Assembly: GCF_001571265.1 (NCBI RefSeq)
Contig: NZ_BCTL01000020.1
Span: 58,703 to 122,702, forward strand
Source: Cedecea neteri NBRC 105707 = ATCC 33855
GTDB lineage: Bacteria; Pseudomonadota; Gammaproteobacteria; Enterobacterales; Enterobacteriaceae
DNA length: 64,000 bases
Reading direction: 5' to 3'
Shown: in pieces, positions 1 through 64,000 of the stretch
Layout of the letters: each line of letters begins with the position of its first letter
Numbering within the stretch: the stretch's first letter is position 1
Made by a program: the position numbers and the translations under genes
Notes under the pieces: generated by a model
The model's database searches: none
What the model was told of the DNA's origin: nothing
What the model saw: the letters and a program-made list of their open reading frames with translations, nothing else

Positions 1-261
1 CTTATCGAGAACCTGCTCCATCATGCCGGACCTGACGTTTTCCGGAGAAACCAGAAACGTCAGGTCACCGCGTTTACCGCGGCCAGACTGCGCGCGCCAG
101 CGCAACCAGCCCGCGTCTTCAAGCTGATTAAGCAGCGTCCTGACGTGACGGTCGCTACAAAAACAGCGTTCGGCCAGCTCGGCAACGGTCACCTGCTGCG
201 GTTCCCCGCCGGAAGGCTGCCATAAACGCTGGAACTGATTGAGTCGATTCAGAAGCCGCAT
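1..261 (-). CDS. ybaE: SgrR-family transcriptional regulator, N-terminal part (YbaE-like), cut by the window edge
   Basis: The reading frame begins at an ATG at 261 and runs leftwards off the window without a stop, giving 87 codons. The visible part is a winged helix-turn-helix of the SgrR_N type: it starts [14 protein letters not shown], continues with [20 protein letters not shown] as the recognition-helix region, and a Gly/Arg-rich wing follows (SGRGKRGD). Family members carry a C-terminal solute-binding domain that would lie outside the window. In E. coli ybaE is divergent from cof, the same arrangement as here, which supports the name. The ligand is unknown. No promoter for this gene was resolved in the 93-bp gap to cof. 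Confidence 0.72.
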
Positions 262-354
262 AATAAACCCGGAACATTTTTTCCCAAGTATTCACTATTA
301 GTTCCGTATATTCCAGAGGATACTTTTGCCTGTCACGTAACTTCTGGAGTAACC

Positions 355-1179
355 ATGGCTCGTCTGGCTGCATTTGATATGGACGGCACGCTGCTGCTGC
401 CCGACCATCACCTTGGGGACGCTACCCTGAACACGCTGAAGCGCCTGCGTGAAGAGCGGCAGATAACTCTGGCTTTTGCCACCGGCCGCCACGAGCTGGA
501 GATGCGCCATATTCTCGGCAAGATCGATCTCGAAGCTTTTCTGATCACCGGTAACGGCACACGCATTCACAGCATGGAAGGTGAATTAATGCACCGTAAC
601 GATCTCTCGCCGTGGGCGGTAGAGACGGTATTGCACGGTCACTGGGACACGGAAGCCAGCATGCATGCCTTTAATGATTCAGGTTGGCTCACCAGCCATG
701 AAATCCCGGAAATGCTTCATGCGCACGTATACAGCGGTTTTCGGCCGCATATCGTCGATCTTCGTACTTTACCGGCTCACGAAGTCACCAAGATCTGCTT
801 CTGCGGCGATCATGACGATCTGTGTCGCCTGCGCATTCAGCTTAATGAAGCGCTGGGCGATCGGGCATTTATTTGCTTCTCGGCAATGGACTGCCTGGAA
901 GTGCTGCCGGTGGGCAGCAACAAGGGCGCGGCGCTTGGCGTACTGAGCTCGCATTTAGGTTTCACACTGCAGGATTGCATGGCATTTGGCGACGCGATGA
1001 ACGACCGCGAAATGCTCTCGGCGGTAGGGCACGGCCTGATTATGGGCAACGCCATGCCGCAGCTAAAAGCGGATTTACCCCATCTGCCGGTTATCGGCCA
1101 CTGCCGTAATCAGGCGGTCTCGCACTATTTGACGCACTGGCTGGACACTCCACATCTCACCTATTCCCCCGAATATTGA
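355..1179 (+). CDS. cof: HMP-PP phosphatase Cof, HAD superfamily (Cof-type)
   Basis: A 274-residue HAD-like hydrolase of the Cof/IIB subfamily. Motif I is at residues 8-13 (DMDGTL, with the nucleophile and acid-base aspartates). A conserved Lys sits in GSNKGAAL near residue 190, and motif IV GDAMND lies at about 213-218. E. coli Cof hydrolyses hydroxymethylpyrimidine diphosphate in thiamine metabolism and other phosphorylated small molecules in the cytoplasm. Length and position between ybaE and decR match the E. coli locus. The ATG at 355 follows a purine-rich TCTGGAGTAACC, a good ribosome-binding site. A strong terminator lies directly downstream. Confidence 0.95.
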
Positions 1180-1191
1180 GACCTTACAGCG

Positions 1192-1215
1192 CCGGGCATT
1201 TAGCCCGGTTTTTTT
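1192..1215 (+). terminator. Rho-independent terminator of cof
   Basis: A 6-bp GC stem (CCGGGC at 1192-1197 with GCCCGG at 1203-1208), a 5-nt loop and seven T residues from 1209. It sits 13 bp after the cof stop codon. Confidence 0.85.
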
Positions 1216-1340
1216 ATACCCGTCATACTTCAAGCCGCAGGTGCGTTGACTGCACCCGTTCACCTCAGTCACATAGTTACCTATGCTCCTGAGGATTCAC
1301 GGTCTTGCCGCCTTCCTGCAACTCGAATTATTTAGGGTAT
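1215..1340. repeat. ERIC element (enterobacterial repetitive intergenic consensus)
   Basis: About 126 bp with the ERIC termini (TATACCCGTCATACTTCAAG on the left, GAATTATTTAGGGTAT on the right) and the central imperfect palindrome CACCTCAGTCACATAGTTAC followed by CTATGCTCCTGAGGATTCAC. The right end overlaps the 3' end of the neighbouring minus-strand gene and supplies its last codons and stop (CCC TAA). Confidence 0.9.
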
Positions 1341-2384
1341 TGATATGAGACGAGCAATTTCAGCCTTAAACGGGGCAAGATCGCCGATATGATCGTTCAC
1401 CCAGGCAGAGTTGTAGTAGGACTCAAGATAGCGTTCGCCGCTGTCGCAAAGCAGCGTCACGATAGAACCACTCCGGCCTTCCTCACGCATTCTCGCGGCA
1501 AGTTGCAGCACGCCCCACATATTGGTGCCGGTTGAGGCGCCCACTTTGCGGCCAAGCTGGGATTCCAGCCATTGCATAGTGGCGACGCTGGCGGCATCCG
1601 GAACGCGCATCATCTCGTCAATCACATCAGGAATAAAAGAAGGCTCACAGCGTGGGCGTCCAATACCTTCGATTTTGCTGCCGACATCGCTTTTCAGGCT
1701 GCAGTCACGCTGCTGCCAATAATCAAGAAATACTGAATTCTGCGGGTCGACGACCATTAGCTTAGTATCGTGTCCCTGGAAGCGAAGATAACGGCCAATG
1801 GTAGCTGAAGTTCCGCCGGTACCCGCGCTCATCACGATGTAATCCGGTACCGGGTGTGGCTCATGGGTCATCTGGCGGAAAATACTGTCGGCGATGTTGT
1901 TATTGCCGCGCCAGTCGGTTGCCCGTTCGGCGTAGGTGAACTGATCCATATAATGACCGTTCAGCTCGCGAGCGAGCATTTCCGAAGCGGCATAGATCTC
2001 GCAGGCGCTGTCTACAAAATGGCAGCGGCCGCCGTAGAATTCAATTTGTTCAATTTTGCGTTTTGCGGTGCTGGCTGGCATCACGGCGATAAACGGCAAG
2101 CCGAGCAGGCGAGCAAAATAGGCTTCAGATACCGCCGTTGAGCCAGAAGAGGCTTCGATAATCGTGGTGCCTTCTTTTATCCAGCCGTTACACAGCCCGT
2201 AAAGAAACAGCGAGCGCGCCAGGCGGTGCTTCAGGCTGCCGGTCGGGTGAGTACTCTCATCCTTCAGATACAGCTGAATACCCGGAAAAGCGGGCAAAGC
2301 CAGGCGGATAAGATGCGTATCCGCAGAGCGTTGATAGTCGGCATTGATCTCGCTGATGGCGTTGGTTACCCAGGTGCTGGTCAT
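1332..2384 (-). CDS. PLP-dependent cysteine synthase/cysteine desulfhydrase-family protein
   Basis: A 350-residue fold-type II PLP enzyme. The predicted Schiff-base lysine is K52 in [10 protein letters not shown], the Asn/Ser loop is [13 protein letters not shown], and the phosphate-binding glycine loop [13 protein letters not shown] lies near residue 190. The family acts on O-acetylserine or cysteine; the substrate cannot be set from sequence. It is divergent from decR, whose E. coli product activates cysteine detoxification by CyuPA, so a role in cysteine turnover under DecR control is a reasonable inference. The C-terminal residues and stop codon are provided by the ERIC element, so the protein may end differently from its relatives. 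Confidence 0.85.
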
Positions 2385-2499
2385 GGAAAATTCTCATTTA
2401 TCAATTTGTGCTTAGCGTAATCTAAAGTCAGGATAAAAAAGTTGCCATTTTGCCTGTTTAGCGCTTCCATTAGAGAAAATATTTCTCTCTGGTGGTCCT

Positions 2500-2961
2500 G
2501 TGATAGATAAAATTGACCAAAAGCTGCTTGCGATGCTGCAGCAGGACTGTACCCTGTCTTTGCAGGCGCTGGCAGATGCCGTTAATCTGACCACCACCCC
2601 GTGCTGGAAACGCTTAAAACGCCTGGAAGACGAAGGCTATATTCGCGGCAAAGTTGCGCTGCTGGATCCGGAAAAACTTGGCCTTGGTCTTACGGCGTTT
2701 GTACTGATTAAAACCCAGCAGCACAGCAGCGAGTGGTACTGCAAATTTGTCTCGGTGGTGGAGGCCATGCCCGAAGTCCTGGGGTTCTGGCGCATGGCCG
2801 GCGAATATGACTACCTGATTCGGGTTCAGGTGGCTGATATGAAGCGGTACGACGACTTTTATAAGCGGCTGGTGAACGGCATCCCGGGATTAAGCGATGT
2901 CACTTCGAGTTTTGCCATGGAACAGATAAAATACACCACAGCATTACCTCTAACTTCCTGA
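2500..2961 (+). CDS. decR: Lrp/AsnC-family regulator DecR (YbaO)
   Basis: 153 residues with an N-terminal AsnC-type helix-turn-helix ([20 protein letters not shown], then [15 protein letters not shown]) and a C-terminal RAM ligand-binding domain from about residue 65. Nearly the whole protein reads like E. coli DecR, which senses cysteine and activates cysteine desulfidase genes. Translation starts at a GTG (2500), the only start consistent with the conserved N-terminus. Position before mdlA and opposite a PLP-dependent cysteine-type enzyme fits a local cysteine-stress regulator. Confidence 0.93.
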
Positions 2962-3035
2962 TTCCGCACTGTGCGGAACAGTAGCCTCTACTCTTTTGCC
3001 CTGGCCGGCAGGCAGCATTTCAGGACTTAAACTTC

Positions 3036-4817
3036 GTGCGATTATTTGCTCAATTAAGCTGGTACTTCACCCGCGAGTGGCGACGCTATCTCGGCGCGGT
3101 GGCATTGCTTATTATCATCGCCATTCTGCAGCTCGTGCCGCCGAAAGTGGTGGGCGTGATTGTGGATGGCGTAGTGCAGCAGCGTCTTTCTTCTCAGCAG
3201 GTGCTGATGTGGGTTGGCGTGATGCTGATTATTGCCGTGGTGGTTTATCTGGTGCGCTACGTCTGGCGCGTCCTGCTGTTTGGGGCGTCTTACCAGCTTG
3301 CGGTTGAGCTGCGGGAAAATTATTACCGCCAGCTAAGCCGGCACCATCCTGAGTTTTATCTCCGCCACCGCACCGGTGACCTGATGGCGCGCGCCACTAA
3401 CGATGTCGATCGCGTGGTATTTGCCGCGGGGGAAGGGGTGCTAACGCTGGTGGATTCGCTGGTCATGGGCCTGGCGGTGCTAATCGTCATGTCCACCCAA
3501 ATCAGCTGGCAGCTTACTCTGCTGGCGCTGTTGCCGATGCCGATTATGGCCGTGGTGATCAAACGCGACGGTGCCCGTTTGCATGACCGCTTCAAAGTAG
3601 CTCAGGCGGCATTCTCGGCCTTAAACGATCGCACGCAGGAAAGCATGACCAGCATCCGTATGATCAAGGCGTTTGGCCTTGAAGATCGGCAGTCGGCGCT
3701 GTTTGCCGCAGAAGCCCAGGATGCAGGGGCGAAAAACATGCGAGTCGCTCGCATTGATGCGCGTTTCGATCCCACCATTTATGTGGCGATTGGGGCAGCA
3801 AACCTGTTAGCCATCGGCGGCGGAAGCTGGATGGTTATCGACGGCACGCTTACCCTCGGGCAGCTCACCAGCTTTGTGATGTATCTTGGCCTGATGATTT
3901 GGCCGATGCTTGCGCTGGCCTGGATGTTCAATATTGTTGAGCGTGGAAGTGCGGCCTACAGCCGTATCCGTGCGATGCTGGAAGAAGAGCCGGGCGTGGT
4001 TGACGGTGATAAAACGCTGCCGGACGGGCGGGCTGAACTGGTGGCCTCGATTCGCCAGTTCCACTACCCACAGACTGCTCAGCCCACGCTGCAGAACGTC
4101 AACTTCACCCTTAAGCCTGGGGAAATGCTTGGCCTGTGCGGGCCAACGGGCTCGGGGAAAAGCACCATTCTCTCTCTGATTCAGCGTCATTTCGACGTGG
4201 AAGAGGGGGATATTCGCTACCACGATCTCCCGCTCACGGCGCTGAAAATTGACGGCTGGAGAAGCCGCCTGGCTATCGTTAACCAGACGCCATTCCTGTT
4301 CTCTGACACCGTTGCCAGCAACATTGCGCTGGGTAAGCCGGGCGCCACGCAGGAGGAGATTGAGCATGTCGCTCGTCTGGCAAGCGTCCATGAAGATATC
4401 CTGCGCTTGCCTCAAGGGTACGACACCGAAGTAGGCGAGCGCGGCGTGATGCTTTCCGGCGGGCAAAAACAGCGCATTTCCATTGCCAGGGCGCTGCTGC
4501 TGGACGCCGAGATCCTGATTCTGGACGATGCACTTTCCGCCGTTGACGGCCGTACCGAGCACCAGATTCTGCATAACCTGCGCCAGTGGGGCGAACACCG
4601 CACGGTCATTATCAGCGCGCACCGCCTGTCTGCGCTAACGGAAGCCAGCGAAATTCTGGTGATGCAGCACGGGCATATCGCCCAACGCGGCAGCCACGAT
4701 AACCTGGCGTCTCAGCCGGGTTGGTACCGTGATATGTACCGTTATCAGCAGCTGGAGGCCGCGCTGGACGAGGCCCCGGAGCAGGAAGAAGTCAGGGAGA
4801 GCGCCAATGAGTCGTAA
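3036..4817 (+). CDS. mdlA: Multidrug ABC transporter half-subunit MdlA
   Basis: 593 residues: six-helix ABC transmembrane domain (about 1-310) followed by a nucleotide-binding domain. Walker [10 protein letters not shown] lies near residue 370, the signature LSGGQKQR near 473 and Walker [13 protein letters not shown] near 493. The start is the GTG at 3036 (MRLFAQLSW), as in E. coli. It is translationally coupled to mdlB, whose ATG overlaps its end. MdlA and MdlB are expected to form a heterodimeric inner-membrane exporter of lipophilic compounds; the natural substrate is not known. The Walker B is followed by Asp rather than Glu (LDDA), as expected for the degenerate site of a heterodimer. 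Confidence 0.95.
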
Positions 4818-6582
4818 ACAACAGTGGCCTACCATTAAGCGCCTGCTGGCTTACGGATCGCCGTGGCGCAAACCGCTGGGCGGAGCGATGCTCATGCTTT
4901 GGGTCGCGGCTGCCGCGGAGGTTTGTGGCCCGGTGCTGGTGAGCTATTTCATTGATAACCTGGTGGCGAAAAACCAAATGCCGCTTGGCCTCGCGGCCGG
5001 GCTGGCGGTGGCTTATATCCTGCTGTCGATTAGCGCCGCGGGGCTGCACTATCTTCAGGCGCTGCTGTTTAACCGGGCGGCGGTAGGCGTGGTGCAAAAA
5101 CTGCGTACCGATGTGATGGATGCCGCGTTGCGCCAGCCGCTGAGCGCATTTGACACGCAGCCGGTCGGGCAATTGATCTCTCGCGTGACGAACGATACCG
5201 AGGTGATCCGTGACCTGTATGTCACCGTTGTAGCAACGGTGCTGCGCAGCGCGGCGCTGATTGGTGCCATGCTGGTGGCGATGTTTACGCTCGACTGGCG
5301 TATGGCGCTGGTGGCGATAACCATCTTCCCGGCGGTGATCGTCGTGATGTTTATCTACCAGCGTTACAGCACGCCGATTGTGCGCCGGGTCCGCGGCTAT
5401 CTGGCGGACATCAACGACGGGTTTAACGAAGTTATCAACGGCATGAGCGTGATTCAGCAGTTTCGCCAGCAGGCCCGCTTCGGCGAACGCATGGGGCAGG
5501 CGAGCCGTTCTCACTATCTGGCGCGTATGCAAACCCTGCGGCTCGATGGCTGGCTTCTGCGGCCGCTGCTGAGCCTGTTTTCGGCGATGATTCTGTGCGG
5601 CCTGCTGATGCTGTTTGGCTTCACTTCTCGCGGCACTATCGAAGTCGGCGTGCTGTATGCCTTTATTAACTACCTTGGCCGACTGAACGAACCGCTTATC
5701 GAGCTGACCACCCAGCAGTCGATTCTGCAGCAGGCGGTGGTTGCCGGGGAGCGCGTGTTTGAGCTGATGGACGGCAAACGCCAGGATTACGGCAACGATA
5801 ACCGGCCCCTCGCCAGCGGCGCTATCAGCGTCGACAATGTATCGTTTGCCTACCGTGGCGATCGTCTGGTGCTGCAGGACATTAATCTGGAAGTGCCTTC
5901 GCGCAGCTTTATTGCGCTGGTCGGGCATACCGGTAGCGGGAAAAGCACCCTGGCCAACCTGATGATGGGCTATTACCCGCTCACAAAAGGGGAAATTCGC
6001 CTTGATGGGCGGCCGCTGGACTCCCTCAGCCATGAAACGCTGCGCCGCGGCGTGGCGATGGTGCAGCAGGATCCGGTGGTGATGGCCGATTCGTTCTTTG
6101 CCAACGTTACGCTGGGGCGGGATATCAGCGAAGAGTCGGTCTGGCAGGCACTGGAGACGGTTCAGTTGGCCGAACTGGCGCGTGCGCTGCCGGAAGGTAT
6201 CCATACTCGCCTGGGTGAGCAGGGGAACAATCTCTCGGTTGGCCAGAAGCAGCTACTTGCCCTGGCGCGCGTGCTGGTTGAAGCGCCGCAGATCCTGATC
6301 CTTGATGAGGCTACGGCGAACATTGACTCCGGCACCGAGCAGGCTATCCAGCGGGCGCTGGCGGCGGTACGTCAGCACACCACGCTGGTAGTGATTGCCC
6401 ACCGCCTGTCCACCATTACCGACGCCAACACGATTCTGGTGCTGCATCGCGGCCTGGCCGTGGAACGCGGTACGCACAGCGAACTGCTGGCGCAGCAGGG
6501 TCGCTACTGGCAGATGTATCAGCTCCAGCTTGCCGGGGAGGAACTGGCCGCTTCAGCACAGGAAGAATCACTGACGGCCTGA
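4807..6582 (+). CDS. mdlB: Multidrug ABC transporter half-subunit MdlB
   Basis: 591 residues, transmembrane domain plus ATPase. Walker [10 protein letters not shown] lies near residue 376, Walker [13 protein letters not shown] near 495 with the catalytic Glu present, and the signature is LSVGQKQ. The ATG at 4807 ([14 protein letters not shown]) overlaps the last codons of mdlA, which indicates coupling. The intact Walker B Glu here, set against LDDA in MdlA, points to an asymmetric heterodimer. A longer in-frame start at 4729 exists inside mdlA but encodes residues without family similarity and was not used. NtrC sites for glnK begin right after the stop. Confidence 0.95.
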
Positions 6583-6583
6583 T

Positions 6584-6671
6584 GCACCACAACCATGCAA
6601 CAGGCCGCATAAAAACCACCGCTTCTCCGCGTTGGTGCAAAACGAAAACGCATCCTGCACTGCAGTGGTGC
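6584..6671 (+). promoter_or_regulatory. NtrC (NRI) binding sites upstream of glnK
   Basis: A perfect NtrC site GCACT-N5-GGTGC is at 6657-6671 (consensus GCACY-N5-RGTGC). A weaker half-matching site GCACC-N5-CATGC is at 6584-6598. They lie about 110-195 bp before the sigma54 promoter, a normal enhancer distance. Confidence 0.8.
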
Positions 6672-6778
6672 GTTTTTTCTTTTCAGACTAATCCCGCCCG
6701 ATCTCGCTCCCTGACCCGGCTTTCCGGTAACCCGCCTGAAACCTGAAAACGTGCTGAATCACGCGGTTTTTTTATTCC

Positions 6779-6794
6779 TGGCATGGGCTTTGCT
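6779..6794 (+). promoter_or_regulatory. Sigma54 (-24/-12) promoter of glnK-amtB
   Basis: TGGCAT-N5-TTGCT with GG at 6780-6781 and GC at 6792-6793, the exact 12-bp offset required for RpoN. It lies 49 bp before the glnK start and downstream of the NtrC sites. Confidence 0.85.
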
Positions 6795-6842
6795 TTGCTC
6801 TCTACGTGCAGGTAACGACCTAATTCTGAGTGGAGAGAATTT

Positions 6843-7181
6843 ATGAAGCTGGTAACCGTGGTAATCAAACCGTTCAAGCTTGAAGACGTGCGTGAAGCGC
6901 TCTCTTCAATCGGTATTCAAGGGCTCACCGTTACTGAAGTTAAAGGTTTCGGTCGCCAGAAAGGCCATGCGGAGCTTTACCGTGGCGCCGAGTACAGCGT
7001 CAACTTTCTACCGAAAGTAAAAATTGATGTTGCTATTGCTGACGACCAGCTCGATGAAGTTATCGACGTGATTAGCAAAGCCGCCTACACCGGCAAAATC
7101 GGTGACGGGAAAATCTTCGTTGCAGAACTGCAACGCGTTATTCGTATTCGTACCGGCGAAGCCGACGAAGCCGCTCTGTAA
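6843..7181 (+). CDS. glnK: PII signal-transduction protein GlnK
   Basis: 112 residues, the normal PII length. The T-loop tyrosine that GlnD uridylylates is Y51 (GAEYSVNFLPK), and the C-terminal signature is present (KIFVAELQRVIRIRTGE). GlnK binds ATP/ADP and 2-oxoglutarate and plugs the AmtB channel when nitrogen is sufficient. It is co-transcribed with amtB, 31 bp downstream, from the sigma54/NtrC promoter. The identification as GlnK rather than GlnB rests on the amtB linkage. The ribosome-binding site is GGAGAG. Confidence 0.97.
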   Translation: MKLVTVVIKPFKLEDVREALSSIGIQGLTVTEVKGFGRQKGHAELYRGAEYSVNFLPKVKIDVAIADDQLDEVIDVISKAAYTGKIGDGKIFVAELQRVIRIRTGEADEAAL

Positions 7182-7212
7182 CTGCTGGCAAGCCTTGATT
7201 GGGATGGGAAAA

Positions 7213-8505
7213 ATGAAAAAATTAGCTGCACTCCTTGGTTTAGGCGCCCTGGCATTACTGCCAACGCTCGCCTTCGCTGCGGACGCGCCTGCGGTCGCGG
7301 ACAAAGCTGACAACGCCTTTATGATGATATGCACCGCGCTGGTGCTATTTATGACCATCCCAGGCCTTGCGCTCTTCTACGGTGGTCTGATTCGCTCCAA
7401 AAACGTGCTGTCGATGCTGACACAAATCTCCGTCACTTTCGCGCTGGTTTGCGTACTGTGGGTCGTCTATGGCTACAGCCTGGCATTTGGCACCGGGAAC
7501 AACTTCTTCGGCAGCTTTGATTGGGTGATGCTGAAAAATATCCAGCTGAAAGCGCTGATGGGCACCTTCTATCAGTACATTCACGTTGCCTTCCAGGGCT
7601 CCTTCGCCTGTATCACCGTCGGACTGGTCGTCGGCTCTCTCTCCGAGCGCGTACGTTTTTCTGCGGTGGTGATTTTTGCTGCCGTCTGGCTGACGCTTTC
7701 CTATGTGCCGATTGCGCACATGGTGTGGGGCGGCGGTATTCTGGCTACACATGGCGCGCTGGACTTCGCGGGCGGTACCGTGGTGCACATTAACGCCGCT
7801 GTTGCAGGCCTGGTAGGTGCTTACCTGGTAGGCAAACGCGTTGGCTTCGGCAAAGAAGCGTTCAAGCCGCACAACCTGCCAATGGTGTTTATCGGCACCG
7901 CGATCCTGTACTTTGGCTGGTTCGGCTTCAACGCCGGTTCTGCTAGCGCGGCAAACGAAATCGCAGCTCTGGCGTTCGTCAATACCGTTGTTGCCACTGC
8001 CGCTGCAATTCTCTCGTGGGTCTTCGGCGAGTGGGCGCTGCGCGGTAAACCTTCTCTGCTGGGTGCCTGTTCCGGTGCCATCGCTGGTCTGGTTGGTATT
8101 ACCCCTGCGTGTGGATACGTTGGCGTAGGCGGTGCGTTGCTGATTGGCCTGGTTGTGGGTCTGGCTGGCCTGTGGGGCGTGACGACGCTGAAAAAATGGC
8201 TCAACGTTGATGACCCATGTGATGTGTTCGGCGTGCACGGCGTCTGCGGCATCATCGGCTGTATCATGACCGGTATCTTCGCGGCAACGTCTCTGGGCGG
8301 CGTAGGTTATGCAGAAGGCGTGACCATGGGGCATCAGCTTCTGGTTCAGCTTGAAAGCGTGGCTATCACCATTGTCTGGTCTGGCGTGGTGGCGTTCATC
8401 GCCTTCAAGATTGCTGACCTGACCGTCGGTCTACGCGTACCAGAAGAGCAGGAACGCGAAGGTCTGGACGTCAACAGCCACGGCGAAAATGCTTACAACA
8501 ACTAA
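7213..8505 (+). CDS. amtB: Ammonium channel AmtB
   Basis: 430 residues with a cleavable signal peptide (about 1-22, ending in TLAFAA) and eleven transmembrane helices. The pore twin-histidine motif is visible in PIAHMVWGGG and in CDVFGVHGVCG. It is an inner-membrane channel taking up ammonium under nitrogen limitation and regulated by GlnK. The start is the ATG at 7213 after GGGAAAA; an in-frame upstream ATG at 7102 lies inside glnK and is not used. It is the second gene of the glnK-amtB operon and ends at a strong terminator. Confidence 0.97.
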   Translation: MKKLAALLGLGALALLPTLAFAADAPAVADKADNAFMMICTALVLFMTIPGLALFYGGLIRSKNVLSMLTQISVTFALVCVLWVVYGYSLAFGTGNNFFGSFDWVMLKNIQLKALMGTFYQYIHVAFQGSFACITVGLVVGSLSERVRFSAVVIFAAVWLTLSYVPIAHMVWGGGILATHGALDFAGGTVVHINAAVAGLVGAYLVGKRVGFGKEAFKPHNLPMVFIGTAILYFGWFGFNAGSASAANEIAALAFVNTVVATAAAILSWVFGEWALRGKPSLLGACSGAIAGLVGITPACGYVGVGGALLIGLVVGLAGLWGVTTLKKWLNVDDPCDVFGVHGVCGIIGCIMTGIFAATSLGGVGYAEGVTMGHQLLVQLESVAITIVWSGVVAFIAFKIADLTVGLRVPEEQEREGLDVNSHGENAYNN

Positions 8506-8525
8506 TTAGTCATGAGTTCTGAAAA

Positions 8526-8551
8526 CCTCGCCTGGTCGGCGAGGTTTTTTT
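8526..8551 (+). terminator. Terminator of glnK-amtB
   Basis: Seven-bp stem CCTCGCC/GGCGAGG (8526-8532 with 8538-8544) and seven T residues. Confidence 0.9.
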
Positions 8552-8564
8552 ATTTCAGCGTTAA

Positions 8565-9425
8565 CTACCCGCGATGGCGCATGACGCCTTCCTGAACCGT
8601 CGACGCGACCAGCACCCCATCCTGCGTATAAAACTCACCGCGAACAAAGCCGCGAGCGCTCGAAGCCGACGTACTTTCAACGCTATAAAGCAGCCATTCG
8701 TTCATGTCGAACGGACGGTGGAACCACATTGAGTGATCGATAGTCGCGACCTGCATCCCCGGCTCCAGGAAACCTACGCCATGCGGCTGTAAGGCGACCG
8801 GCAAGAAATTGAAGTCGGAGGCATAGCCGAGCAGGTACTGATGCACACGCAGATCCTGCGGCATGCTGCCGTTTGCGCGGATCCACACCTGGCGGGCCGG
8901 CCGATCGACGTGGCCTTTCAGCGGGTTGTGGAACACCACCGGGCGGATCTCCAGCGGCTTCTCGCTAAGGAACTTTTCTTTCGCATGCGGCGGCAGGAAT
9001 TTCTCCAGCGAGCGGGCGATGTCTGTTTCGGACACCAGCCCGTCCGGTTTCGGTGCTGGGGGCATATCTTTCTGGTGCTCATAGCCAGATTCAGGCGCCT
9101 GGAATGACGCGGTCATGTAGAAGATAGGTTTGCCGTTCTGCACCGCAGCGACGCGGCGGGCGCTAAAACTGTTGCCGTCGCGCAGGGTTTCTACGTCATA
9201 AACAATCGGTTTTTGGCTGTCGCCTGGGCGTAAAAAATAGCTGTGGAAAGAGTGGACGAGACGGTCTTCCGGCACGGTTTCTTTTGCCGCGTAAAGCGCC
9301 TGGCCGACCACTTGCCCGCCGAATACCTGGCGTAAGCCTAAATCCTCGCTTTGGCCACGGAACAATCCCTCTTCGATTTTTTCCAGGTTAAGTAACGCCA
9401 ATAAATTGCTGAGCGCCTGACTCAT
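8565..9425 (-). CDS. tesB: Acyl-CoA thioesterase II TesB
   Basis: 286 residues, the same length as E. coli TesB. It is a double-hotdog thioesterase: the first hotdog contains [14 protein letters not shown] (about 55-68), and the second contains the conserved Asp in [13 protein letters not shown] followed by HSMWFHRPF. It hydrolyses medium- to long-chain acyl-CoA in the cytosol. It is convergent with amtB and monocistronic, as in E. coli. The ATG at 9425 gives [20 protein letters not shown], preceded by GAGG. Confidence 0.96.
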
Positions 9426-9626
9426 AAAATGTCCTCAATAAAAGGGAGATGTGGCAGATTTCCACGATTATAACATGCCCGCAAACGGCGTATTTGATGA
9501 GCCGATGCTGGGAACATTCCTGGTTTTGAGCAGAATTCAGTGATCTGTGCCACACTTAAAGCGTTAAGCGCGTTTTTCAGCGGGGTTCGTCCCCGGCGCT
9601 ACATTGATAATAAGGAGAAAAAATCA

Positions 9627-10199
9627 ATGAAACTTGTGCCTATGTTAAGTGCTTTGGCCATCGCGGCTGCTGTTGCAGGTTGTTCACATAAGAGTGCTGA
9701 TGTGCCGACTCCTGCGCCGAGTGCGTCCGCCGGGGCTGCATCTGCCCAGCAATCCAACATCGCATTACCTAACGTCTCCGGTACGGCATGGATCCGTCAG
9801 CGCGTTGCTCTGCCGCCAGATGCTGTGCTGACTGTCACCGTTTCCGATGCCTCACTGGCCGATGCTCCTTCTAAAGTCATTGCCCAGAAAGTGACGCGTA
9901 CCGAAGGTAAACAGGCGCCTTTCAGCTTCGTGATCCCGTTCAACCCGGCTGATATTCAGCCGAACGCGCGTATCCTGCTGAGCGCAGCCATTACCGTGGA
10001 CGGTAAGCTGATGTTTATCACCGATACCTTCCAGCCGGTGATCAACCAGGGCGGGACAAAGGCCGACCTGACGCTGGTACCGGTACAAAATACGGCTATT
10101 CCGCTTCAGCAAGGCGGTGGGGCAGCAAGCACGGTGCCGTCAACCTCGCCGACTCAGGTAACGCCATCTTCGGCGGTGCCTGCGCCAACAACGTACTAA
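9627..10199 (+). CDS. ybaY: YbaY-family glycoprotein/polysaccharide-type lipoprotein
   Basis: 190 residues. It has a lipoprotein signal peptide with the lipobox VAGC and the lipidated cysteine at residue 19, then a low-complexity Ala/Ser/Pro linker, then a YbaY/YscW-like beta domain (about 55-160), and a Pro/Ser/Thr-rich tail. It is probably an envelope lipoprotein; its function in E. coli is not well defined. The start is the ATG at 9627 after AAGGAGAAAAA; a further upstream in-frame ATG has no ribosome-binding site and would bury the signal peptide. Confidence 0.9.
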   Translation: MKLVPMLSALAIAAAVAGCSHKSADVPTPAPSASAGAASAQQSNIALPNVSGTAWIRQRVALPPDAVLTVTVSDASLADAPSKVIAQKVTRTEGKQAPFSFVIPFNPADIQPNARILLSAAITVDGKLMFITDTFQPVINQGGTKADLTLVPVQNTAIPLQQGGGAASTVPSTSPTQVTPSSAVPAPTTY

Positions 10200-10203
10200 A
10201 ACG

Positions 10204-10228
10204 AAACGCCCCCGAATGGGGGCGTTTT
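10204..10228. terminator. Bidirectional terminator between ybaY and ybaZ
   Basis: Ten-bp stem AAACGCCCCC/GGGGGCGTTT (10204-10213 and 10218-10227) with loop GAAT. A/T tracts flank both sides, so it can serve both convergent genes. Confidence 0.9.
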
Positions 10229-10538
10229 AATATTTCCAGCGGTAACGGAGCATATCGATATGCCCGTCTCCTGACACCATGACCCCTTCAGAAAGCAGCG
10301 CCTGGCGCTGACGCTGGAGATCCGGCCCTGTCAGTGAAATGATACCCTGTCGGTTCACCACCCGGTGCCACGGCAAACGGCTACCTTCCGGCAGGCTCTT
10401 AAGCACGCCTCCAACCTGGCGAGCGGCTCTCGGCGACCCGGCAAGCGCGGCAATTTCACCGTAGGTGGTAACGTAACCTTCGGGAATGGCGGCAACAATT
10501 TGGTAAACCCGCTGCGGGAAGGAATCGTGATTATCCAT
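10227..10538 (-). CDS. ybaZ: Alkyltransferase-like protein Atl (YbaZ)
   Basis: 103 residues matching the O6-alkylguanine-DNA alkyltransferase C-terminal domain, with the active-site cysteine replaced by tryptophan (LPWHRVVNRQG, where the true enzymes have PCHRV). ATL proteins bind O6-alkylguanine lesions without transferring the alkyl group and hand them to nucleotide excision repair. The helix-turn-helix region (YGEIAALAGSPRAARQVGG) and the Arg finger are present. It sits between ybaY and ffs as in E. coli. Confidence 0.94.
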   Translation of the reverse strand: MDNHDSFPQRVYQIVAAIPEGYVTTYGEIAALAGSPRAARQVGGVLKSLPEGSRLPWHRVVNRQGIISLTGPDLQRQRQALLSEGVMVSGDGHIDMLRYRWKY

Positions 10539-10640
10539 AGTGAACTCCTGACAAAATCGCTTCTAAGGATAATCGGCGGTGGGGAAAGCACCAAGTTAAA
10601 CCGTTGATGCGCAATAAACCAACACCTGACCGCCGCTGGC

Positions 10641-10669
10641 TTGCAATTGCCGGGGTCTATGTGGATAAT
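10641..10669 (+). promoter_or_regulatory. Promoter of ffs (4.5S RNA)
   Basis: -35 TTGCAA at 10641-10646, a 17-bp spacer, and -10 GATAAT at 10664-10669, followed by a GC-rich discriminator (GCGCC) of the kind seen in stringently controlled stable-RNA promoters. Initiation near 10677 would leave a leader of about 25 nt to be removed before the mature RNA at 10702. Confidence 0.6.
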
Positions 10670-10701
10670 GCGCCAGCGCGTTGGATAACAACGCTCTCAA
10701 T

Positions 10702-10815
10702 GGGGGCCCTGTTGGTTCTCCCGCAACACTAACTTGTGAACTCGGTCAGGTCCGGAAGGAAGCAGCCGCAGCAGGCGTCGTGTGTGCCGGGATGTAGCTG
10801 GCAGGGCCCCCACCC
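10702..10815 (+). ncRNA. ffs: 4.5S RNA (signal recognition particle RNA)
   Basis: 114 nt, the mature E. coli length. The 5' end GGGGGCCCTGTTGGTTCTCC pairs with the 3' end GGCAGGGCCCCCACCC. The Ffh-binding apical domain is intact (GGTCAGGTCCGGAAGGAAGC with the GGAA tetraloop, and the opposite side GTGTGCCGGGATG). Its position after ybaZ is the E. coli one. It forms the SRP with Ffh and targets inner-membrane proteins co-translationally. Confidence 0.97.
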
Positions 10816-10886
10816 AATTCTGCCGTCGGCAAAAATTTTCCCCTCATAACCTTCTTATGCGTTCCGCTGGCTTATCAGCACATTAT

Positions 10887-11144
10887 TCACGATCCGCAAG
10901 AATCAAACCGCCCGATACAGCACCAGTCATTCTTTTCATAACGATATAGTGACTCCGTATGTCCCGGAATTATCCACCTTGTCTCTTCGCCTGGTGGGCA
11001 GCTCAGGTAAATACACAGCCCGCATTGCCTGTGCAGCTGGCGTGGGATATCCGCTATACGGAAGGTCATCCCTTCGGCCTGCAAAGCTTTGCGGGTCTGA
11101 ATCACCCCGAGTGTTGAATGGAATAAAAACAGAAAGTCGGCCAT
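10887..11144 (-). CDS. DUF3343-family small protein in the YjiML operon
   Basis: 85 residues with the pattern of DUF3343 (putative Se/S-carrier-like) proteins: an N-terminal beta-strand FLFLFHSTLGVIQTRKALQA, a central IADIPRQLHRQCGLCIYL with two cysteines three residues apart, and a Cys-Pro near residue 50. Its ATG overlaps the stop of the activase gene (TAATG), so the three genes form one translationally coupled operon. DUF3343 proteins are linked to redox enzymes with labile sulfur or selenium; the role here is inferred from neighbours only. The C-terminal 20 residues look non-conserved. Confidence 0.7.
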   Translation of the reverse strand: MADFLFLFHSTLGVIQTRKALQAEGMTFRIADIPRQLHRQCGLCIYLSCPPGEETRWIIPGHTESLYRYEKNDWCCIGRFDSCGS

Positions 11145-11908
11145 TAGCGCCTGCCTTTTTGTTGGCCAATCAGCGCGGCGCCTATGGCTCCTGCAAGCTG
11201 GGCGTCCGGGTGTGTGCGAACCTGCGTGCCTACATAACTTTCCAACATTCGGGTAAACGTATGGCTATGGCTGACGCCGCCGGTAAATAAAACCGGCCCC
11301 TCAGAAGCCAGCCGCCCGATAAAATTAGCGCTGCGCCGGGCCATGGCGTTAATGATTCCCGCCAGAATCGCTTCAGGAGGAACGCCCGCAGAGCGCAGGC
11401 TTATTACCTCGGATTCGGCAAACACCGTACACATGCTGGTTATGGCATGTGGTTCAACGCCTTCTGTAATGGTATCCAGCGTCTCCACGCTGGCGCCAAG
11501 CGTGCGGGATATGACTTCCAGAAAACGCCCCGTGCCTGCAGCGCATTTGTCGTTCATCAGGAAGTCGGTCAGGCTACCTTTTTCATCCAGCTGAATGACT
11601 TTACTGTCCTGACCGCCTATGTCGATAACGGTGCGGGTGTCTGGTGCCAGAAAGCGAGCCCCCAGCCCGTGGCAGGAAATCTCCGTCACCTGCTTATCGG
11701 CAAAATCGATCAGCTGGCGGCCATATCCGGTGAGGGTCAGAAAAGGGCGATTATCCAGCCCTGCGCTGAGGCGTTCCCAGGCACTGTTTATCGCCTCTGC
11801 CGGGCGAAAAGGCGTGGGGCACATAAAGCGGTCAACAATAACGCCATCTACCAGCAGAACGCCTTTTGTGGTGGTTGATCCGGAATCAATGCCTACTGAA
11901 TAGTTCAC
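11144..11908 (-). CDS. yjiL: 2-hydroxyacyl-CoA dehydratase activase-type ATPase (YjiL-like)
   Basis: 254 residues of the BadF/BadG/BcrA/BcrD ATPase family. The phosphate-binding loop GIDSGSTTTKGVLL is at residues 6-19, the second phosphate motif is DIGGQDSKVIQLD near 93, and cysteines for the subunit-bridging [4Fe-4S] cluster are in MNDKCAAGTGRF and ITSMCTVFAESE. The family uses ATP hydrolysis to push electrons at low potential onto a partner protein. The partner is the YjiM-like gene immediately upstream (9-bp gap). The start GTG/ATG choice is clear: ATG at 11908. Confidence 0.88.
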   Translation of the reverse strand: MNYSVGIDSGSTTTKGVLLVDGVIVDRFMCPTPFRPAEAINSAWERLSAGLDNRPFLTLTGYGRQLIDFADKQVTEISCHGLGARFLAPDTRTVIDIGGQDSKVIQLDEKGSLTDFLMNDKCAAGTGRFLEVISRTLGASVETLDTITEGVEPHAITSMCTVFAESEVISLRSAGVPPEAILAGIINAMARRSANFIGRLASEGPVLFTGGVSHSHTFTRMLESYVGTQVRTHPDAQLAGAIGAALIGQQKGRR

Positions 11909-11917
11909 CCGTGCTCC

Positions 11918-13069
11918 TTACAGCATTTCAATAAATGCCGCGACTCGGGTAGCCAGTTGCCCGACATCTGACGTGGAATAATCCGTTTCAATGGCGATGT
12001 AGGGGATGTCGTGTCGTTGGCGGACATGCCGTTTAATCGCAAGAGATTCAACGGCATAGGTATGGCAGGCCTGCAGTATAACGTCCACTACGCCGTCCGC
12101 CTGGTACTCTTCCACCATCTGGCTAAGTAACGTTAAACGTTGATCGTTGGGGGAAATACAGGAGCAGCCAATGGCGAGATATTTGTTAACCAGCGCGTCG
12201 TAAACATCTCCTGTCTCTTCCACGCAGTGCTCGGTGGCCTTCGCTCCGGTGCAGTTTTCAAAGCCGACGACCCAGCCGCCGTTTTCTTCAATGGCGCGGA
12301 CAACCTTTTCTGCTGCGCCGCCAATGGGGCAGCCGGTGATGAGAATACGAGGACGCGAGTCCAGCCTTTTGCCTTCCTGCCATGCCTGATGAACATGCCC
12401 GGTCATCTCATCAAGCTCATCTATCAGTACTTCCTTATCAAAACGGAAGGTGGCGCCATAGACAACTTTCAGGATGTCGCTGCCGCTGAGCGCCGGGGGA
12501 TTTAGCTGGCCCGTACGGTAGAAATTTGCCAGCGCGCGTCGTTCACGGTTCTTAAGAATAATGGCTTCCCGCAGCGCGGTTTCACTCACCGGTTTACCAA
12601 ACCGATTCTCAATGGCCTGCTGTAAACGCAGAATTTCAGCTTTCCAGAGTGCCCTGGAAGCGGGGTCATCGACGCTGTTTGGCAGCTGCATGACGTGTAC
12701 TGCTTTAAATTCCGCCATGTATTCGTACATCTTCTTTTTACCGTCGCAGGTGGTCTCTCCCACTACCAGATCGGAAAAATAAAAGTACGGGCACTTATCC
12801 GTTTTGCCAAAACCGTAGCTGCTTTTGATCAGCGGGCAGAGGTTGCGAGGCAGGTCTTTTTCCGCCTCTTCGATGGTTTCATCAGACGTTGAGCAGAGTG
12901 AAACCACAACCGCACCAGCCGCGAGGGCAATTTCCTGCGGCATAAAGGTGCAGTAAGTTCCCACCAGCGGAATGCCTTGCTCCTTGAGCTCCATTACCGT
13001 GACAAAGCCTTTTTGGCGGGCCTCTGAGAATTGGTTAAAGAGGGTGGGCAGGTTGGTAATCAATGACAT
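11918..13069 (-). CDS. yjiM: Double-cubane-cluster / 2-hydroxyacyl-CoA dehydratase-family protein (YjiM-like)
   Basis: 383 residues of the HgdB/FldB superfamily. Cysteines suited to iron-sulfur clusters occur at GTYCTFMP, RNLCPLIKSSYGFGKTDKCP, ITGCPIGGAAEK and IGCSCISPNDQR. In this superfamily the single-chain members paired with one activase are double-cubane-cluster proteins that reduce small, difficult substrates; the physiological substrate of YjiM is unknown. It is the first gene of a three-gene anaerobic redox operon with the activase and a DUF3343 protein. GGAAGG-type sequence precedes the ATG at 13069. Confidence 0.87.
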   Translation of the reverse strand: MSLITNLPTLFNQFSEARQKGFVTVMELKEQGIPLVGTYCTFMPQEIALAAGAVVVSLCSTSDETIEEAEKDLPRNLCPLIKSSYGFGKTDKCPYFYFSDLVVGETTCDGKKKMYEYMAEFKAVHVMQLPNSVDDPASRALWKAEILRLQQAIENRFGKPVSETALREAIILKNRERRALANFYRTGQLNPPALSGSDILKVVYGATFRFDKEVLIDELDEMTGHVHQAWQEGKRLDSRPRILITGCPIGGAAEKVVRAIEENGGWVVGFENCTGAKATEHCVEETGDVYDALVNKYLAIGCSCISPNDQRLTLLSQMVEEYQADGVVDVILQACHTYAVESLAIKRHVRQRHDIPYIAIETDYSTSDVGQLATRVAAFIEML

Positions 13070-13207
13070 GGTTTTTCCTTCCCCGTAACACGGGAGATGA
13101 TGAAAAGACCACGCATTATAACCATGCTAATTAAGTGGTTATGTGATGGTTAGCAATTAAACATCATTCATTTATCTTCAAGACCGGTGACTATATGTCG
13201 GCCTGAA

Positions 13208-14101
13208 CTAGCTCTTCGCCAGCACTGTTTTAGCCCTGCGCTTTTCTCCCCAACCCAAATTGATCCCCGCTGCAGCCAGCAGAATCATTGCGCCGCCGAC
13301 AAACTGTATCGGGCTCAGGCTGTGATCAAAGACAAAGCGATCCACTATTACCGCCACAATCGGGTAGATAAACGAGAGTGAGGCGGTAATCGACGTCGGC
13401 AGCTTCTGAATCGCGCCGTACAGCAGCTGGTACATAATGCCGGTATGAACGATGCCCAACATGGCCACAATTCCCCAATGGGTGAACGTCATGTGTTGCT
13501 GGAAATCCACCAGCGGCAGCAGCAGAAGGGTACCCACGGCTACCTGAACCAGGGCGATTTGCTGTGGCGGAACGCCTTTCAGCTGGCGGGTGATAAGCGC
13601 CGTCAGGGCATAAAAGAAAGCGGCACCGAGCGCCATTACAATGCCCAGCAGCCAGCCGCCGTTGCCGTCATGGTTTAGCCCGCTCGATAGCACAAGCAGC
13701 ATGCCGACAAATGACGCACCCAGCCAGAGCCACTTGCTGCGGCTGACTTTCTCTTTCAGGATAAAAACGCCCATCCCCACCAGCATCAGCGGCTGCGTAT
13801 TGTAGAGTACCGTAGCCAGTCCAATGGACGTTCGTGAATAGGCGGCGAACAGCAGCAGCCAGTTAACAACCAGCGCCACGCCGCCGAGGGCGGCGATCAA
13901 AACAACCTTGCGGGTCAAATGGCTGCGCCAGTTGCCGCTCATCAGGCCCAATATGAACAGCGTGATGGTTGCAAAAACGCAGCGCCAGAATACGACGTTG
14001 GCGATAGGTTGCTGAGAAATTACCACCAGCGCGCCGATGGTGCCGGAGATGAGCATCGCCGCAATCATTTGCAGGCTGCCGGTTCTTATCTCACGAGTCA
14101 T
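13208..14101 (-). CDS. EamA/DMT-superfamily transporter
   Basis: 297 residues with ten hydrophobic helices in two EamA repeats (about 8-135 and 148-285) and the usual DMT motifs: early TIGALVVISQ, then TSIGLATVLYNTQPLMLVGM, and in repeat two GALTALITRQ-like and LSFIYPIVAV. It is probably an inner-membrane exporter of amino acids or metabolites. It is divergent from a Lrp/AsnC-family regulator 106 bp away, a common pairing for amino-acid exporters, so induction by an amino acid is a reasonable guess. The substrate is not identifiable. Confidence 0.85.
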   Translation of the reverse strand: MTREIRTGSLQMIAAMLISGTIGALVVISQQPIANVVFWRCVFATITLFILGLMSGNWRSHLTRKVVLIAALGGVALVVNWLLLFAAYSRTSIGLATVLYNTQPLMLVGMGVFILKEKVSRSKWLWLGASFVGMLLVLSSGLNHDGNGGWLLGIVMALGAAFFYALTALITRQLKGVPPQQIALVQVAVGTLLLLPLVDFQQHMTFTHWGIVAMLGIVHTGIMYQLLYGAIQKLPTSITASLSFIYPIVAVIVDRFVFDHSLSPIQFVGGAMILLAAAGINLGWGEKRRAKTVLAKS

Positions 14102-14206
14102 TTTGTCTCTCCAGAATAAAGAGCTTTATTTTGAGCACTGTGTTGGGCACATTGAAGTGCTAAAATTAGGTCATTAAATTCTTTTGCCTTTATAAATGAG
14201 ATAAAA

Positions 14207-14653
14207 ATGAATGATTACCTTCCTGATGATATCGACAGGCATATTCTGACTATTCTTGCGGCAGATGCCCGTATCTCGCTCAAAGTATTGAGCGGAAAAA
14301 TTGGTCTCTCTTCGCCAAGTACCGCAGAACGGGTCAAGCGGCTGGAGGAACGCGGCGTGATCAACGGCTACACCATGAATGCCAACCTGGAGGCTCTGGG
14401 CTACACGCTGCAGGGGCTGGTGCGCATGAAGCCTTTGCCGGGCATGCTGCACAAAGTGGAGAAGATGATTCAGGCGATTCCCGAATGCATTGAATGCGAT
14501 AAAATTACCGGTGAGGATTGTTTCATTATCAGGCTGGTGATTCGCTCTATCGGGCAACTGGATGAAATCCTTGATGAGCTGGCCGAGTTCGCCCAGTGCA
14601 ACACTTCTATCGTCAAAAGCACGCCGGTGAAGCGCAGGTTGCCTCCTTTGTAA
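14207..14653 (+). CDS. Lrp/AsnC-family transcriptional regulator
   Basis: 148 residues: helix-turn-helix at about 5-50 (DIDRHILTILAADARISLKV, then GLSSPSTAERVKRLEERG) and a RAM domain at about 65-140. It is divergent from the DMT transporter and probably controls it and itself. The ATG at 14207 follows GAGATAAAA, a moderate ribosome-binding site. It is distinct from DecR in sequence and not assignable to a named E. coli regulator. Confidence 0.87.
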   Translation: MNDYLPDDIDRHILTILAADARISLKVLSGKIGLSSPSTAERVKRLEERGVINGYTMNANLEALGYTLQGLVRMKPLPGMLHKVEKMIQAIPECIECDKITGEDCFIIRLVIRSIGQLDEILDELAEFAQCNTSIVKSTPVKRRLPPL

Positions 14654-14784
14654 TGGCGTAATCCGGATATATTTTCCGGGTATTTGAATTATGACAGAAA
14701 TATTAAATTTATCGTGCTGGCTGGATCTTATTTATTCTCTATAGTATTAAACACCAACCTCTGTTTAAGCATTAAGGATTTGCA

Positions 14785-15039
14785 ATGACGACGGCTACGC
14801 TGAACGTAAAAATAAGTATCGAGTTAAAAGAGAAGATTCGTCACTATGCGGAAGAAAATAGTGAAACCCTGGCAAGCGTAACGGAGAGACTTCTGTCAAA
14901 AGCTTTTGATGATCTCGACGGTGATGTGGGCGTCGACGAAGATGACGTAGACAGCCAGCACACTTCAGAGACTCGCGTAACGCCATTAAACGATCGTGAG
15001 ATCAAGGCATTGCGTAAACTACTGAAGAAGAAAAAATGA
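14785..15039 (+). CDS. Small ribbon-helix-helix-like protein, unknown
   Basis: 84 residues. The N-terminal 45 residues (TATLNVKISIELKEKIRHYA, then ETLASVTERLLSKAFDDL) fit a beta-strand plus two helices as in MetJ/CopG-type DNA-binding proteins. The middle is very acidic (DGDVGVDEDDVD) and the C-terminus is basic (ALRKLLKKKK). The stop overlaps the start of the next small gene (ATGA), so the two are coupled. I do not recognise the family; an antitoxin or small regulator is possible. AT-rich upstream sequence and a downstream bidirectional terminator mark the pair as its own unit. Confidence 0.6.
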   Translation: MTTATLNVKISIELKEKIRHYAEENSETLASVTERLLSKAFDDLDGDVGVDEDDVDSQHTSETRVTPLNDREIKALRKLLKKKK

Positions 15040-15260
15040 ACGCCGGTACGGACAGTACCGCCCACGACTATCAGCAAGCCTGTGAATTATTGCGCTCGGG
15101 CTACCTGAAAAAAGTGAAACTGGGCTGGAATATTGGCAGCGATGAGTTTTTCCGCATCGCTTCAGACTGGTGCGATACCGGGGCCAGTATTAAAAAAGAG
15201 GGTGAGTATTTCACCATTACCCTAAAAGGGTTTGCCATTCCTCGAATTTCACAGCATTAA
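15036..15260 (+). CDS. Small protein of unknown function coupled to a ribbon-helix-helix-like gene
   Basis: 74 residues beginning MNAGTDSTAHDYQQACELLR, with no signal peptide or membrane segment. It reads as a compact alpha/beta protein with a central aromatic cluster (GWNIGSDEFFRIASDWC) and a C-terminal beta hairpin (KKEGEYFTITLKGFAIPR). The ATG overlaps the upstream stop by one base step (ATGA). I do not recognise it. The organisation, a DNA-binding-type small protein followed by a coupled small partner, resembles toxin-antitoxin or small phage-type regulator pairs, but no toxin fold is evident. Confidence 0.55.
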   Translation: MNAGTDSTAHDYQQACELLRSGYLKKVKLGWNIGSDEFFRIASDWCDTGASIKKEGEYFTITLKGFAIPRISQH

Positions 15261-15295
15261 TTTTTAGCGTCGGCTTATTGCTATTCTGACAGAAT

Positions 15296-15329
15296 ATTAT
15301 TTCCCTCTTTTATTTTAGAGGGAAATAAT
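15296..15329. terminator. Bidirectional terminator after the small two-gene cassette
   Basis: Perfect 12-bp stem (15296-15307 with 15318-15329, ATTATTTCCCTC and its complement) around a 10-nt T-rich loop, flanked by A/T on both sides. It separates the cassette from the convergent yczR-like gene. Confidence 0.75.
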
Positions 15330-15336
15330 CCGCGTT

Positions 15337-16764
15337 CTAAAATACCATTCCCCGTAGACTTTCATTTCTTGTTGCCGCCAGGTGCTGCCATAGCGGCTGC
15401 AGCCGCTGGAGCGCCAGCTGCATCTCCTTGGGCTCGAGGCTAAAGGGCAGGCGTAAAAAGCGTTCAAAGGCTCCCTCGACGCCAAACCGAGGCCCGGCGC
15501 CGATGCGAATTCCCTGGCTCTCGGCCGCGGCGGCAAAAATTGTGGCCAGCGGCTTCGGTAATTCCACCCACCATGACAGCCCGCCCTCCGGGGGCGACGT
15601 TTGCCAGTCCGGGAACAGCGTTTGCATGGTGGCGAAGCTGGTTTCACAGCGTTGGCGAAGCATTTCTCTACGCTGGGGCAAGAACTGCGCCGCATCGTTA
15701 AACAATTGAGTGGCAGCCAGCTGCTCCAGCAAAGGCGTCCCTAAATCGAAGGTATTGCGGATTTGTATCAGCGAACTGATGGTTTTGCCCGAAGCCCTTA
15801 TCCAGCCAAGCCGCAGCCCGCCCCAGAAACTTTTCCCGGCTGAGCCCAGCGAGATGGTGTGTTCCTCGGGGCCAAAAGCGGCCAGGGGAGGAGGGGGCGG
15901 CGCGTCAAACCAGAGATCTGCCATTGTCTCATCCACAACCAGCGTTGTGTGGCTGCGGGCGGCAATCTCGTTCACTCGTTGGCGCGTAGTGGCGTCCATA
16001 CAGCGGCCGGTTGGGTTATGGAAATCTGGAATCAAGTAAGCCAGCCGGGGAGAGGTCTGGGCGATAGTCGCCGCCAGGCCGTCAACGTCCCAGCCGCTGG
16101 CGGGCAGGCTGACCGGCACAGGTCGACAGGAGGCGCCGCGAATGGCCGCTAACGCCATCGGGTAAGTAGGATGATCGACCACCACGCGATCGCCCGGGCC
16201 GGTGAATAGCCGGAGGATCAGCCCCAGGCCGCTGACGGCGCCGTTGACTACCATGATTTGGTCAGGCGTGGTGGGTAATCCACGGGACGCATAGTGGCGC
16301 GCTATAGCTTCTCTCAGCTCCGGCAACCCCTGACTCTCATAGCCGGTAGAGGATAAATGTTCCGGCAGGAAAGTGAGCGCGGTGGAATAGGCCCGATGAA
16401 TCTCCGGCCCGGCGCTGAGGGCGGCAGTGGACAGATCCAGTACCGGAGCATTGCCGGGCAAAGGGGAAATGGCCGGGCTGCTTTCGGGCAGCATGGTGAC
16501 GGAGCCTGAACCCTGTCGGCTCAGCAGGTAACCCTCCTCACGCAGCTGCGCCAGCGCGGAGGCGACGGTGGTGCGGCTCACGCCCAGTGCGCCAGAAAGC
16601 TCTCTTTCCCCCGGCAGCCTGCTGTCGAGCGGTAAGCGGCCATCCAGGATCAGCAGCCGCAGCCCATCGGCCAACTGGCGATAGACCGGCGAACGGGATG
16701 ACGCCTGATGCCAGTGGCCCAGCAGGCGTGTTAAAGATGAAATTCCGATTCTGCGCAGCGTCAT
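15337..16764 (-). CDS. yczR: MocR-type regulator YczR: GntR helix-turn-helix fused to an aminotransferase-like domain
   Basis: 475 residues: GntR winged helix at about 22-90 (LADGLRLLILDGRLPLDSRL, then GVSRTTVASALAQLREEG), a linker, and a fold-type I PLP domain (about 115-460). The PLP lysine lies in LGSAGKSFWGGLRLGW and the PLP-contacting Asn/Asp in IPDFHNPTGR. MocR proteins sense PLP or an amino-acid-derived ligand and control a divergent neighbour. The divergent neighbour here is yczE, the canonical partner. Three GTCCA-type repeats lie between the two starts. Confidence 0.9.
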   Translation of the reverse strand: MTLRRIGISSLTRLLGHWHQASSRSPVYRQLADGLRLLILDGRLPLDSRLPGERELSGALGVSRTTVASALAQLREEGYLLSRQGSGSVTMLPESSPAISPLPGNAPVLDLSTAALSAGPEIHRAYSTALTFLPEHLSSTGYESQGLPELREAIARHYASRGLPTTPDQIMVVNGAVSGLGLILRLFTGPGDRVVVDHPTYPMALAAIRGASCRPVPVSLPASGWDVDGLAATIAQTSPRLAYLIPDFHNPTGRCMDATTRQRVNEIAARSHTTLVVDETMADLWFDAPPPPPLAAFGPEEHTISLGSAGKSFWGGLRLGWIRASGKTISSLIQIRNTFDLGTPLLEQLAATQLFNDAAQFLPQRREMLRQRCETSFATMQTLFPDWQTSPPEGGLSWWVELPKPLATIFAAAAESQGIRIGAGPRFGVEGAFERFLRLPFSLEPKEMQLALQRLQPLWQHLAATRNESLRGMVF

Positions 16765-16768
16765 AGCA

Positions 16769-16806
16769 GTCCACTTTCTGATAACTGGACCTTAATACTA
16801 AGTCCA
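16769..16806. promoter_or_regulatory. Candidate YczR operator between yczR and yczE
   Basis: GTCCA at 16769, its inverse TGGAC at 16786 and GTCCA again at 16802, with 12 and 11 bp between copies. Two direct repeats plus an inverted one is the arrangement reported for MocR regulators such as PdxR. Assignment to YczR is inferred from position. Confidence 0.55.
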
Positions 16807-16852
16807 TTTTGCGAGAGGGTATAGCCATAAAAACACAATGAGGATCTTTGTC

Positions 16853-17470
16853 ATGATGGCTCGTCGCCTGCTGCAGCTTTATACCGGCCTGGTTTTTTAT
16901 GGTATTTCAACCGCGATGTTTGTTCGTGCCGATCTGGGGGCCGATCCCTGGAACGTTTTCCACCTCGGCGTGGCGAGGCTGTTCTCTTTAAATCTTGGCC
17001 TGGTGATGATTATCGTTGGCGCGCTGGTGTTGCTGTTGTGGATCCCACTGCGTCAGCGGCCCGGGCTCGGCACCATCAGCAACGTGATAGTTTTAGGGCT
17101 GGCGGCGGATGCCACGCTGGCGCTAATGCCGCCGCTGGAATCGCTTCTCGCTCGTTCCGTTTTGCTGGGCGGCGCTTTGGTGGTTAATGCTCTGGCGACG
17201 GGCATGTATATCGGCGCGGGTTTTGGCGCCGGGCCACGAGACGGGCTAATGACCGGGATCCATGCCAGAACGGGCTGGTCGGTACGCAGCGTGCGTACCG
17301 CCATCGAGGTGACCGTGCTGATTTCCGGCTGGTTGATGGGCGGCAGTTTCGGCGTGGGTACCGTGCTTTATGCTTTAGCCATCGGGCCGCTTATCCAGCT
17401 TTGCCTGCCGTGGTTTCGCGTTAAGCCGCGGAATAACGCAGTGACAGTTGCACCGGAAACTACATCCTGA
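16853..17470 (+). CDS. yczE: YczE-family membrane protein
   Basis: 205 residues from the ATG at 16853 (a second ATG follows at once). Five or six hydrophobic helices with the family signature VRADLGADPWNVFHLG near the N-terminus and GAGFGAGPRDGLMTG in the middle. The ATG at 16853 has AGGA eight bases upstream; an earlier ATG at 16838 would add five residues without a ribosome-binding site. It is an inner-membrane protein of the YczE/YyaS/YitT group, function unknown, probably regulated by the divergent YczR. Confidence 0.87.
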   Translation: MMARRLLQLYTGLVFYGISTAMFVRADLGADPWNVFHLGVARLFSLNLGLVMIIVGALVLLLWIPLRQRPGLGTISNVIVLGLAADATLALMPPLESLLARSVLLGGALVVNALATGMYIGAGFGAGPRDGLMTGIHARTGWSVRSVRTAIEVTVLISGWLMGGSFGVGTVLYALAIGPLIQLCLPWFRVKPRNNAVTVAPETTS

Positions 17471-17530
17471 CTCTCTGACTGTGCTAAACAGTATCTTCCG
17501 CAGAACAAAATTCGCTTAACGGGAGAGAGC

Positions 17531-18349
17531 ATGCGGCACGAGATTGTGAGTAAACCGGCGCTTAACTGGAACAGCTTTCAGCTGGCAGAGATATTAACCC
17601 ACTGTTTTGAACAGTACGTGGTGCCTTTCCGCCTGGAAGGCGAAACGTTCGGCTGGAGATTTGCTTCTGAAGATTTTTTCCCCGGCGACAGCCTCGTCTG
17701 GCTTGATCGTGGGGAACCTAAAGCGATGGCGCTGGTGACACGGCGCGGGCGAACCTGTCGCCTTGCCGCGTTTGCTATTCGGCCGGAGCTTCGCGGGCAA
17801 GGGCTTGGCAAAATCTTCATTCAGCAACTGATTGACGAAGCGCGGGCTCGCGGCGATCGGCAGTTTTTTCTGGAAGTGATTCTGGGCAACGAGGGCGGGC
17901 TGGCGCTGTATGAGCGAATGGGCTTTGTGCGCCAGCAAACGCTGGTGGGCTTTCACTCCTCTGGCGTTCCCGAAGGTGAGGTTAACGGCGAGCTGCTGGA
18001 AGTCGACCCGCTGCAAATGACCCGAAGAATGATGGCCAGCCCCGATGCGCCACTGCCCTGGCTTTGCGCGGCTGAAACGCTGTATAAACTGCCTGGTACG
18101 GCTTTTGTGCTGGATGAAGTGGCTTATGCGATGGTGGTTCCTGGTGAGATACCGAAGCTCAGAGGGCTGTTTGTTGAGCCACATGCGCGACGTTCGGGGA
18201 AGGCGAAAAAACTGCTGGCTTTACTTCAGCGCCGGTTCCCTGGATTAGTAACTATTCCGAGCCTGCCCGAGGCCGTTGCGCCGTTATTTTTAAGCAGCGG
18301 TTTTACTCAGGATACGCTCCAGCAATATGAAATGAAGCTTACTTTATAG
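17531..18349 (+). CDS. GNAT-family N-acetyltransferase
   Basis: 272 residues. The acetyl-CoA-binding motif A is clear in RPELRGQGLGKIFIQQLIDE (about 86-105), with motif B LALYERMGFV at about 127. The C-terminal third (about 185-270, RGLFVEPHARRSGKAKKLL and LFLSSGF) looks like a second, degenerate GNAT half. It acts in the cytoplasm; the substrate is unknown. It is 60 bp after yczE on the same strand and could be cotranscribed. GGGAGAG precedes the ATG at 17531. Confidence 0.85.
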   Translation: MRHEIVSKPALNWNSFQLAEILTHCFEQYVVPFRLEGETFGWRFASEDFFPGDSLVWLDRGEPKAMALVTRRGRTCRLAAFAIRPELRGQGLGKIFIQQLIDEARARGDRQFFLEVILGNEGGLALYERMGFVRQQTLVGFHSSGVPEGEVNGELLEVDPLQMTRRMMASPDAPLPWLCAAETLYKLPGTAFVLDEVAYAMVVPGEIPKLRGLFVEPHARRSGKAKKLLALLQRRFPGLVTIPSLPEAVAPLFLSSGFTQDTLQQYEMKLTL

Positions 18350-18359
18350 ATGAGAATAA

Positions 18360-18379
18360 GTGAGGGCGAAGGCCCTCAC
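18360..18379. terminator. Hairpin between the GNAT gene and gdhA
   Basis: Eight-bp stem GTGAGGGC/GCCCTCAC (18360-18367 and 18372-18379), loop GAAG. It is followed on the minus strand by a T-rich TTATTCTCAT, so it more likely ends gdhA. Confidence 0.6.
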
Positions 18380-18387
18380 CGCGTAGG

Positions 18388-19731
18388 TTACAGCACGCCC
18401 TGAGCCAGCATTGCGTCCGCAACTTTGACAAAACCGGCGATGTTCGCGCCGCGAACGTACTGCGTTTGTTTCCCTTCTCCGCCGTAATCCACGCAGGCCT
18501 GATGAATATCAAGCATGATGTGGTGCAGGCGAATATCCACTTTTTCGGCCTTCCAGCTCAGACGGGCCGCATTCTGCGCCATCTCCAGGCCCGAAGTGGC
18601 CACGCCGCCTGCGTTTGCCGCTTTGCCTGGTGCAAACAGCACGCCGGCTTCCACAAACAAATCCGTCGCGGCGATCGTGGTTGGCATATTTGCCCCTTCG
18701 GCTACCGCCTTCACGCCGTTGGCGATGAGCGTTTGTGCCGCCTCGACGTCCAGTTCGTTTTGAGTTGCGCATGGCAGAGCAATATCAACCGGCACGCTCC
18801 ACGGCTGCTGGCCTTCCAGATAAGTGAGGCCAAATTCTCGGGCATAATCTGCTACGCGGCCGTCGCGGCTGGCTTTGATTTCGCACAGGCGGGCCAGTTT
18901 CTCAGCGGTAAAGCCTGCTTCGTCGACCACGGTGCCGTTGGAGTCAGAGGCCGTGACCACGCGAGCGCCGAGCGACATGGCTTTTTCAATCGCATACTGA
19001 GCCACGTTGCCGGAGCCGGAAACCGCCACGCGCATGCCTTCGAAGCCCAGACCGTGACGCTGCAGCATGGCGTCGGTGAAGTAGATCAGTCCGTAGCCGG
19101 TGGCTTCAGGGCGGATCAGGCTGCCGCCGAACGACAGTCCTTTGCCGGTAAACACGCAGGCGGTGTTGTTGGAGAGCTTTTTCATCATCCCGGCCATGTA
19201 GCCGACTTCACGGCCGCCTACGCCGATATCGCCCGCCGGAACGTCGGTATCCGGGCCCAGATGGCGGTACAGCTCAAGCATCAGCGCCTGGCAAAAACGC
19301 ATGATTTCACCTTCGCTTTTGCCTTTAGGGTTAAAGTCGCTGCCGCCTTTACCGCCGCCCATCGGCAGGGTGGTGAGGGCATTTTTAAAAGTCTGTTCAA
19401 AGCCAAGAAACTTCAGGATCGACAGATTAACGGAAGGGTGGAAGCGCATTCCGCCTTTGAACGGGCCAATGGCCGAGTTGAACTGCACGCGCCACGCCCG
19501 GTTTACCTGCACCTGATTGTTGTCATCCACCCAGGCAACGCGAAACTGGATCACGCGCTCCGGCTCGACCAGGCGTTCGAGCAGCGCCTGCTGGCGATAT
19601 TGCGGATTGCTTTCCAGAAACGGCCACAGCGTGCTCATAACTTCGCGAACCGCCTGAGCGAATTCAACCTGATGCGGGTCGCGTGACTGTACTGAGGTTA
19701 AAAAGTCTTCGAGAGATAATGCTTGAGCCAT
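18388..19731 (-). CDS. gdhA: NADP-specific glutamate dehydrogenase
   Basis: 447 residues, the hexameric NADP-dependent class. The catalytic region with its lysine lies in LTTLPMGGGKGGSDFNPKGK (about residue 125), the substrate-binding part in DTDVPAGDIGVGGREVGYM, and the dinucleotide fold in VAVSGSGNVAQYAIEKAM. It makes glutamate from 2-oxoglutarate and ammonium, the high-ammonium assimilation route, and complements the glnK-amtB system in this window. Monocistronic. The ATG at 19731 follows AAGGAGTTACCTCTG. Confidence 0.97.
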   Translation of the reverse strand: MAQALSLEDFLTSVQSRDPHQVEFAQAVREVMSTLWPFLESNPQYRQQALLERLVEPERVIQFRVAWVDDNNQVQVNRAWRVQFNSAIGPFKGGMRFHPSVNLSILKFLGFEQTFKNALTTLPMGGGKGGSDFNPKGKSEGEIMRFCQALMLELYRHLGPDTDVPAGDIGVGGREVGYMAGMMKKLSNNTACVFTGKGLSFGGSLIRPEATGYGLIYFTDAMLQRHGLGFEGMRVAVSGSGNVAQYAIEKAMSLGARVVTASDSNGTVVDEAGFTAEKLARLCEIKASRDGRVADYAREFGLTYLEGQQPWSVPVDIALPCATQNELDVEAAQTLIANGVKAVAEGANMPTTIAATDLFVEAGVLFAPGKAANAGGVATSGLEMAQNAARLSWKAEKVDIRLHHIMLDIHQACVDYGGEGKQTQYVRGANIAGFVKVADAMLAQGVL

Positions 19732-19978
19732 CAGAGGTAACTCCTTGTTGAAGGTCGTGTTGTATGCGTTTTTTGTATGGTTTTTTTTCGACTATAACAT
19801 TTTCTTATGAACGGGCATCAAGCGATTTTTTCACCAGGATGGCAATAAAGAAGGGAAGCGTTTAGTCAGACTATTTACCCTAAAAAAATCTAAAATCCGG
19901 TCTAATAACAGTCAATAAAGCGTGTTCTCTGACTGTTTCTTACCCCTTTGGGAGGCTGGTTAGCCTCCCGGGCAGAGG

Positions 19979-22204
19979 TTAGAAGTGCGTGTTGACGCTC
20001 ATGTAATACGTGCGGCCAGACTCGTTGTAAGTCTCGGCGCCCGCGCCATACATATAAGCGTTGGTGGTGGCATTCCCGGTGGTCTGGGCGTTACCCGCGC
20101 GCCAGTGGCGCTTATCCAGCAGGTTATCAATGCCGGCGGTTAAGCTGACGTTTTTGGTCGCGTCCCAGGTCGCGCTCATGCCAATGATGCTATAAGGGCT
20201 GACCTCGTTGGTGTCGCTGCCGGTGACAGGTTCGCCCTTGTAGTTGTACTTCTTCGGTGCCTGTTTGCCGTACCACGTCAGCGTGCTTTGTAGCGAAATG
20301 TCCGGGTGAACCTGCCAGCTCAGCGTGGAGTTAAGCGTATATTCAGGGATGATCGACAGGCGATCGCCAGTTTCTTTGTTTTTGCTTTGCAGCATATAAG
20401 TCAGGTTGTTGTTCCAGCTCACGGTCTCCGTCAGCGGCAGATTAATGGTGCCTTCAAGACCTTCCACCACGGCTTTAGGCACGTTGCCCCACTGGTAGAT
20501 ATCGGTCTTCTTACTGTTAGAGGCAATAGGCGAATAACCGGATTCAATCTTATTGTGGTAATCGTTCCGGAACCAGGTGATCCCGGCCTGATAGCCGTCC
20601 CGCTTGAACTCCAGGCCAATCTCTTTGTTGACGCTGGTTTCGGCCTTCAGGTCCTCATTCCCCATCAGATAGCACGCCCCGGCACTGGCTGCGCAACCCT
20701 GCCCGCGGCTGTAGAGAATGTAGTTCGGGTTGGTCTGATACAGACTTGGCGCTTTATAAGCCCGGGCAATACCAAGCTTAAGCGTTAGATCTTCCACTAA
20801 CTCCTGGCTCAGGTTCAGCGACGGGCTCCAGTTATTTCCTACGATGGAGTGATGATCAAAGCGCAGCCCCGGCGTCAGAATAGTACTGCTGGTTAACTCC
20901 ATGTTGTTTTCAGCGAACAGGGAGAAGATCTCCGCTTTAGAGTAAGGGCTACGGCCAGTGGATGAGAGACCCGGAATCGGCCCGCCTTCGCTTAACGACT
21001 GGGTGTTAGACGAACCGTCTTTCATGCGCTGCTGGTTCCATTCGCTGCCGACGGTGAGGTTTTGATTCACCAACAGATTAAACGGAATGCTTGCTTCGCT
21101 ATGCAGCATGACATCGCTGAGATCGATATCCGAGAACTGGTTGTTGGAGAAGATCCCCTCTGTGCCGCCTGCCAGGCCTTCGTTCATGCGCGAGTTGCGG
21201 GTGTGTTCGTATTGCACGTACGAGTTAGTGGTGACGCCGTTATCCCAGCCGCCGGTCCAGGTGACGGCATAGTTCTGGCGGTAGAGGCGATTGGTCTCTT
21301 TGCCGTAGTTATCCTTCACCAACTGGCTGGTATTCGTATTTTGTGTATCGCCTGAGTAGAGGTTGCCCTGGCGGCTGTAGCCGGTTTCAAACTCCAGCGC
21401 CTGCATGGGGGCAAATTCCCAGCGGATCATCCCGTTAAGATCTTTATGGATAACGCCTTCGCGGCCGGCAGGTAGCGTGTTGGCGTAAGATCCGGTCCGC
21501 AGGGACTGGTGCCCCTGGTTGATGTCCCAGGCGTCCGCCTGCGTTTTATCGAGGTTGCCGTAGAGGCGGAAGCTGACGTCATCCCCCAATGGCCCCGTCA
21601 GGCTGAAGTTGGTGCGTTTGGTCGATCCTTCGTCTTTGTGTTCCGGCGCATTGAAATAGGTATTCCAACTGCCGTGGAACTCGTTACTGCTGCGTTTGGT
21701 AATGATGTTCACCACGCCGCCCGCCGCACCATTGCCGTAGCGGGCTGCTGCCGGACCACGCAGGACTTCAATGCGCTCGATCATTTCCGGTGGAACCCAG
21801 GATGCGTCACCGCGGGTATCGCGCTCGCCGCGCCAGCCCAGACGAACGGAGTTACGGCTGGTGACCGGTTTACCGTCAACCAGGATCAGCGTGTTTTCCG
21901 GCCCCATGCCGCGAATATCGATTTGGCGACCGTTGCCGCGCTGCCCGCTGGTGGAGTTGCCGGTCAGGTTAACTCCAGGCATGGTGCGAATGATTTCAGA
22001 GACATCGCGCGCGACCGGGTGTTTCTTTAATTCCTCGGAGGTAATCACCGACACGCCGGGCGCCTGCAGCGTTTGCTGGGCCGCTGTGACCACCAGCGTG
22101 TCTTCATTTTCTACGAGGGCCGTCTCTGCCGCCGCCGAAAAGGCAGTGCCGTAGAGGCCCAGACTCACCAGTGTGGCGAGGGAGTACGATAATGTATTGT
22201 TCAT
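19979..22204 (-). CDS. fepA: TonB-dependent catecholate-siderophore receptor, FepA type
   Basis: 741 residues: signal peptide (about 1-26), TonB box DTLVVTAA, plug domain (ending near 150 with GNGAAGGVVNIITK) and a 22-strand barrel closing with a C-terminal phenylalanine (MSVNTHF). Long stretches read like E. coli FepA, e.g. DIRGMGPENTLILVDGKPV and AAARYGNGAAGGVV, so ferric enterobactin is the likely ligand. It is not next to the ent/fep cluster, so it may be a second FepA-like receptor (IroN is the less likely alternative). A Fur box precedes it. Confidence 0.85.
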   Translation of the reverse strand: MNNTLSYSLATLVSLGLYGTAFSAAAETALVENEDTLVVTAAQQTLQAPGVSVITSEELKKHPVARDVSEIIRTMPGVNLTGNSTSGQRGNGRQIDIRGMGPENTLILVDGKPVTSRNSVRLGWRGERDTRGDASWVPPEMIERIEVLRGPAAARYGNGAAGGVVNIITKRSSNEFHGSWNTYFNAPEHKDEGSTKRTNFSLTGPLGDDVSFRLYGNLDKTQADAWDINQGHQSLRTGSYANTLPAGREGVIHKDLNGMIRWEFAPMQALEFETGYSRQGNLYSGDTQNTNTSQLVKDNYGKETNRLYRQNYAVTWTGGWDNGVTTNSYVQYEHTRNSRMNEGLAGGTEGIFSNNQFSDIDLSDVMLHSEASIPFNLLVNQNLTVGSEWNQQRMKDGSSNTQSLSEGGPIPGLSSTGRSPYSKAEIFSLFAENNMELTSSTILTPGLRFDHHSIVGNNWSPSLNLSQELVEDLTLKLGIARAYKAPSLYQTNPNYILYSRGQGCAASAGACYLMGNEDLKAETSVNKEIGLEFKRDGYQAGITWFRNDYHNKIESGYSPIASNSKKTDIYQWGNVPKAVVEGLEGTINLPLTETVSWNNNLTYMLQSKNKETGDRLSIIPEYTLNSTLSWQVHPDISLQSTLTWYGKQAPKKYNYKGEPVTGSDTNEVSPYSIIGMSATWDATKNVSLTAGIDNLLDKRHWRAGNAQTTGNATTNAYMYGAGAETYNESGRTYYMSVNTHF

Positions 22205-22307
22205 TATTTATCCTGAGTGTCACCGCCTGCGTCCCGTAAACTCCTTTCCCAAATGAGGAAGGACGCGGCAAAAGTGCCTGGAGTTGAAAGTGCGGAAACA
22301 CGCTATT

Positions 22308-22326
22308 GCAAATGAAAATAATTATC
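22308..22326 (-). promoter_or_regulatory. Fur box upstream of the fepA-type receptor
   Basis: The 19-mer beginning GCAAATGAAAAT and ending AATTATC matches 15 of 19 positions of the palindromic Fur consensus. It lies about 104 bp before the receptor start codon, consistent with iron repression. Confidence 0.7.
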
Positions 22327-22465
22327 AATATCTTTCTCTGTTGACATTTTAAACCAATTAATTCCGCTAATTAATCATCCCTGGTTATCAATCTCCGCGT
22401 TAACCATTCACCAACCTGATACTCCACAGTTGACCTGCCGACTTTACTGTTGCGATACATATTTA

Positions 22466-22481
22466 GGTGATCTCATTAACA
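22466..22481 (+). promoter_or_regulatory. Candidate CRP site upstream of cstA
   Basis: GGTGA-N6-TAACA (22466-22481), 8 of 10 conserved CRP positions. It lies 114 bp upstream of the cstA start. E. coli cstA is cAMP-CRP dependent, which supports the reading. Confidence 0.5.
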
Positions 22482-22594
22482 AACTCAGGTAAATGCCCCG
22501 CGTTTTGCCCCCTTCGGATTGTGAGAACCGCTATTCCAGGCTAGATACAAAATGTAACAACTCTCGGTATCCACTTAGAAAACGGACAAAATTG

Positions 22595-24700
22595 ATGGAT
22601 AGATTTGGGAAACACCTCGTCTGGGTCGTGCTTGCTTTGATAGGCGCATTCGCCCTCGGCTATATCGCACTGAATCGCGGTGAGCAGATAAATGCGCTGT
22701 GGATTGTTATTGCCTCAGTCTGTATCTACCTGATCGCCTATCGCTACTACGGTTTGTTTATCGCTAAACGCGTGCTGACGGTGGATGCCACGCGCATGAC
22801 GCCGGCCGTGCGGAACAATGACGGCCTTGATTACGTCCCAACGGATAAAAAAGTGCTGTTTGGCCATCACTTTGCCGCCATCGCCGGAGCGGGGCCGCTA
22901 GTAGGGCCGGTGCTTGCCGCGCAAATGGGCTACCTGCCGGGCATGCTTTGGCTGCTGGCGGGCGTGGTGCTGGCAGGGGCCGTGCAGGACTTTATGGTGC
23001 TGTTTGTCTCAACGCGTCGCAACGGACGCTCGCTGGGGGAATTGGTTAAAGAAGAAATGGGCAACACCGCGGGCGTTATCGCGCTGGTAGCCTGCTTTAT
23101 GATTATGGTGATTATCCTCGCCGTGCTGGCGATGATCGTGGTGAAGGCGTTAACCCACAGCCCGTGGGGCACGTACACCGTGGCCTTTACCATCCCACTG
23201 GCGCTGTTTATGGGCATCTATATTCGCTATTTGCGCCCGGGGCATATCGGCGAAGTATCGGTGATTGGCCTGGTGATGCTGGTGTTTGCCATTATTTCCG
23301 GTGGTTGGGTTGCAGAGAGCCCAACCTGGGCTCCGTACTTTGACTTCACTGGCGTACAGCTAACGTGGATGCTGGTGGGCTACGGTTTTGTAGCTTCTGT
23401 GCTGCCGGTGTGGCTGCTGCTGGCGCCGCGCGACTACCTCTCCACCTTCCTGAAAATTGGCACCATCATCGGGCTGGCGATCGGCATTTTGATCATGCGC
23501 CCGACGCTGCAGATGCCATCATTAACAAAATTCATCGATGGGACTGGCCCGGTCTGGAGCGGGGATCTGTTCCCGTTCCTGTTTATCACCATCGCCTGCG
23601 GGGCCGTTTCTGGTTTCCACGCGCTGATTGCTTCCGGCACCACGCCGAAAATGCTGGCGAACGAAAATCAGGCCTGTTTCATTGGCTATGGCGGCATGCT
23701 GATGGAGTCCTTTGTGGCGATCATGGCGCTGGTGGCGGCCTGTGTTATCGACCCTGGCGTGTACTTCGCGATGAACAGCCCGATGGCGGTGCTGGCACCT
23801 GCGGGCACGGCGGATGTTGTGGCTTCAGCCGCGCAGGTGGTGAGCGGCTGGGGCTTCCATATTACCCCGGAAACGCTAACCACTATCGCCAGTGAAGTCG
23901 GCGAGCAGAGCATTATCTCTCGCGCAGGCGGGGCACCGACGCTTGCCGTCGGGATGGCGTACATTCTGCACGGCGCGATGGGCGGGCTGATGGACGTCTC
24001 GTTCTGGTACCACTTTGCCATCCTGTTTGAAGCATTGTTCATCCTGACGGCGGTAGATGCCGGGACTCGTGCGGCGCGCTTCATGCTGCAGGACCTGCTG
24101 GGCGTGATTTCTCCGGGGCTGAAACGGACGGATTCGCTGCCGGCCAACCTGCTTGCGACCGGGCTTTGCGTACTGGCGTGGGGCTATTTCCTGCATCAGG
24201 GCGTGGTCGACCCGCTGGGCGGCATTAACACGCTGTGGCCGCTGTTCGGTATTGCCAACCAGATGCTGGCGGGCATGGCGCTGATGCTGTGCGCAGTGGT
24301 GCTGTTCAAAATGAAGAAGCAGCGTTATGCCTGGGTTGCGCTGATGCCGACCGCATGGCTGCTGGTTTGTACTTTAACGGCAGGCTGGCAAAAAGCGTTC
24401 AGTTCGGATGCAAAAGTGGGCTTCCTCGCTATCGCCAACAAATTCCAGGCGATGATCGACAGCGGCAATATTCCGGCGCAATACACGCAGTCGCAGCTTA
24501 GCCAGCTGGTGTTTAACAACCGCCTGGATGCGGGATTGACCATCTTCTTTATGGTGGTGGTTGTGGTGCTCGGCTGGTTCTCGCTGAAAACTGCGCTCAA
24601 GGCGCTGAAGTCTGAGCAACCAACGTCGAGTGAAACTCCGTATGAGCCTATGCCTGAGAATTATCAGGAGATCGTGGCGCAGGCGAAGAGCGTGCATTGA
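22595..24700 (+). CDS. cstA: Carbon starvation protein A, pyruvate/peptide transporter
   Basis: 701 residues from the ATG at 22595, exactly the E. coli length. It is a multi-helix CstA/BtsT-family membrane protein, with the signature FGHHFAAIAGAGPLVGPVLA near residue 90 and FLFITIACGAVSGFHALI near 330. It imports pyruvate and, in E. coli, peptides under carbon starvation. An in-frame ATG at 22493 would add 34 residues without family similarity and was not used. It is followed by ybdD, its usual partner. Confidence 0.95.
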   Translation: MDRFGKHLVWVVLALIGAFALGYIALNRGEQINALWIVIASVCIYLIAYRYYGLFIAKRVLTVDATRMTPAVRNNDGLDYVPTDKKVLFGHHFAAIAGAGPLVGPVLAAQMGYLPGMLWLLAGVVLAGAVQDFMVLFVSTRRNGRSLGELVKEEMGNTAGVIALVACFMIMVIILAVLAMIVVKALTHSPWGTYTVAFTIPLALFMGIYIRYLRPGHIGEVSVIGLVMLVFAIISGGWVAESPTWAPYFDFTGVQLTWMLVGYGFVASVLPVWLLLAPRDYLSTFLKIGTIIGLAIGILIMRPTLQMPSLTKFIDGTGPVWSGDLFPFLFITIACGAVSGFHALIASGTTPKMLANENQACFIGYGGMLMESFVAIMALVAACVIDPGVYFAMNSPMAVLAPAGTADVVASAAQVVSGWGFHITPETLTTIASEVGEQSIISRAGGAPTLAVGMAYILHGAMGGLMDVSFWYHFAILFEALFILTAVDAGTRAARFMLQDLLGVISPGLKRTDSLPANLLATGLCVLAWGYFLHQGVVDPLGGINTLWPLFGIANQMLAGMALMLCAVVLFKMKKQRYAWVALMPTAWLLVCTLTAGWQKAFSSDAKVGFLAIANKFQAMIDSGNIPAQYTQSQLSQLVFNNRLDAGLTIFFMVVVVVLGWFSLKTALKALKSEQPTSSETPYEPMPENYQEIVAQAKSVH

Positions 24701-24706
24701 TTTTTA

Positions 24707-24838
24707 CCCTCACCCTAACCCTCTCCCTGGAAGGGAGAGGGGATAGATTAGGCTTCTTTATTCAGCCCATCCCCTTTGGGTAAGGGGTTAGGCTGGGTTT
24801 CTTTATTCCCCCTTTGGGGAGAGGGCCGGGGTGAGGGG
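24707..24838. repeat. Palindromic intergenic repeat between cstA and ybdD
   Basis: About 132 bp with complementary ends: CCCTCACCCTAACCCTCTCC on the left and GGGGAGAGGGCCGGGGTGAG on the right, and internal G/C hairpins (CTCTCCCTGGAAGGGAGAG; CATCCCCTTTGGGTAAGGGG). This kind of CCCTCACCC...GGGTGAGGG repeat is scattered through many proteobacterial genomes. It may form a stable hairpin that lowers ybdD expression relative to cstA. Confidence 0.75.
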
Positions 24839-24856
24839 CAACCTGCTGGAGACACT

Positions 24857-25054
24857 ATGTTCGACAATCTAGCCAAAGCCGGGAAATACCTCGGCCAGGC
24901 CGCAAAAATGATGATTGGCGTACCCGACTACGACAACTACGTGCAGCACATGCGCCTGACGCATCCAGAGCAGACGCCGATGACCTACGAAGAATTTTTT
25001 CGCGAGCGTCAGGACGCACGCTACAGCGGTAAGGGCGGCGGACGCTGCTGCTAA
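24857..25054 (+). CDS. ybdD: YbdD/YjiX-family small protein
   Basis: 65 residues ([19 protein letters not shown] through a C-terminal RCC), the E. coli YbdD length. The family is a small cytoplasmic protein encoded next to CstA or BtsT transporters and needed for their activity in some species. The ATG at 24857 follows CTGGAGACACT. A longer in-frame start at 24776 lies in the intergenic repeat and is unlikely. The C-terminal double cysteine is conserved in the family. Confidence 0.93.
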
Positions 25055-25179
25055 AACTTAGCATTTAACAAAAATGTGACATTTCGCCCGTTTTTTAGCG
25101 GCCAGCAAAAATCCTGTTGTGCGAAACCGGCGAGTGTGATTTTATCAATGACGACTTTTAACACTGATTCAGGAAACCC

Positions 25180-25278
25180 ATGACCCATTCCCTGCAGACT
25201 TCGACCCTACTAGTTACCGCGCTACCAGCCGCGGTGGTCGTCGTGCGTGTGGTGGTGGTCGTCGGCAATGCGCCGTAG
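25180..25278 (+). CDS. ivbL: ilvB operon leader peptide IvbL
   Basis: 32 codons: MTHSLQTSTLLVTALP, then a run of valines broken by one Arg (AAVVVVRVVVVVGNAP) and TAG. The leader senses charged tRNA-Val and tRNA-Leu: ribosomes stalling at the valine codons prevent formation of the attenuator downstream. It is preceded by AGGAAACCC as ribosome-binding site. It is the same length as E. coli IvbL with the same C-terminus. Confidence 0.95.
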   Translation: MTHSLQTSTLLVTALPAAVVVVRVVVVVGNAP

Positions 25279-25302
25279 GGACTGAATCAACGCATCGATT
25301 CC

Positions 25303-25341
25303 AAACCCCGCCGGCGCAAACCGGGCGGGGTTTCTTGTTTT
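25303..25341 (+). terminator. Transcription attenuator of ilvBN
   Basis: Ten-bp stem AAACCCCGCC/GGCGGGGTTT (25303-25312, 25324-25333) followed by TTTCTTGTTTT, 25 bp after the ivbL stop. This is the classic valine/leucine attenuator. Confidence 0.9.
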
Positions 25342-25386
25342 AAGTGCCTGCCCAGAAGCGAACCGGCTAATTAGAAGGACTGGAGC

Positions 25387-27075
25387 ATGGCAATTTCGGA
25401 CACACCCTCACAGCGCATCACCGGTGCCCAGCTGATTGTAAAAATGCTGGAACATCATGGAATTACAACGGTTAGTGGCATTCCTGGTGGCACCGTTCTG
25501 CCGCTCTACAATGCCCTGAGCCAAAGCACCCGCATTCGCCACGTACTGGCTCGTCACGAGCAGGGCGCGGGATTTATGGCGCAGGGCATGGCGCGTACCA
25601 GCGGCAAACCGGCGGTCTGTATCGCCTGCAGCGGACCGGGCGCCACAAACCTTGTCACCGCCATTGCCGATGCGCGTCTCGACTCCATTCCGCTGGTTTG
25701 TATCACCGGCCAGGTACCGACTTCAATGATTGGCGCCGATGCTTTCCAGGAAGTGGACACCTACGGAATTTCGATTCCTATTACCAAACATAACTACCTG
25801 GTGCGCAGCATTGACGAGCTGCCGCAGGTGATTACCGACGCCTTTCGCATTGCGCAGTCTGGCCGCCCTGGCCCGGTATGGATCGATATCCCTAAAGACA
25901 TTCAGACCGCTGAAATCGACATCGCCGAACTCCCTGCAGTGGCCTCGCCTTCGGCCGCGCCGGCCTTTGACCATCAGGACATAGCCCTTGCGGCGGCGAT
26001 GATCAACGAAGCCAAACGCCCGGTGCTTTACCTGGGCGGCGGTATCATCAGCGCAGGCGCAGCGGAGCAGGCCCGTGAGCTGGCTGAGCGTGCCGGGCTG
26101 CCAACGACCATGACGCTGATGGCGCTGGGGACGATCCCCGCCCGACACCCGCTTTCCCTGGGAATGTTGGGGATGCACGGGGCGCGCAGCACCAACTTTA
26201 TCCTTCATGAAGCCGATCTGCTGATCGTGCTTGGCGCTCGCTTTGACGACCGCGCAATTGGTAAAACCGAAGAGTTTTGCCCGAATGCAAAAATTATCCA
26301 CGTCGATATCGATCGCGCCGAGCTGGGCAAAATTAAGCAGGCGAATGTGGCTATTCGCGGCGACGTGCGCGATGTCCTGAGCCAGCTTACCCCACAGACC
26401 AAAAATGCCCAGCGCAGCGAGTGGCTGCAAACGGTGAGCGATTTGCAGCGCGAGTTCCCGTTTGCCACACCTGGCGCGGACAACCCGCTGATGCCTTACG
26501 GGTTAATCAAAGCCGCTGCGGCCTGCGTAGACGATGAAGCTATTGTCACTACTGACGTAGGCCAGCACCAGATGTGGGTGGCTCAGGCTTATCCACTCAA
26601 CCGCCCGCGCCAGTGGCTGACGTCCGGTGGCCTGGGCACTATGGGCTTTGGCTTACCGGCTGCGGTTGGCGCGGCGCTGGCCGAACCCGGTCGTAAAGTG
26701 CTGTGTTTCTCCGGTGACGGCAGCCTGATGATGAATATCCAGGAAATGGCGACCGCCGCTGAAAACAATCTGGATGTGAAAATTATTCTGATGAACAACC
26801 AGGCGCTGGGGCTGGTACACCAGCAGCAGACGCTGTTCTACCAGCAGAATATTTTCGCCGCGACCTACCCCGGCATGACGGATTTTCTGACCATCGCCCG
26901 CGGCTTTGGCCTGGCAACCTGTGACCTGAACCAGGCGGAAGATCCGCAGGCCGCGCTGCAGGAAGCGATTTCTCGTCCCGGGCCTTGCCTGATTCACGTT
27001 CGCATTGACGCCGATGAAAAAGTTTACCCAATGGTACCGCCGGGTGCCGCCAACACTCAGATGATTGGAGAGTAA
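25387..27075 (+). CDS. ilvB: Acetolactate synthase isozyme I, catalytic subunit
   Basis: 562 residues with the three ThDP-enzyme domains. The ThDP-activating glutamate is in LARHEQGAGFMAQG (about 59), and the ThDP/Mg motif begins GDGSLMMNIQEMATAAENNL (about 443). It condenses two pyruvates, or pyruvate and 2-oxobutyrate, in branched-chain amino-acid synthesis. It is co-transcribed with ilvN (3-bp gap) behind the ivbL attenuator. Length matches E. coli IlvB. Confidence 0.97.
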   Translation: MAISDTPSQRITGAQLIVKMLEHHGITTVSGIPGGTVLPLYNALSQSTRIRHVLARHEQGAGFMAQGMARTSGKPAVCIACSGPGATNLVTAIADARLDSIPLVCITGQVPTSMIGADAFQEVDTYGISIPITKHNYLVRSIDELPQVITDAFRIAQSGRPGPVWIDIPKDIQTAEIDIAELPAVASPSAAPAFDHQDIALAAAMINEAKRPVLYLGGGIISAGAAEQARELAERAGLPTTMTLMALGTIPARHPLSLGMLGMHGARSTNFILHEADLLIVLGARFDDRAIGKTEEFCPNAKIIHVDIDRAELGKIKQANVAIRGDVRDVLSQLTPQTKNAQRSEWLQTVSDLQREFPFATPGADNPLMPYGLIKAAAACVDDEAIVTTDVGQHQMWVAQAYPLNRPRQWLTSGGLGTMGFGLPAAVGAALAEPGRKVLCFSGDGSLMMNIQEMATAAENNLDVKIILMNNQALGLVHQQQTLFYQQNIFAATYPGMTDFLTIARGFGLATCDLNQAEDPQAALQEAISRPGPCLIHVRIDADEKVYPMVPPGAANTQMIGE

Positions 27076-27078
27076 TTC

Positions 27079-27375
27079 ATGCAGCAATCAATCACTAAAC
27101 AGTCAACAGTCATTCTGGAACTCACGGTGCGCAACCACCCGGGCGTGATGTCACATATCTGTGGCCTGTTTGCCCGCCGTGCGTTTAACGTGGAAGGCAT
27201 CCTTTGTTTACCTTTACCGGAAGGCGATCAGAGCCGTATCTGGCTGCAGGTAGCAGACGATCAGCGCCTGGAACAAATGGTTAGCCAGGTCGATAAGCTA
27301 GAGGATGTGGTGCAAATCATTCGCCACGCCGACGACCCTGGCATCTTTAACCGCCTGACCGTATTTGTGCAGTAA
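27079..27375 (+). CDS. ilvN: Acetolactate synthase isozyme I, regulatory subunit
   Basis: 98 residues comprising one ACT domain ([36 protein letters not shown]), the valine-binding small subunit. Valine feedback inhibits the enzyme through this chain. It is two residues longer than E. coli IlvN at the N-terminus. It follows ilvB by 3 bp, with a weak hairpin downstream. Confidence 0.96.
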
Positions 27376-27387
27376 GTCAATGAAACC

Positions 27388-27417
27388 GGGGCTTTCATGC
27401 ATATTTTTGAAAGCCCC
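27388..27417 (+). terminator. Hairpin after ilvN
   Basis: Ten-bp stem GGGGCTTTCA/TGAAAGCCCC around a T-rich 10-nt loop, but only two T residues follow. A weak intrinsic terminator or RNA-stabilising stem. Confidence 0.6.
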
Positions 27418-27585
27418 TTGCCCGGATGCATAAACCCCGGAAGCTGCGCCGCAATCCCGGCATGCCAAAGAACGATTTCAACCAACCTCAAGTAAAAATC
27501 CGTTAGCCTGCCCTGAGAAAAATAAGCTGACTAAATTTTGTTCGTGCTTATTTGTTGCTTTAAAGCTACACTCAAGGAGTCAAGG

Positions 27586-27633
27586 ATGAACATGATTACG
27601 TTCTTCGAAACAAGTAGTGGCTTGAGCATATAA
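27586..27633 (+). CDS. 15-codon ORF before the orphan antitoxin; possible toxin remnant or leader
   Basis: MNMITFFETSSGLSI then TAA. It has a good ribosome-binding site (AAGGAG, six bases upstream) and ends 10 bp before the antitoxin start. The position is where a RelE/HigB-like toxin gene would normally stand, and MITFFET could be the first strand of such a toxin. Equally it may be a short leader. No longer frame continues it. Confidence 0.35.
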   Translation: MNMITFFETSSGLSI

Positions 27634-27643
27634 GGAAGAAAAA

Positions 27644-27946
27644 ATGAAATTTAGCGAATTTGATCAAACGGTTATTGATATGCTTCGCGAAGATCACGCC
27701 TTCGCCGTGGACTATCTTAAAGAAGCCTTTATTGGGCTGGACGGTGAAGATGGCGAAGCGATGTTTCTTATTGCTATGCGCCGCCTGGTGGAGGCCAGAG
27801 GCGGGTTTACGGAGATTGCCAGAGCGGCAAACCTGAACCGCGAAACGCTTTATCGCACGCTGTCAGAGCGTGGAAACCCCACCATCAAAACCACCAAAAA
27901 GGTACTGCACGCGGTGGGGATCCACTTCTCAGAGATTGCGGGCTGA
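27644..27946 (+). CDS. Orphan addiction-module antitoxin, HigA-like helix-turn-helix
   Basis: 100 residues. The N-terminal half (YLKEAFIGLDGEDGEAMFLI, AMRRLVEARGG) and the helix-turn-helix FTEIARAANLNRETLYRTLS (about 52-75), then GNPTIKTTKKVLHAVG, match the putative addiction-module antidote family (HigA/RHE_CH-type). A RelE-like toxin should lie directly upstream, but only a 15-codon ORF is there, so the antitoxin is orphaned. It may still act as a repressor. It is convergent with lldD, 7 bp apart. GGAAGAAAAA precedes the ATG. Confidence 0.75.
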   Translation: MKFSEFDQTVIDMLREDHAFAVDYLKEAFIGLDGEDGEAMFLIAMRRLVEARGGFTEIARAANLNRETLYRTLSERGNPTIKTTKKVLHAVGIHFSEIAG

Positions 27947-27953
27947 CCGTACG

Positions 27954-29096
27954 TTATAAACCCTGGCGAACCAGCAAGTCAGGCGTAATTTCGGCAATAG
28001 ATTTCGCGCCGGTCAGCGTCATCGCCACGCGCATCTCTTTCTCCATTAAGTTCAGCAGATTGCTGACGCCGGCTTCGCCGTGGGTCGCCAGCGCATACAG
28101 GAAAGCGCGTCCCAGCAGCACCGTGTCGGCACCCAGCGCAATCATACGCACCACGTCCAGGCCGTTGCGGATGCCGCTGTCAGCCAGAATCGTAATATCG
28201 CCTTTCACCGCATCGGCAATAGCGGGCAGGGCGCGAGCGGAAGAGAGCACGCCGTCCAGCTGGCGGCCGCCGTGGTTAGACACCACGATCCCGTCGGCGC
28301 CAAAACGCACCGCATCGCGGGCGTCTTCCGGGTCGAGGATCCCTTTAATCACCATCGGGCCGTCCCAGAACTCGCGGATCCACTCCAGATCTTTCCAGGA
28401 AATGGACGGGTCAAAGTTGTTCGCCAGCCAGCCGATATAATCTTCCAGCCCGGTCGGTTTGCCGAGATAGGCGGAGATATTGCCCAAATCATGAGGGCGG
28501 CCGTTTAAGCCGACATCCCATGCCCACAGCGGGTGCGTTACGGCCTGAAGATAACGGCGCATCGCTGCGTTAGGGCCGCTCATGCCTGAGTGTGCATCAC
28601 GATAGCGAGCGCCCGGCGTTGGCATATCGACGGTAAACACCAGCGTAGAGCATCCGGCGGCTTTCGCCCGCTCCAGCGCATTGCGCATAAAACCGCGATC
28701 TTTCAGGACATAAAGCTGGAACCACATCGGGCGGCTGATGGCGGGGGCGACTTCTTCAATCGGACAAACGGACACCGTCGACAGAGTAAAGGGAATGCCT
28801 TTCGCCGCGGCGGCTTTTGCGGCCTGAACTTCTCCCCGGCGCGCATACATGCCACAAAGCCCCACGGGGCCGAGGGCCACCGGCATAGACAACGTTTCGT
28901 TAAACAGCCTGGTTTCCAGACTCAGCGCCGACATGTTTTTCAGTACGCGCTGCTTGAGCGCCACCTGTGCCAGGTCTTCCACATTGCGCTTCAGCGTATG
29001 CTCGGCATAGGCCCCACCGTCAATGTAGTGGAATAAAAAGGGCGGCAGAATGCGCTCGGCGGCGGCACGGTAGTCGGTTGCTGCGGAAATAATCAT
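27954..29096 (-). CDS. lldD: L-lactate dehydrogenase (quinone), FMN
   Basis: 380 residues of the alpha-hydroxyacid oxidase family. The catalytic His is in [13 protein letters not shown] (about 275), the FMN-binding region in [17 protein letters not shown] and [15 protein letters not shown], and the N-terminal [19 protein letters not shown]. It is membrane-associated and oxidises L-lactate to pyruvate, passing electrons to quinone. It is the last gene of lldPRD; its ATG overlaps the end of lldR. The C-terminus lacks the long tail of some E. coli strains. Confidence 0.96.
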
Positions 29097-29881
29097 CGTT
29101 TCTTTTCCCTTATTTCATCACTTGCTTCGTCCGGGAGGCGGGTAACGCGTGCCTGACGGGCTTCGTCTTCCTGCAATGTCTTGATGGTGGCGTGGACGTA
29201 ACCGAGGTGAGACTGGGCGGCTCGCCTGGCGCGCTCGGCGTCACCGGCCAGAATCGCCTGCAATAGTTCGTCGTGCTGCTCGGTTAGCCCGGCAAAAATG
29301 GACGGGACGGTATACATGCGCTGGCGGCTATGGAGTACCGAGGATTGCAGCAGGTCAAAGAACCCGCGCATGGTCTGCAGCAGCACGATATTGTGGGAGG
29401 CTTCGGCAATCGCCAGGTGAAACCTGACGTCGGCCTGGGCGGCCAGATCCGGGTCGTCGCTTTCTTTAAATTTGAGCGTGGCATCAAAACAGGCGATCAG
29501 CTTTTCTTTGTCGGCCTGCGTCGCCCGCATAGCCGCGTACCAGGCCGTGCTGCCTTCAATGGAATGCCTCGCTTCGAGGATATCCAACTGGTAATTGGGA
29601 TCGCCCTCAACCAGCGTTTTCAGCGGCTGCACGATGCGTTGTTCCGACCATTGTTCGGTCTGGTAGCGTAGATAAGTGCCGCCACCGCGTCGGCTGGCCA
29701 GCACGCCTTCGCCAATCAGCTTCTGAATCGCCTCGCGTAAAATCGAGCGCGAACAGCCCAGTTCTGCGGCCAGCTGGCGCTCGGCGGGCAACCGCATGCC
29801 CGCCTCCAGATTACGTTCTTCAATCAGCGCCTTTACACGTTCAACCATCTGGTCGGCTAGGCGCGGTACGGCTTGGGTCAT
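29093..29881 (-). CDS. lldR: Lactate-responsive regulator LldR (GntR/FadR family)
   Basis: 262 residues: winged helix at about 8-75 ([40 protein letters not shown]) and an all-helical FCD ligand domain (about 95-235) with the metal-binding His residues in [11 protein letters not shown] and QHDELLQAI. It represses lldPRD without L-lactate and activates with it. It overlaps lldP and lldD by 4 bp on each side. Two matching operators lie upstream of lldP. Confidence 0.95.
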
Positions 29882-31533
29882 GGGATCATCCAGGTTAAAA
29901 CATAGGCCTGCAGCGTGGTAATTACGCCCACCATGCAGGTGAAAATCAGGCTGTGCTTCACGGTGAAGCGGAACAGGTCTGACTCTTTGCCCACCAGCCC
30001 CACCGCCGCACAGGCAATAGCAATCGACTGCGGCGAAATCATCTTGCCGGTGACGCCGCCGGTGGTATTGGCCGCCACCAGAAGCAAGTCAGACACGCCA
30101 ATCTGCTGCGCGGTGGTTGCCTGTAGGGCAGCAAACAGGGCGTTAGAAGAGGTGTCCGACCCGGTCAGGAACACGCCCAGCCAGCCAAGGAACGGCGAGA
30201 AGAAGGTAAAAGCATGGCCGGTGTGTGCCAGCGCCAGGGCAAGCGTTGCCGACAGCCCGGAATAGTTGGAGATAAAAGCAAACGCCAGCACCATGCCGAT
30301 GGAGTAAATCGGCAGCGCCAGCTCCTTCAGCGTTTCCCCAAAGGTTGCCAGCGCCGCTTTTGGCTTCATGCGCAGGTAGACAATAGAGATCAGCGCCGCG
30401 ACCAGAATTGCCGTGCCGGTGGCTGACAGCCAGTCGAACTTAAATACCGCCGCGTAAGGTGCACTGGCGGCAACGACCGGCGGCATTTTGGCGACCAGGT
30501 TATCCAGGAACGGTACCGAGAAATTATAGACCCAGTCCGCCATCGCGCCGCCTTTAGCGAACAGCGCTTTAAACGGAGGAATACTCCACAGCGTGACCGT
30601 GGCCGTTAAGAACAGGAACGGCATCCAGGCTTTGACAATCTGCCCGGTAGTATATTTTTGCGAAGACGGCTCTTGCACGGTTTCAGCCGCACCCTCGCTA
30701 TCAAAGCGGAAAATACGCACCGGCTTCCAGACCCGCAGGAACGCCGTCAGACACACCAGCGACACCAGCGATGAGATGATGTCTGGCAGCTCAGGGCCGA
30801 TAAAGTTGGAGCTGAGATACTGCGCGATAGCAAACGAACCGCCCGCCACGATCACCGCCGGCCAGGTTTCTTTGATGCCGCGCCAGCCGTCCATAATCGC
30901 CATGATCCAGAACAGGACGATGATCGTCAGGAACGGCAGCTGGCGCCCTACCATCTGGCCAATCTCGAAGCTGTCCAGGCCGGTGACCTGCCCGGCAACG
31001 ATAATCGGGATCCCCATCGCGCCAAAGGCGACCGGCGCGGTGTTCACGATCAGGCACAAACCGGCGGCATAAAGCGGTTTAAAGCCGAGGCCGACGAGCA
31101 AGGCGGCGGTAATGGCAACCGGCGCACCAAACCCGGCGGCGCCTTCGAGAAATGCCCCGAAAGAGAAGCCGACAATCAGCATTTGCAGGCGCTGGTCCGG
31201 CGTAATCGACAGGATAGAGGAGCGAATAATGTCGAACTGGCCGGTCTTTACCGAGATCTTGTAGACGAACACCGCGGCGACGATTATCCAGGCAATCGGC
31301 CACAGACCATAGAAGAAGCCATAAACCACTGAAGCAAGCGCTCTGTCCACCGGCATACGGTACAGAAACAGTGCGACGAGCAGCGCAAGCAATACCGTCA
31401 GCGTCGCGGCTTTGTAGCCCTTCATGCGCAGCTTAATCAGCGCGAAAAAGAAGAACAGGATCGGGATCGCGGCAATCAGGCTCGACAGCCAGATATTCCC
31501 GAGCGGATCGTAGAGTTGTTGCCAGACTTGCAT
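29878..31533 (-). CDS. lldP: L-lactate permease
   Basis: 551 residues of the LctP family, twelve or more transmembrane segments. The signature [20 protein letters not shown] is near residue 123 and [14 protein letters not shown] near 468. It is a proton-coupled L-lactate (and glycolate) uptake carrier of the inner membrane. It is the first gene of the minus-strand lldPRD operon, with paired LldR boxes upstream. Confidence 0.96.
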
Positions 31534-31575
31534 GCAGGTGTTCTCCAGGGTGAGGCGTTTATCGTTTTTTATTAG

Positions 31576-31590
31576 ATTGGTAGGACCAAT
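31576..31590. promoter_or_regulatory. LldR operator, promoter-proximal
   Basis: ATTGGTAGGACCAAT, a perfect 6-3-6 inverted repeat, 43 bp upstream of the lldP start. It matches the TNGTnnnACNA-type GntR/FadR half-sites. Confidence 0.8.
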
Positions 31591-31700
31591 TTTGCTTTGT
31601 AGAGCAAATGATGGCTAATGGTTAATCTTGTGTTAATGAATGGCAACGGTCTGGCGAGCCTTTATCGGCATTTTGTAGAAAAGGGCACGTTTTTAGTGAA

Positions 31701-31715
31701 ATTGGTAGGACCAAA
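31701..31715. promoter_or_regulatory. LldR operator, distal
   Basis: ATTGGTAGGACCAAA, one mismatch from the proximal site and 125 bp from it. The E. coli lldPRD promoter has the same two-operator spacing, thought to allow looping. Confidence 0.8.
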
Positions 31716-31750
31716 AAGCCTCTCCTCCGGGCGGAAGAGAGGGCGAAATG

Positions 31751-32491
31751 TTAAAGCTCCTGGCGAGTAGGGCGGAACAGAATTTCGTTAATGTCGACAT
31801 CCTCTGGCTGACTGATGGCGAAGGCGACCACGCTGGCAAACGACTCGGCGGAGATCGCGACATCATCGTAAAACTGTTGGATATTAGCCGCCACGTCCGC
31901 TTCGGTAATGCTGGTCACCAGCTCACTCTCAACTGCACCCGGCGAAATAATTGTCGTGCGGATGTTGTAAGGTTTTACCTCCTGACGCAGCCCTTCAGAT
32001 ATCACCCGCACCGCCGTTTTGGTGGCCGCGTAAACCGCGCTGCCCGCGCGGACTTTGTGACCCGCGACAGAAGAGGTATTGATGATGTGGCCGCTTTTTT
32101 GCTGCTGCATGTAGGGCAGAGCCGCGGCAATGCCATACAGCACGCCCTTAAGGTTGACGTCGATCATCGCATTCCAGTCATCAAACTTTTTGCGATCGAG
32201 CAGCGAATGCGGCATCAGACCCGCATTGTTGACCATGACATCCACTCGTCCGTACAGCGACACGGCCTTATCTACCAGCGCCTGCACCTGCTCGGGCTGA
32301 GTGACGTCGGTCTGCACCGCTGCTTCCGGGCTCAGGTTAAGATCCTGCGCCAGTTTTTTTAGCCGATCGAGACGGCGAGCGCCCAGCACGAGCTTAGCGC
32401 CGTCTTTAACCAGGCGACGCGCCAGGGCCTCACCCAGGCCACTGCTGGCGCCGGTGATCACCACAACTTTATTTTCAATGCCTTGTGTCAT
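31751..32491 (-). CDS. Short-chain dehydrogenase/reductase
   Basis: 246 residues from the ATG at 32491. Classical SDR motifs: cofactor loop [10 protein letters not shown] (12-21, with Arg after the second strand suggesting NADP), NNAG in [12 protein letters not shown], catalytic Ser in [11 protein letters not shown] and YxxxK in [10 protein letters not shown]. Soluble oxidoreductase; the substrate is unknown. It follows a cupin gene by 13 bp on the same strand, and a LysR gene is divergent, so the three are probably one regulated unit. An upstream in-frame ATG at 32548 lies inside the cupin gene and was rejected. Confidence 0.88.
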
Positions 32492-32504
32492 GTAACCCCC
32501 ATCG

Positions 32505-32900
32505 CTATTTTTTGTATTGCTCATCGCTGACTTTTTCCAGCCATTCAACCGGGCTGCCGTTCAACGACTCGGCAATCGCGATATGCGTCATTGCCGTTTC
32601 TGGCGACGCCCCGTGCCAGTGTTTCACCCCTTCGGGGATCCAGGCGATATCGCCCTGGTTCAGGTCCTGAATCTCTCCACCCCATTCCTGCAGCCAGCCG
32701 CGCCCTTGAGTAACAATCAGCGTTTGACCAAGCGGGTGCGTATGCCAGGCCGTGCGTGCGCCGGGTTCAAAGGTGACGGTAGCCCCACCTACACGTGCGT
32801 TTTCCGTGCCGCTAAATGGCGCATCAATGCGCACCGTGCCGGTAAAATAACTCTCCGGGCCTCGCTGAGAAGGTTGAGATCCGCTGCGGGTAATTTTCAT
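32505..32900 (-). CDS. Cupin-domain protein, (R)-mandelonitrile-lyase-like
   Basis: 131 residues from the ATG at 32900 (GGAGTACAAC just upstream). Single cupin barrel with metal-binding residues in [14 protein letters not shown] (two His, Gln) and the second motif in [12 protein letters not shown]. The sequence resembles the carboxymuconolactone/mandelonitrile-lyase-like cupins that are commonly next to SDR genes. Activity here is unknown. It is the first gene of the cupin-SDR pair, divergent from a LysR regulator. Confidence 0.82.
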
Positions 32901-32975
32901 GTTGTACTCCAGATAGCGCATTCATTGATCGTAGAAATACAGTAGACGCGATTGGCGCAGGGGACTAGCCGGTGA

Positions 32976-33965
<990 letters not shown>

Positions 33966-34020
33966 TGGATTATCGATGAGTTTTTCCGAACGATTTGCGA
34001 GTCGTTGCTGAAAATTCACC

Positions 34021-34176
34021 GATGCCGAAGCCTGAACGTTCCCAGACCCTTTTTTTAGCCCTGCTCGTAACTTATTGATTTGTCGATTATGCGCCGTTGC
34101 CCCTAAAAAAAGGGTGTGAAGTGGGAAAGAGATGGTTTTACCTATTGCAACAGAGGGTTAGCTGTGAAAAGCTCTG
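34021..34176 (+). promoter_or_regulatory. Leader of CRISPR array 1
   Basis: 156 bp, strongly similar along its length to the array 2 leader at 46212-46366. Shared blocks include GAACGTTC, CTCGTAAC followed by TATTGATTT, AAAAAGGGTGTGAAGT and GGGTTAGCTGTGAAAAGCTC, the last one abutting the first repeat. It gives the direction of array transcription (plus strand) and the site of new-spacer insertion. Confidence 0.85.
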
Positions 34177-34504
34177 GTTCACTGCCGTACAGGCAGCTTA
34201 GAAAAGTCCCGCTGGAGCAGTGGTGCCTGGCTGGCCGTTCACTGCCGTACAGGCAGCTTAGAAAGCAATAACGCTGATTAAACCTAACACTGGCACGTTC
34301 ACTGCCGTACAGGCAGCTTAGAAATGTGCAACTTCCTCAATGCTGAACCCGGCCTCGTTCACTGCCGTACAGGCAGCTTAGAAATACCACCGGACGGACG
34401 TCACGCTCAGCCTGACGTTCACTGCCGTACAGGCAGCTTAGAAAAGATTACCTGAATATCTCAAGCCTGCAGATATGTTCACTGCCGTACAGGCAGCTTA
34501 GAAA
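34177..34504 (+). CRISPR. CRISPR array 1, type I-F, 6 repeats and 5 spacers
   Basis: Six identical 28-nt repeats starting at 34177, 34237, 34297, 34357, 34417 and 34477, each GTTCACTGCCGTACAG then GCAGCTTAGAAA, with five 32-nt spacers. The repeat forms the Cas6f stem CTGCC/GGCAG and leaves the 5' handle CTTAGAAA. After the last repeat come 19 nt and a broken repeat (CTTCGCTGCCGCACAG from 34524), the decayed trailer end. The short array and identical repeats next to a well-conserved leader suggest it is still usable. Confidence 0.98.
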
Positions 34505-34587
34505 ACTTCGCCGCCGCCGCTCTCTTCGCTGCCGCACAGTCAACACACATCTTGAGATGATGGAGCTGTTTAAATAACGTTCACGTC

Positions 34588-34607
34588 TGTAGCCCAATTG
34601 GGCTACA
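34588..34607. promoter_or_regulatory. Operator of the dinJ-yafQ module
   Basis: TGTAGCCCAATTGGGCTACA, a perfect 20-bp palindrome 35 bp before the antitoxin start. Ribbon-helix-helix antitoxins of the DinJ/RelB type autorepress through such palindromes. Confidence 0.75.
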
Positions 34608-34642
34608 ATATCTATACCAGTTAATGAAGTGAAGGAGGATTT

Positions 34643-34900
34643 ATGAGTATCAATGCCGTGGTACGTGCCCGGATTGACCCTGCTATTCGTGATGAGGCTA
34701 CAGAAGTATTGGCTCAGTTTGGCATGACCATAAGTGACGTTATGCGGATGACCTTAGCGTATGTCGCTAAAGAGCGCGCATTGCCTTTCGAAATGCGCCT
34801 GAATGCAACGACTATCGAGACGATTGAAAAGGCCGAGGCGGGAATAGAGGTTCATCGCGCTAGTGATGCCAAAGATTTGTTCGACCAACTGGGGATGTAA
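34643..34900 (+). CDS. dinJ: RelB/DinJ-family antitoxin
   Basis: 85 residues. The N-terminal ribbon-helix-helix (INAVVRARIDPAIRDEATEV, FGMTISDVMRMTLAYVA) is typical of DinJ, and the C-terminal tail (EVHRASDAKDLFDQLGM) is the toxin-neutralising part. The toxin gene follows by 3 bp. GGAGGA lies upstream of the ATG. The pair sits between CRISPR array 1 and cas1, with lower GC content than the chromosomal genes around the island. Confidence 0.9.
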   Translation: MSINAVVRARIDPAIRDEATEVLAQFGMTISDVMRMTLAYVAKERALPFEMRLNATTIETIEKAEAGIEVHRASDAKDLFDQLGM

Positions 34901-34903
34901 TTC

Positions 34904-35185
34904 ATGCCCCAAAGGGAGATCAGTTACACCGGACAGTTTAAGCGTGATTTGAGGTTGGCCCAAAAAAGAGGATGCGATATCCCAAAGCTGCAGGGCATCA
35001 TGATGCAGATGATGAATGACCAGTTCCCATTACCTGCAGCCTTGTTAGACCATCCTCTGACTGGGAATTACAAAAAACACAGGGAATTGCATGTTGAGCC
35101 TGACTGGCTCCTGATTTATAAGATTTCCAATACTGAACTGCAGTTTGTCAGAACAGGCTCACATTCGGATTTATTCAAAAGCTAA
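34904..35185 (+). CDS. yafQ: YafQ-family mRNA interferase toxin
   Basis: 93 residues of the RelE/ParE fold. All E. coli YafQ catalytic residues are present at the same numbers: H50, H63, D67, W68, H87 and F91 (DHPLTG, LHVEPDW, RTGSHSDLF). YafQ cleaves mRNA on the ribosome at AAA codons. It should be active and needs the upstream DinJ. Position inside the CRISPR-Cas island suggests it may help keep the island. Confidence 0.92.
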   Translation: MPQREISYTGQFKRDLRLAQKRGCDIPKLQGIMMQMMNDQFPLPAALLDHPLTGNYKKHRELHVEPDWLLIYKISNTELQFVRTGSHSDLFKS

Positions 35186-35231
35186 TATACCCGTATTGGA
35201 AACTTCATAAGTAGCTCCACAATCAGGTGGC

Positions 35232-35259
35232 CTTCACTGCCGTACAGGCAACTTAGAAA
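35232..35259 (+). repeat. Solo degenerate I-F CRISPR repeat before cas1
   Basis: A 28-nt copy of the array repeat with two changes (first G to C, and G to A at position 20, CAGGCAACTTAGAAA). It has an intact loop and 5' handle but the stem is weakened by the G-to-A change. There is no second repeat within 100 bp downstream. It is on the same strand as array 1 and is separated from its decayed end by the DinJ-YafQ genes. Confidence 0.85.
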
Positions 35260-35462
35260 TGATATATTCATGAAAATTATATGTCCTGGCTCATTCATTC
35301 TCGTGTTGATGGTTTTTGTTATTTCGTTTTCGTGCTTGAGAGTGAAATGAAAGCTGCTCTCTCAGGTTGATGATCCTTTTGTATTACTTATCTTGAATTA
35401 TTTCTCAGTGTTTAAGTAAAAAAGCGTTATGATGTTTTCCAGAGTGCGTTGTATTCAATTGC

Positions 35463-36449
35463 ATGGATGTAATCTTTATGTTAATGCCTTCTGATTTAAA
35501 AACTATTCTGCATTCCAAACGAGCTAATATTTATTACCTTCAATACTGCCGGGTGCTGGTTAACGGCGGGCGAGTGGAATATGTCACGGATGAGGGAAAG
35601 TCTTCGCTCTACTGGAATATCCCCATCGCGAATACCACGGTGGTGATGCTGGGTACCGGAACTTCAGTCACGCAGGCTGCAATGCGAGAGTTTGCAAGGG
35701 CTGGCGTATTAGTTGGCTTCTGCGGCAGTGACGGCACACCTCTTTATTCTGGTAACGAAGTTGATATTGACGTGTCATGGATCACCCCGCAAAGTGAATA
35801 TCGCCCTACAGAGTATCTACAGGACTGGGTGTCATTTTGGTTTGATGAAGATAAACGGTTGATGGCCGCTAAGCGTTTTCAACATATTCGTTTGCAGCAA
35901 ATAGAGCGTAACTGGTCTGGGGCCAGAATACTGCGAGAAACACGTTTTAATCCTCAAGCCACAATATTAAAAGATAAACTAGAGCGTTTTCATATCGGAA
36001 TAGAAAATGCGGCCAGCCATAATGAGTTGATGCTGCAGGAGGCGCAGCTCACCAAAGCCCTTTATAAATTAGCCAGTGATGCGGTGCAGTACGGTGACTT
36101 TACGCGTTCTAAACGTGGCGGCGGAACCGACAGCGCAAACCGTTTATTAGATCAAGGTAACTATTTGGCATACGGGCTCGCTGCGGTAGCAACCTGGGTG
36201 ACGGGAATACCGCATGGCCTCGCGGTGCTACACGGCAAGACGCGGCGCGGTGGGCTGGTGTTTGACCTGGCTGATTTGATCAAAGATGCACTGATATTGC
36301 CGCAGGCCTTTATTGCCGCCATGGAAGGCGAGGACAACCAAACTTTTCGCCAGCGCTGTATTACCGGGTTTCAGCAGTCTGCCGCGCTGGATTTAATGAT
36401 TGAAACGCTCCAGGAAACAGCTGCTGCATTAAAAGGCGAGCAAAAATGA
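35463..36449 (+). CDS. cas1: CRISPR-associated endonuclease Cas1, type I-F
   Basis: 328 residues. The C-terminal helical domain holds the metal-binding His and Asp in GIPHGLAVLHG and FDLADLIKDALI; the family Glu lies earlier, and the N-terminal beta domain begins SDLKTILHSKRANIYYLQYC. It integrates new spacers with the Cas2 part of the following fusion. Its stop overlaps the cas2-3 ATG (ATGA), so the two are coupled. Start codons at 35463, 35478 and 35484 are all possible, and none has a clear ribosome-binding site. Confidence 0.97.
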   Translation: MDVIFMLMPSDLKTILHSKRANIYYLQYCRVLVNGGRVEYVTDEGKSSLYWNIPIANTTVVMLGTGTSVTQAAMREFARAGVLVGFCGSDGTPLYSGNEVDIDVSWITPQSEYRPTEYLQDWVSFWFDEDKRLMAAKRFQHIRLQQIERNWSGARILRETRFNPQATILKDKLERFHIGIENAASHNELMLQEAQLTKALYKLASDAVQYGDFTRSKRGGGTDSANRLLDQGNYLAYGLAAVATWVTGIPHGLAVLHGKTRRGGLVFDLADLIKDALILPQAFIAAMEGEDNQTFRQRCITGFQQSAALDLMIETLQETAAALKGEQK

Positions 36450-39400
36450 ACGTCCTGATTGTCTCGCAGTGCAGCAAAAAAGCGCGAGAGCAAAGCTGTC
36501 AGATCCTCGACCAGTTTGCGGAACGCAAAGGGGACGGCTGCTGGCAAACGATGATTACGCAGCAAGGGCTGGATACGCTAAGGCGTTTACTTCGTAAGAG
36601 CGCCCGCCGAAATACGGCCGTGGCCTGCCATTGGATTAAGAAAAGCGGGCAAACGGAACTGCTGTGGATTGTCGGCAATCTTCGCCGGTTTAACGTCCAC
36701 GGCTCGGTGCCAACTAATCGTACTTCGAGAGATATTCTGCGCAGTAAGCATGAATCTGGCTGGCGCAGCATCGAGTCCATTGCCGTGCTGGCCGCCATTG
36801 CCGGTCTGTTTCATGATTTTGGCAAAGCGGGGGCTTTATTCCAGAAAGGATTAAAAAACGCCTCAGCCCGCGGCTACCAGCCGTTTCGCCACGAGTGGTT
36901 ATCCGTACGGCTGTTTCAGGCGCTGGTCGGGCAGCAAACCGATGAACAATGGCTGGCGCAGCTCGGCGAACTGAAACCCGCTGATGAAAAAACGTTGCTG
37001 GCGCAGCTTTACAAAGATACGCAGGAACGAACGGAAAGCCCGTTTATTAGTTTGCCTCCGCTGGCGCAGGTTGTGGCATGGCTAATTCTGTCCCATCACC
37101 GTTTACCACAATACTTAAGGAAAGATGCTCCCCCCAGCTTTGAACAGGATAACTGGCTGACGGCGCAGCTTAATGCCAACTGGAACTCATGTAATCACCT
37201 CAAGGATGGCTGGTCAGCCCGGGATTTTAAAGACGTCTGGCGCTTTCCTGGGGGAACGCCTTTGCAGAGCAGCACCTGGCGCGAGAAGGCCCGGCAGTTG
37301 GCAAAGCGGGCCGCGCACGCGGTCTCTGTTTATGAATTTGGGAGCCTGGATCAGGTTTTCACCTTACATATGGCGCGCCTGTCGCTCATGCTTGCCGATC
37401 ATTTTTACTCTTCGCAGATGCCTCTCACTGCGTGGCAGGATGCGGCTTATGCCGCCTGGGCGAACACCGAACGGGCAACGGGGCAGCTCAAGCAGAAGCT
37501 GGATGAGCACAATATTGGCGTCGCACATCATGCGTTTTTATTAGGCAGAACGCTCCCCGTGCTGCGCGAGCATTTACCGGCGATTACCCGGCATAAGGGT
37601 TTTCGTGAACGGGCGAAACATCCTCGTTTTCACTGGCAAAACCGCGCGTGGGATGTGGCCCAAGGGCTGCGCGAACGAGCTGATAGGCAGGGTTTTTTCG
37701 GTATCAACATGGCTTCAACAGGCTGTGGCAAGACCTTCGCTAACGCACGAATTATGTATGCCTTATCTAATGAGGATAAAGGCTGCCGCTTTACCGTCGC
37801 ACTGGGGCTGCGCACCCTGACGCTACAGACCGGAGATGCGCTTCGGGAAAAACTGAATCTGGGTGAGGACGATCTTGCCGTGTTAATCGGTTCTTCCGCC
37901 GTGCGTGAGCTGCATGACGATAAAAATAAAGAAGAAGATGATATCGACCGCAGCAGCGCTTCAGAAGATGCGTTATTCGAAGGGCATCAGTATGTTCATT
38001 ATGACGGCGTGATTAACCAGGGGCCGCTGCGTCAGCTGCTGGATCGCGATCCAAAGCTCAGCAAGCTTATCAACGCCCCGGTGCTGGTCTCGACAATCGA
38101 CCATATTATGCCTGCGACAGAAGGAACGCGCGGTGGGAAGCAAATTGCGCCCATGCTGCGCCTGCTCACCAGCGACCTGGTGCTTGATGAACCCGATGAT
38201 TTTGATATTGCCGATCAGCATGCGCTTTGCCGCCTGGTGAACTGGGCGGGAATGCTGGGCAGCCGGGTGCTGCTCTCATCCGCGACGCTGCCGCCGTCGT
38301 TGGTATTGGCGCTTTACAGTGCTTATCTCTCCGGGCGAAAAGCCTTCCAGCAGGCCTGTGGGGAACCGGGGCAGCCGCTAAATGTCTGCTGTGCCTGGTT
38401 TGATGAGGATGAATCCTGCCCCGCTGAGTTTGGGTCTGCGCAGTCTTTCTATGAGCACCATAATCAGTTCGTGCAGCGTCGGGCTAAAAGGCTGGCGGTG
38501 AAGCCGGTTATCCGGGAAGCGAAACTGCTTCCCGTTGAGGCGGCCGAGGGGGAAACAACGTCGCTGGCTGCCACGCTGCAGCGCGAAATTCTTAGTTTGC
38601 ATACCAGCCACCATCAAACGCACCCCAACGGAAAGACGGCCTCACTGGGGCTGATGAGAATGGCGAATATTAATCCTCTGGTGGCAACGGCCAGGGCGCT
38701 GATGTCGCTCCCTTCGCCGGAAGGATATTGTATTCATTACTGTATTTATCACAGCCAGCACCCGCTGCTGTTTCGTTCGCATATTGAAAAACGCCTGGAC
38801 GCGGCGTTTTCTCGCCATGATGAACAGTCGCTGTGGCGGCAGCCCGAAATTCAGAAAGCCATTGAGCATAATCCTGCGATGAATCACATATTTGTCGTGC
38901 TGGGGACTTCTGTCATTGAGGTTGGCCGGGATTGGGATGCGGACTGGGGCATTGCAGAGCCCAGCTCAATGCGCTCGATTATCCAGTTTGCCGGCCGCAT
39001 TCAACGGCACCGGCAGCAAAAGCCGAACAGCGCCAATCTTCTGATCCTCAGTAAGAATATGCGTGCACTGCGTCCGGGTGCCCAAAAAGCGGTCTACTGC
39101 AAGCCCGGCTTTGAAAACGAGACGTACAGGCTGAGCAGCCACGATCTCGCCGATATCCTTCGCCCTGAGCAATATCAATTTGTAAATTCGGTGCCGCGCA
39201 TTCTTGAGCCCGCCGAAAATTATCGCAAAACGAAGCCTTACCATAATCTCAGCACCCTTGAGCACGGGCGCAGCTATGGCGATCTGCTGGGAGCCATAGA
39301 GGCTAATAAACGGCCTCCGGCCGCAGCGTGGTGGCGCAAAAAAATTAGCTGGAGCAGCGAGCTGCAAAGGTTGACGCCATTCAGGCAGTCTCAGTCCGAA

Positions 39401-39700
39401 GAGCAGCTGTTTTTGTTTATGGCAGAAGAAGAGGACGAACCGACTTTCTGTGTGCTGGATGATAAGGGCTGGAAGGAGGCGGGGGGAATCGACCCCGTTG
39501 AGCTGCCGCTTGCAGAGGGGGTTTGTTCCTGGCTGGAAAGTGATTATGCCACGGCGATGCTCGAGCTGGCGGAGCGTAAAAGCATGGAACTTCAACAGGT
39601 CAGCCGCTTCTATGGCGAAATTAATTTACGGGTTAGTGAGCCGGGTTCACCCACCTGGCTTTATCACCCTTTATTGGGCGTGTTTCGCGCCCTCGATTGA
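36446..39700 (+). CDS. cas3: Cas2-Cas3 fusion, type I-F helicase-nuclease
   Basis: 1084 residues. A Cas2 domain (about 1-90, MNVLIVSQCSKKAREQSCQI) is followed by the HD nuclease (HDFGKAG, His near residue 123) and a superfamily 2 helicase with Walker A STGCGKT near 424 and DExD-like LDEPDDFD near 579. Motif VI is FAGRIQRHRQ near 853. The fusion is the hallmark of type I-F. It is recruited by the Csy complex to degrade DNA, and through Cas2 joins Cas1 in adaptation. The stop codon lies inside a perfect hairpin (39686-39707). The 400-bp gap to csy1 is unusual. Confidence 0.98.
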   Translation: MNVLIVSQCSKKAREQSCQILDQFAERKGDGCWQTMITQQGLDTLRRLLRKSARRNTAVACHWIKKSGQTELLWIVGNLRRFNVHGSVPTNRTSRDILRSKHESGWRSIESIAVLAAIAGLFHDFGKAGALFQKGLKNASARGYQPFRHEWLSVRLFQALVGQQTDEQWLAQLGELKPADEKTLLAQLYKDTQERTESPFISLPPLAQVVAWLILSHHRLPQYLRKDAPPSFEQDNWLTAQLNANWNSCNHLKDGWSARDFKDVWRFPGGTPLQSSTWREKARQLAKRAAHAVSVYEFGSLDQVFTLHMARLSLMLADHFYSSQMPLTAWQDAAYAAWANTERATGQLKQKLDEHNIGVAHHAFLLGRTLPVLREHLPAITRHKGFRERAKHPRFHWQNRAWDVAQGLRERADRQGFFGINMASTGCGKTFANARIMYALSNEDKGCRFTVALGLRTLTLQTGDALREKLNLGEDDLAVLIGSSAVRELHDDKNKEEDDIDRSSASEDALFEGHQYVHYDGVINQGPLRQLLDRDPKLSKLINAPVLVSTIDHIMPATEGTRGGKQIAPMLRLLTSDLVLDEPDDFDIADQHALCRLVNWAGMLGSRVLLSSATLPPSLVLALYSAYLSGRKAFQQACGEPGQPLNVCCAWFDEDESCPAEFGSAQSFYEHHNQFVQRRAKRLAVKPVIREAKLLPVEAAEGETTSLAATLQREILSLHTSHHQTHPNGKTASLGLMRMANINPLVATARALMSLPSPEGYCIHYCIYHSQHPLLFRSHIEKRLDAAFSRHDEQSLWRQPEIQKAIEHNPAMNHIFVVLGTSVIEVGRDWDADWGIAEPSSMRSIIQFAGRIQRHRQQKPNSANLLILSKNMRALRPGAQKAVYCKPGFENETYRLSSHDLADILRPEQYQFVNSVPRILEPAENYRKTKPYHNLSTLEHGRSYGDLLGAIEANKRPPAAAWWRKKISWSSELQRLTPFRQSQSEEQLFLFMAEEEDEPTFCVLDDKGWKEAGGIDPVELPLAEGVCSWLESDYATAMLELAERKSMELQQVSRFYGEINLRVSEPGSPTWLYHPLLGVFRALD

Positions 39701-39707
39701 GGGCGCG
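39686..39707. terminator. Perfect hairpin over the cas2-3 stop codon
   Basis: CGCGCCCTC-GATT-GAGGGCGCG, a 9-bp GC-rich stem containing the cas2-3 TGA. There is no T run on either side, so it is at most a weak terminator. It directly abuts the last half-repeat of the minus-strand mini-CRISPR, where it could end or stabilise that RNA. Confidence 0.5.
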
Positions 39708-39785
39708 AGCTGCCTGTACGGCAGTTAACTAGCTACAAGCCACACGGGTTATATATATTTCTAAGCTGCCTGTACGGCAGTTGCT
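39708..39785 (-). CRISPR. Two-repeat mini-CRISPR on the opposite strand, CreA/CreR-like guide RNA gene
   Basis: Read on the minus strand: repeat one (39785-39758) has an intact stem and 3' handle CAGGCAGCTTAGAAA but its first four bases are changed. A 28-nt spacer follows (39757-39730). Repeat two (39729-39708) is intact over 21 of 22 bases, GTTAACTGCCGTACAGGCAG, but its 3' handle is lost. Thus exactly the parts needed to make one crRNA survive: upstream handle and downstream Cas6f stem. The spacer is 4 nt shorter than those in the arrays. It matches a site 75 bp to its right (39833-39860). Weak -10-like TATATT lies at 39812-39807 on the minus strand. Confidence 0.85.
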
Positions 39786-39830
39786 GAAGTTTAAGGGGGT
39801 TAGTCAAATATAACAAGATTGGATTTTAAT

Positions 39831-39860
39831 CCTATATATAATCAGTATGACTTGTAATTT
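39831..39860 (+). promoter_or_regulatory. CC-PAM protospacer matched by the mini-CRISPR spacer, overlapping a TATAAT box
   Basis: CC at 39831-39832 followed by TATATATAATCAGTATGACT and eight more bases. Against the 28-nt spacer 21 positions match. Positions 1-9 are perfect; mismatches fall at 10, 12, 15, 18, 25, 26 and 28, of which 12 and 18 are positions a I-F crRNA flips out. A TATAAT hexamer is at 39837-39842, and a TTGACG hexamer at 39865-39870 lies just after the site. Csy complex binding here without cutting would block a promoter for the 49-codon ORF and csy1-4. The promoter itself is not proven. Confidence 0.75.
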
Positions 39861-39924
39861 TTTGTTGACGTGAATTAATTTTACGCGCATTCTCTGGCAT
39901 ATGTAAACAAACCTGGATACTGAG

Positions 39925-40074
39925 ATGAGAGATTTTAGGATTCTTTCATGTGCTTTTTTACTATTTATGACTACAGCGATGCTGCCTCGACCTGAGTCCG
40001 TCGCTATTAGCCAGAACTTTAATGGCCCTGGAGTAAAGGTTGTTAACTCATTAATAAGTTTGCATTTAAGGTGA
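39925..40074 (+). CDS. 49-codon ORF between the mini-CRISPR and csy1; candidate CreT-like toxin
   Basis: ATG at 39925 then MRDFRILSCAFLLFMTTAML, ending SLISLHLR and TGA. Codon 2 is AGA, codon 5 AGG and codon 49 AGG, all rare arginine codons, with other rare ones (CTA, ATA). The first 20 residues are hydrophobic, signal-anchor-like. Known CreT toxins are small RNAs whose short reading frames sequester rare arginine tRNA. The ribosome-binding site is weak (GGATACTGAG). It ends 25 bp before csy1. It may instead be a non-coding leader; no homologue is recognised. Confidence 0.4.
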   Translation: MRDFRILSCAFLLFMTTAMLPRPESVAISQNFNGPGVKVVNSLISLHLR

Positions 40075-40099
40075 TTTTATCGTAACCGGAGGGATGATG

Positions 40100-41416
40100 A
40101 TGTCTACACGGATAAGTGCATTTGTTGTTGAATACATCGCAGGACGACGGCAAACCAAACTCGATGCCTTCAACAAAGATGCCGCTAAGCGCCTGGCGGC
40201 AGATAGCGCGCTAGAAAGTGAAATATTGCAGGAGCGCCGCGAGCTTGAGTTACGCTATGCGCCCGGTAACTGGCTAACGGATGCGGCAAAGCGGGCGGGG
40301 CAAATCAGCCTAGTCACGCACGCCGCTAAATTCACCCACGGTGATTCCAAAAGCAGCAGTATTTTTACCGAAACCGGTGCTGTAGAAGGTTACCTTTCAA
40401 CTTCAACGTTGAATAACCCTGCGGCTGATGCAGTGGGCAATGCTGCGGCGCTGGATATAGCGAAGTTGCTGCAAACCGAAGTGGACGGCGATTCTCTGCT
40501 GGCCTGCCTGAAGCGCAACGATGACTCACCGCTGGCGGCGCTGGCTGAAAGTCCACAGCAGCTTGCCGAGTGGCTGGAAGGCTTTTCGCGAGCGCTGACG
40601 ATAAAAGATCCCGTTTCCCACAAACTGGCGAAGCAGATATATTTCCCCGTCGCCGGTGGCTACCACCTGTTGAGCCCGCTGTTTTCCAGCTCTCTGGCTC
40701 AGGCCATGCACCAAAAAATGGTTGCTCACCGCTTTAGCGAAGAGGCGAAAGCCGCCTGGAAGGCGCGCGGTAAAAATGAGTGGCATCCGGAAACTCTGGT
40801 GATGTTTCCCAACACTGCCGTGGTCAATTTTGGCGGTACAAAGCCGCAAAATATTTCTTTATTAAACAGTGTTCGAGGTGGGCGTACATTGCTGCTTCCT
40901 GCCCAGCCCCCCGCCTGGGAAGTTCAGGATAAAAAGCCGCTTGGCATGATCACCATCTTTGCTCCCGGTGCCTTTGAACGTGTGACAAGGCATGCCCGTC
41001 GACAGCTGATTCATCTGTTGGCGAGCACCGGAGAAACAAAAAACGTTCGCATTCGTCGGCAGCGCGACCGCTACATCGATGAGATTATCGATCTGCTCTT
41101 CAATATTGCCGCAGGTATTCAGCGTGAAGAGTGGGCGGGTTGGACTCAGGACTCAGAATGTAAATTATCTGAACATCAGCGGCTGTGGCTCGATCCTTAT
41201 CGGGCTGTTACCGACGAAGCTTTCCGTGCCACGCGCGAGAAGGGTGACTGGCAGATGGATGTGGCGAATGATTTTGCCCGCTGGCTGAACGGAAATCTTA
41301 AGGCCGGAGGGATAGGCGCTGAGCTGACAGAGCAAAAAGAGTGGCGAACAAAACCGCTGTTCCGCCAGCGCCTGCGCGAGATGGAACGCGCTTTCAGGAG
41401 ATATCGCCATGAGTAA
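40100..41416 (+). CDS. csy1: Csy1 (Cas8f), large subunit of the type I-F Csy complex
   Basis: 438 residues from the third of three consecutive ATGs (40094, 40097, 40100); GGAGG at 40088-40092 is best spaced for 40100. It begins [20 protein letters not shown] and includes the family region [20 protein letters not shown] (about 96-115) and [20 protein letters not shown] (about 245-265). With Csy2 it forms the tail of the complex and recognises the CC PAM. It is the first gene of csy1-4 and overlaps csy2 by 8 bp. Confidence 0.97.
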
Positions 41417-42362
41417 GCTTATCGTTTTACATCGCCTGAAGGTTGAAAATGCCAACGCCATTGCGGGGCTGACCTGGGGCTTTCCGGCAATAACTCACTT
41501 TCTTGGTTACACGCATGCGCTTTCCAGAAAGCTTGAGGCCAGCCATGGGTTAACGCTGAGCGGGTGCGGCGTGGTTTGCCACAGCCATCAGGTTCATGCC
41601 CATACCTCCGGGCGCGACTACCAGTTTGCGCTGACCCGTAACCCGCTGACTCGCGAAGGAAAAACGGCCGCTTTTAATGAAGAAGGCCGTATGCACATGA
41701 CGGTCTCTCTGCTGTTGGAATGCCACGGCGAGATTGCCAACGGCGATGCGGGATTCCGGGCTTTGGAAGAGCACATCGAAACGCTGTGCCAGACGCAAAA
41801 GCTGGCCGGTGGATCCATCACGGGGATGCGTAACGTCCGCGTTCATGCGCTGACTGCTGCTAAGGACATATGGCGAGAGGTTCGCTATAGCCTGATGCCG
41901 GGCTTTGCTCTTCTCGACCGCTCGTCCTTGCTGGAGGCTCACTTCCAGCAGCTGCAACAGCAGCAGCCAGACGCGGACAAGCTTGATGCCTGGCTCGATT
42001 TCGCGGCGCTCAAAATGAAATCTGACGAATCAGGAAACTGGCAATACCAGCCAAAACCAGGGGCGGGTGGCTACCTGGTTCCGCTGATGACCGGCTGGCA
42101 GCGAATATCTCCTCTTTATGACGCCGGTACAGTCGCCAATGTGCGTGATGCCGAGTCGCCGTTCTGCTTTGCCGAAGCGGTTTACGGCGTGGGGGAATGG
42201 CGTGGTATGCACAGGATTGCGACGCCTGAAGACGCATTCTGGCGCTATCGCACCACGGAAACCGGCTACTACTGCTGCGGCCCGCTCGTTCAAGAAGATG
42301 ATGATCTGGACACCGATGCAGAGCTGGAAGCAGATGAACCTATTATTTTTGATGACATTTAA
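41409..42362 (+). CDS. csy2: Csy2 (Cas5f)
   Basis: 317 residues, a RAMP-type protein ([20 protein letters not shown] at the N-terminus, and [20 protein letters not shown] near 55). It holds the crRNA 5' handle (CUUAGAAA) beside Csy1 at the PAM end of the complex. Its start overlaps the csy1 stop and it ends 11 bp before csy3. The C-terminal tail is acidic ([16 protein letters not shown]). Confidence 0.97.
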
Positions 42363-42373
42363 GGGACTATATC

Positions 42374-43369
42374 ATGGCGAAAAATACGACGATTAAAACG
42401 GCTTCTGTACTGGCCTTTGAGCGCAAACTGGCGAACTCTGACGCACTGTTATTTGCTGGCAGCTGGCAGGGTAACAGCTGGCAGCCGGTAAAAGTTCAGG
42501 AGAAAGCCGTGCGGGGCACCATCTCCAACCGCTTAAAAAATGCGGTAGCCAGCGATCCTGCAAAGCTGGACGCCGAAATCCAGAAAGCCAACCTGCAGCG
42601 TGTGGATGTGTCTGCATTACCTGCGGATGCCGATACCTTAAAAATGGCCTTCAGCCTCCGCATTTTGGGCAACCTGGCCACGCCGTCGGTTTGTAACGAT
42701 CGCGCTTATCAGGCTGAGCTTGAAGACGTGATCAATGGCTATATCGCGGAAAACGGTTTTGCTGAACTGGCGCTGCGTTACGCCTCAAACCTGGCCAATG
42801 GCCGTTTCCTGTGGCGTAACCGTGTGGGTGCAGAGCAGGTGAGAGTGGTCGTTAAAGGGAGTAAAACCTGGGAATTTAACGCCCATGATTACTCGCTGCG
42901 TGACTTTGGCAACAAGGACGAATCGCTGAACGCGCTGGCGGCAGAAATCGAACTCGGCCTGAAGGGTGAAAGCTTTGTGCTGCTGAATGTTGAAGCCTAT
43001 GTCCGCCTGGGGCAGGGGCAAGAAGTGTTCCCTTCTCAGGAACTGGTGCTGGATAGCAACAGCAGCAAGAGCAAAGTGCTGTATCAGGTGGACGGCGTCG
43101 CGGCTCTGCACTCCCAAAAGGTGGGCAACGCGCTCAGAACTATTGATACCTGGCACCCGCAGGTAGAAGCGCTCGGCGCTATTGCGGTAGAACCGTACGG
43201 CTCAGTCACCAGCCGTGGTGTGGCCTGCCGTCAGCCAAAAGAGAAAATGGACTTCTACACTCTGCTCGATAACTGGGTGACAAAAGGTGACAAGCCGTCG
43301 GTTGAACAGCAGCACTTTGTGATGGCCGTGCTTATCCGTGGTGGCGTATTCGGCGAGAAAGCAGACTAA
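42374..43369 (+). CDS. csy3: Csy3 (Cas7f), backbone subunit
   Basis: 331 residues, Cas7f RAMP fold ([40 protein letters not shown]). Six copies coat the crRNA spacer and force every sixth base out of the duplex, which matters for reading the mini-CRISPR mismatches in this locus. It lies between csy2 and csy4 in one transcript. GGGACTATATC precedes the ATG at 42374. Confidence 0.97.
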
Positions 43370-43379
43370 GGGCGGGCCT

Positions 43380-43934
43380 ATGGACAGCTATCAGGATATC
43401 CGGGTTCTTCCGGACCCAGAGTTTAAGTCAACGATGCTGCTCTCAGCCTTATTCGCCAAACTGCATCGGGCGCTTGCGGCTCGCGAAACAGGTGACATCG
43501 GCGTTAGTTTTCCTGGGCACAGCAAAACGCCGGGCGAGGTGCTGCGTTTGCACGGTGAACGCGCGGCACTTGAGGCTCTGGAGGCAACTGGCTGGCGCGC
43601 AGGCCTGAACGACTATTGCTTCAGCTCAGGCGTGCAAGCCGTTCCGGAAGTTAAGGGCTGGCGATGCGTTTCCCGTGTGCAGGTCAAAAGCAGCGCAGAC
43701 AGGCTGCTGCGCCGCTCCGTTCGCAAGGGGTGGATCACCGAGGAAGAAGCACAGATGCGTATTTTAAATCAGCAGGATCAAAGCTCCGATCTGCCTTTTA
43801 TACAGATGAAGAGTTTATCCTCTAAGCAGGCATTTCGGTTATTCATCCTGCACGGGGAGCTATTGCCCTCTCCGGTAGAGGGCAAATTTAGCCTCTACGG
43901 TTTAAGTGCCAAAGCGACCATTCCCTGGTTTTAA
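43380..43934 (+). CDS. csy4: Csy4 (Cas6f), crRNA-processing endoribonuclease
   Basis: 184 residues from the ATG at 43380, 10 bp after csy3. The catalytic histidine is H29 (FAKLHRAL), as in the P. aeruginosa enzyme. The Arg-rich helix that reads the repeat stem is SADRLLRRSVRKGW, and the C-terminal motif is FSLYGLSAKATIPWF with the active-site Tyr. It cuts at the 3' base of the CTGCC/GGCAG stem and stays bound to it. An in-frame ATG at 43338 inside csy3 was rejected. Confidence 0.97.
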   Translation: MDSYQDIRVLPDPEFKSTMLLSALFAKLHRALAARETGDIGVSFPGHSKTPGEVLRLHGERAALEALEATGWRAGLNDYCFSSGVQAVPEVKGWRCVSRVQVKSSADRLLRRSVRKGWITEEEAQMRILNQQDQSSDLPFIQMKSLSSKQAFRLFILHGELLPSPVEGKFSLYGLSAKATIPWF

Positions 43935-43942
43935 TCTGCAAT

Positions 43943-43968
43943 CCGGGCGGGAAACCGCCCGGTTTTTT
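43943..43968 (+). terminator. Terminator of the csy operon
   Basis: Eight-bp stem CCGGGCGG/CCGCCCGG with a GAAA tetraloop and six T residues, 8 bp after csy4. Confidence 0.95.
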
Positions 43969-44024
43969 CTTCAGAGTATTAATAGTTAACGCAGTTTGGA
44001 TTTGAATGAGGAGCTCTTTATTTC

Positions 44025-44052
44025 ATTCACTGCTGTGAGGATAGTTTAGAAA
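44025..44052 (+). repeat. Degenerate CRISPR repeat between csy4 and hipB
   Basis: ATTCACTGCTGTGAGGATAG then TTTAGAAA, matching 20 of 28 positions of the array repeat. The last seven bases of the handle are perfect, while the Cas6f stem is destroyed. A further GTTCAC at 44088, within a GTTCACCC/GGGGAAC hairpin, lies 35 nt on and could be a second decayed repeat. Probably a relic of an older array. Confidence 0.6.
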
Positions 44053-44166
44053 CCGCCGTAGATCGTTGTGTAGTAAAGCGTAGCAATGTTCACCCTTTGA
44101 ATGTAGGGGAACATCGTGAGTGCTCATGTGTTTTATTTGCATCGTATTCATTACAATTTTTGATTT

Positions 44167-44205
44167 TAAGCCCTATTATGTAACGTATAGGTTACTGGGG
44201 GCTTA
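44167..44205. promoter_or_regulatory. Operator/promoter region of hipBA
   Basis: Nested inverted repeats: outer TAAGCCC (44167-44173) with GGGCTTA (44199-44205), inner GTAAC (44180-44184) with GTTAC (44191-44195). They end 1 bp before the hipB start. HipB-type antitoxins bind such palindromes to autorepress. Confidence 0.6.
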
Positions 44206-44206
44206 A

Positions 44207-44590
44207 ATGAAAATCACTATTACCATGTCTGATTTAGCGATAGCTAAAGAACTTTATGAACGTCTCGAAGGCCTAAGGAAAGCAAAAGGGTTGTCTCAAG
44301 ATGCTTTGGTAGAGAACCTTGGTATTAGCAGGCCGACCTATGCAAGGCTTAAAAGAGGAACCTGTAGTCTTGGAACGTTTATCGGTGTGCTGCGTGAACT
44401 CAATCTACTTGAGAGTTTGGAGGCTCTGGTCCCGGCTCCTACTGTGCGCCCCTCTGAAATAATCAAGGCCAAAACGGGCAGAAAAAGAAATCACCGGCAG
44501 TCTATTCTTAAGACTTCTGGCGCAAAGACGGAATATCGTTCAGTGAAAGATATGCTTGCTAATCGTAAAAAAAATAAGGTTACGGAATGA
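44207..44590 (+). CDS. hipB: HipB-like helix-turn-helix antitoxin
   Basis: 127 residues. XRE-type helix-turn-helix at about 19-66 (RLEGLRKAKGLSQDALVENL, GISRPTYARLKRGT), then a longer, basic tail (KTGRKRNHRQ, ANRKKNKVTE) than E. coli HipB (88 residues). The stop overlaps the hipA start by 4 bp (ATGA). It should neutralise and co-repress with HipA. AT-rich compared with the chromosomal genes, like the rest of the pair. Confidence 0.85.
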   Translation: MKITITMSDLAIAKELYERLEGLRKAKGLSQDALVENLGISRPTYARLKRGTCSLGTFIGVLRELNLLESLEALVPAPTVRPSEIIKAKTGRKRNHRQSILKTSGAKTEYRSVKDMLANRKKNKVTE

Positions 44591-45894
44591 TAGCGAATTC
44601 TTGTGAGGTTCTGTTCGATGGAATTCTTATAGGGTATCTGGCATACACCGATGATAGCGGGATGGCTACGTTTGAATACACCAAAGAATGGCAAAAAGAT
44701 GGATTTAGCCTGTCGCCGTTATACATGCCCTTGAGCGATGCCACTTTCACCTTTCCTGCACTTTCGTGGGACACGTATCGTGGTTTACCTGCTGTATTTG
44801 CAGACTCTTTACCTGATGATTTTGGTAATGCCTTGATCAATGCCTGGTTGGCCGCTGAAGGTATGGATAAATCACAGTTTCAAGCAATAGATCGGTTGTT
44901 ATACACGGGCACTCGTGGAATGGGGGCGTTAGAGTACCAGCCAACAACTGGCCCTCAAGATGTTCAAAGTGAACCCGTATTGATCACCGAACTTATAAGC
45001 ATCGCCCAAAAAGTACTGGACGCGCGAGATGAACTTCAATTAACCGATCGTGAAGAATCTTCCATGGCTAAGCTGCTCCAGATTGGTACCTCTGCAGGTG
45101 GTGCAAGGGCAAAAGCCGTGGTGGCAATAAATGAAAGTAGAACTGAGATTCGCTCTGGTCAGGTTGAGGCTCCGGAGGGGTTTCAGCATTATCTGCTGAA
45201 GTTTGATGGTGTGGTTGAACACAGGTCTGATACGCAAACCTTTGGTGATCCCAGAGGATATGGTGTGATGGAGTATGTTTACTACCTGATGGCCACTCAG
45301 GCTGGCATAAAAATGTCGCATTGCGAATTACTGAGGGAAAAACAGAGTAACAGAGCTCACTTCATGACTGAGAGGTTCGATCGGTTTGGTGGCCAAAAAT
45401 ATCATGTGCTTAGTTTGTGCGGAATAGCCCATGCTGATTTCAGGAAACCTGGAATATACAGCTATGAAGAAATGCTGTCCGTTGCGCGACAACTAGAGCT
45501 TTCTTATAAAGAGCAGGAGCAACTTTACCGGCGAATGGTCTTCAATGTCATTGCGCGAAACCATGATGACCATACAAAAAACTGGTCCTTCATGGTTAAT
45601 GATGATTTTAAATGGACGTTAGCTCCCGCTTTTGATGTTGCATGGAGCTACAAAGAAAATTCTCCGTGGGTGAATACCCATCAATTATCAATAGCCGGGA
45701 AACGTGATAATTTTCATATAGATGACATGTTGTCTGTGGCTAAAAATATCACTGGTCTTCGTCCTTCCAAAGCCAGAAGTATCATTGAAGAAACAATCGC
45801 TGTCGTGTCTCAGTGGCGTGAGTTAGCTGAATCCGAAGGGGTTCCTGAGACTTTGCGTGATGAAGTATGGAACTCACTTCGTCTTAAATGGTAA
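44587..45894 (+). CDS. hipA: HipA-family serine/threonine kinase toxin
   Basis: 435 residues, close to E. coli HipA (440). Ser-containing P-loop-like QIGTSAGGARAKAV near 160, catalytic region FNVIARNHDDHTKNWSFM near 320 (catalytic Asp, Asn), and metal-binding Asp in APAFDVAWSY. E. coli HipA phosphorylates glutamyl-tRNA synthetase and causes persistence; the target of this homologue is not known. It lies between the csy operon and CRISPR array 2. Confidence 0.92.
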   Translation: MIANSCEVLFDGILIGYLAYTDDSGMATFEYTKEWQKDGFSLSPLYMPLSDATFTFPALSWDTYRGLPAVFADSLPDDFGNALINAWLAAEGMDKSQFQAIDRLLYTGTRGMGALEYQPTTGPQDVQSEPVLITELISIAQKVLDARDELQLTDREESSMAKLLQIGTSAGGARAKAVVAINESRTEIRSGQVEAPEGFQHYLLKFDGVVEHRSDTQTFGDPRGYGVMEYVYYLMATQAGIKMSHCELLREKQSNRAHFMTERFDRFGGQKYHVLSLCGIAHADFRKPGIYSYEEMLSVARQLELSYKEQEQLYRRMVFNVIARNHDDHTKNWSFMVNDDFKWTLAPAFDVAWSYKENSPWVNTHQLSIAGKRDNFHIDDMLSVAKNITGLRPSKARSIIEETIAVVSQWRELAESEGVPETLRDEVWNSLRLKW

Positions 45895-46002
45895 TGTTTA
45901 CGATGCAAGATATGCTTAAAATGCCATTTTTGTATCGTATTCGATGCGGGTTGTTGCGTAGTGGTAATGCATTAAATGCCAGAACTCAAATGTTAAAGCA
46001 TT

Positions 46003-46093
46003 CGCTGTGAAATGCTCTTGTTTACTGTCGCACAGGCAGAGTTGAAGTAGTCGCGATGAGCATTCTTAGGAGATTTCACCGCCGCATAGGTTA
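46003..46093 (+). repeat. Decayed leader-repeat-spacer-repeat before array 2
   Basis: GCTGTGAAATGCTCTTG at about 46004-46020 copies the leader end next to the first repeats of both arrays. Then a degenerate repeat (46020-46047, 21 of 28 positions, GTTTACTGTCGCACAGGCAG), a 26-nt spacer-like stretch, and a second broken repeat from 46074 (TTCACCGCCGCATAGG, 13 of 16). No target of the spacer was found nearby. It is a relic of an older array start or of another mini-CRISPR. Confidence 0.6.
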
Positions 46094-46211
46094 TGAGCGA
46101 CCATAAAACCAGGGATCTTGCCGTCTGATTTTTCCAAGCCTGTTCGTTGCCCCTGCCTGTTCGTCATCCAAAAAATGGGTTTGAAGCACGGATTACAGCT
46201 GAATAACCATC

Positions 46212-46366
46212 GATGCTAAAAGCCGAACGTTCGCAAACCCTATTTTTATCTCAGCTCGTAACCTATTGATTTATAGATTCTGTGCCGTTGCACCTAAAAA
46301 AGGGTGTGAAGTCAAAAAGAGGCGGTTTTGTTTCTTGCAACAAAGGGTTAGCTGTGAAAAGCTCTT
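46212..46366 (+). promoter_or_regulatory. Leader of CRISPR array 2
   Basis: 155 bp homologous to the array 1 leader over its whole length, ending GGGTTAGCTGTGAAAAGCTC plus TT at the first repeat. Both arrays should therefore take up spacers with the same Cas1-Cas2-3 and be transcribed rightwards. Confidence 0.85.
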
Positions 46367-48410
46367 GTTCACTGCCGTACAGGCAGCTTAGAAACAGAAT
46401 TGATGCGGCATGGATATTAAGGCCATGTTCACTGCCGTACAGGCAGCTTAGAAATTTGTGACTCAAGCTCTTCGATGCGCTTCTCTGTTCACTGCCGTAC
46501 AGGCAGCTTAGAAAATCACCGGCGACTTTAAGTGGCTCGACACCTTGTTCACTGCCGTACAGGCAGCTTAGAAATGCCTGGTACACGGCGGAAGATAATG
46601 CTCTTACGTTCACTGCCGTACAGGCAGCTTAGAAACGCTAGGTGCCAGAGAAGGCTGCGGGTCGGCATGTTCACTGCCGTACAGGCAGCTTAGAAATGAA
46701 GTCTGCGAACGAAATCTTCGCTACCTCTGTTCACTGCCGTACAGGCAGCTTAGAAACATCCATCCGGCAAGACCACAGGAAGCGCCCAGTTCACTGCCGT
46801 ACAGGCAGCTTAGAAATACAGATGACGCTAAGAGTCAGGGAATAACTGGTTCACTGCCGTACAGGCAGCTTAGAAATACGTCTCTGGCGGTACCGGGCAG
46901 GAATTGATGTTCACTGCCGTACAGGCAGCTTAGAAAATCATTAAAAATATTGTTGATGTGCTTGATGAGTTCACTGCCGTACAGGCAGCTTAGAAATTTG
47001 ATATGAGCCCTTGAGGAAGTCAGTTAGTGTTCACTGCCGTACAGGCAGCTTAGAAAGAACACAGATAACACGGTATCTCTGACCGTCGGTTCACTGCCGT
47101 ACAGGCAGCTTAGAAAACAACGTAGTTATTCCGTCCGATGAAGCTGAAGTTCACTGCCGTACAGGCAGCTTAGAAAAGAACCTGACCGCCGTCCTTGTAG
47201 ACGCGCATGTTCACTGCCGTACAGGCAGCTTAGAAAGGATGGGCGATCACTAAAGGCGGCTATGCGGTGTTCACTGCCGTACAGGCAGCTTAGAAATCTT
47301 TTGTATCGAGCCCCGGCACACCGAGAATGTTCACTGCCGTACAGGCAGCTTAGAAAATTCGTCAGCGTAAGTGTACCTTGAGCCATATGTTCACTGCCGT
47401 ACAGGCAGCTTAGAAACGTATATCCCGCACCATGAACGTTGTGCTGAAGTTCACTGCCGTACAGGCAGCTTAGAAATCTAAAGACTGGCTAATCACTGCT
47501 GGTGTTATGTTCACTGCCGTACAGGCAGCTTAGAAAATCACCAGATCGTCGGTTGTCTTTGAGCCAGTGTTCACTGCCGTACAGGCAGCTTAGAAACTCT
47601 GCTACCCACGGATCCAAAAATTCTGCAATGTTCACTGCCGTACAGGCAGCTTAGAAATCGCCAGTTACGACGGAGAAATCGTTACGGTTGTTCACTGCCG
47701 TACAGGCAGCTTAGAAATCCGCTACGCCATTAAGCACGTTGATGCTGTTGTTCACTGCCGTACAGGCAGCTTAGAAATGGTGAGATTCATCTGTGAAGCG
47801 ATCGGGGAAGTTCACTGCCGTACAGGCAGCTTAGAAATGTGAAATCGGCATCTTGTTACCATCGGCATCGTTCACTGCCGTACAGGCAGCTTAGAAAATG
47901 TTGTTGTTCAATCCGTAACAAATACCGGCGTTCACTGCCGTACAGGCAGCTTAGAAAGCTGACTTTGGCCAGATCCTGCGCCGTGATTTGTTCACTGCCG
48001 TACAGGCAGCTTAGAAAACGCAGGCTTTCAACATCAATCGCTTTAACCAGTTCACTGCCGTACAGGCAGCTTAGAAATGAAGAGAAGGCCGGGGCTGCTT
48101 AGGAGTTGGTTCACTGCCGTACAGGCAGCTTAGAAAACGTCCGCCAGCGGTTGCGCCAGTTCCACGCGGTTCACTGCCGTACAGGCAGCTTAGAAAACCA
48201 TTTGTGATCCCCCAGGTCGCCAGCGGGCGTTCACTGCCGTACAGGCAGCTTAGAAAGGTCGGCAGCGCGGCGGCGGTAGCCTGCCCGGGTTCACTGCCGT
48301 ACAGGCAGCTTAGAAAAGAAAATATATTGCTATCGGGAAATAATCATGCGTTCACTGCCGTACAGGCAGCTTAGAAACTGTTTCGATACAGTTCACTGCC
48401 GCACAGGCAG
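46367..48410 (+). CRISPR. CRISPR array 2, type I-F, 34 full repeats and 33 spacers plus a broken end repeat
   Basis: Repeats of 28 nt (GTTCACTGCCGTACAG then GCAGCTTAGAAA) begin at 46367, 46427, 46487, 46547, 46608, 46669 and then about every 60 bp to 48350. Spacers are 32 nt, with 33 nt after repeats 4, 5, 21 and 33 and 31 nt after repeat 29. After repeat 34 comes a 13-nt stub and a truncated repeat with C for T (GTTCACTGCCGCACAGGCAG, 48391-48410), marking the old end. All other repeats are identical as read. No spacer was seen to match another part of this window. Confidence 0.98.
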
Positions 48411-48452
48411 CAGGCGAGGTACGATAAAATTAAGTGTCTCGCCTGCATTCCC

Positions 48453-48923
<471 letters not shown>

Positions 48924-48942
48924 TTAACCTCAAAAAGTGTGA

Positions 48943-50832
<1,890 letters not shown>

Positions 50833-50897
50833 TTAGGGGCGGTAAATAATCGGCTATTTATTGAGAGCGTTATTTCCTCCTTATTGAACAAGGCGTG

Positions 50898-51665
50898 TTA
50901 ATTTCCCGAAGTAATATTCACGGCTTTAAATATCGTGCGGGCGACATTTCTCGGGTCGTAAAGCATCGGCACGTGGCTGACCGGTAGCTCCGTGACGTGA
51001 GCGTGAATTTTCTTCGCCATCGCTCGTTCCAGGTCCGGGTTAATCATCCGGTCGTTGCTGCCGACCAGGAACCAGCTCGGTTTTTGCTGCCAGGCGGCGG
51101 TGGTCACTTTTTCGGTAAAGCTTGCGGCGGCGATCGGCATCTGCGTGATGCCAATAATGTTCTGCGCCTCAGGCGTCGCATCCTGGGCAAAATCGGTGGC
51201 GACGGCCTGCGGATCGAGACTCAGGAAGCCGTCCGCACCCTTGATGATTTTTGCGCTGCCCGGTGGTGCAGGGAAGCTGTTAGCCAGATCCGCCGTTGAC
51301 TGGCCTGGCGACGGCGCAAAGGCGTTGATGTACACCAGCCCTTTCACTTTCGGGTCGTTGCCCGCCTCGGTAATGACCGTGCCGCCCCATGAATGGCCGA
51401 CCAAAATAACGTCGCCTTTGGCGCGGGCGATGGCGCGTTTGGTTGCCGCTACGTCATCTTTCAGCGACGTGAGCGGGATTTGCGCGGTGATGATTTCGTA
51501 GTGGCGCGTTTGCAGCACGGGGATCACCTGCTCCCAGCTGCCGGTGGCATCGGCGAAGGCGCCGTGCACTAACACGATGGTGTGCTGCGTTTCCGCCTGG
51601 GCGGCAAATCCGGTCATCAGGCCAGCCGCAGCCAGCGCCAGCAGCGTTTTACGCGTGGGTTTCAT
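50898..51665 (-). CDS. Exported alpha/beta hydrolase
   Basis: 255 residues with a Sec signal peptide (about 1-24, GLMTGFAAQA) and an alpha/beta-hydrolase core. HGAFADATGSW is the oxyanion loop, VGHSWGG (about 92-98) the nucleophile elbow with Ser, NDRMINPD holds the likely acid, and SHVPMLYDP the His. Periplasmic esterase or amidase of unknown substrate. It is in the same direction as the bufferin genes but 90 bp upstream, so probably separate. GGAAAATAAA precedes the ATG. Confidence 0.85.
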   Translation of the reverse strand: MKPTRKTLLALAAAGLMTGFAAQAETQHTIVLVHGAFADATGSWEQVIPVLQTRHYEIITAQIPLTSLKDDVAATKRAIARAKGDVILVGHSWGGTVITEAGNDPKVKGLVYINAFAPSPGQSTADLANSFPAPPGSAKIIKGADGFLSLDPQAVATDFAQDATPEAQNIIGITQMPIAAASFTEKVTTAAWQQKPSWFLVGSNDRMINPDLERAMAKKIHAHVTELPVSHVPMLYDPRNVARTIFKAVNITSGN

Positions 51666-51697
51666 TTTATTTTCCTGTTTTAGGAGGAGGGAATAAA

Positions 51698-51958
51698 TCA
51701 GCGGTAAATATCGGCGCTGCCGAAGTAGCTGTTGTTGCCGCCAGCGGAGACCACTCGCCAGGCGCTGGCCCCGGCTTTCTCGGCTTTCTGAGCCAGTTTT
51801 TCATTGAGCTGGTCGAGAGACAGCGTGGTGCTCTCGCTTTCGGTAACGGTGCCAATTTTTACCAGGCCCTGGGCGCTATGAACTTCTTTGGCAGCAAAAG
51901 AGGGTGCGACAGCAGCGGCAAGCACGAGTGGGAGAATAACGTTGCGGAACAGTTTCAT
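51698..51958 (-). CDS. YdgH/BhsA/McbA-like periplasmic small protein (DUF1471)
   Basis: 86 residues with a signal peptide (about 1-22, ending PSFAA) and the DUF1471 core (LVKIGTVTESESTTLSLDQL, then ASAWRVVSAGGNNSYFGSAD). Family members are stress-induced periplasmic or outer-membrane proteins affecting biofilm and stress resistance. The ATG at 51958 (second of two consecutive ATGs) has the better spacing from GAGG. Confidence 0.85.
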   Translation of the reverse strand: MKLFRNVILPLVLAAAVAPSFAAKEVHSAQGLVKIGTVTESESTTLSLDQLNEKLAQKAEKAGASAWRVVSAGGNNSYFGSADIYR

Positions 51959-52135
51959 CATAAGCCTCACATATCAGGTCGTTGAACACGTTGCCGCCTT
52001 GTCGGTGGCGGATGCGCTTATTTAACGCCTGGTTTGTATGTGGGCTGTGTCAGGTGGCGGGGAATTTGTTTTGTTGTTTAGCTGAACGCGGTGTGGATAC
52101 AAAACAACACAATTCTTTTGCGTTTCGTAGGATGA

Positions 52136-52162
52136 CCCCCTCTTCCTGGGCGGAAGAGGGGG
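52136..52162. terminator. Strong hairpin after fdnI
   Basis: Eleven-bp stem CCCCCTCTTCC/GGAAGAGGGGG (52136-52146, 52152-52162) with a 5-nt loop, 9 bp after the fdnI stop. No T run, so more likely mRNA-stabilising or factor-dependent. Confidence 0.5.
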
Positions 52163-52171
52163 AGCGAGCGG

Positions 52172-52822
52172 TTACTTCAAGCCTTCGCGATTCTCTTTTT
52201 TGGCCTCTTCGGCCTCGATAGCGCGATACCAGCGTGGGTGGTGCTTCTTGGCCCAGCGGCGGCTGACTTTGCCGACGATCATGCCTTTAACCGAGCCTTT
52301 CACCCAAAACGCCATATACATATGGATCAGGATGGCGTGGATCAAAATAATGGCAGCAGCAGCGTGGATCAGCAGGCTGTAGCGAATCATCCACATCGGG
52401 AAGTAGTGCGCAAACCAGGGCCGCCAGATAATAATCCCGGTCACCAGCAGCACGAAAATCATGCTCATAATGCTCCAGAACATCATCTTCTGCCCGGCGT
52501 TGTACTTGCCCACGTCTGCCACTTTATGCTCGTTGCCTTTCAGCACCTCAACAATGCCTTTTAGCCAGGGGAGATCCTGCTTATCGGGAATGTTGTGATG
52601 CACGAAGCGCACGAACATAAACATCAGCGCCACAAAAATAGCCACGCCGAAGAACGGATGCAAAATGCGCCCCATCTGCGGCGTGCCGAAGGTTTCCGTC
52701 AGCCATTGCAGCGTCGGGAAGAACAGCGCGATGCCGGACAGCGACACGAGGAAGAAGCAGATCACCACCGTCCAGTGGCAGGCACGGTCGATGAATTTCG
52801 TTCTGACAATCATCTTACTCAT
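52172..52822 (-). CDS. fdnI: Formate dehydrogenase-N cytochrome b556 subunit
   Basis: 216 residues, four transmembrane helices with heme-ligand histidines ([39 protein letters not shown]). It anchors FdnGH in the inner membrane and passes electrons to menaquinone. The start at 52822 ([17 protein letters not shown]) matches E. coli FdnI; a longer frame from 52864 overlaps fdnH too far. It overlaps fdnH by 8 bp. Confidence 0.96.
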
Positions 52823-53699
52823 GCTTATCCTCCTCGTCTTCGTCCACCTCTTCGTTCGGGCCAATGCCGATATAGTGGAAAATCAATGCGCCGAAGGTGG
52901 CGACAAAACCCGCCGCCGACAGCGGTTTCAGAATGCCTTTCCACAGGTTGATTGGGGTATCAATCTTCGGCTCTTTCGGCAGGTTGTGGTACAGCTCAGG
53001 CCTGTCGGCATGGTGCAGCACGTAAACCACGTGCGTGCCGCCAACGCCCTGCGGGTTATAAACGCCCGCATGTTCAAAGCCGCGTTTTTTCAGCTTCTCA
53101 ACGCGCTGGTCTGCCATTTCCAGCATCTCTTTGCGGGTGCCAAAGCGAATCGCGCCGGTTGGGCAGGTTTTCACGCAGGCAGGCTCCTGGCCGACGCTCA
53201 CGCGGTCAACGCACAGGGTGCATTTATAAACGCGGTTATCGTCTTTGTTCAGGCGAGGCACGTTGAACGGGCAGCCCGCGATGCAATAGCCGCAGCCGAT
53301 GCAGTGCTCGGACTGGAAGTCTACGATGCCGTTGGCGTACTGAATAATCGCCCCGGCGGACGGGCAGGCCTTGAGGCAGCCCGGATCCTCGCAGTGCATA
53401 CAGCCATCTTTGCGGATCAGCCATTCCAGCTTGCCGTTTTCACGGGTTTCTGAAAAACGCATCAGCGTCCAGGACTTGGCGCTCAGGTCGGCGGGGTTAT
53501 CGTACACCCCCACGCAGTGGCCGACTTCGTCGCGGATGTCATTCCACTCCGAGCAGGCAACCTGGCAGGCCTTGCAGCCGATACAGCTTGTGACATCGAT
53601 GAACTTGGTGACTTCTTCCTTGAAGTCACGCGCCCGCGGCGGCGGCGTGAAGCCGTTGGTCGCCGAGCGTTTGATAATATCCTGAGATTGCATGGACAT
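52815..53699 (-). CDS. fdnH: Formate dehydrogenase-N iron-sulfur subunit
   Basis: 294 residues with four ferredoxin-type cysteine clusters ([79 protein letters not shown]) and one C-terminal transmembrane helix ([19 protein letters not shown]) that anchors it on the periplasmic side. It transfers electrons from FdnG to FdnI. It lies 11 bp after fdnG. Confidence 0.97.
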
Positions 53700-53710
53700 T
53701 GTTTTCTCCC

Positions 53711-56700
53711 TTACGCCTTCTCAATGTTGACCAGAAACGCCTTGTACTCCGGCGTTTGCGAGTTGGCGTCGCCTATCGACGGCGTCAGGGTGTTGGCGAG
53801 ATAGCCCTTGCGTGCCACCCCTTCAAAGCCCCAGTGCAGCGGAATACCGACGGTTTCGATTTCCTGGCCGCCCGCCCGCAGGGTTTGCAGGCGCGGCGTC
53901 ACCACGGCCACGGCTTTAATAAAGCCGCGCTTGCTGCTGACTTTCACCCGGTCGCCGTGCGCAATGCCTTTGGCCTTCGCCAGCCCTTCGCTGATTTCAA
54001 CGAACTGCTCCGGCTGCACGATGGCGTTAAGCCGCGCGTGCTTGGTCCAGGTGTGGAAGTGCTCGGTCAGGCGATAAGTGGTGCCGACATACGGGAACTG
54101 TTGCCTGCGGCCCATGCGCTTCGCGTCCGCTTCGTACAGGCGTGCCGCCGGGTTGGAAACCACGTTCGGGTGCAGCGGGTTGGTGCCCAGCGGCGTTTCG
54201 AACGGCTCGTAGTGCTCCGGGAACGGTCCTTCGGCAAGCTTGTCGAGCGCAAACAGGCGCCCAAGGCCTTCCTGCTGCATGATGAACGGCCCCACGCCGC
54301 TGTCCGGGGCGGCGGTGCTGAAGTCCGGAATATCGTTCCCGACCCATTTAGTGCCGTTCCACTGAATCAGCATGCGTTTGGCATCCCACGGTTTGCCCTG
54401 CAGGTCTGCGGAGGCGCGGTTATACAGCACGCGGCGGTTCATCGGCCACGCCCACGCCCAGCCCAGCGTATTGCCCAGCCCGGACGGATCCGCGTTATCG
54501 CGGTTCGCCATCTGGTTGCCTTTGCTGGTCCAGCTCCCGGCGTAAATCCAGCAGCCGGAGGCGGTAGAGCCGTCGTCACGCAGCAGCACGAAGGAGTCCA
54601 GCAGTTGGCCTTTTTTCGCCAGCAGGTTGCCGTTGCCGTCAAACAGATCTTCCAGCGCGTAGCCGTTGCTCTCTTTGGCGATCTCTTCAGACTCAGGATG
54701 ATCCGGCTGGTGGTAGTCCCAGCGCATTTTCATCAGCGGCTCCATGCCTTTGCCGCCTTCGGCCTGGTACATCTGGCGCAGGCGGTGGTAAAGCCCGGCA
54801 AGAATTTCGCCGTCGTTAAGCGCTTCGCCCGGTGCATCCGCGCCTTTCCAGTGCCACTGCAGCCAGCGGCCGGAGTTTGCTATGGAGCCGTCTTCTTCCG
54901 CAAAACAGGTGGACGGCAGGCGGAACACTTCGGTCTGGATCTTCGTCGGGTCGACGTCGTTCATCTCGCCGTGGTTCTGCCAGAAGTTGGAGGTTTCCGT
55001 CACCAGCGGGTCGATAACCACCATGTACTTCAGCTTGCTCAGGCTGGCGACAACCTTGTTTTTATCCGGGAACGAGGCGACGGGGTTAAAGCCCTGACAC
55101 AGGTAGCCGGTCACGAGATTGCGATCCATCATGTCGAAGTACTTCAGCACGTCGTAGGCCTGATCCCACTTCGGCAGCCAGTCAAAGCCCCAGCCGTTTT
55201 CCTTCTGCGCTTCGTCGCCATAGAACGCTTTCATCAGGCTGACGAAGAACTTCGGATAGTTACCCCAGTAGTTCACCTGGCCCGGCAGCGTGGCTTTTGC
55301 CGTGTTGGCGGTGAGGTAGCCTTCGAGCGTGGTTTGCTTATCGGATGGCAAAGACAGGTATCCCGGCAGGCTGGTGGACAGCAGGCCGAGGTCGGTCAGA
55401 CCCTGAATGTTGGAGTGACCACGCAGCGCGTTGACGCCACCGCCCGCCATGCCCATGTTGCCCAGAAGTAGCTGGATCATCGCCATGGTGCGGATGTTCT
55501 GCGCGCCCACGGTGTGCTGAGTCCAGCCCAGCGCGTAAAGGAACGTGGTGGTGCGGTCGACCGCGCTGGTTGAGGCCAGCACTTCGCAGACTTTCAGGAA
55601 GTCTGCCTGCGGCGTGCCGCAAATATCCTCGACGACGTCTGGCGTGTAGCGGGAAACGTGCTCTTTGAGCAGGTTCCACACGCAGCGTGGGTCGGTCAGC
55701 GTGTCGTCACGTTTCGCAAAGCCGTTTTCGTCGAACTGGTAGTTCCAGCTGGTTTTGTCGTACTGGCGCTTTTCTTCGTCGTAGCCGCTGAACAGGCCGT
55801 CGTCGAAGCTAAAGTCCTCACGCACCAGCAGGGCCGCATTGGTGTAGTGTTTGACGTACTCGGCGTTGATTTTGTTGTTGGAAATCAGGTACAGAATCAC
55901 GCCCGACAGGAAGGTAATGTCGGTGCCGGAGCGGATTGGCGCGTAGATATCCGCCACCGAAGCGGTGCGGGTAAAGCGCGGGTCGACCACAATCAGCGTG
56001 GCATCGTTGTTGTTTTTGGCTTCCATCGCCCAGCGGAAACCGACCGGGTGGGCTTCAGCGGCGTTGCCGCCCATCACCATCACCACGTTGGCGTTTTTGA
56101 TATCAACCCAGTGGTTGGTCATCGCACCGCGACCAAATGTTGGAGCAAGACTTGCTACCGTTGGTCCGTGTCAGACGCGCGCCTGGTTATCTACCGCCAG
56201 CATGCCCAGCGAGCGGGCAAACTTCTGGGTTAACATGCCGGTTTCGTTGCTGGCCGCCGAGGCGCACAGCATGCCGGTGGAAAGCCAGCGGTTAACCGTC
56301 ACGTCCTGCTCATTTTTCTCGATGAAATTGGCATCGCGGTCGTCTTTCATCAGACGCGCAATGCGGGAGAAAGCCTCTTCCCAACTGATTCGCTGCCATT
56401 TGTCTGATCCTGGCGCGCGGTATTCCGGGTAGCGCAGGCGATTATCGCTGTGAATGTAGTCGAGCAGTCCTGCGCCTTTCGGGCACAGCGCGCCGCGGTT
56501 GACCGGATGATCCGGGTCCCCTTCGATATGGAAAATGCTGGATTTGGCGTTTTTCGAGCCATCTCCGAGGCTATACATCAATAAACCACAGCCAACAGAA
56601 CAGTAAGTACAGCTATTGCGAGTCTCTTTTGCGCGCAGCAGCTTGTAGTTGCGCGTTTCCGCCAGTGCGGCTTTTGGGGCAAAGCCCAGCACCGCCGCCG

Positions 56701-56764
56701 TTGTACCTGCCATTCCGCCGGCGCAGATTTTGAAAAACTTCCTGCGACTGACGTTCATCGTCAC
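53711..56764 (-). CDS. fdnG: Formate dehydrogenase-N catalytic subunit, selenocysteine-containing
   Basis: 1017 residues when the in-frame TGA at 56173-56171 is read as selenocysteine ([20 protein letters not shown]). Tat signal peptide with [12 protein letters not shown], [4Fe-4S] motif [13 protein letters not shown], and bis-MGD binding domains throughout. It oxidises formate in the periplasm and couples to nitrate reductase. The sequence follows E. coli FdnG rather than FdoG ([20 protein letters not shown]). Without Sec insertion it would appear as two frames, 56171-56764 and 53711-56122. Confidence 0.97.
56134..56173 (-). promoter_or_regulatory. Selenocysteine codon and SECIS element in fdnG
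   Basis: TGA at 56173-56171 followed on the minus strand by CACGGACCAACGGTAGCAAG, then TCTTGCTCCAAC, which can fold as the SelB-binding hairpin (AGCAAG/CTTGCT stem) at the normal distance from the UGA. Confidence 0.85.
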
Positions 56765-56859
56765 CTCATTGTTACGACGTTTTTAGTGCGGGCGAAAATA
56801 ACAGCTACAGCTATTCAGATATTGCGTGAAATCAATTCGATAAACATTGGGTAGAGGAT

Positions 56860-56875
56860 TACCCCTTTGGTGTTA
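56860..56875 (-). promoter_or_regulatory. NarL-type 7-2-7 site upstream of fdnG
   Basis: TACCCCT-TT-GGTGTTA (56860-56875), an inverted pair of NarL heptamers about 100 bp before fdnG. E. coli fdnG is activated by NarL with nitrate. A further heptamer-like TACCC is next to it on the other strand. I did not find a convincing FNR site. Confidence 0.55.
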
Positions 56876-56992
56876 GTGGTTATTTGATGAGAATAATACC
56901 GGTGTGTGCCAGAGGAAGATAAAAGGGGAGTAAAACGATGCGTGCAGGTGCGGTGCCGTTTAGCGAGGAAACGGCACGCTGAAGGCATTGAG

Positions 56993-57244
56993 TCAGATGC
57001 GGGTAATCGAGAACCAACGGCGCCAGATAAAACGCAGCAGGTAATACTCAACGGTACCCAAAACCAGGAACCAGATGCAAAACAGGATCACGTAAAGCTG
57101 GCTGAGATCGACGAGGTGGAACGTGTCGATGAGCTTTTGTGCCAGCGTCAACGTTAACGCCGGTGCCGGGAGCAGCAGGCATGACAGAAAGGCCAGCAGC
57201 AAAATGCCGCCCGCGCTTAACAGCGCTTGGTGTGGATGGTTCAT
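56993..57244 (-). CDS. Small inner-membrane protein, unknown (DUF1158-like)
   Basis: 83 residues with two hydrophobic helices (SAGGILLLAFLSCLLLPAPA and LSQLYVILFCIWFLVLGTVE) and a basic aromatic tail (YYLLRFIWRRWFSITRI). It reads like a short enterobacterial membrane protein that I can only tentatively place in DUF1158. It is 228 bp upstream of fdnG on the same strand and separated from it by the regulatory region. Function unknown. Confidence 0.6.
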   Translation of the reverse strand: MNHPHQALLSAGGILLLAFLSCLLLPAPALTLTLAQKLIDTFHLVDLSQLYVILFCIWFLVLGTVEYYLLRFIWRRWFSITRI

Positions 57245-57352
57245 GACGTTGTTAGCCTGAGGTTAAAAGGCTATTGTCCGGGAAAATGTACCCGGGTGTA
57301 AACCATTTGAGAAAGGGTAAAAGGCGGCCCCTGAGAACAGAGGCCGAGAGCA

Positions 57353-58075
57353 TCAGTTAAAAACGTTGTGTAGCAGCGTGTACATCTGGGTGAAAGCGCG
57401 TTTTGCCACTTCCGGGTGGTATTTCGCCACGCCTTCAACGTTCGCGTCCGGATCGGTGAACGAGTGAACGGCCCCGGCGTAGCTCATCAACTGCCAGTCT
57501 ACCGATGCAGCGTTCATCTCGCTGGCGAACCCGGCGAGCTGCTCGCGCGGCACGAGCGGATCTTCCGCGCCGTCCAGCACCAGAATAGAAGCTTTGATCT
57601 CACCCGCTGCGTGGGTTTTCAGGGTATCCAGCGTGCCGTGGAAAGAAACCGCCGCTTTAATATCCGCGCCGCTTCTTGCCAGCTCAAGCGCACAGTGCCC
57701 GCCGAAACAGAAGCCTGCGACGGCCAGTTTGCTGCCGTCGACGGCAGCCGTTTTCTGCGTGGCGAGCGTGTCCAGCGCGGCCTGCATGCGGCCGACTTCT
57801 GCCGGGGTATCTTTCACGCCCATCATCAGCGCCCCGGCTTCATCGGCGTTCGTCGGGCGCTTGCCCTGGCCGTAAAGATCGGCAACCAGCACTACGTAGC
57901 CCTGTGCGGCGATCCCTTTAGCCTGTTCAACCGCACCGGCGCTCACGCCCATCCAGTTGGGGGCGATCAGGACGCCTGGTCGCGCAGCGCTTTGGTTTTC
58001 CTGGTAGACCAGTGCGCCTTCAAAGGTTTGATTCTCGACTTGATAAGTAATGGGTGTTGAAATAATTTCTGACAT
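57353..58075 (-). CDS. Dienelactone hydrolase-family protein
   Basis: 240 residues, alpha/beta hydrolase of the DLH family. The nucleophile is cysteine in AGFCFGGHCALE (about 122), with Asp in LDGAEDPLVPR and His in GAVHSFTDPDA. Cytoplasmic; natural substrate unknown. Monocistronic on the minus strand. The start at 58075 follows AATTAGGGGTT-like upstream sequence (moderate). Confidence 0.88.
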   Translation of the reverse strand: MSEIISTPITYQVENQTFEGALVYQENQSAARPGVLIAPNWMGVSAGAVEQAKGIAAQGYVVLVADLYGQGKRPTNADEAGALMMGVKDTPAEVGRMQAALDTLATQKTAAVDGSKLAVAGFCFGGHCALELARSGADIKAAVSFHGTLDTLKTHAAGEIKASILVLDGAEDPLVPREQLAGFASEMNAASVDWQLMSYAGAVHSFTDPDANVEGVAKYHPEVAKRAFTQMYTLLHNVFN

Positions 58076-58262
58076 CAGAATTAACCCCTAAATAAAATTT
58101 ATTGGTCTGCAGGTGAACGCTAATTAATTTCATATTGATAACAGATTGGCAATTTATTAAATTTACAAGCGCATGAATTGCTATTTTATCTCATTTAAAA
58201 AGCGTTTATTTGTTAGCGCTAAATACTTTCTGTGAATAATTGTAATTTGTTTTTTTACGCGC

Positions 58263-59141
58263 TTAGCGATTATTAAAATGTGCTAACAAAAGCTCAGTGA
58301 CTTCTGCTTCCAACGCCGGAGGGATTTCATGGCCCATGCCTTCAATGAGCTCTAGCCTGGCACCGTGAATCGTGTTGCTGATATCCTGCCCGGCTTCTAC
58401 GGGGAAAAGCGGATCGTGCGTGCCGTGGATCGCCAGCGTAGGGGCCGCAATCCGTTTTATCTCACTGCGAAGATCGCCGGTGGCGGCCATCGCCGCAATC
58501 TGGCGCAGCATGCCGGGCATCGAACTGGCGCGCGCCAGCGAGGTTATTAACAGCGCCGTGTAATACTGCTCGTCAAACGGGACGTGCGTGGAGGCAATAC
58601 GCCGGAAGAATGCGAGCTGCTGCTCAAGCCAGGCGCTTTGATGTGAATACGGGTCCGGCCTGGGCCCGAGTAGCATTGCCATCACATCCGGGGCCGGAGG
58701 TGGAAGCTGAGGATTGCCAGTGCTGGACATGATGGCGCACAGAGACAGCGTTTTTTGCGGATATTGTGCGGCAAACAGTTGGGCGATCATGCCGCCCATA
58801 GAGCGGCCAACAATGTGCGCCGCCGGAATACCGGCGTTGTCCAGCGTGAGGGCAACGTCTGCCGCCATCTCCCGCAGCGTATAGGCGATGGGGATGCTTT
58901 GGCCCTGGGAGAGCACTTGCAGGTCGGGCACGCCCGCGTGGTTCAACGTGGGAGACAGCCCGCAGTCGCGATTATCGACCCGTAAAATGTAGAACCCGCC
59001 GTCGGCCAGTCGCTGGCAGAAACGCTGAGACCAACTGATGCTCTGGCTTCCCAGCCCCGGCAGCAGCACTATGGCCGGGTTTTGTTTTTCACCGAAGGCG
59101 TCGAAGTAGAGCGAGACCGGCAGGTTAGTAGCAGTGTTCAT
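58263..59141 (-). CDS. Alpha/beta hydrolase
   Basis: 292 residues. Oxyanion region LLPGLGSQSISWSQRF, nucleophile elbow VGRSMGGMIAQL (about 113), acid Asp in IHGTHDPLFPVE and His in EGMGHEIP. It overlaps the GIY-YIG gene by 17 bp, placing it as the third gene of the DUF2239/GIY-YIG operon. It resembles aclacinomycin-methylesterase-like and pimeloyl-ester hydrolases; substrate unknown. Confidence 0.86.
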   Translation of the reverse strand: MNTATNLPVSLYFDAFGEKQNPAIVLLPGLGSQSISWSQRFCQRLADGGFYILRVDNRDCGLSPTLNHAGVPDLQVLSQGQSIPIAYTLREMAADVALTLDNAGIPAAHIVGRSMGGMIAQLFAAQYPQKTLSLCAIMSSTGNPQLPPPAPDVMAMLLGPRPDPYSHQSAWLEQQLAFFRRIASTHVPFDEQYYTALLITSLARASSMPGMLRQIAAMAATGDLRSEIKRIAAPTLAIHGTHDPLFPVEAGQDISNTIHGARLELIEGMGHEIPPALEAEVTELLLAHFNNR

Positions 59142-59466
59142 GGGCGATCCTCAGTTTTTGCTGCCAGGTTTCCAGTAGCTTCTCCAGCGCGGCTTTAACG
59201 TTTTGCTCATCCGGCTTTACCTTTTCGAGCAGGGTGAACTCGAAAGCGGGCTCGCCGTATTGGTTCCAGGCTTGCTGCAGCACCTTATTGCGGTGCTGCC
59301 CGAACTTCAGTTCAAACAGATGGCGGTTTAACACGCCCTGAGCGTTTGCGGCGCTGGCCAGCAGCTTGTGGCCGGTTTGCGTATTGGCGATCAGGTAAAC
59401 GCCGGCCGTAGTCGGGCTGTCTTTATAGCTCTGCTTCAGGTCTTTTTTATTGATCGCTTCAGTCAT
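59125..59466 (-). CDS. GIY-YIG nuclease-family protein
   Basis: 113 residues from the ATG at 59466. The core is divergent: GVYLIANTQTGHKLLASAAN replaces GIY...YIG, followed by NRHLFELKFGQHRNKVLQQA and FEFTLLEKV. Members of this small-protein group are stand-alone GIY-YIG domains of unclear activity. It overlaps both neighbours, so it is translationally coupled. A longer in-frame start to 59694 has no family similarity and was rejected. Confidence 0.75.
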   Translation of the reverse strand: MTEAINKKDLKQSYKDSPTTAGVYLIANTQTGHKLLASAANAQGVLNRHLFELKFGQHRNKVLQQAWNQYGEPAFEFTLLEKVKPDEQNVKAALEKLLETWQQKLRIAHEHCY

Positions 59467-60043
59467 TTTTTGGCTCCTGTTTACCGAATGCCAGCTGTGC
59501 GGCATATCGGCGAATATCCTGCGGCCAGCCTTCCATCGCGGCGCTAAAAGCCGTTTCGTCATCGGCAAACAGCGCGCGCAGGCAGGTTTCATATTCCGGC
59601 AGGTCTCCCGCCAGTTCGTGCATAAACTGGTAGGCGCTTTCGTGCCTGCGGCGTTTGTTGTCTGCCGGTTCACTGGCTTTTTTCGCCTGTTCAATCAGCC
59701 GACGTAACGTCGCGGAAGCGCCGCCGGGCTGTGTGGCCAGCCACTCCCAGTGGCGCGGCAGCAGGGTGACTTCCTTCGCCGATACGCCAAGTTTTGGTCT
59801 GCCGCGAGATTTAATCGCCGCAGGCGCTTCGGTTTGCGGTGTGGCCAGCTCCGGGTAAGCCGCAATGGCGCTGGCTTCATCTCCGTGTACGTAGATATCC
59901 AGCCGTTTGCCGGTCTGATCATCGAAGATAAACACCGGCTCGTTGCCGATTGGCGTGGCCTTTATTTGCCGTAACAGTTCGCTCAGGTTGCCTTGGGCAA
60001 TCTGCTGCCCCTGCATAAAGGCGGTAAGGGTGACAGAAGACAT
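59459..60043 (-). CDS. DUF2239-family protein
   Basis: 194 residues. N-terminal beta-rich region (TLTAFMQGQQIAQGNLSELL, EPVFIFDDQTGKRLDIYVHG), the marker RGRPKLGVSAKEVTLLPRHW (about 80-100), and helical C-terminus ending FGKQEPKND. DUF2239 proteins are of unknown function and commonly lie with GIY-YIG and hydrolase genes, as here. It is the first gene of a three-gene operon behind a long inverted repeat (60051-60122). Confidence 0.8.
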   Translation of the reverse strand: MSSVTLTAFMQGQQIAQGNLSELLRQIKATPIGNEPVFIFDDQTGKRLDIYVHGDEASAIAAYPELATPQTEAPAAIKSRGRPKLGVSAKEVTLLPRHWEWLATQPGGASATLRRLIEQAKKASEPADNKRRRHESAYQFMHELAGDLPEYETCLRALFADDETAFSAAMEGWPQDIRRYAAQLAFGKQEPKND

Positions 60044-60050
60044 GGGGGAC

Positions 60051-60122
60051 CTATTTTATCCGGGTAAAAATTGCAGCCTATCGGGGTGGATCGATTTTGT
60101 CAATTATACCCGGATAAAATAG
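60051..60122. promoter_or_regulatory. 16-bp inverted repeat upstream of the DUF2239 operon
   Basis: CTATTTTATCCGGGTA at 60051-60066 and its exact complement TACCCGGATAAAATAG at 60107-60122, 40 bp apart. It starts 8 bp before the DUF2239 start codon and ends 11 bp before the lysR gene stop. Two identical operator half-regions for an unknown repressor are likely; a cruciform or terminator for the lysR gene is less likely. Confidence 0.6.
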
Positions 60123-60132
60123 ATGGGGGAGG

Positions 60133-61062
60133 TCAGGCCTGGTGCATCAAATCCTGATACAGCTCTGCGAGAACGCCGCCGGGGCGAAATTGCTGTTTGA
60201 TCCAGCGGGTCACCTGGCCTGTCGCCGCGTGCTGTGTGGCAAGCAACATACGGGAGTGCTGGCGTGGGTTATGTACCTGGCGGATTGTCAGCAGGCCGTT
60301 TTCTACCTCGCTACGCGCCATGTAATCTGGCAAAAAACCGATGCCTTCGCCCAAAATCTGGCACTGACATTTGGTCGGGAAGTCCGGTACAACCACGGTA
60401 TCCTGACCGTGCAGTAGCCAGCCCACCTTTTTATTAATGGTGGAGGCAGTGTCTTCCACCATGATATTTGGGTACAGCCTGAGCTGGCTTTCGGGGATGG
60501 GTTCTTGTGCCGTGGCGAGAGGGTGATCTGGCGCTACGGCGAACGCCCAGTGGATTACGCCAATTTCCGTGTAGTCAATGCCACCCCCGCCCAGCAGCGC
60601 ATCCGGCGCGCCAATAGCAATATTCACCTGATTGTTGAGCATCGCGTCCCAGACGCCGTTGTACACCTCGGTGGTGATAGCTACTTGGCAGCCGGGGAAC
60701 TGTTTTTTCAATATATTCAGCAGCCTGGCCGTGTGGCGTGGCGTGTACAGCAGATGGTTAATGCAAATCCTGACTTTGGCTTCGATACCCTGCGAAATGG
60801 TCTCAATGCCCAGCCGGATCCCTTGAAAATCATTCAATAAGTCGTTGGCTTTCCGGTAGAGATAGATCCCGGATTCGGTCAGCTCGATGCTGCGGGTATT
60901 ACGGATAAACAGTGGCGTACCGAGCCAGGTCTCCATGCGTTTTATTGTGTAGCTGATAGCAGAGGTGGTCACCCCCAACTCTTCGGCTGCACGGCTGAAG
61001 TTGCCGTAGCGGGCAGCACAGGTAAAAGCCTGCAGGTTCTCTTCGGTAAAGATGGAGTTCAT
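60133..61062 (-). CDS. LysR-family regulator, AllS-like
   Basis: 309 residues: helix-turn-helix at about 8-65 (FTCAARYGNFSRAAEELGVT, ISYTIKRMETWLGTPLF) and a substrate domain (about 95-300). The pattern is like AllS, the E. coli allantoin regulator, but is not specific enough to name it. It is divergent from the ankyrin and amidohydrolase genes, which may be its targets; allantoin-like or pyrimidine ligands would fit the amidohydrolase. Confidence 0.82.
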   Translation of the reverse strand: MNSIFTEENLQAFTCAARYGNFSRAAEELGVTTSAISYTIKRMETWLGTPLFIRNTRSIELTESGIYLYRKANDLLNDFQGIRLGIETISQGIEAKVRICINHLLYTPRHTARLLNILKKQFPGCQVAITTEVYNGVWDAMLNNQVNIAIGAPDALLGGGGIDYTEIGVIHWAFAVAPDHPLATAQEPIPESQLRLYPNIMVEDTASTINKKVGWLLHGQDTVVVPDFPTKCQCQILGEGIGFLPDYMARSEVENGLLTIRQVHNPRQHSRMLLATQHAATGQVTRWIKQQFRPGGVLAELYQDLMHQA

Positions 61063-61241
61063 TCCGTGCTCCCTTCGATGACGCGTGATGCGGGGGAGTT
61101 TGACACATTTTGAAAAGGATTATTAAAACACATTCAACAATAGCGGCATCAGCGATGAATCTTTTTTAAGCGGATGTTCTTCACCCTGGGGGGTTGTTAT
61201 TCTCGGATTTCAGGAATAACCGCGAACGACAGGAGAACACA

Positions 61242-61847
61242 ATGTCTGAAAAAGAGCTGGTTACCGAGTTTCTGACGGCGGCCTTGAAAGGGGAAGCCAC
61301 AACGCTGAAAGCATGTCTGGAACGTGGCGTGGACATTAACGTGACCAACCGTGAGGGAAGAACGGCGATTACTCTCGCCAGTCTGAACAAAAAGTATGAC
61401 TGCGTGACGCTGTTGATTGGCGCAGGCGCGGACATTAATCGGCAGGATGAAACCTGTTTTAATCCCTTACTGATTAGCTGCCTGAATAACGATCTTAAAC
61501 TGTTGCGCCTGCTGTTACCCGCCAGGCCTGACCTGACTCGCTTAACCCGTTTTGGCGGCGTAGGCATTACGCCTGCCAGTGAAAAAGGCCACGTTGAGAT
61601 TGTGCGTGAGCTGCTGGCGCACACCGAGATCAACGTCAACCACACCAACTTCCTCGGCTGGACGCCGCTGCTTGAGGCCATCGTGCTGAACGACGGCGGC
61701 AAAAAACAGCAGGAGATCGTTTCTCTGCTGCTGGAAAACGGCGCTAATCCGCACATGACGGATAAGTACGGCAAAACGCCGCTGGTGCTGGCCGAGGAAA
61801 AAGGCTACCGCGAAATTGCTCAATTATTGAAAGACGCGGGCGCATAG
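61242..61847 (+). CDS. Ankyrin-repeat protein
   Basis: 201 residues from the ATG at 61242 (AGGAGAACAC upstream). Six ankyrin repeats, e.g. NREGRTAITLASLNKKYDCV, LLIGAGADINRQ, TPASEKGHVEIVRELLAHTE, LGWTPLLEAIV and YGKTPLVLAEEKGYREIAQL. Likely a cytoplasmic protein-binding module. It is 48 bp before the amidohydrolase gene and probably co-expressed. An upstream in-frame ATG at 61194 lacks a ribosome-binding site. Confidence 0.86.
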   Translation: MSEKELVTEFLTAALKGEATTLKACLERGVDINVTNREGRTAITLASLNKKYDCVTLLIGAGADINRQDETCFNPLLISCLNNDLKLLRLLLPARPDLTRLTRFGGVGITPASEKGHVEIVRELLAHTEINVNHTNFLGWTPLLEAIVLNDGGKKQQEIVSLLLENGANPHMTDKYGKTPLVLAEEKGYREIAQLLKDAGA

Positions 61848-61895
61848 CCGCGGCCAACCTCACTTCTATTAATCTCTCTGGGTAGAAAAATAAAA

Positions 61896-63281
61896 ATGAC
61901 TGAAATTGAAAAAAGCCGTCGTGAGTTTATCAGCGGAGGCGGCAAGGTCGCCGCCGCCTGTGCGCTGTTTGGGGCAACCGGAACCGCAGCGTGGGCCGCG
62001 AAAACACCTGCCAATGTTAGGGAGGGTAGCAGCCAGATGAGGACCATCAGCGAGAAACACTATTATCTGGACAACGTGCTGCTGGAAACCGGGTTTAACT
62101 ACGAGGGCGAAACCGCGGTCAGCACACGCACCGAACTGCATACGTTAGAAATTAAAGACGGCAAAATTGCGGCAATTAGCGTCAATAAAGTGCACCCGGA
62201 CGAGTCGCTGCACGCGTACGATGCCGGCGGCAAGCTGCTGCTACCGGCCATGCGCGATATGCATATCCACCTGGACAAAACGTTCTATGGCGGCCCGTGG
62301 CAGGTGCATAACCGCCCGGAAGGCACCACCATCATGGATATGATTGCCTACGAGCGAAAAATTCTGCCAGAGCTGCAGCCGTACACCCGCGAACGTGCCG
62401 GCAAGCTTATCGATCTTATCCAGTCCAAAGGTTCAACCATTGCCCGCAGCCACTGCAACATCGAGCCCGTTTCCGGGCTGAAAAATCTTGAAAACCTGCA
62501 GGCGGTGCTGGCAGAGAGAAAGTCCGGGCTGAGCTGCGAAATCGTGGCGTTCCCACAGCACGGCCTGCTGCTGTCGAAATCTGAACCGCTGATGCGGGAG
62601 GCGATGCAGGCGGGGGCGCACTATGTCGGCGGGCTGGATCCGACCAACGTTGACGGCGCGATGGAGAAGTCGCTCGACACCATGTTCCAGATTGCGCTTG
62701 ATTACGACAAAGGCGTTGATATCCACCTGCATGAAACCAGCCCGGCGGGCGTCGCGGCGGTGAATTACATGGTGGAAACGGTGGAGAAAACACCGCAGCT
62801 TAAGGGCAAACTGACCATCAGCCACGGCTTTGCGCTGGCGACGTTAACCCCGCAGCAGGTGGATGACATAGCCACGCGCATGGCGGCTCAGCAGATTAGC
62901 ATCGCGTCCACCGTGCCTATCGGCACGTTACATATGCCGCTCAAGCAGCTGCAGCAAAAAGGCGTGCTGGTGATGACCGGCACCGACAGCGTGATAGATC
63001 ACTGGTCGCCTTATGGGCTGGGCGACATGCTGGAAAAAGCCAATCTTTATGCCCAGCTTTACGTTCGCCCGAGCGAGCTGAGCCTGTCGCGTTCGCTGGC
63101 CATTGCCACTGGCAATATTTTGCCGCTGGACGATAAAGGCAAACAGGTATGGCCGAAGGCGCAGGATGAGGCGAGCTTCGTGCTGGTGGATGCGTCCTGT
63201 TCGGCAGAAGCCGTAGCGCGTATTTCGCCGCGTACCGCGACATTCCATCAGGGGAATTTAGTCTGGGGAAGCGTTATTTAA
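61896..63281 (+). CDS. Tat-exported amidohydrolase, cytosine-deaminase-like
   Basis: 461 residues. Twin-arginine signal (SRREFISGGGKVAAACALFG). The amidohydrolase-family metal ligands are present: HIHLDK (about 125), HCNIEP, HLHETS, SHGFAL and the catalytic Asp in MTGTDSVIDHWSP. The family hydrolyses or deaminates cyclic C-N bonds; substrate unknown. The Tat signal implies a periplasmic place, unusual for cytosine deaminases. It ends at a bidirectional terminator shared with uspG. Confidence 0.85.
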   Translation: MTEIEKSRREFISGGGKVAAACALFGATGTAAWAAKTPANVREGSSQMRTISEKHYYLDNVLLETGFNYEGETAVSTRTELHTLEIKDGKIAAISVNKVHPDESLHAYDAGGKLLLPAMRDMHIHLDKTFYGGPWQVHNRPEGTTIMDMIAYERKILPELQPYTRERAGKLIDLIQSKGSTIARSHCNIEPVSGLKNLENLQAVLAERKSGLSCEIVAFPQHGLLLSKSEPLMREAMQAGAHYVGGLDPTNVDGAMEKSLDTMFQIALDYDKGVDIHLHETSPAGVAAVNYMVETVEKTPQLKGKLTISHGFALATLTPQQVDDIATRMAAQQISIASTVPIGTLHMPLKQLQQKGVLVMTGTDSVIDHWSPYGLGDMLEKANLYAQLYVRPSELSLSRSLAIATGNILPLDDKGKQVWPKAQDEASFVLVDASCSAEAVARISPRTATFHQGNLVWGSVI

Positions 63282-63289
63282 CTCGAACT

Positions 63290-63315
63290 AAATAGCCTGC
63301 AAGAGCAGGCTATTT
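63290..63315. terminator. Bidirectional terminator between the amidohydrolase and uspG
   Basis: Ten-bp stem AATAGCCTGC/GCAGGCTATT (63291-63300, 63305-63314) with loop AAGA. T tract downstream and A tract upstream serve both convergent genes. Confidence 0.9.
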
Positions 63316-63322
63316 TTTAGTT

Positions 63323-63754
63323 TTACCTGACAACGAAGACCGGGAAGCGAGCATGGCGAATAATGCTGGAGGCATTAGAGCCCAGCAGGTGAGTCGAAAT
63401 AGACGGATTCTTCGAGCCGACAATAATCACATCCGCATGAATTTCCTGCGCGACCTCGTTAACTTCATCCCGCACCGAACCGTAGCGAATTTCCAGCACC
63501 ACTCGTTCTTTCGGCAGCGAGAAATGCCCGCGTAGTTCTTCCATCTTTTCTTCGGCGTTTTTCTTCAGGTACTCATCGAATTTACGGATGTCAGAGGAAA
63601 AACCGTGGGTATTAAACAGCGGGGATTTCGGCAGGACGTAAAGCAGATGGATTGTGCCCTCAGACTCTTTCGCCAGATATTCGGCATGGCGAATGGCTTT
63701 ATCCGTGAGCTCCATTTCAAAAACATCCACCGGCATTAAGATGGTTTTATACAT
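63323..63754 (-). CDS. uspG: Universal stress protein UspG-like
   Basis: 143 residues from the ATG at 63754 ([15 protein letters not shown]); the preceding ATG adds one Met. UspA-fold with the ATP-binding motif [20 protein letters not shown] (G-2x-G-9x-G-S type). It is close to E. coli UspG in the start and the end ([11 protein letters not shown]). Roles are in stress survival and motility. Monocistronic; the gene normally next to it (ahpF) is not in the window. Confidence 0.9.
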
Positions 63755-63757
63755 CAT

Positions 63758-64000
63758 TAATCTCCTTTTGGTTACGTTTCTTTTATTCTGGCACTAACGG
63801 TGTTTTTTCACCGTGATCTGACGGGGAAATAAGGCATTTTTCTCTCCCGTATGGGGATAGAACATAGCTGCTTGTTTTCCTGACATGGGGGAGGGGGTAT
63901 TTGATTCTTTATGCTGGAATGGATGTATCCCGTTCACCTCCAATCCTGTTTTATATGTCACCACCGAACCGGTGAACGTCTCGGGAGAATCACCGTCATT
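63758..64000. other. Intergenic region at the window end, no gene recognised
   Basis: AT-rich at first, with a hairpin ACGGTG-TTTTTT-CACCGT at 63797-63814. A purine-rich GGGGGAGGGGG follows, then a short inverted motif CACCGAACCGGTG near 63960. The uspG promoter should lie here, and a downstream gene may begin past 64000. No open frame of credible length was seen. Confidence 0.5.

Follow-up and report, generated by a model that had tools for sequence, protein, structure and literature searches.

The window, by which we mean the whole 64,000-nucleotide stretch of DNA analysed here, carries a complete type I-F CRISPR-Cas system consisting of an array, cas1, cas2-3, csy1-csy4 and a second array, laid out as follows.

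From 34178: first array
35463-36449, plus strand: cas1 (NCBIfam TIGR03637, above cut-off in a profile search)
36446-39700, plus strand: cas2-3 (NCBIfam TIGR02562, above cut-off)
40094-43934, plus strand: csy1, csy2, csy3 and csy4, the Csy complex genes, 3' of the target listed below (NCBIfam TIGR02564, TIGR02565, TIGR02566 and TIGR02563, above cut-off)
From 46368: second array

The gap between cas2-3 and csy1 measures 393 nt in the window. The first-pass annotation had recognised in it a mini-CRISPR with a spacer directed at the adjacent promoter region, and we assign the following features to it.

39685-39708, minus strand: hairpin directly past Psi-R2 and across the cas2-3 stop, a possible 3' end of the guide transcript (-21.5 kcal/mol, z -5.8)
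39702-39729, minus strand: Psi-R2, second degenerate I-F repeat (21/28 to the array repeat; Rfam CRISPR-DR4)
39730-39757, minus strand: spacer of 28 nt, the predicted guide
39758-39785, minus strand: Psi-R1, first degenerate I-F repeat (24/28 to the array repeat; Rfam CRISPR-DR4)
39788-39816, minus strand: predicted mini-CRISPR promoter adjoining Psi-R1 (TTGTTA 39816-39811, N17, TAAACT 39793-39788; second-best minus-strand candidate)
39831-39832, plus strand: CC, the I-F PAM of the target
39833-39860, plus strand: target (protospacer), 21/28 matches to the spacer
39865-39893, plus strand: predicted promoter TTGACG-17-CATTCT, 4 nt past the target and 31 nt before the ORF (best plus-strand candidate; weak -10)
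39925-40074, plus strand: hydrophobic ORF of 49 aa, candidate toxin or leader peptide in a creT-like position

Re-reading of the sequence and scripts both bore out the claim of two array-type repeats on the minus strand around a 28-nt spacer; the location given for the element stood, while its start did not, as the element spans 39702-39860 and so reaches slightly beyond the 39708 first proposed. Psi-R1 has kept its stem and the 8-nt handle CTTAGAAA together with one of the five leading bases, whereas Psi-R2 has kept its stem and four of the five leading bases and is degenerate in its 3' part (2/8 of the handle). Since each repeat is degenerate in the opposite part and both five-pair stems are kept, one crRNA is expected. 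Both matches to Rfam CRISPR-DR4 fall below the curated cut-off of 35 bits, that at Psi-R1 narrowly (39758-39781, minus strand, 34.1 bits, E 6.5e-6) and that at Psi-R2 more clearly (39708-39724, minus strand, 21.8 bits, E 0.04). Two degenerate repeats with intact processing stems, enclosing a spacer and standing beside cognate cas genes, are what characterises the creA of CreTA elements, and all of these are present. An ordinary short array was considered and rejected: the window's real arrays are built of 60-nt units, and the near-identical repeats, spacing of about 32 nt and leader of an array are not seen in the mini-CRISPR, with its repeats at 24 and 21 of 28 to the array repeat and its 28-nt spacer.

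Between the spacer and a CC-flanked site lying 75 bp from it, 21 of 28 positions agree, with 1-9 unbroken and mismatches at 10, 12, 15, 18, 25, 26 and 28. Our scripts reproduced these values, which had been read by eye before, and equally the placing of two of the seven mismatches (12 and 18) at flipped-out positions. In type I effectors, every sixth guide base is flipped out and unpaired. No instance of 21 matches was obtained from 5000 dinucleotide-shuffled regions (best 19) or from 5000 shuffled spacers (best 18), the runner-up among the 8745 CC-flanked sites of the 64 kb has 16 matches, and a pattern search of the 5.2-Mb genome (CC plus the matching positions, with at most three mismatches) returned the target and the spacer itself only. 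The earlier caution that the seed is AT-rich was fair, but the shuffles and the genome pattern search argue that AT-richness does not explain the match. A target on the minus strand, where it lies in relatives, was also tried and rejected for the window, the best CC-flanked match there being 9/28.

The plus-strand promoter predicted just past the target was scored with hand-entered weights, and it is absent from the list of a stricter promoter scan. No terminator-like site was found between 39650 and 40120. The small ORF stops 19 nt short of csy1 and ranks in the top 2.6% by hydropathy among the 507 window ORFs of 25-60 aa. In terms of known elements, a PAM-flanked site located at the promoter, here a predicted one, of the gene to be repressed is a partial match to the spacer, as in CreTA, and the guide has limited complementarity to the system's own cas promoter, as in CreR, the target lying 5' of a predicted promoter that reads into csy1. 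Two papers bear on transcription across the corresponding gap. In E. coli LF82, which carries the module, cas2/3 and csy1 (330 bp apart) are described as not co-transcribed, with csy1 yet expressed (PMC3506596), and a csy promoter should therefore lie where the guide binds. For P. atrosepticum, the operon is described as transcribed from cas1, so that csy need not depend on a gap promoter; the same study raised the idea of another promoter within the gap, 365 bp long in that species (PMC4499141).

A search for csy1 gave matches in 59 of 392 family genomes. Within the window's genus, the 7 further genomes searched had no csy1, so that the window's own lineage is not traceable by covariation. 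Relatives were drawn from a scan of one genome per species, using the best 80 of 136 loci, of which 76 had a readable gap (34 below 60 nt, 6 of 60-149 nt and 36 of at least 150 nt). A minus-strand repeat pair at a fixed threshold occurs in 29 of these 76 readable cas2-3/csy1 gaps, and a looser threshold adds two, in Pantoea (L076) and Alishewanella (L104). The carriers belong to Escherichia, Citrobacter, Leclercia, Cedecea, Enterobacter, Serratia, Pectobacterium, Brenneria, Dickeya, Erwinia, Mixta, Yersinia, Rahnella, Photorhabdus, Photobacterium and Aliivibrio, with one further genome named Stenoxybacter. The Alishewanella gap has a mini-CRISPR and a matching site, but an unlike ORF of 86 aa without a Pfam match. 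A Pluralibacter MAG (L061, 3212-3795) has a gap without a repeat pair and, on the opposite strand, a CcdA/CcdB pair (PF07362, PF01845).

The repeats of the relatives are conserved in the parts that processing needs. Across 33 modules the stem of Psi-R1 retains 155 of 165 pairs and shows 20 both-side changes, and that of Psi-R2 retains all 165; L118 (a copy of L116), L097, L127 and L131 had been dropped beforehand, and other loop lengths were permitted where fewer than four pairs formed, L039 and L119 failing at Psi-R1 even so. In an analysis of the flanks (31 modules; L118, L097, L131, L057, L063 and L064 dropped, near copies L069 and L127 retained), a TAnnnT hexamer adjoins Psi-R1 in 29, where 18% would be expected. 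Should this hexamer serve as the guide promoter's -10, transcription would begin within Psi-R1, which would account for the freedom of the leading bases of that repeat. The best minus-strand candidate of the window is a different one, TTTACA-18-TAAAAT from 39907, which the stricter scan finds too. A hairpin past Psi-R2 with z of -3 or lower is present in 24 of the 31 modules, its sequences differing widely between distant loci; in the window it has no T run and is thus no standard terminator, and the terminator scan lists none.

Covariation of spacer and target in relatives had been proposed as a check on the guide function, and when run it came out favourably, in that the spacers differ between genera, match CC-flanked sites in their own gaps and have their mismatches in a phase of six. 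Each spacer's best CC-flanked match in its own gap was compared with those of 2000 shuffled spacers, p<0.01 counting as a pass; 37 spacers entered, or 32 after removal of near copies (L118, the copy of L116, among those dropped). On this test 26 of the 32 non-redundant spacers have a matching site in the gap they come from; the other six, which fall short, are the first spacer of L043, L046 (0.011), L054 (0.010), L087, L096 and L116. For 23 of the 26, the own gap scores first among all 26 gaps. The targets lie on the minus strand in 25 of the 26 pairs, that of the window being the sole plus-strand target, and start 55-80 nt from Psi-R1 in 19 of those 25 (47 nt in the window). Ten of 28 modules, that of the window among them, have the -35 box of their best-scoring promoter 0-4 nt past the target; with the promoter as predicted, the strand flip of the window leaves the target still against the -35 and turns the PAM to the other side. 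In L043 (Stenoxybacter acetivorans; csy1 match starting at 4001), the gap holds three repeats and two spacers, only the second of which matches (21/27), as though an older element had gained a 60-nt unit at Psi-R1.

The distribution of mismatches in the 26 pairs provides a signature of the use to which they are put. Within positions 1-18, mismatches occupy 46 of 72 cells at positions 6, 12 and 18, against 45 of 381 elsewhere, which by phase amounts to a mismatch fraction of 0.64 against 0.04-0.16 in the five other phases. By position, there are 13/26 at 6, 20/26 at 12 and 13/20 at 18, while positions 1-5 and 7 together have one, and the rate is higher at 6n in all 26 modules, the window among them. 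The test was limited to pairs that had passed the match test, in which they were scored by matches and unbroken start and not by phase; since the pairs have ancestry in common, their Fisher p of 1e-19 should not be read as a strict probability. A second set of ten pairs, selected for a visible repeat pair and a CC-flanked match and including two Acinetobacter plasmids as positive controls, gave 20/28 at 6n against 13/145; it left out three of 11 loci with printed candidates (L148, L149, L156) and nine of 11 of another gap list. For the CreA of Acinetobacter sp. WCHA45, the text available places the unpaired bases at the 6th, 11th and 18th positions (PMC10097628). As a pattern in sequences, the covariation indicates selective retention of those base pairs on which a Csy complex relies, with a signal that fades beyond about position 13-17. 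It also bears on the simple inverted repeat that had been put forward as an alternative, which did not hold up, since it predicts no PAM, no phase of six and no compensatory stem changes, all of which the relatives show.

The small ORF has counterparts in many of these gaps. In all, 24 ORFs were chosen by eye for a hydrophobic stretch; of a list of 32 modules, 11 are outside this set (L039, L054, L059, L086, L087, L096, L098, L105, L116, L118 and L119), three of which (L039, L054, L059) have shorter hydrophobic ORFs. The 24 ORFs are 27-58 aa long and end 19-87 nt before the csy1 match in 23 modules and 393 nt before it in L080; all fall within the top 3.4% of hydropathy of the 507 window ORFs of 25-60 aa, having been picked beforehand as hydrophobic-looking. 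In the relatives, a conserved small ORF stands between promoter and csy1, which bears on the absence of a toxin gene as a trait of CreR. Motifs near the C-terminus of the peptides can be aligned between genera, leave-one-out HMMs pick up 14 of 19 family members (E<0.01), missing the window ORF, L084, L092, L095 and the Escherichia ORF, and among 11,679 ORFs of all loci the clear matches to the family HMM are those of this gap and one ORF in L081. The latter runs into a repeat-less gap of 147 nt (E 2.6e-9) and is likely a relic of a lost module. A weaker match outside the gap is a hydrophobic window ORF of 28 aa at 44120-44206, the best match to the small-peptide HMM among 831 window ORFs (E 3.9e-5). 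Close pairs have dN/dS of 0.21-0.32 in Pectobacterium and Brenneria and 0.07-0.39 in Escherichia; taken with the leave-one-out HMMs, this makes a translated peptide family likely in the relatives. In Escherichia, conservation extends beyond the ORF and the reading frame shifts between lineages, which would favour an RNA toxin of type VIII there, whereas the dN/dS of the relatives favours a protein. Eight family members have no Pfam match at cut-off, and the named homologues of the Pectobacterium peptide are three hypothetical proteins, all of Pectobacterium. The window's own ORF is not recognised by the relatives' family HMM (E 2.8), and a toxic role for it is therefore put no higher than likely; its claim rests on position, hydropathy and a length of 49 aa that it has in common with four relatives.

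Whether the module holds its host to the Csy genes was approached through losses. Of 5426 E. coli genomes, 239 match csy1-4, 237 match csy1-2 and 237 the gap, the two sets of 237 having been compared by count. One of the two genomes without csy1-2, that of E. coli SZQ1 (L141), has lost the end of cas2-3, the gap, csy1 and csy2 altogether, and has kept two annotated arrays. E. coli ST80 (L124) keeps its cas genes and module beside arrays that are down to 4 and 3 repeats. E. coli APEC O1 points the other way with regard to addiction, as its module is kept although csy2 is annotated with an internal stop. In Pectobacterium, csy1 is broken in two of nine genomes without the module and in none of five with it, numbers too small to count.

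The best reading of these observations is a type I-F element of the CreTA/CreR type, through which Csy represses its own operon together with a candidate toxin. A guide RNA would start at the promoter adjoining Psi-R1, and Csy4 would cut the two intact stems, as their sequence and covariation suggest, to release one crRNA consisting of 5' CUUAGAAA followed by the mini-CRISPR spacer. The Csy-crRNA complex would pair with the target mainly at 1-5, 7-11 and about 13-17, a length and phase suggested by the covariation of the relatives. Cutting by Cas2/3 generally needs a complete R-loop. With pairing that weakens beyond these segments, Csy would presumably bind without the full R-loop that recruits Cas2/3 and leave the chromosome uncut. 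By analogy with type I systems that have been studied, Csy seated against the -35 box would exclude RNA polymerase and thereby make the operon self-repressing. The promoter would open if Csy disappeared, was inhibited by an anti-CRISPR or was titrated by a large number of crRNAs. An open promoter would yield more Csy, in the manner of CreR, and the small membrane peptide, which might serve as a CreT-like alarm or toxin. We consider it probable that the mini-CRISPR RNA leads Csy to the target and blocks, without cutting, the predicted promoter of the hydrophobic ORF and csy1-csy4; we hold with high confidence that its Csy-guided part is right, and judge the toxicity of the small peptide to be slightly better than an even proposition. 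Several observations count against the reading as a whole, namely the target strand unlike that of the relatives, the weak promoter of the window, the ORF missed by the HMM, the six failed spacers, the 34 of 76 relatives with a gap below 60 nt, the csy2 stop of APEC O1 and the transcription of P. atrosepticum from cas1.

The most serious competing account, although we regard it as rather unlikely, is that the guide and Csy repress csy1-4 in the manner of CreR, with the small ORF encoding no toxin but a leader peptide or regulator that does no harm. The closeness of the ORF to csy1 with no terminator-like site found around it would suit such a role, as would the modules in which no clear hydrophobic ORF was picked, the module kept beside the annotated csy2 stop of APEC O1, and the CreR-type autorepression reported, in the text available, for types I-B, I-E and V-A (PMC13131331). 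Against it, the peptide family is conserved at the protein level and recognised almost solely in this gap, a proven toxin is described from the same gap of Acinetobacter (PMC10097628, from the text available), and the csy1-csy2 deletion of E. coli described above, the one of two that was inspected, removed the gap as well. That Acinetobacter toxin raises a further possibility, which we think improbable, namely a CreTA in which the transcript and not the peptide is toxic: the CreT elements of Acinetobacter and of haloarchaea are described there as RNA toxins for which the small ORF's peptide is irrelevant (PMC10097628), and the conservation beyond the ORF and the shifting frames in Escherichia would agree with this. 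The low dN/dS of the Pectobacterium and Brenneria pairs and the C-terminal motifs common to several genera instead indicate a selected protein, and the I-E CreT of C. rodentium is reported, in the portion available, to need translation (PMC12055562).

A chance inverted repeat or the remnant of a decayed array, with no guide function, would account for the AT-rich seed and the deviating target strand, and the window does contain further degenerate repeats (44025, 46020) as well as a near-perfect repeat standing alone (35232), none with a good CC-flanked match nearby. We consider this very improbable given the outcome of the shuffles, the phase-of-six mismatches in every one of the 26 modules including the window, the stem changes on both sides and the experimental activity reported for the same gap in Acinetobacter (PMC10097628, from the text available).

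A comparison with described systems places the element, in our best reading, closest to the I-F CreTA of Acinetobacter, where the cas3-csy1 gap has been studied and creT is described as a 33-bp mini-ORF that acts as a bactericidal RNA. According to the available text, the elements of Acinetobacter sp. WCHA45, LoGeW2-3 and ANC3789 occupy the same gap, and a divergent creA with Psi-R1 and Psi-R2 and a CC-flanked partial target 5' of a small ORF are common to both (PMC10097628); our scripts applied to the LoGeW2-3 locus give 21/31 matches with the first mismatch at position 6. In contrast to these elements, the cargo here is a hydrophobic ORF of 49 aa, with a protein family of 27-58 aa under purifying selection in the relatives, and the target of the window is on the other strand. 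CreR (Liu et al. 2023), as summarised in the available parts of two reviews, is known from types I-B, I-E and V-A, generally without a toxin gene (PMC12737573, PMC13131331). It likewise relies on a guide that partly matches a cas promoter, and effector autorepression is predicted here as well, whereas the present element is of type I-F and has a candidate cargo gene between promoter and csy1. The I-E CreTA of Citrobacter rodentium is also enterobacterial, sits in the gap before the effector genes and has a PAM-flanked partial match at the promoter; likened by description, it represses an ORF that must be translated, and it differs in its type, I-E, and in its 96-bp ORF (PMC12055562, text available). 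CrePA (Shu et al. 2024, as reviewed in PMC12737573) resembles the proposed element in a CRISPR-repressed protein toxin with a crRNA-like antitoxin, but the toxin there is described as a KilA-N domain protein that halts cell division, and the peptides here have no Pfam match at cut-off.

More tentatively, with somewhat less than even confidence, one could speculate that the I-F cas2-3/csy1 gap is a docking site for addiction cargo, in which the Csy-repressed promoter would serve csy1-4 as well and a single guide would act as both CreR and CreA, the cargo being exchanged from lineage to lineage: in Acinetobacter an RNA toxin, the membrane-peptide family in Enterobacterales including E. coli, the unrelated ORF of 86 aa in Alishewanella, and CcdAB instead in one Pluralibacter genome. 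The membrane peptide would in that case be a CRISPR-repressed, membrane-acting toxin.

The existence of I-F CreTA in Acinetobacter is already known (PMC10097628). New are the wide enterobacterial spread of such modules, which extends to E. coli, an apparently translated membrane-peptide cargo and the plus-strand target of the window; among the best 20 matches per list of a literature search that covered few subscription papers, no paper on such an enterobacterial I-F mini-CRISPR or on a membrane-peptide CreT was found, and single cases may be contained in the supplementary CreTA list of PMC10097628. If the reading is true, many Enterobacterales I-F systems, those of E. coli, Pectobacterium, Serratia, Dickeya and Brenneria among them, bear a hidden guard that couples Cas expression to Cas function and may punish Cas loss or inhibition, and csy deletions may be non-neutral controls. 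It would also account for the 365-bp gap with a suspected promoter in P. atrosepticum (PMC4499141), and likewise for csy1 forming a transcription unit of its own in E. coli LF82 (PMC3506596). The phase-of-six covariation itself provides a simple sequence test for working self-targeting guides, and maps by way of natural variation which guide bases are important for binding without cutting.

The window contains some further repeats and genes in the vicinity of the system. A degenerate repeat lies 3' of csy4 at 44025-44052 (plus strand, 20/28 to the array repeat), and together with the 28-aa ORF at 44120-44206 it may be a decayed second creTA-like unit. The second array's leader end and first repeat recur in degenerate form at 45995-46048, about 350 bp upstream of the real ones. 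Near these odd repeats (44025, 46020) and the solitary one at 35232, no convincing CC-flanked target was found. That solitary near-perfect repeat is 5' of cas1, and between it and the first array there is a toxin-antitoxin pair, RelB/YafQ (34643-35185). Finally, an HTH gene and a HipA-family gene (PF07804, PF13657) at 44207-45894, between csy4 and the second array, form a toxin-antitoxin-like pair within the CRISPR locus.
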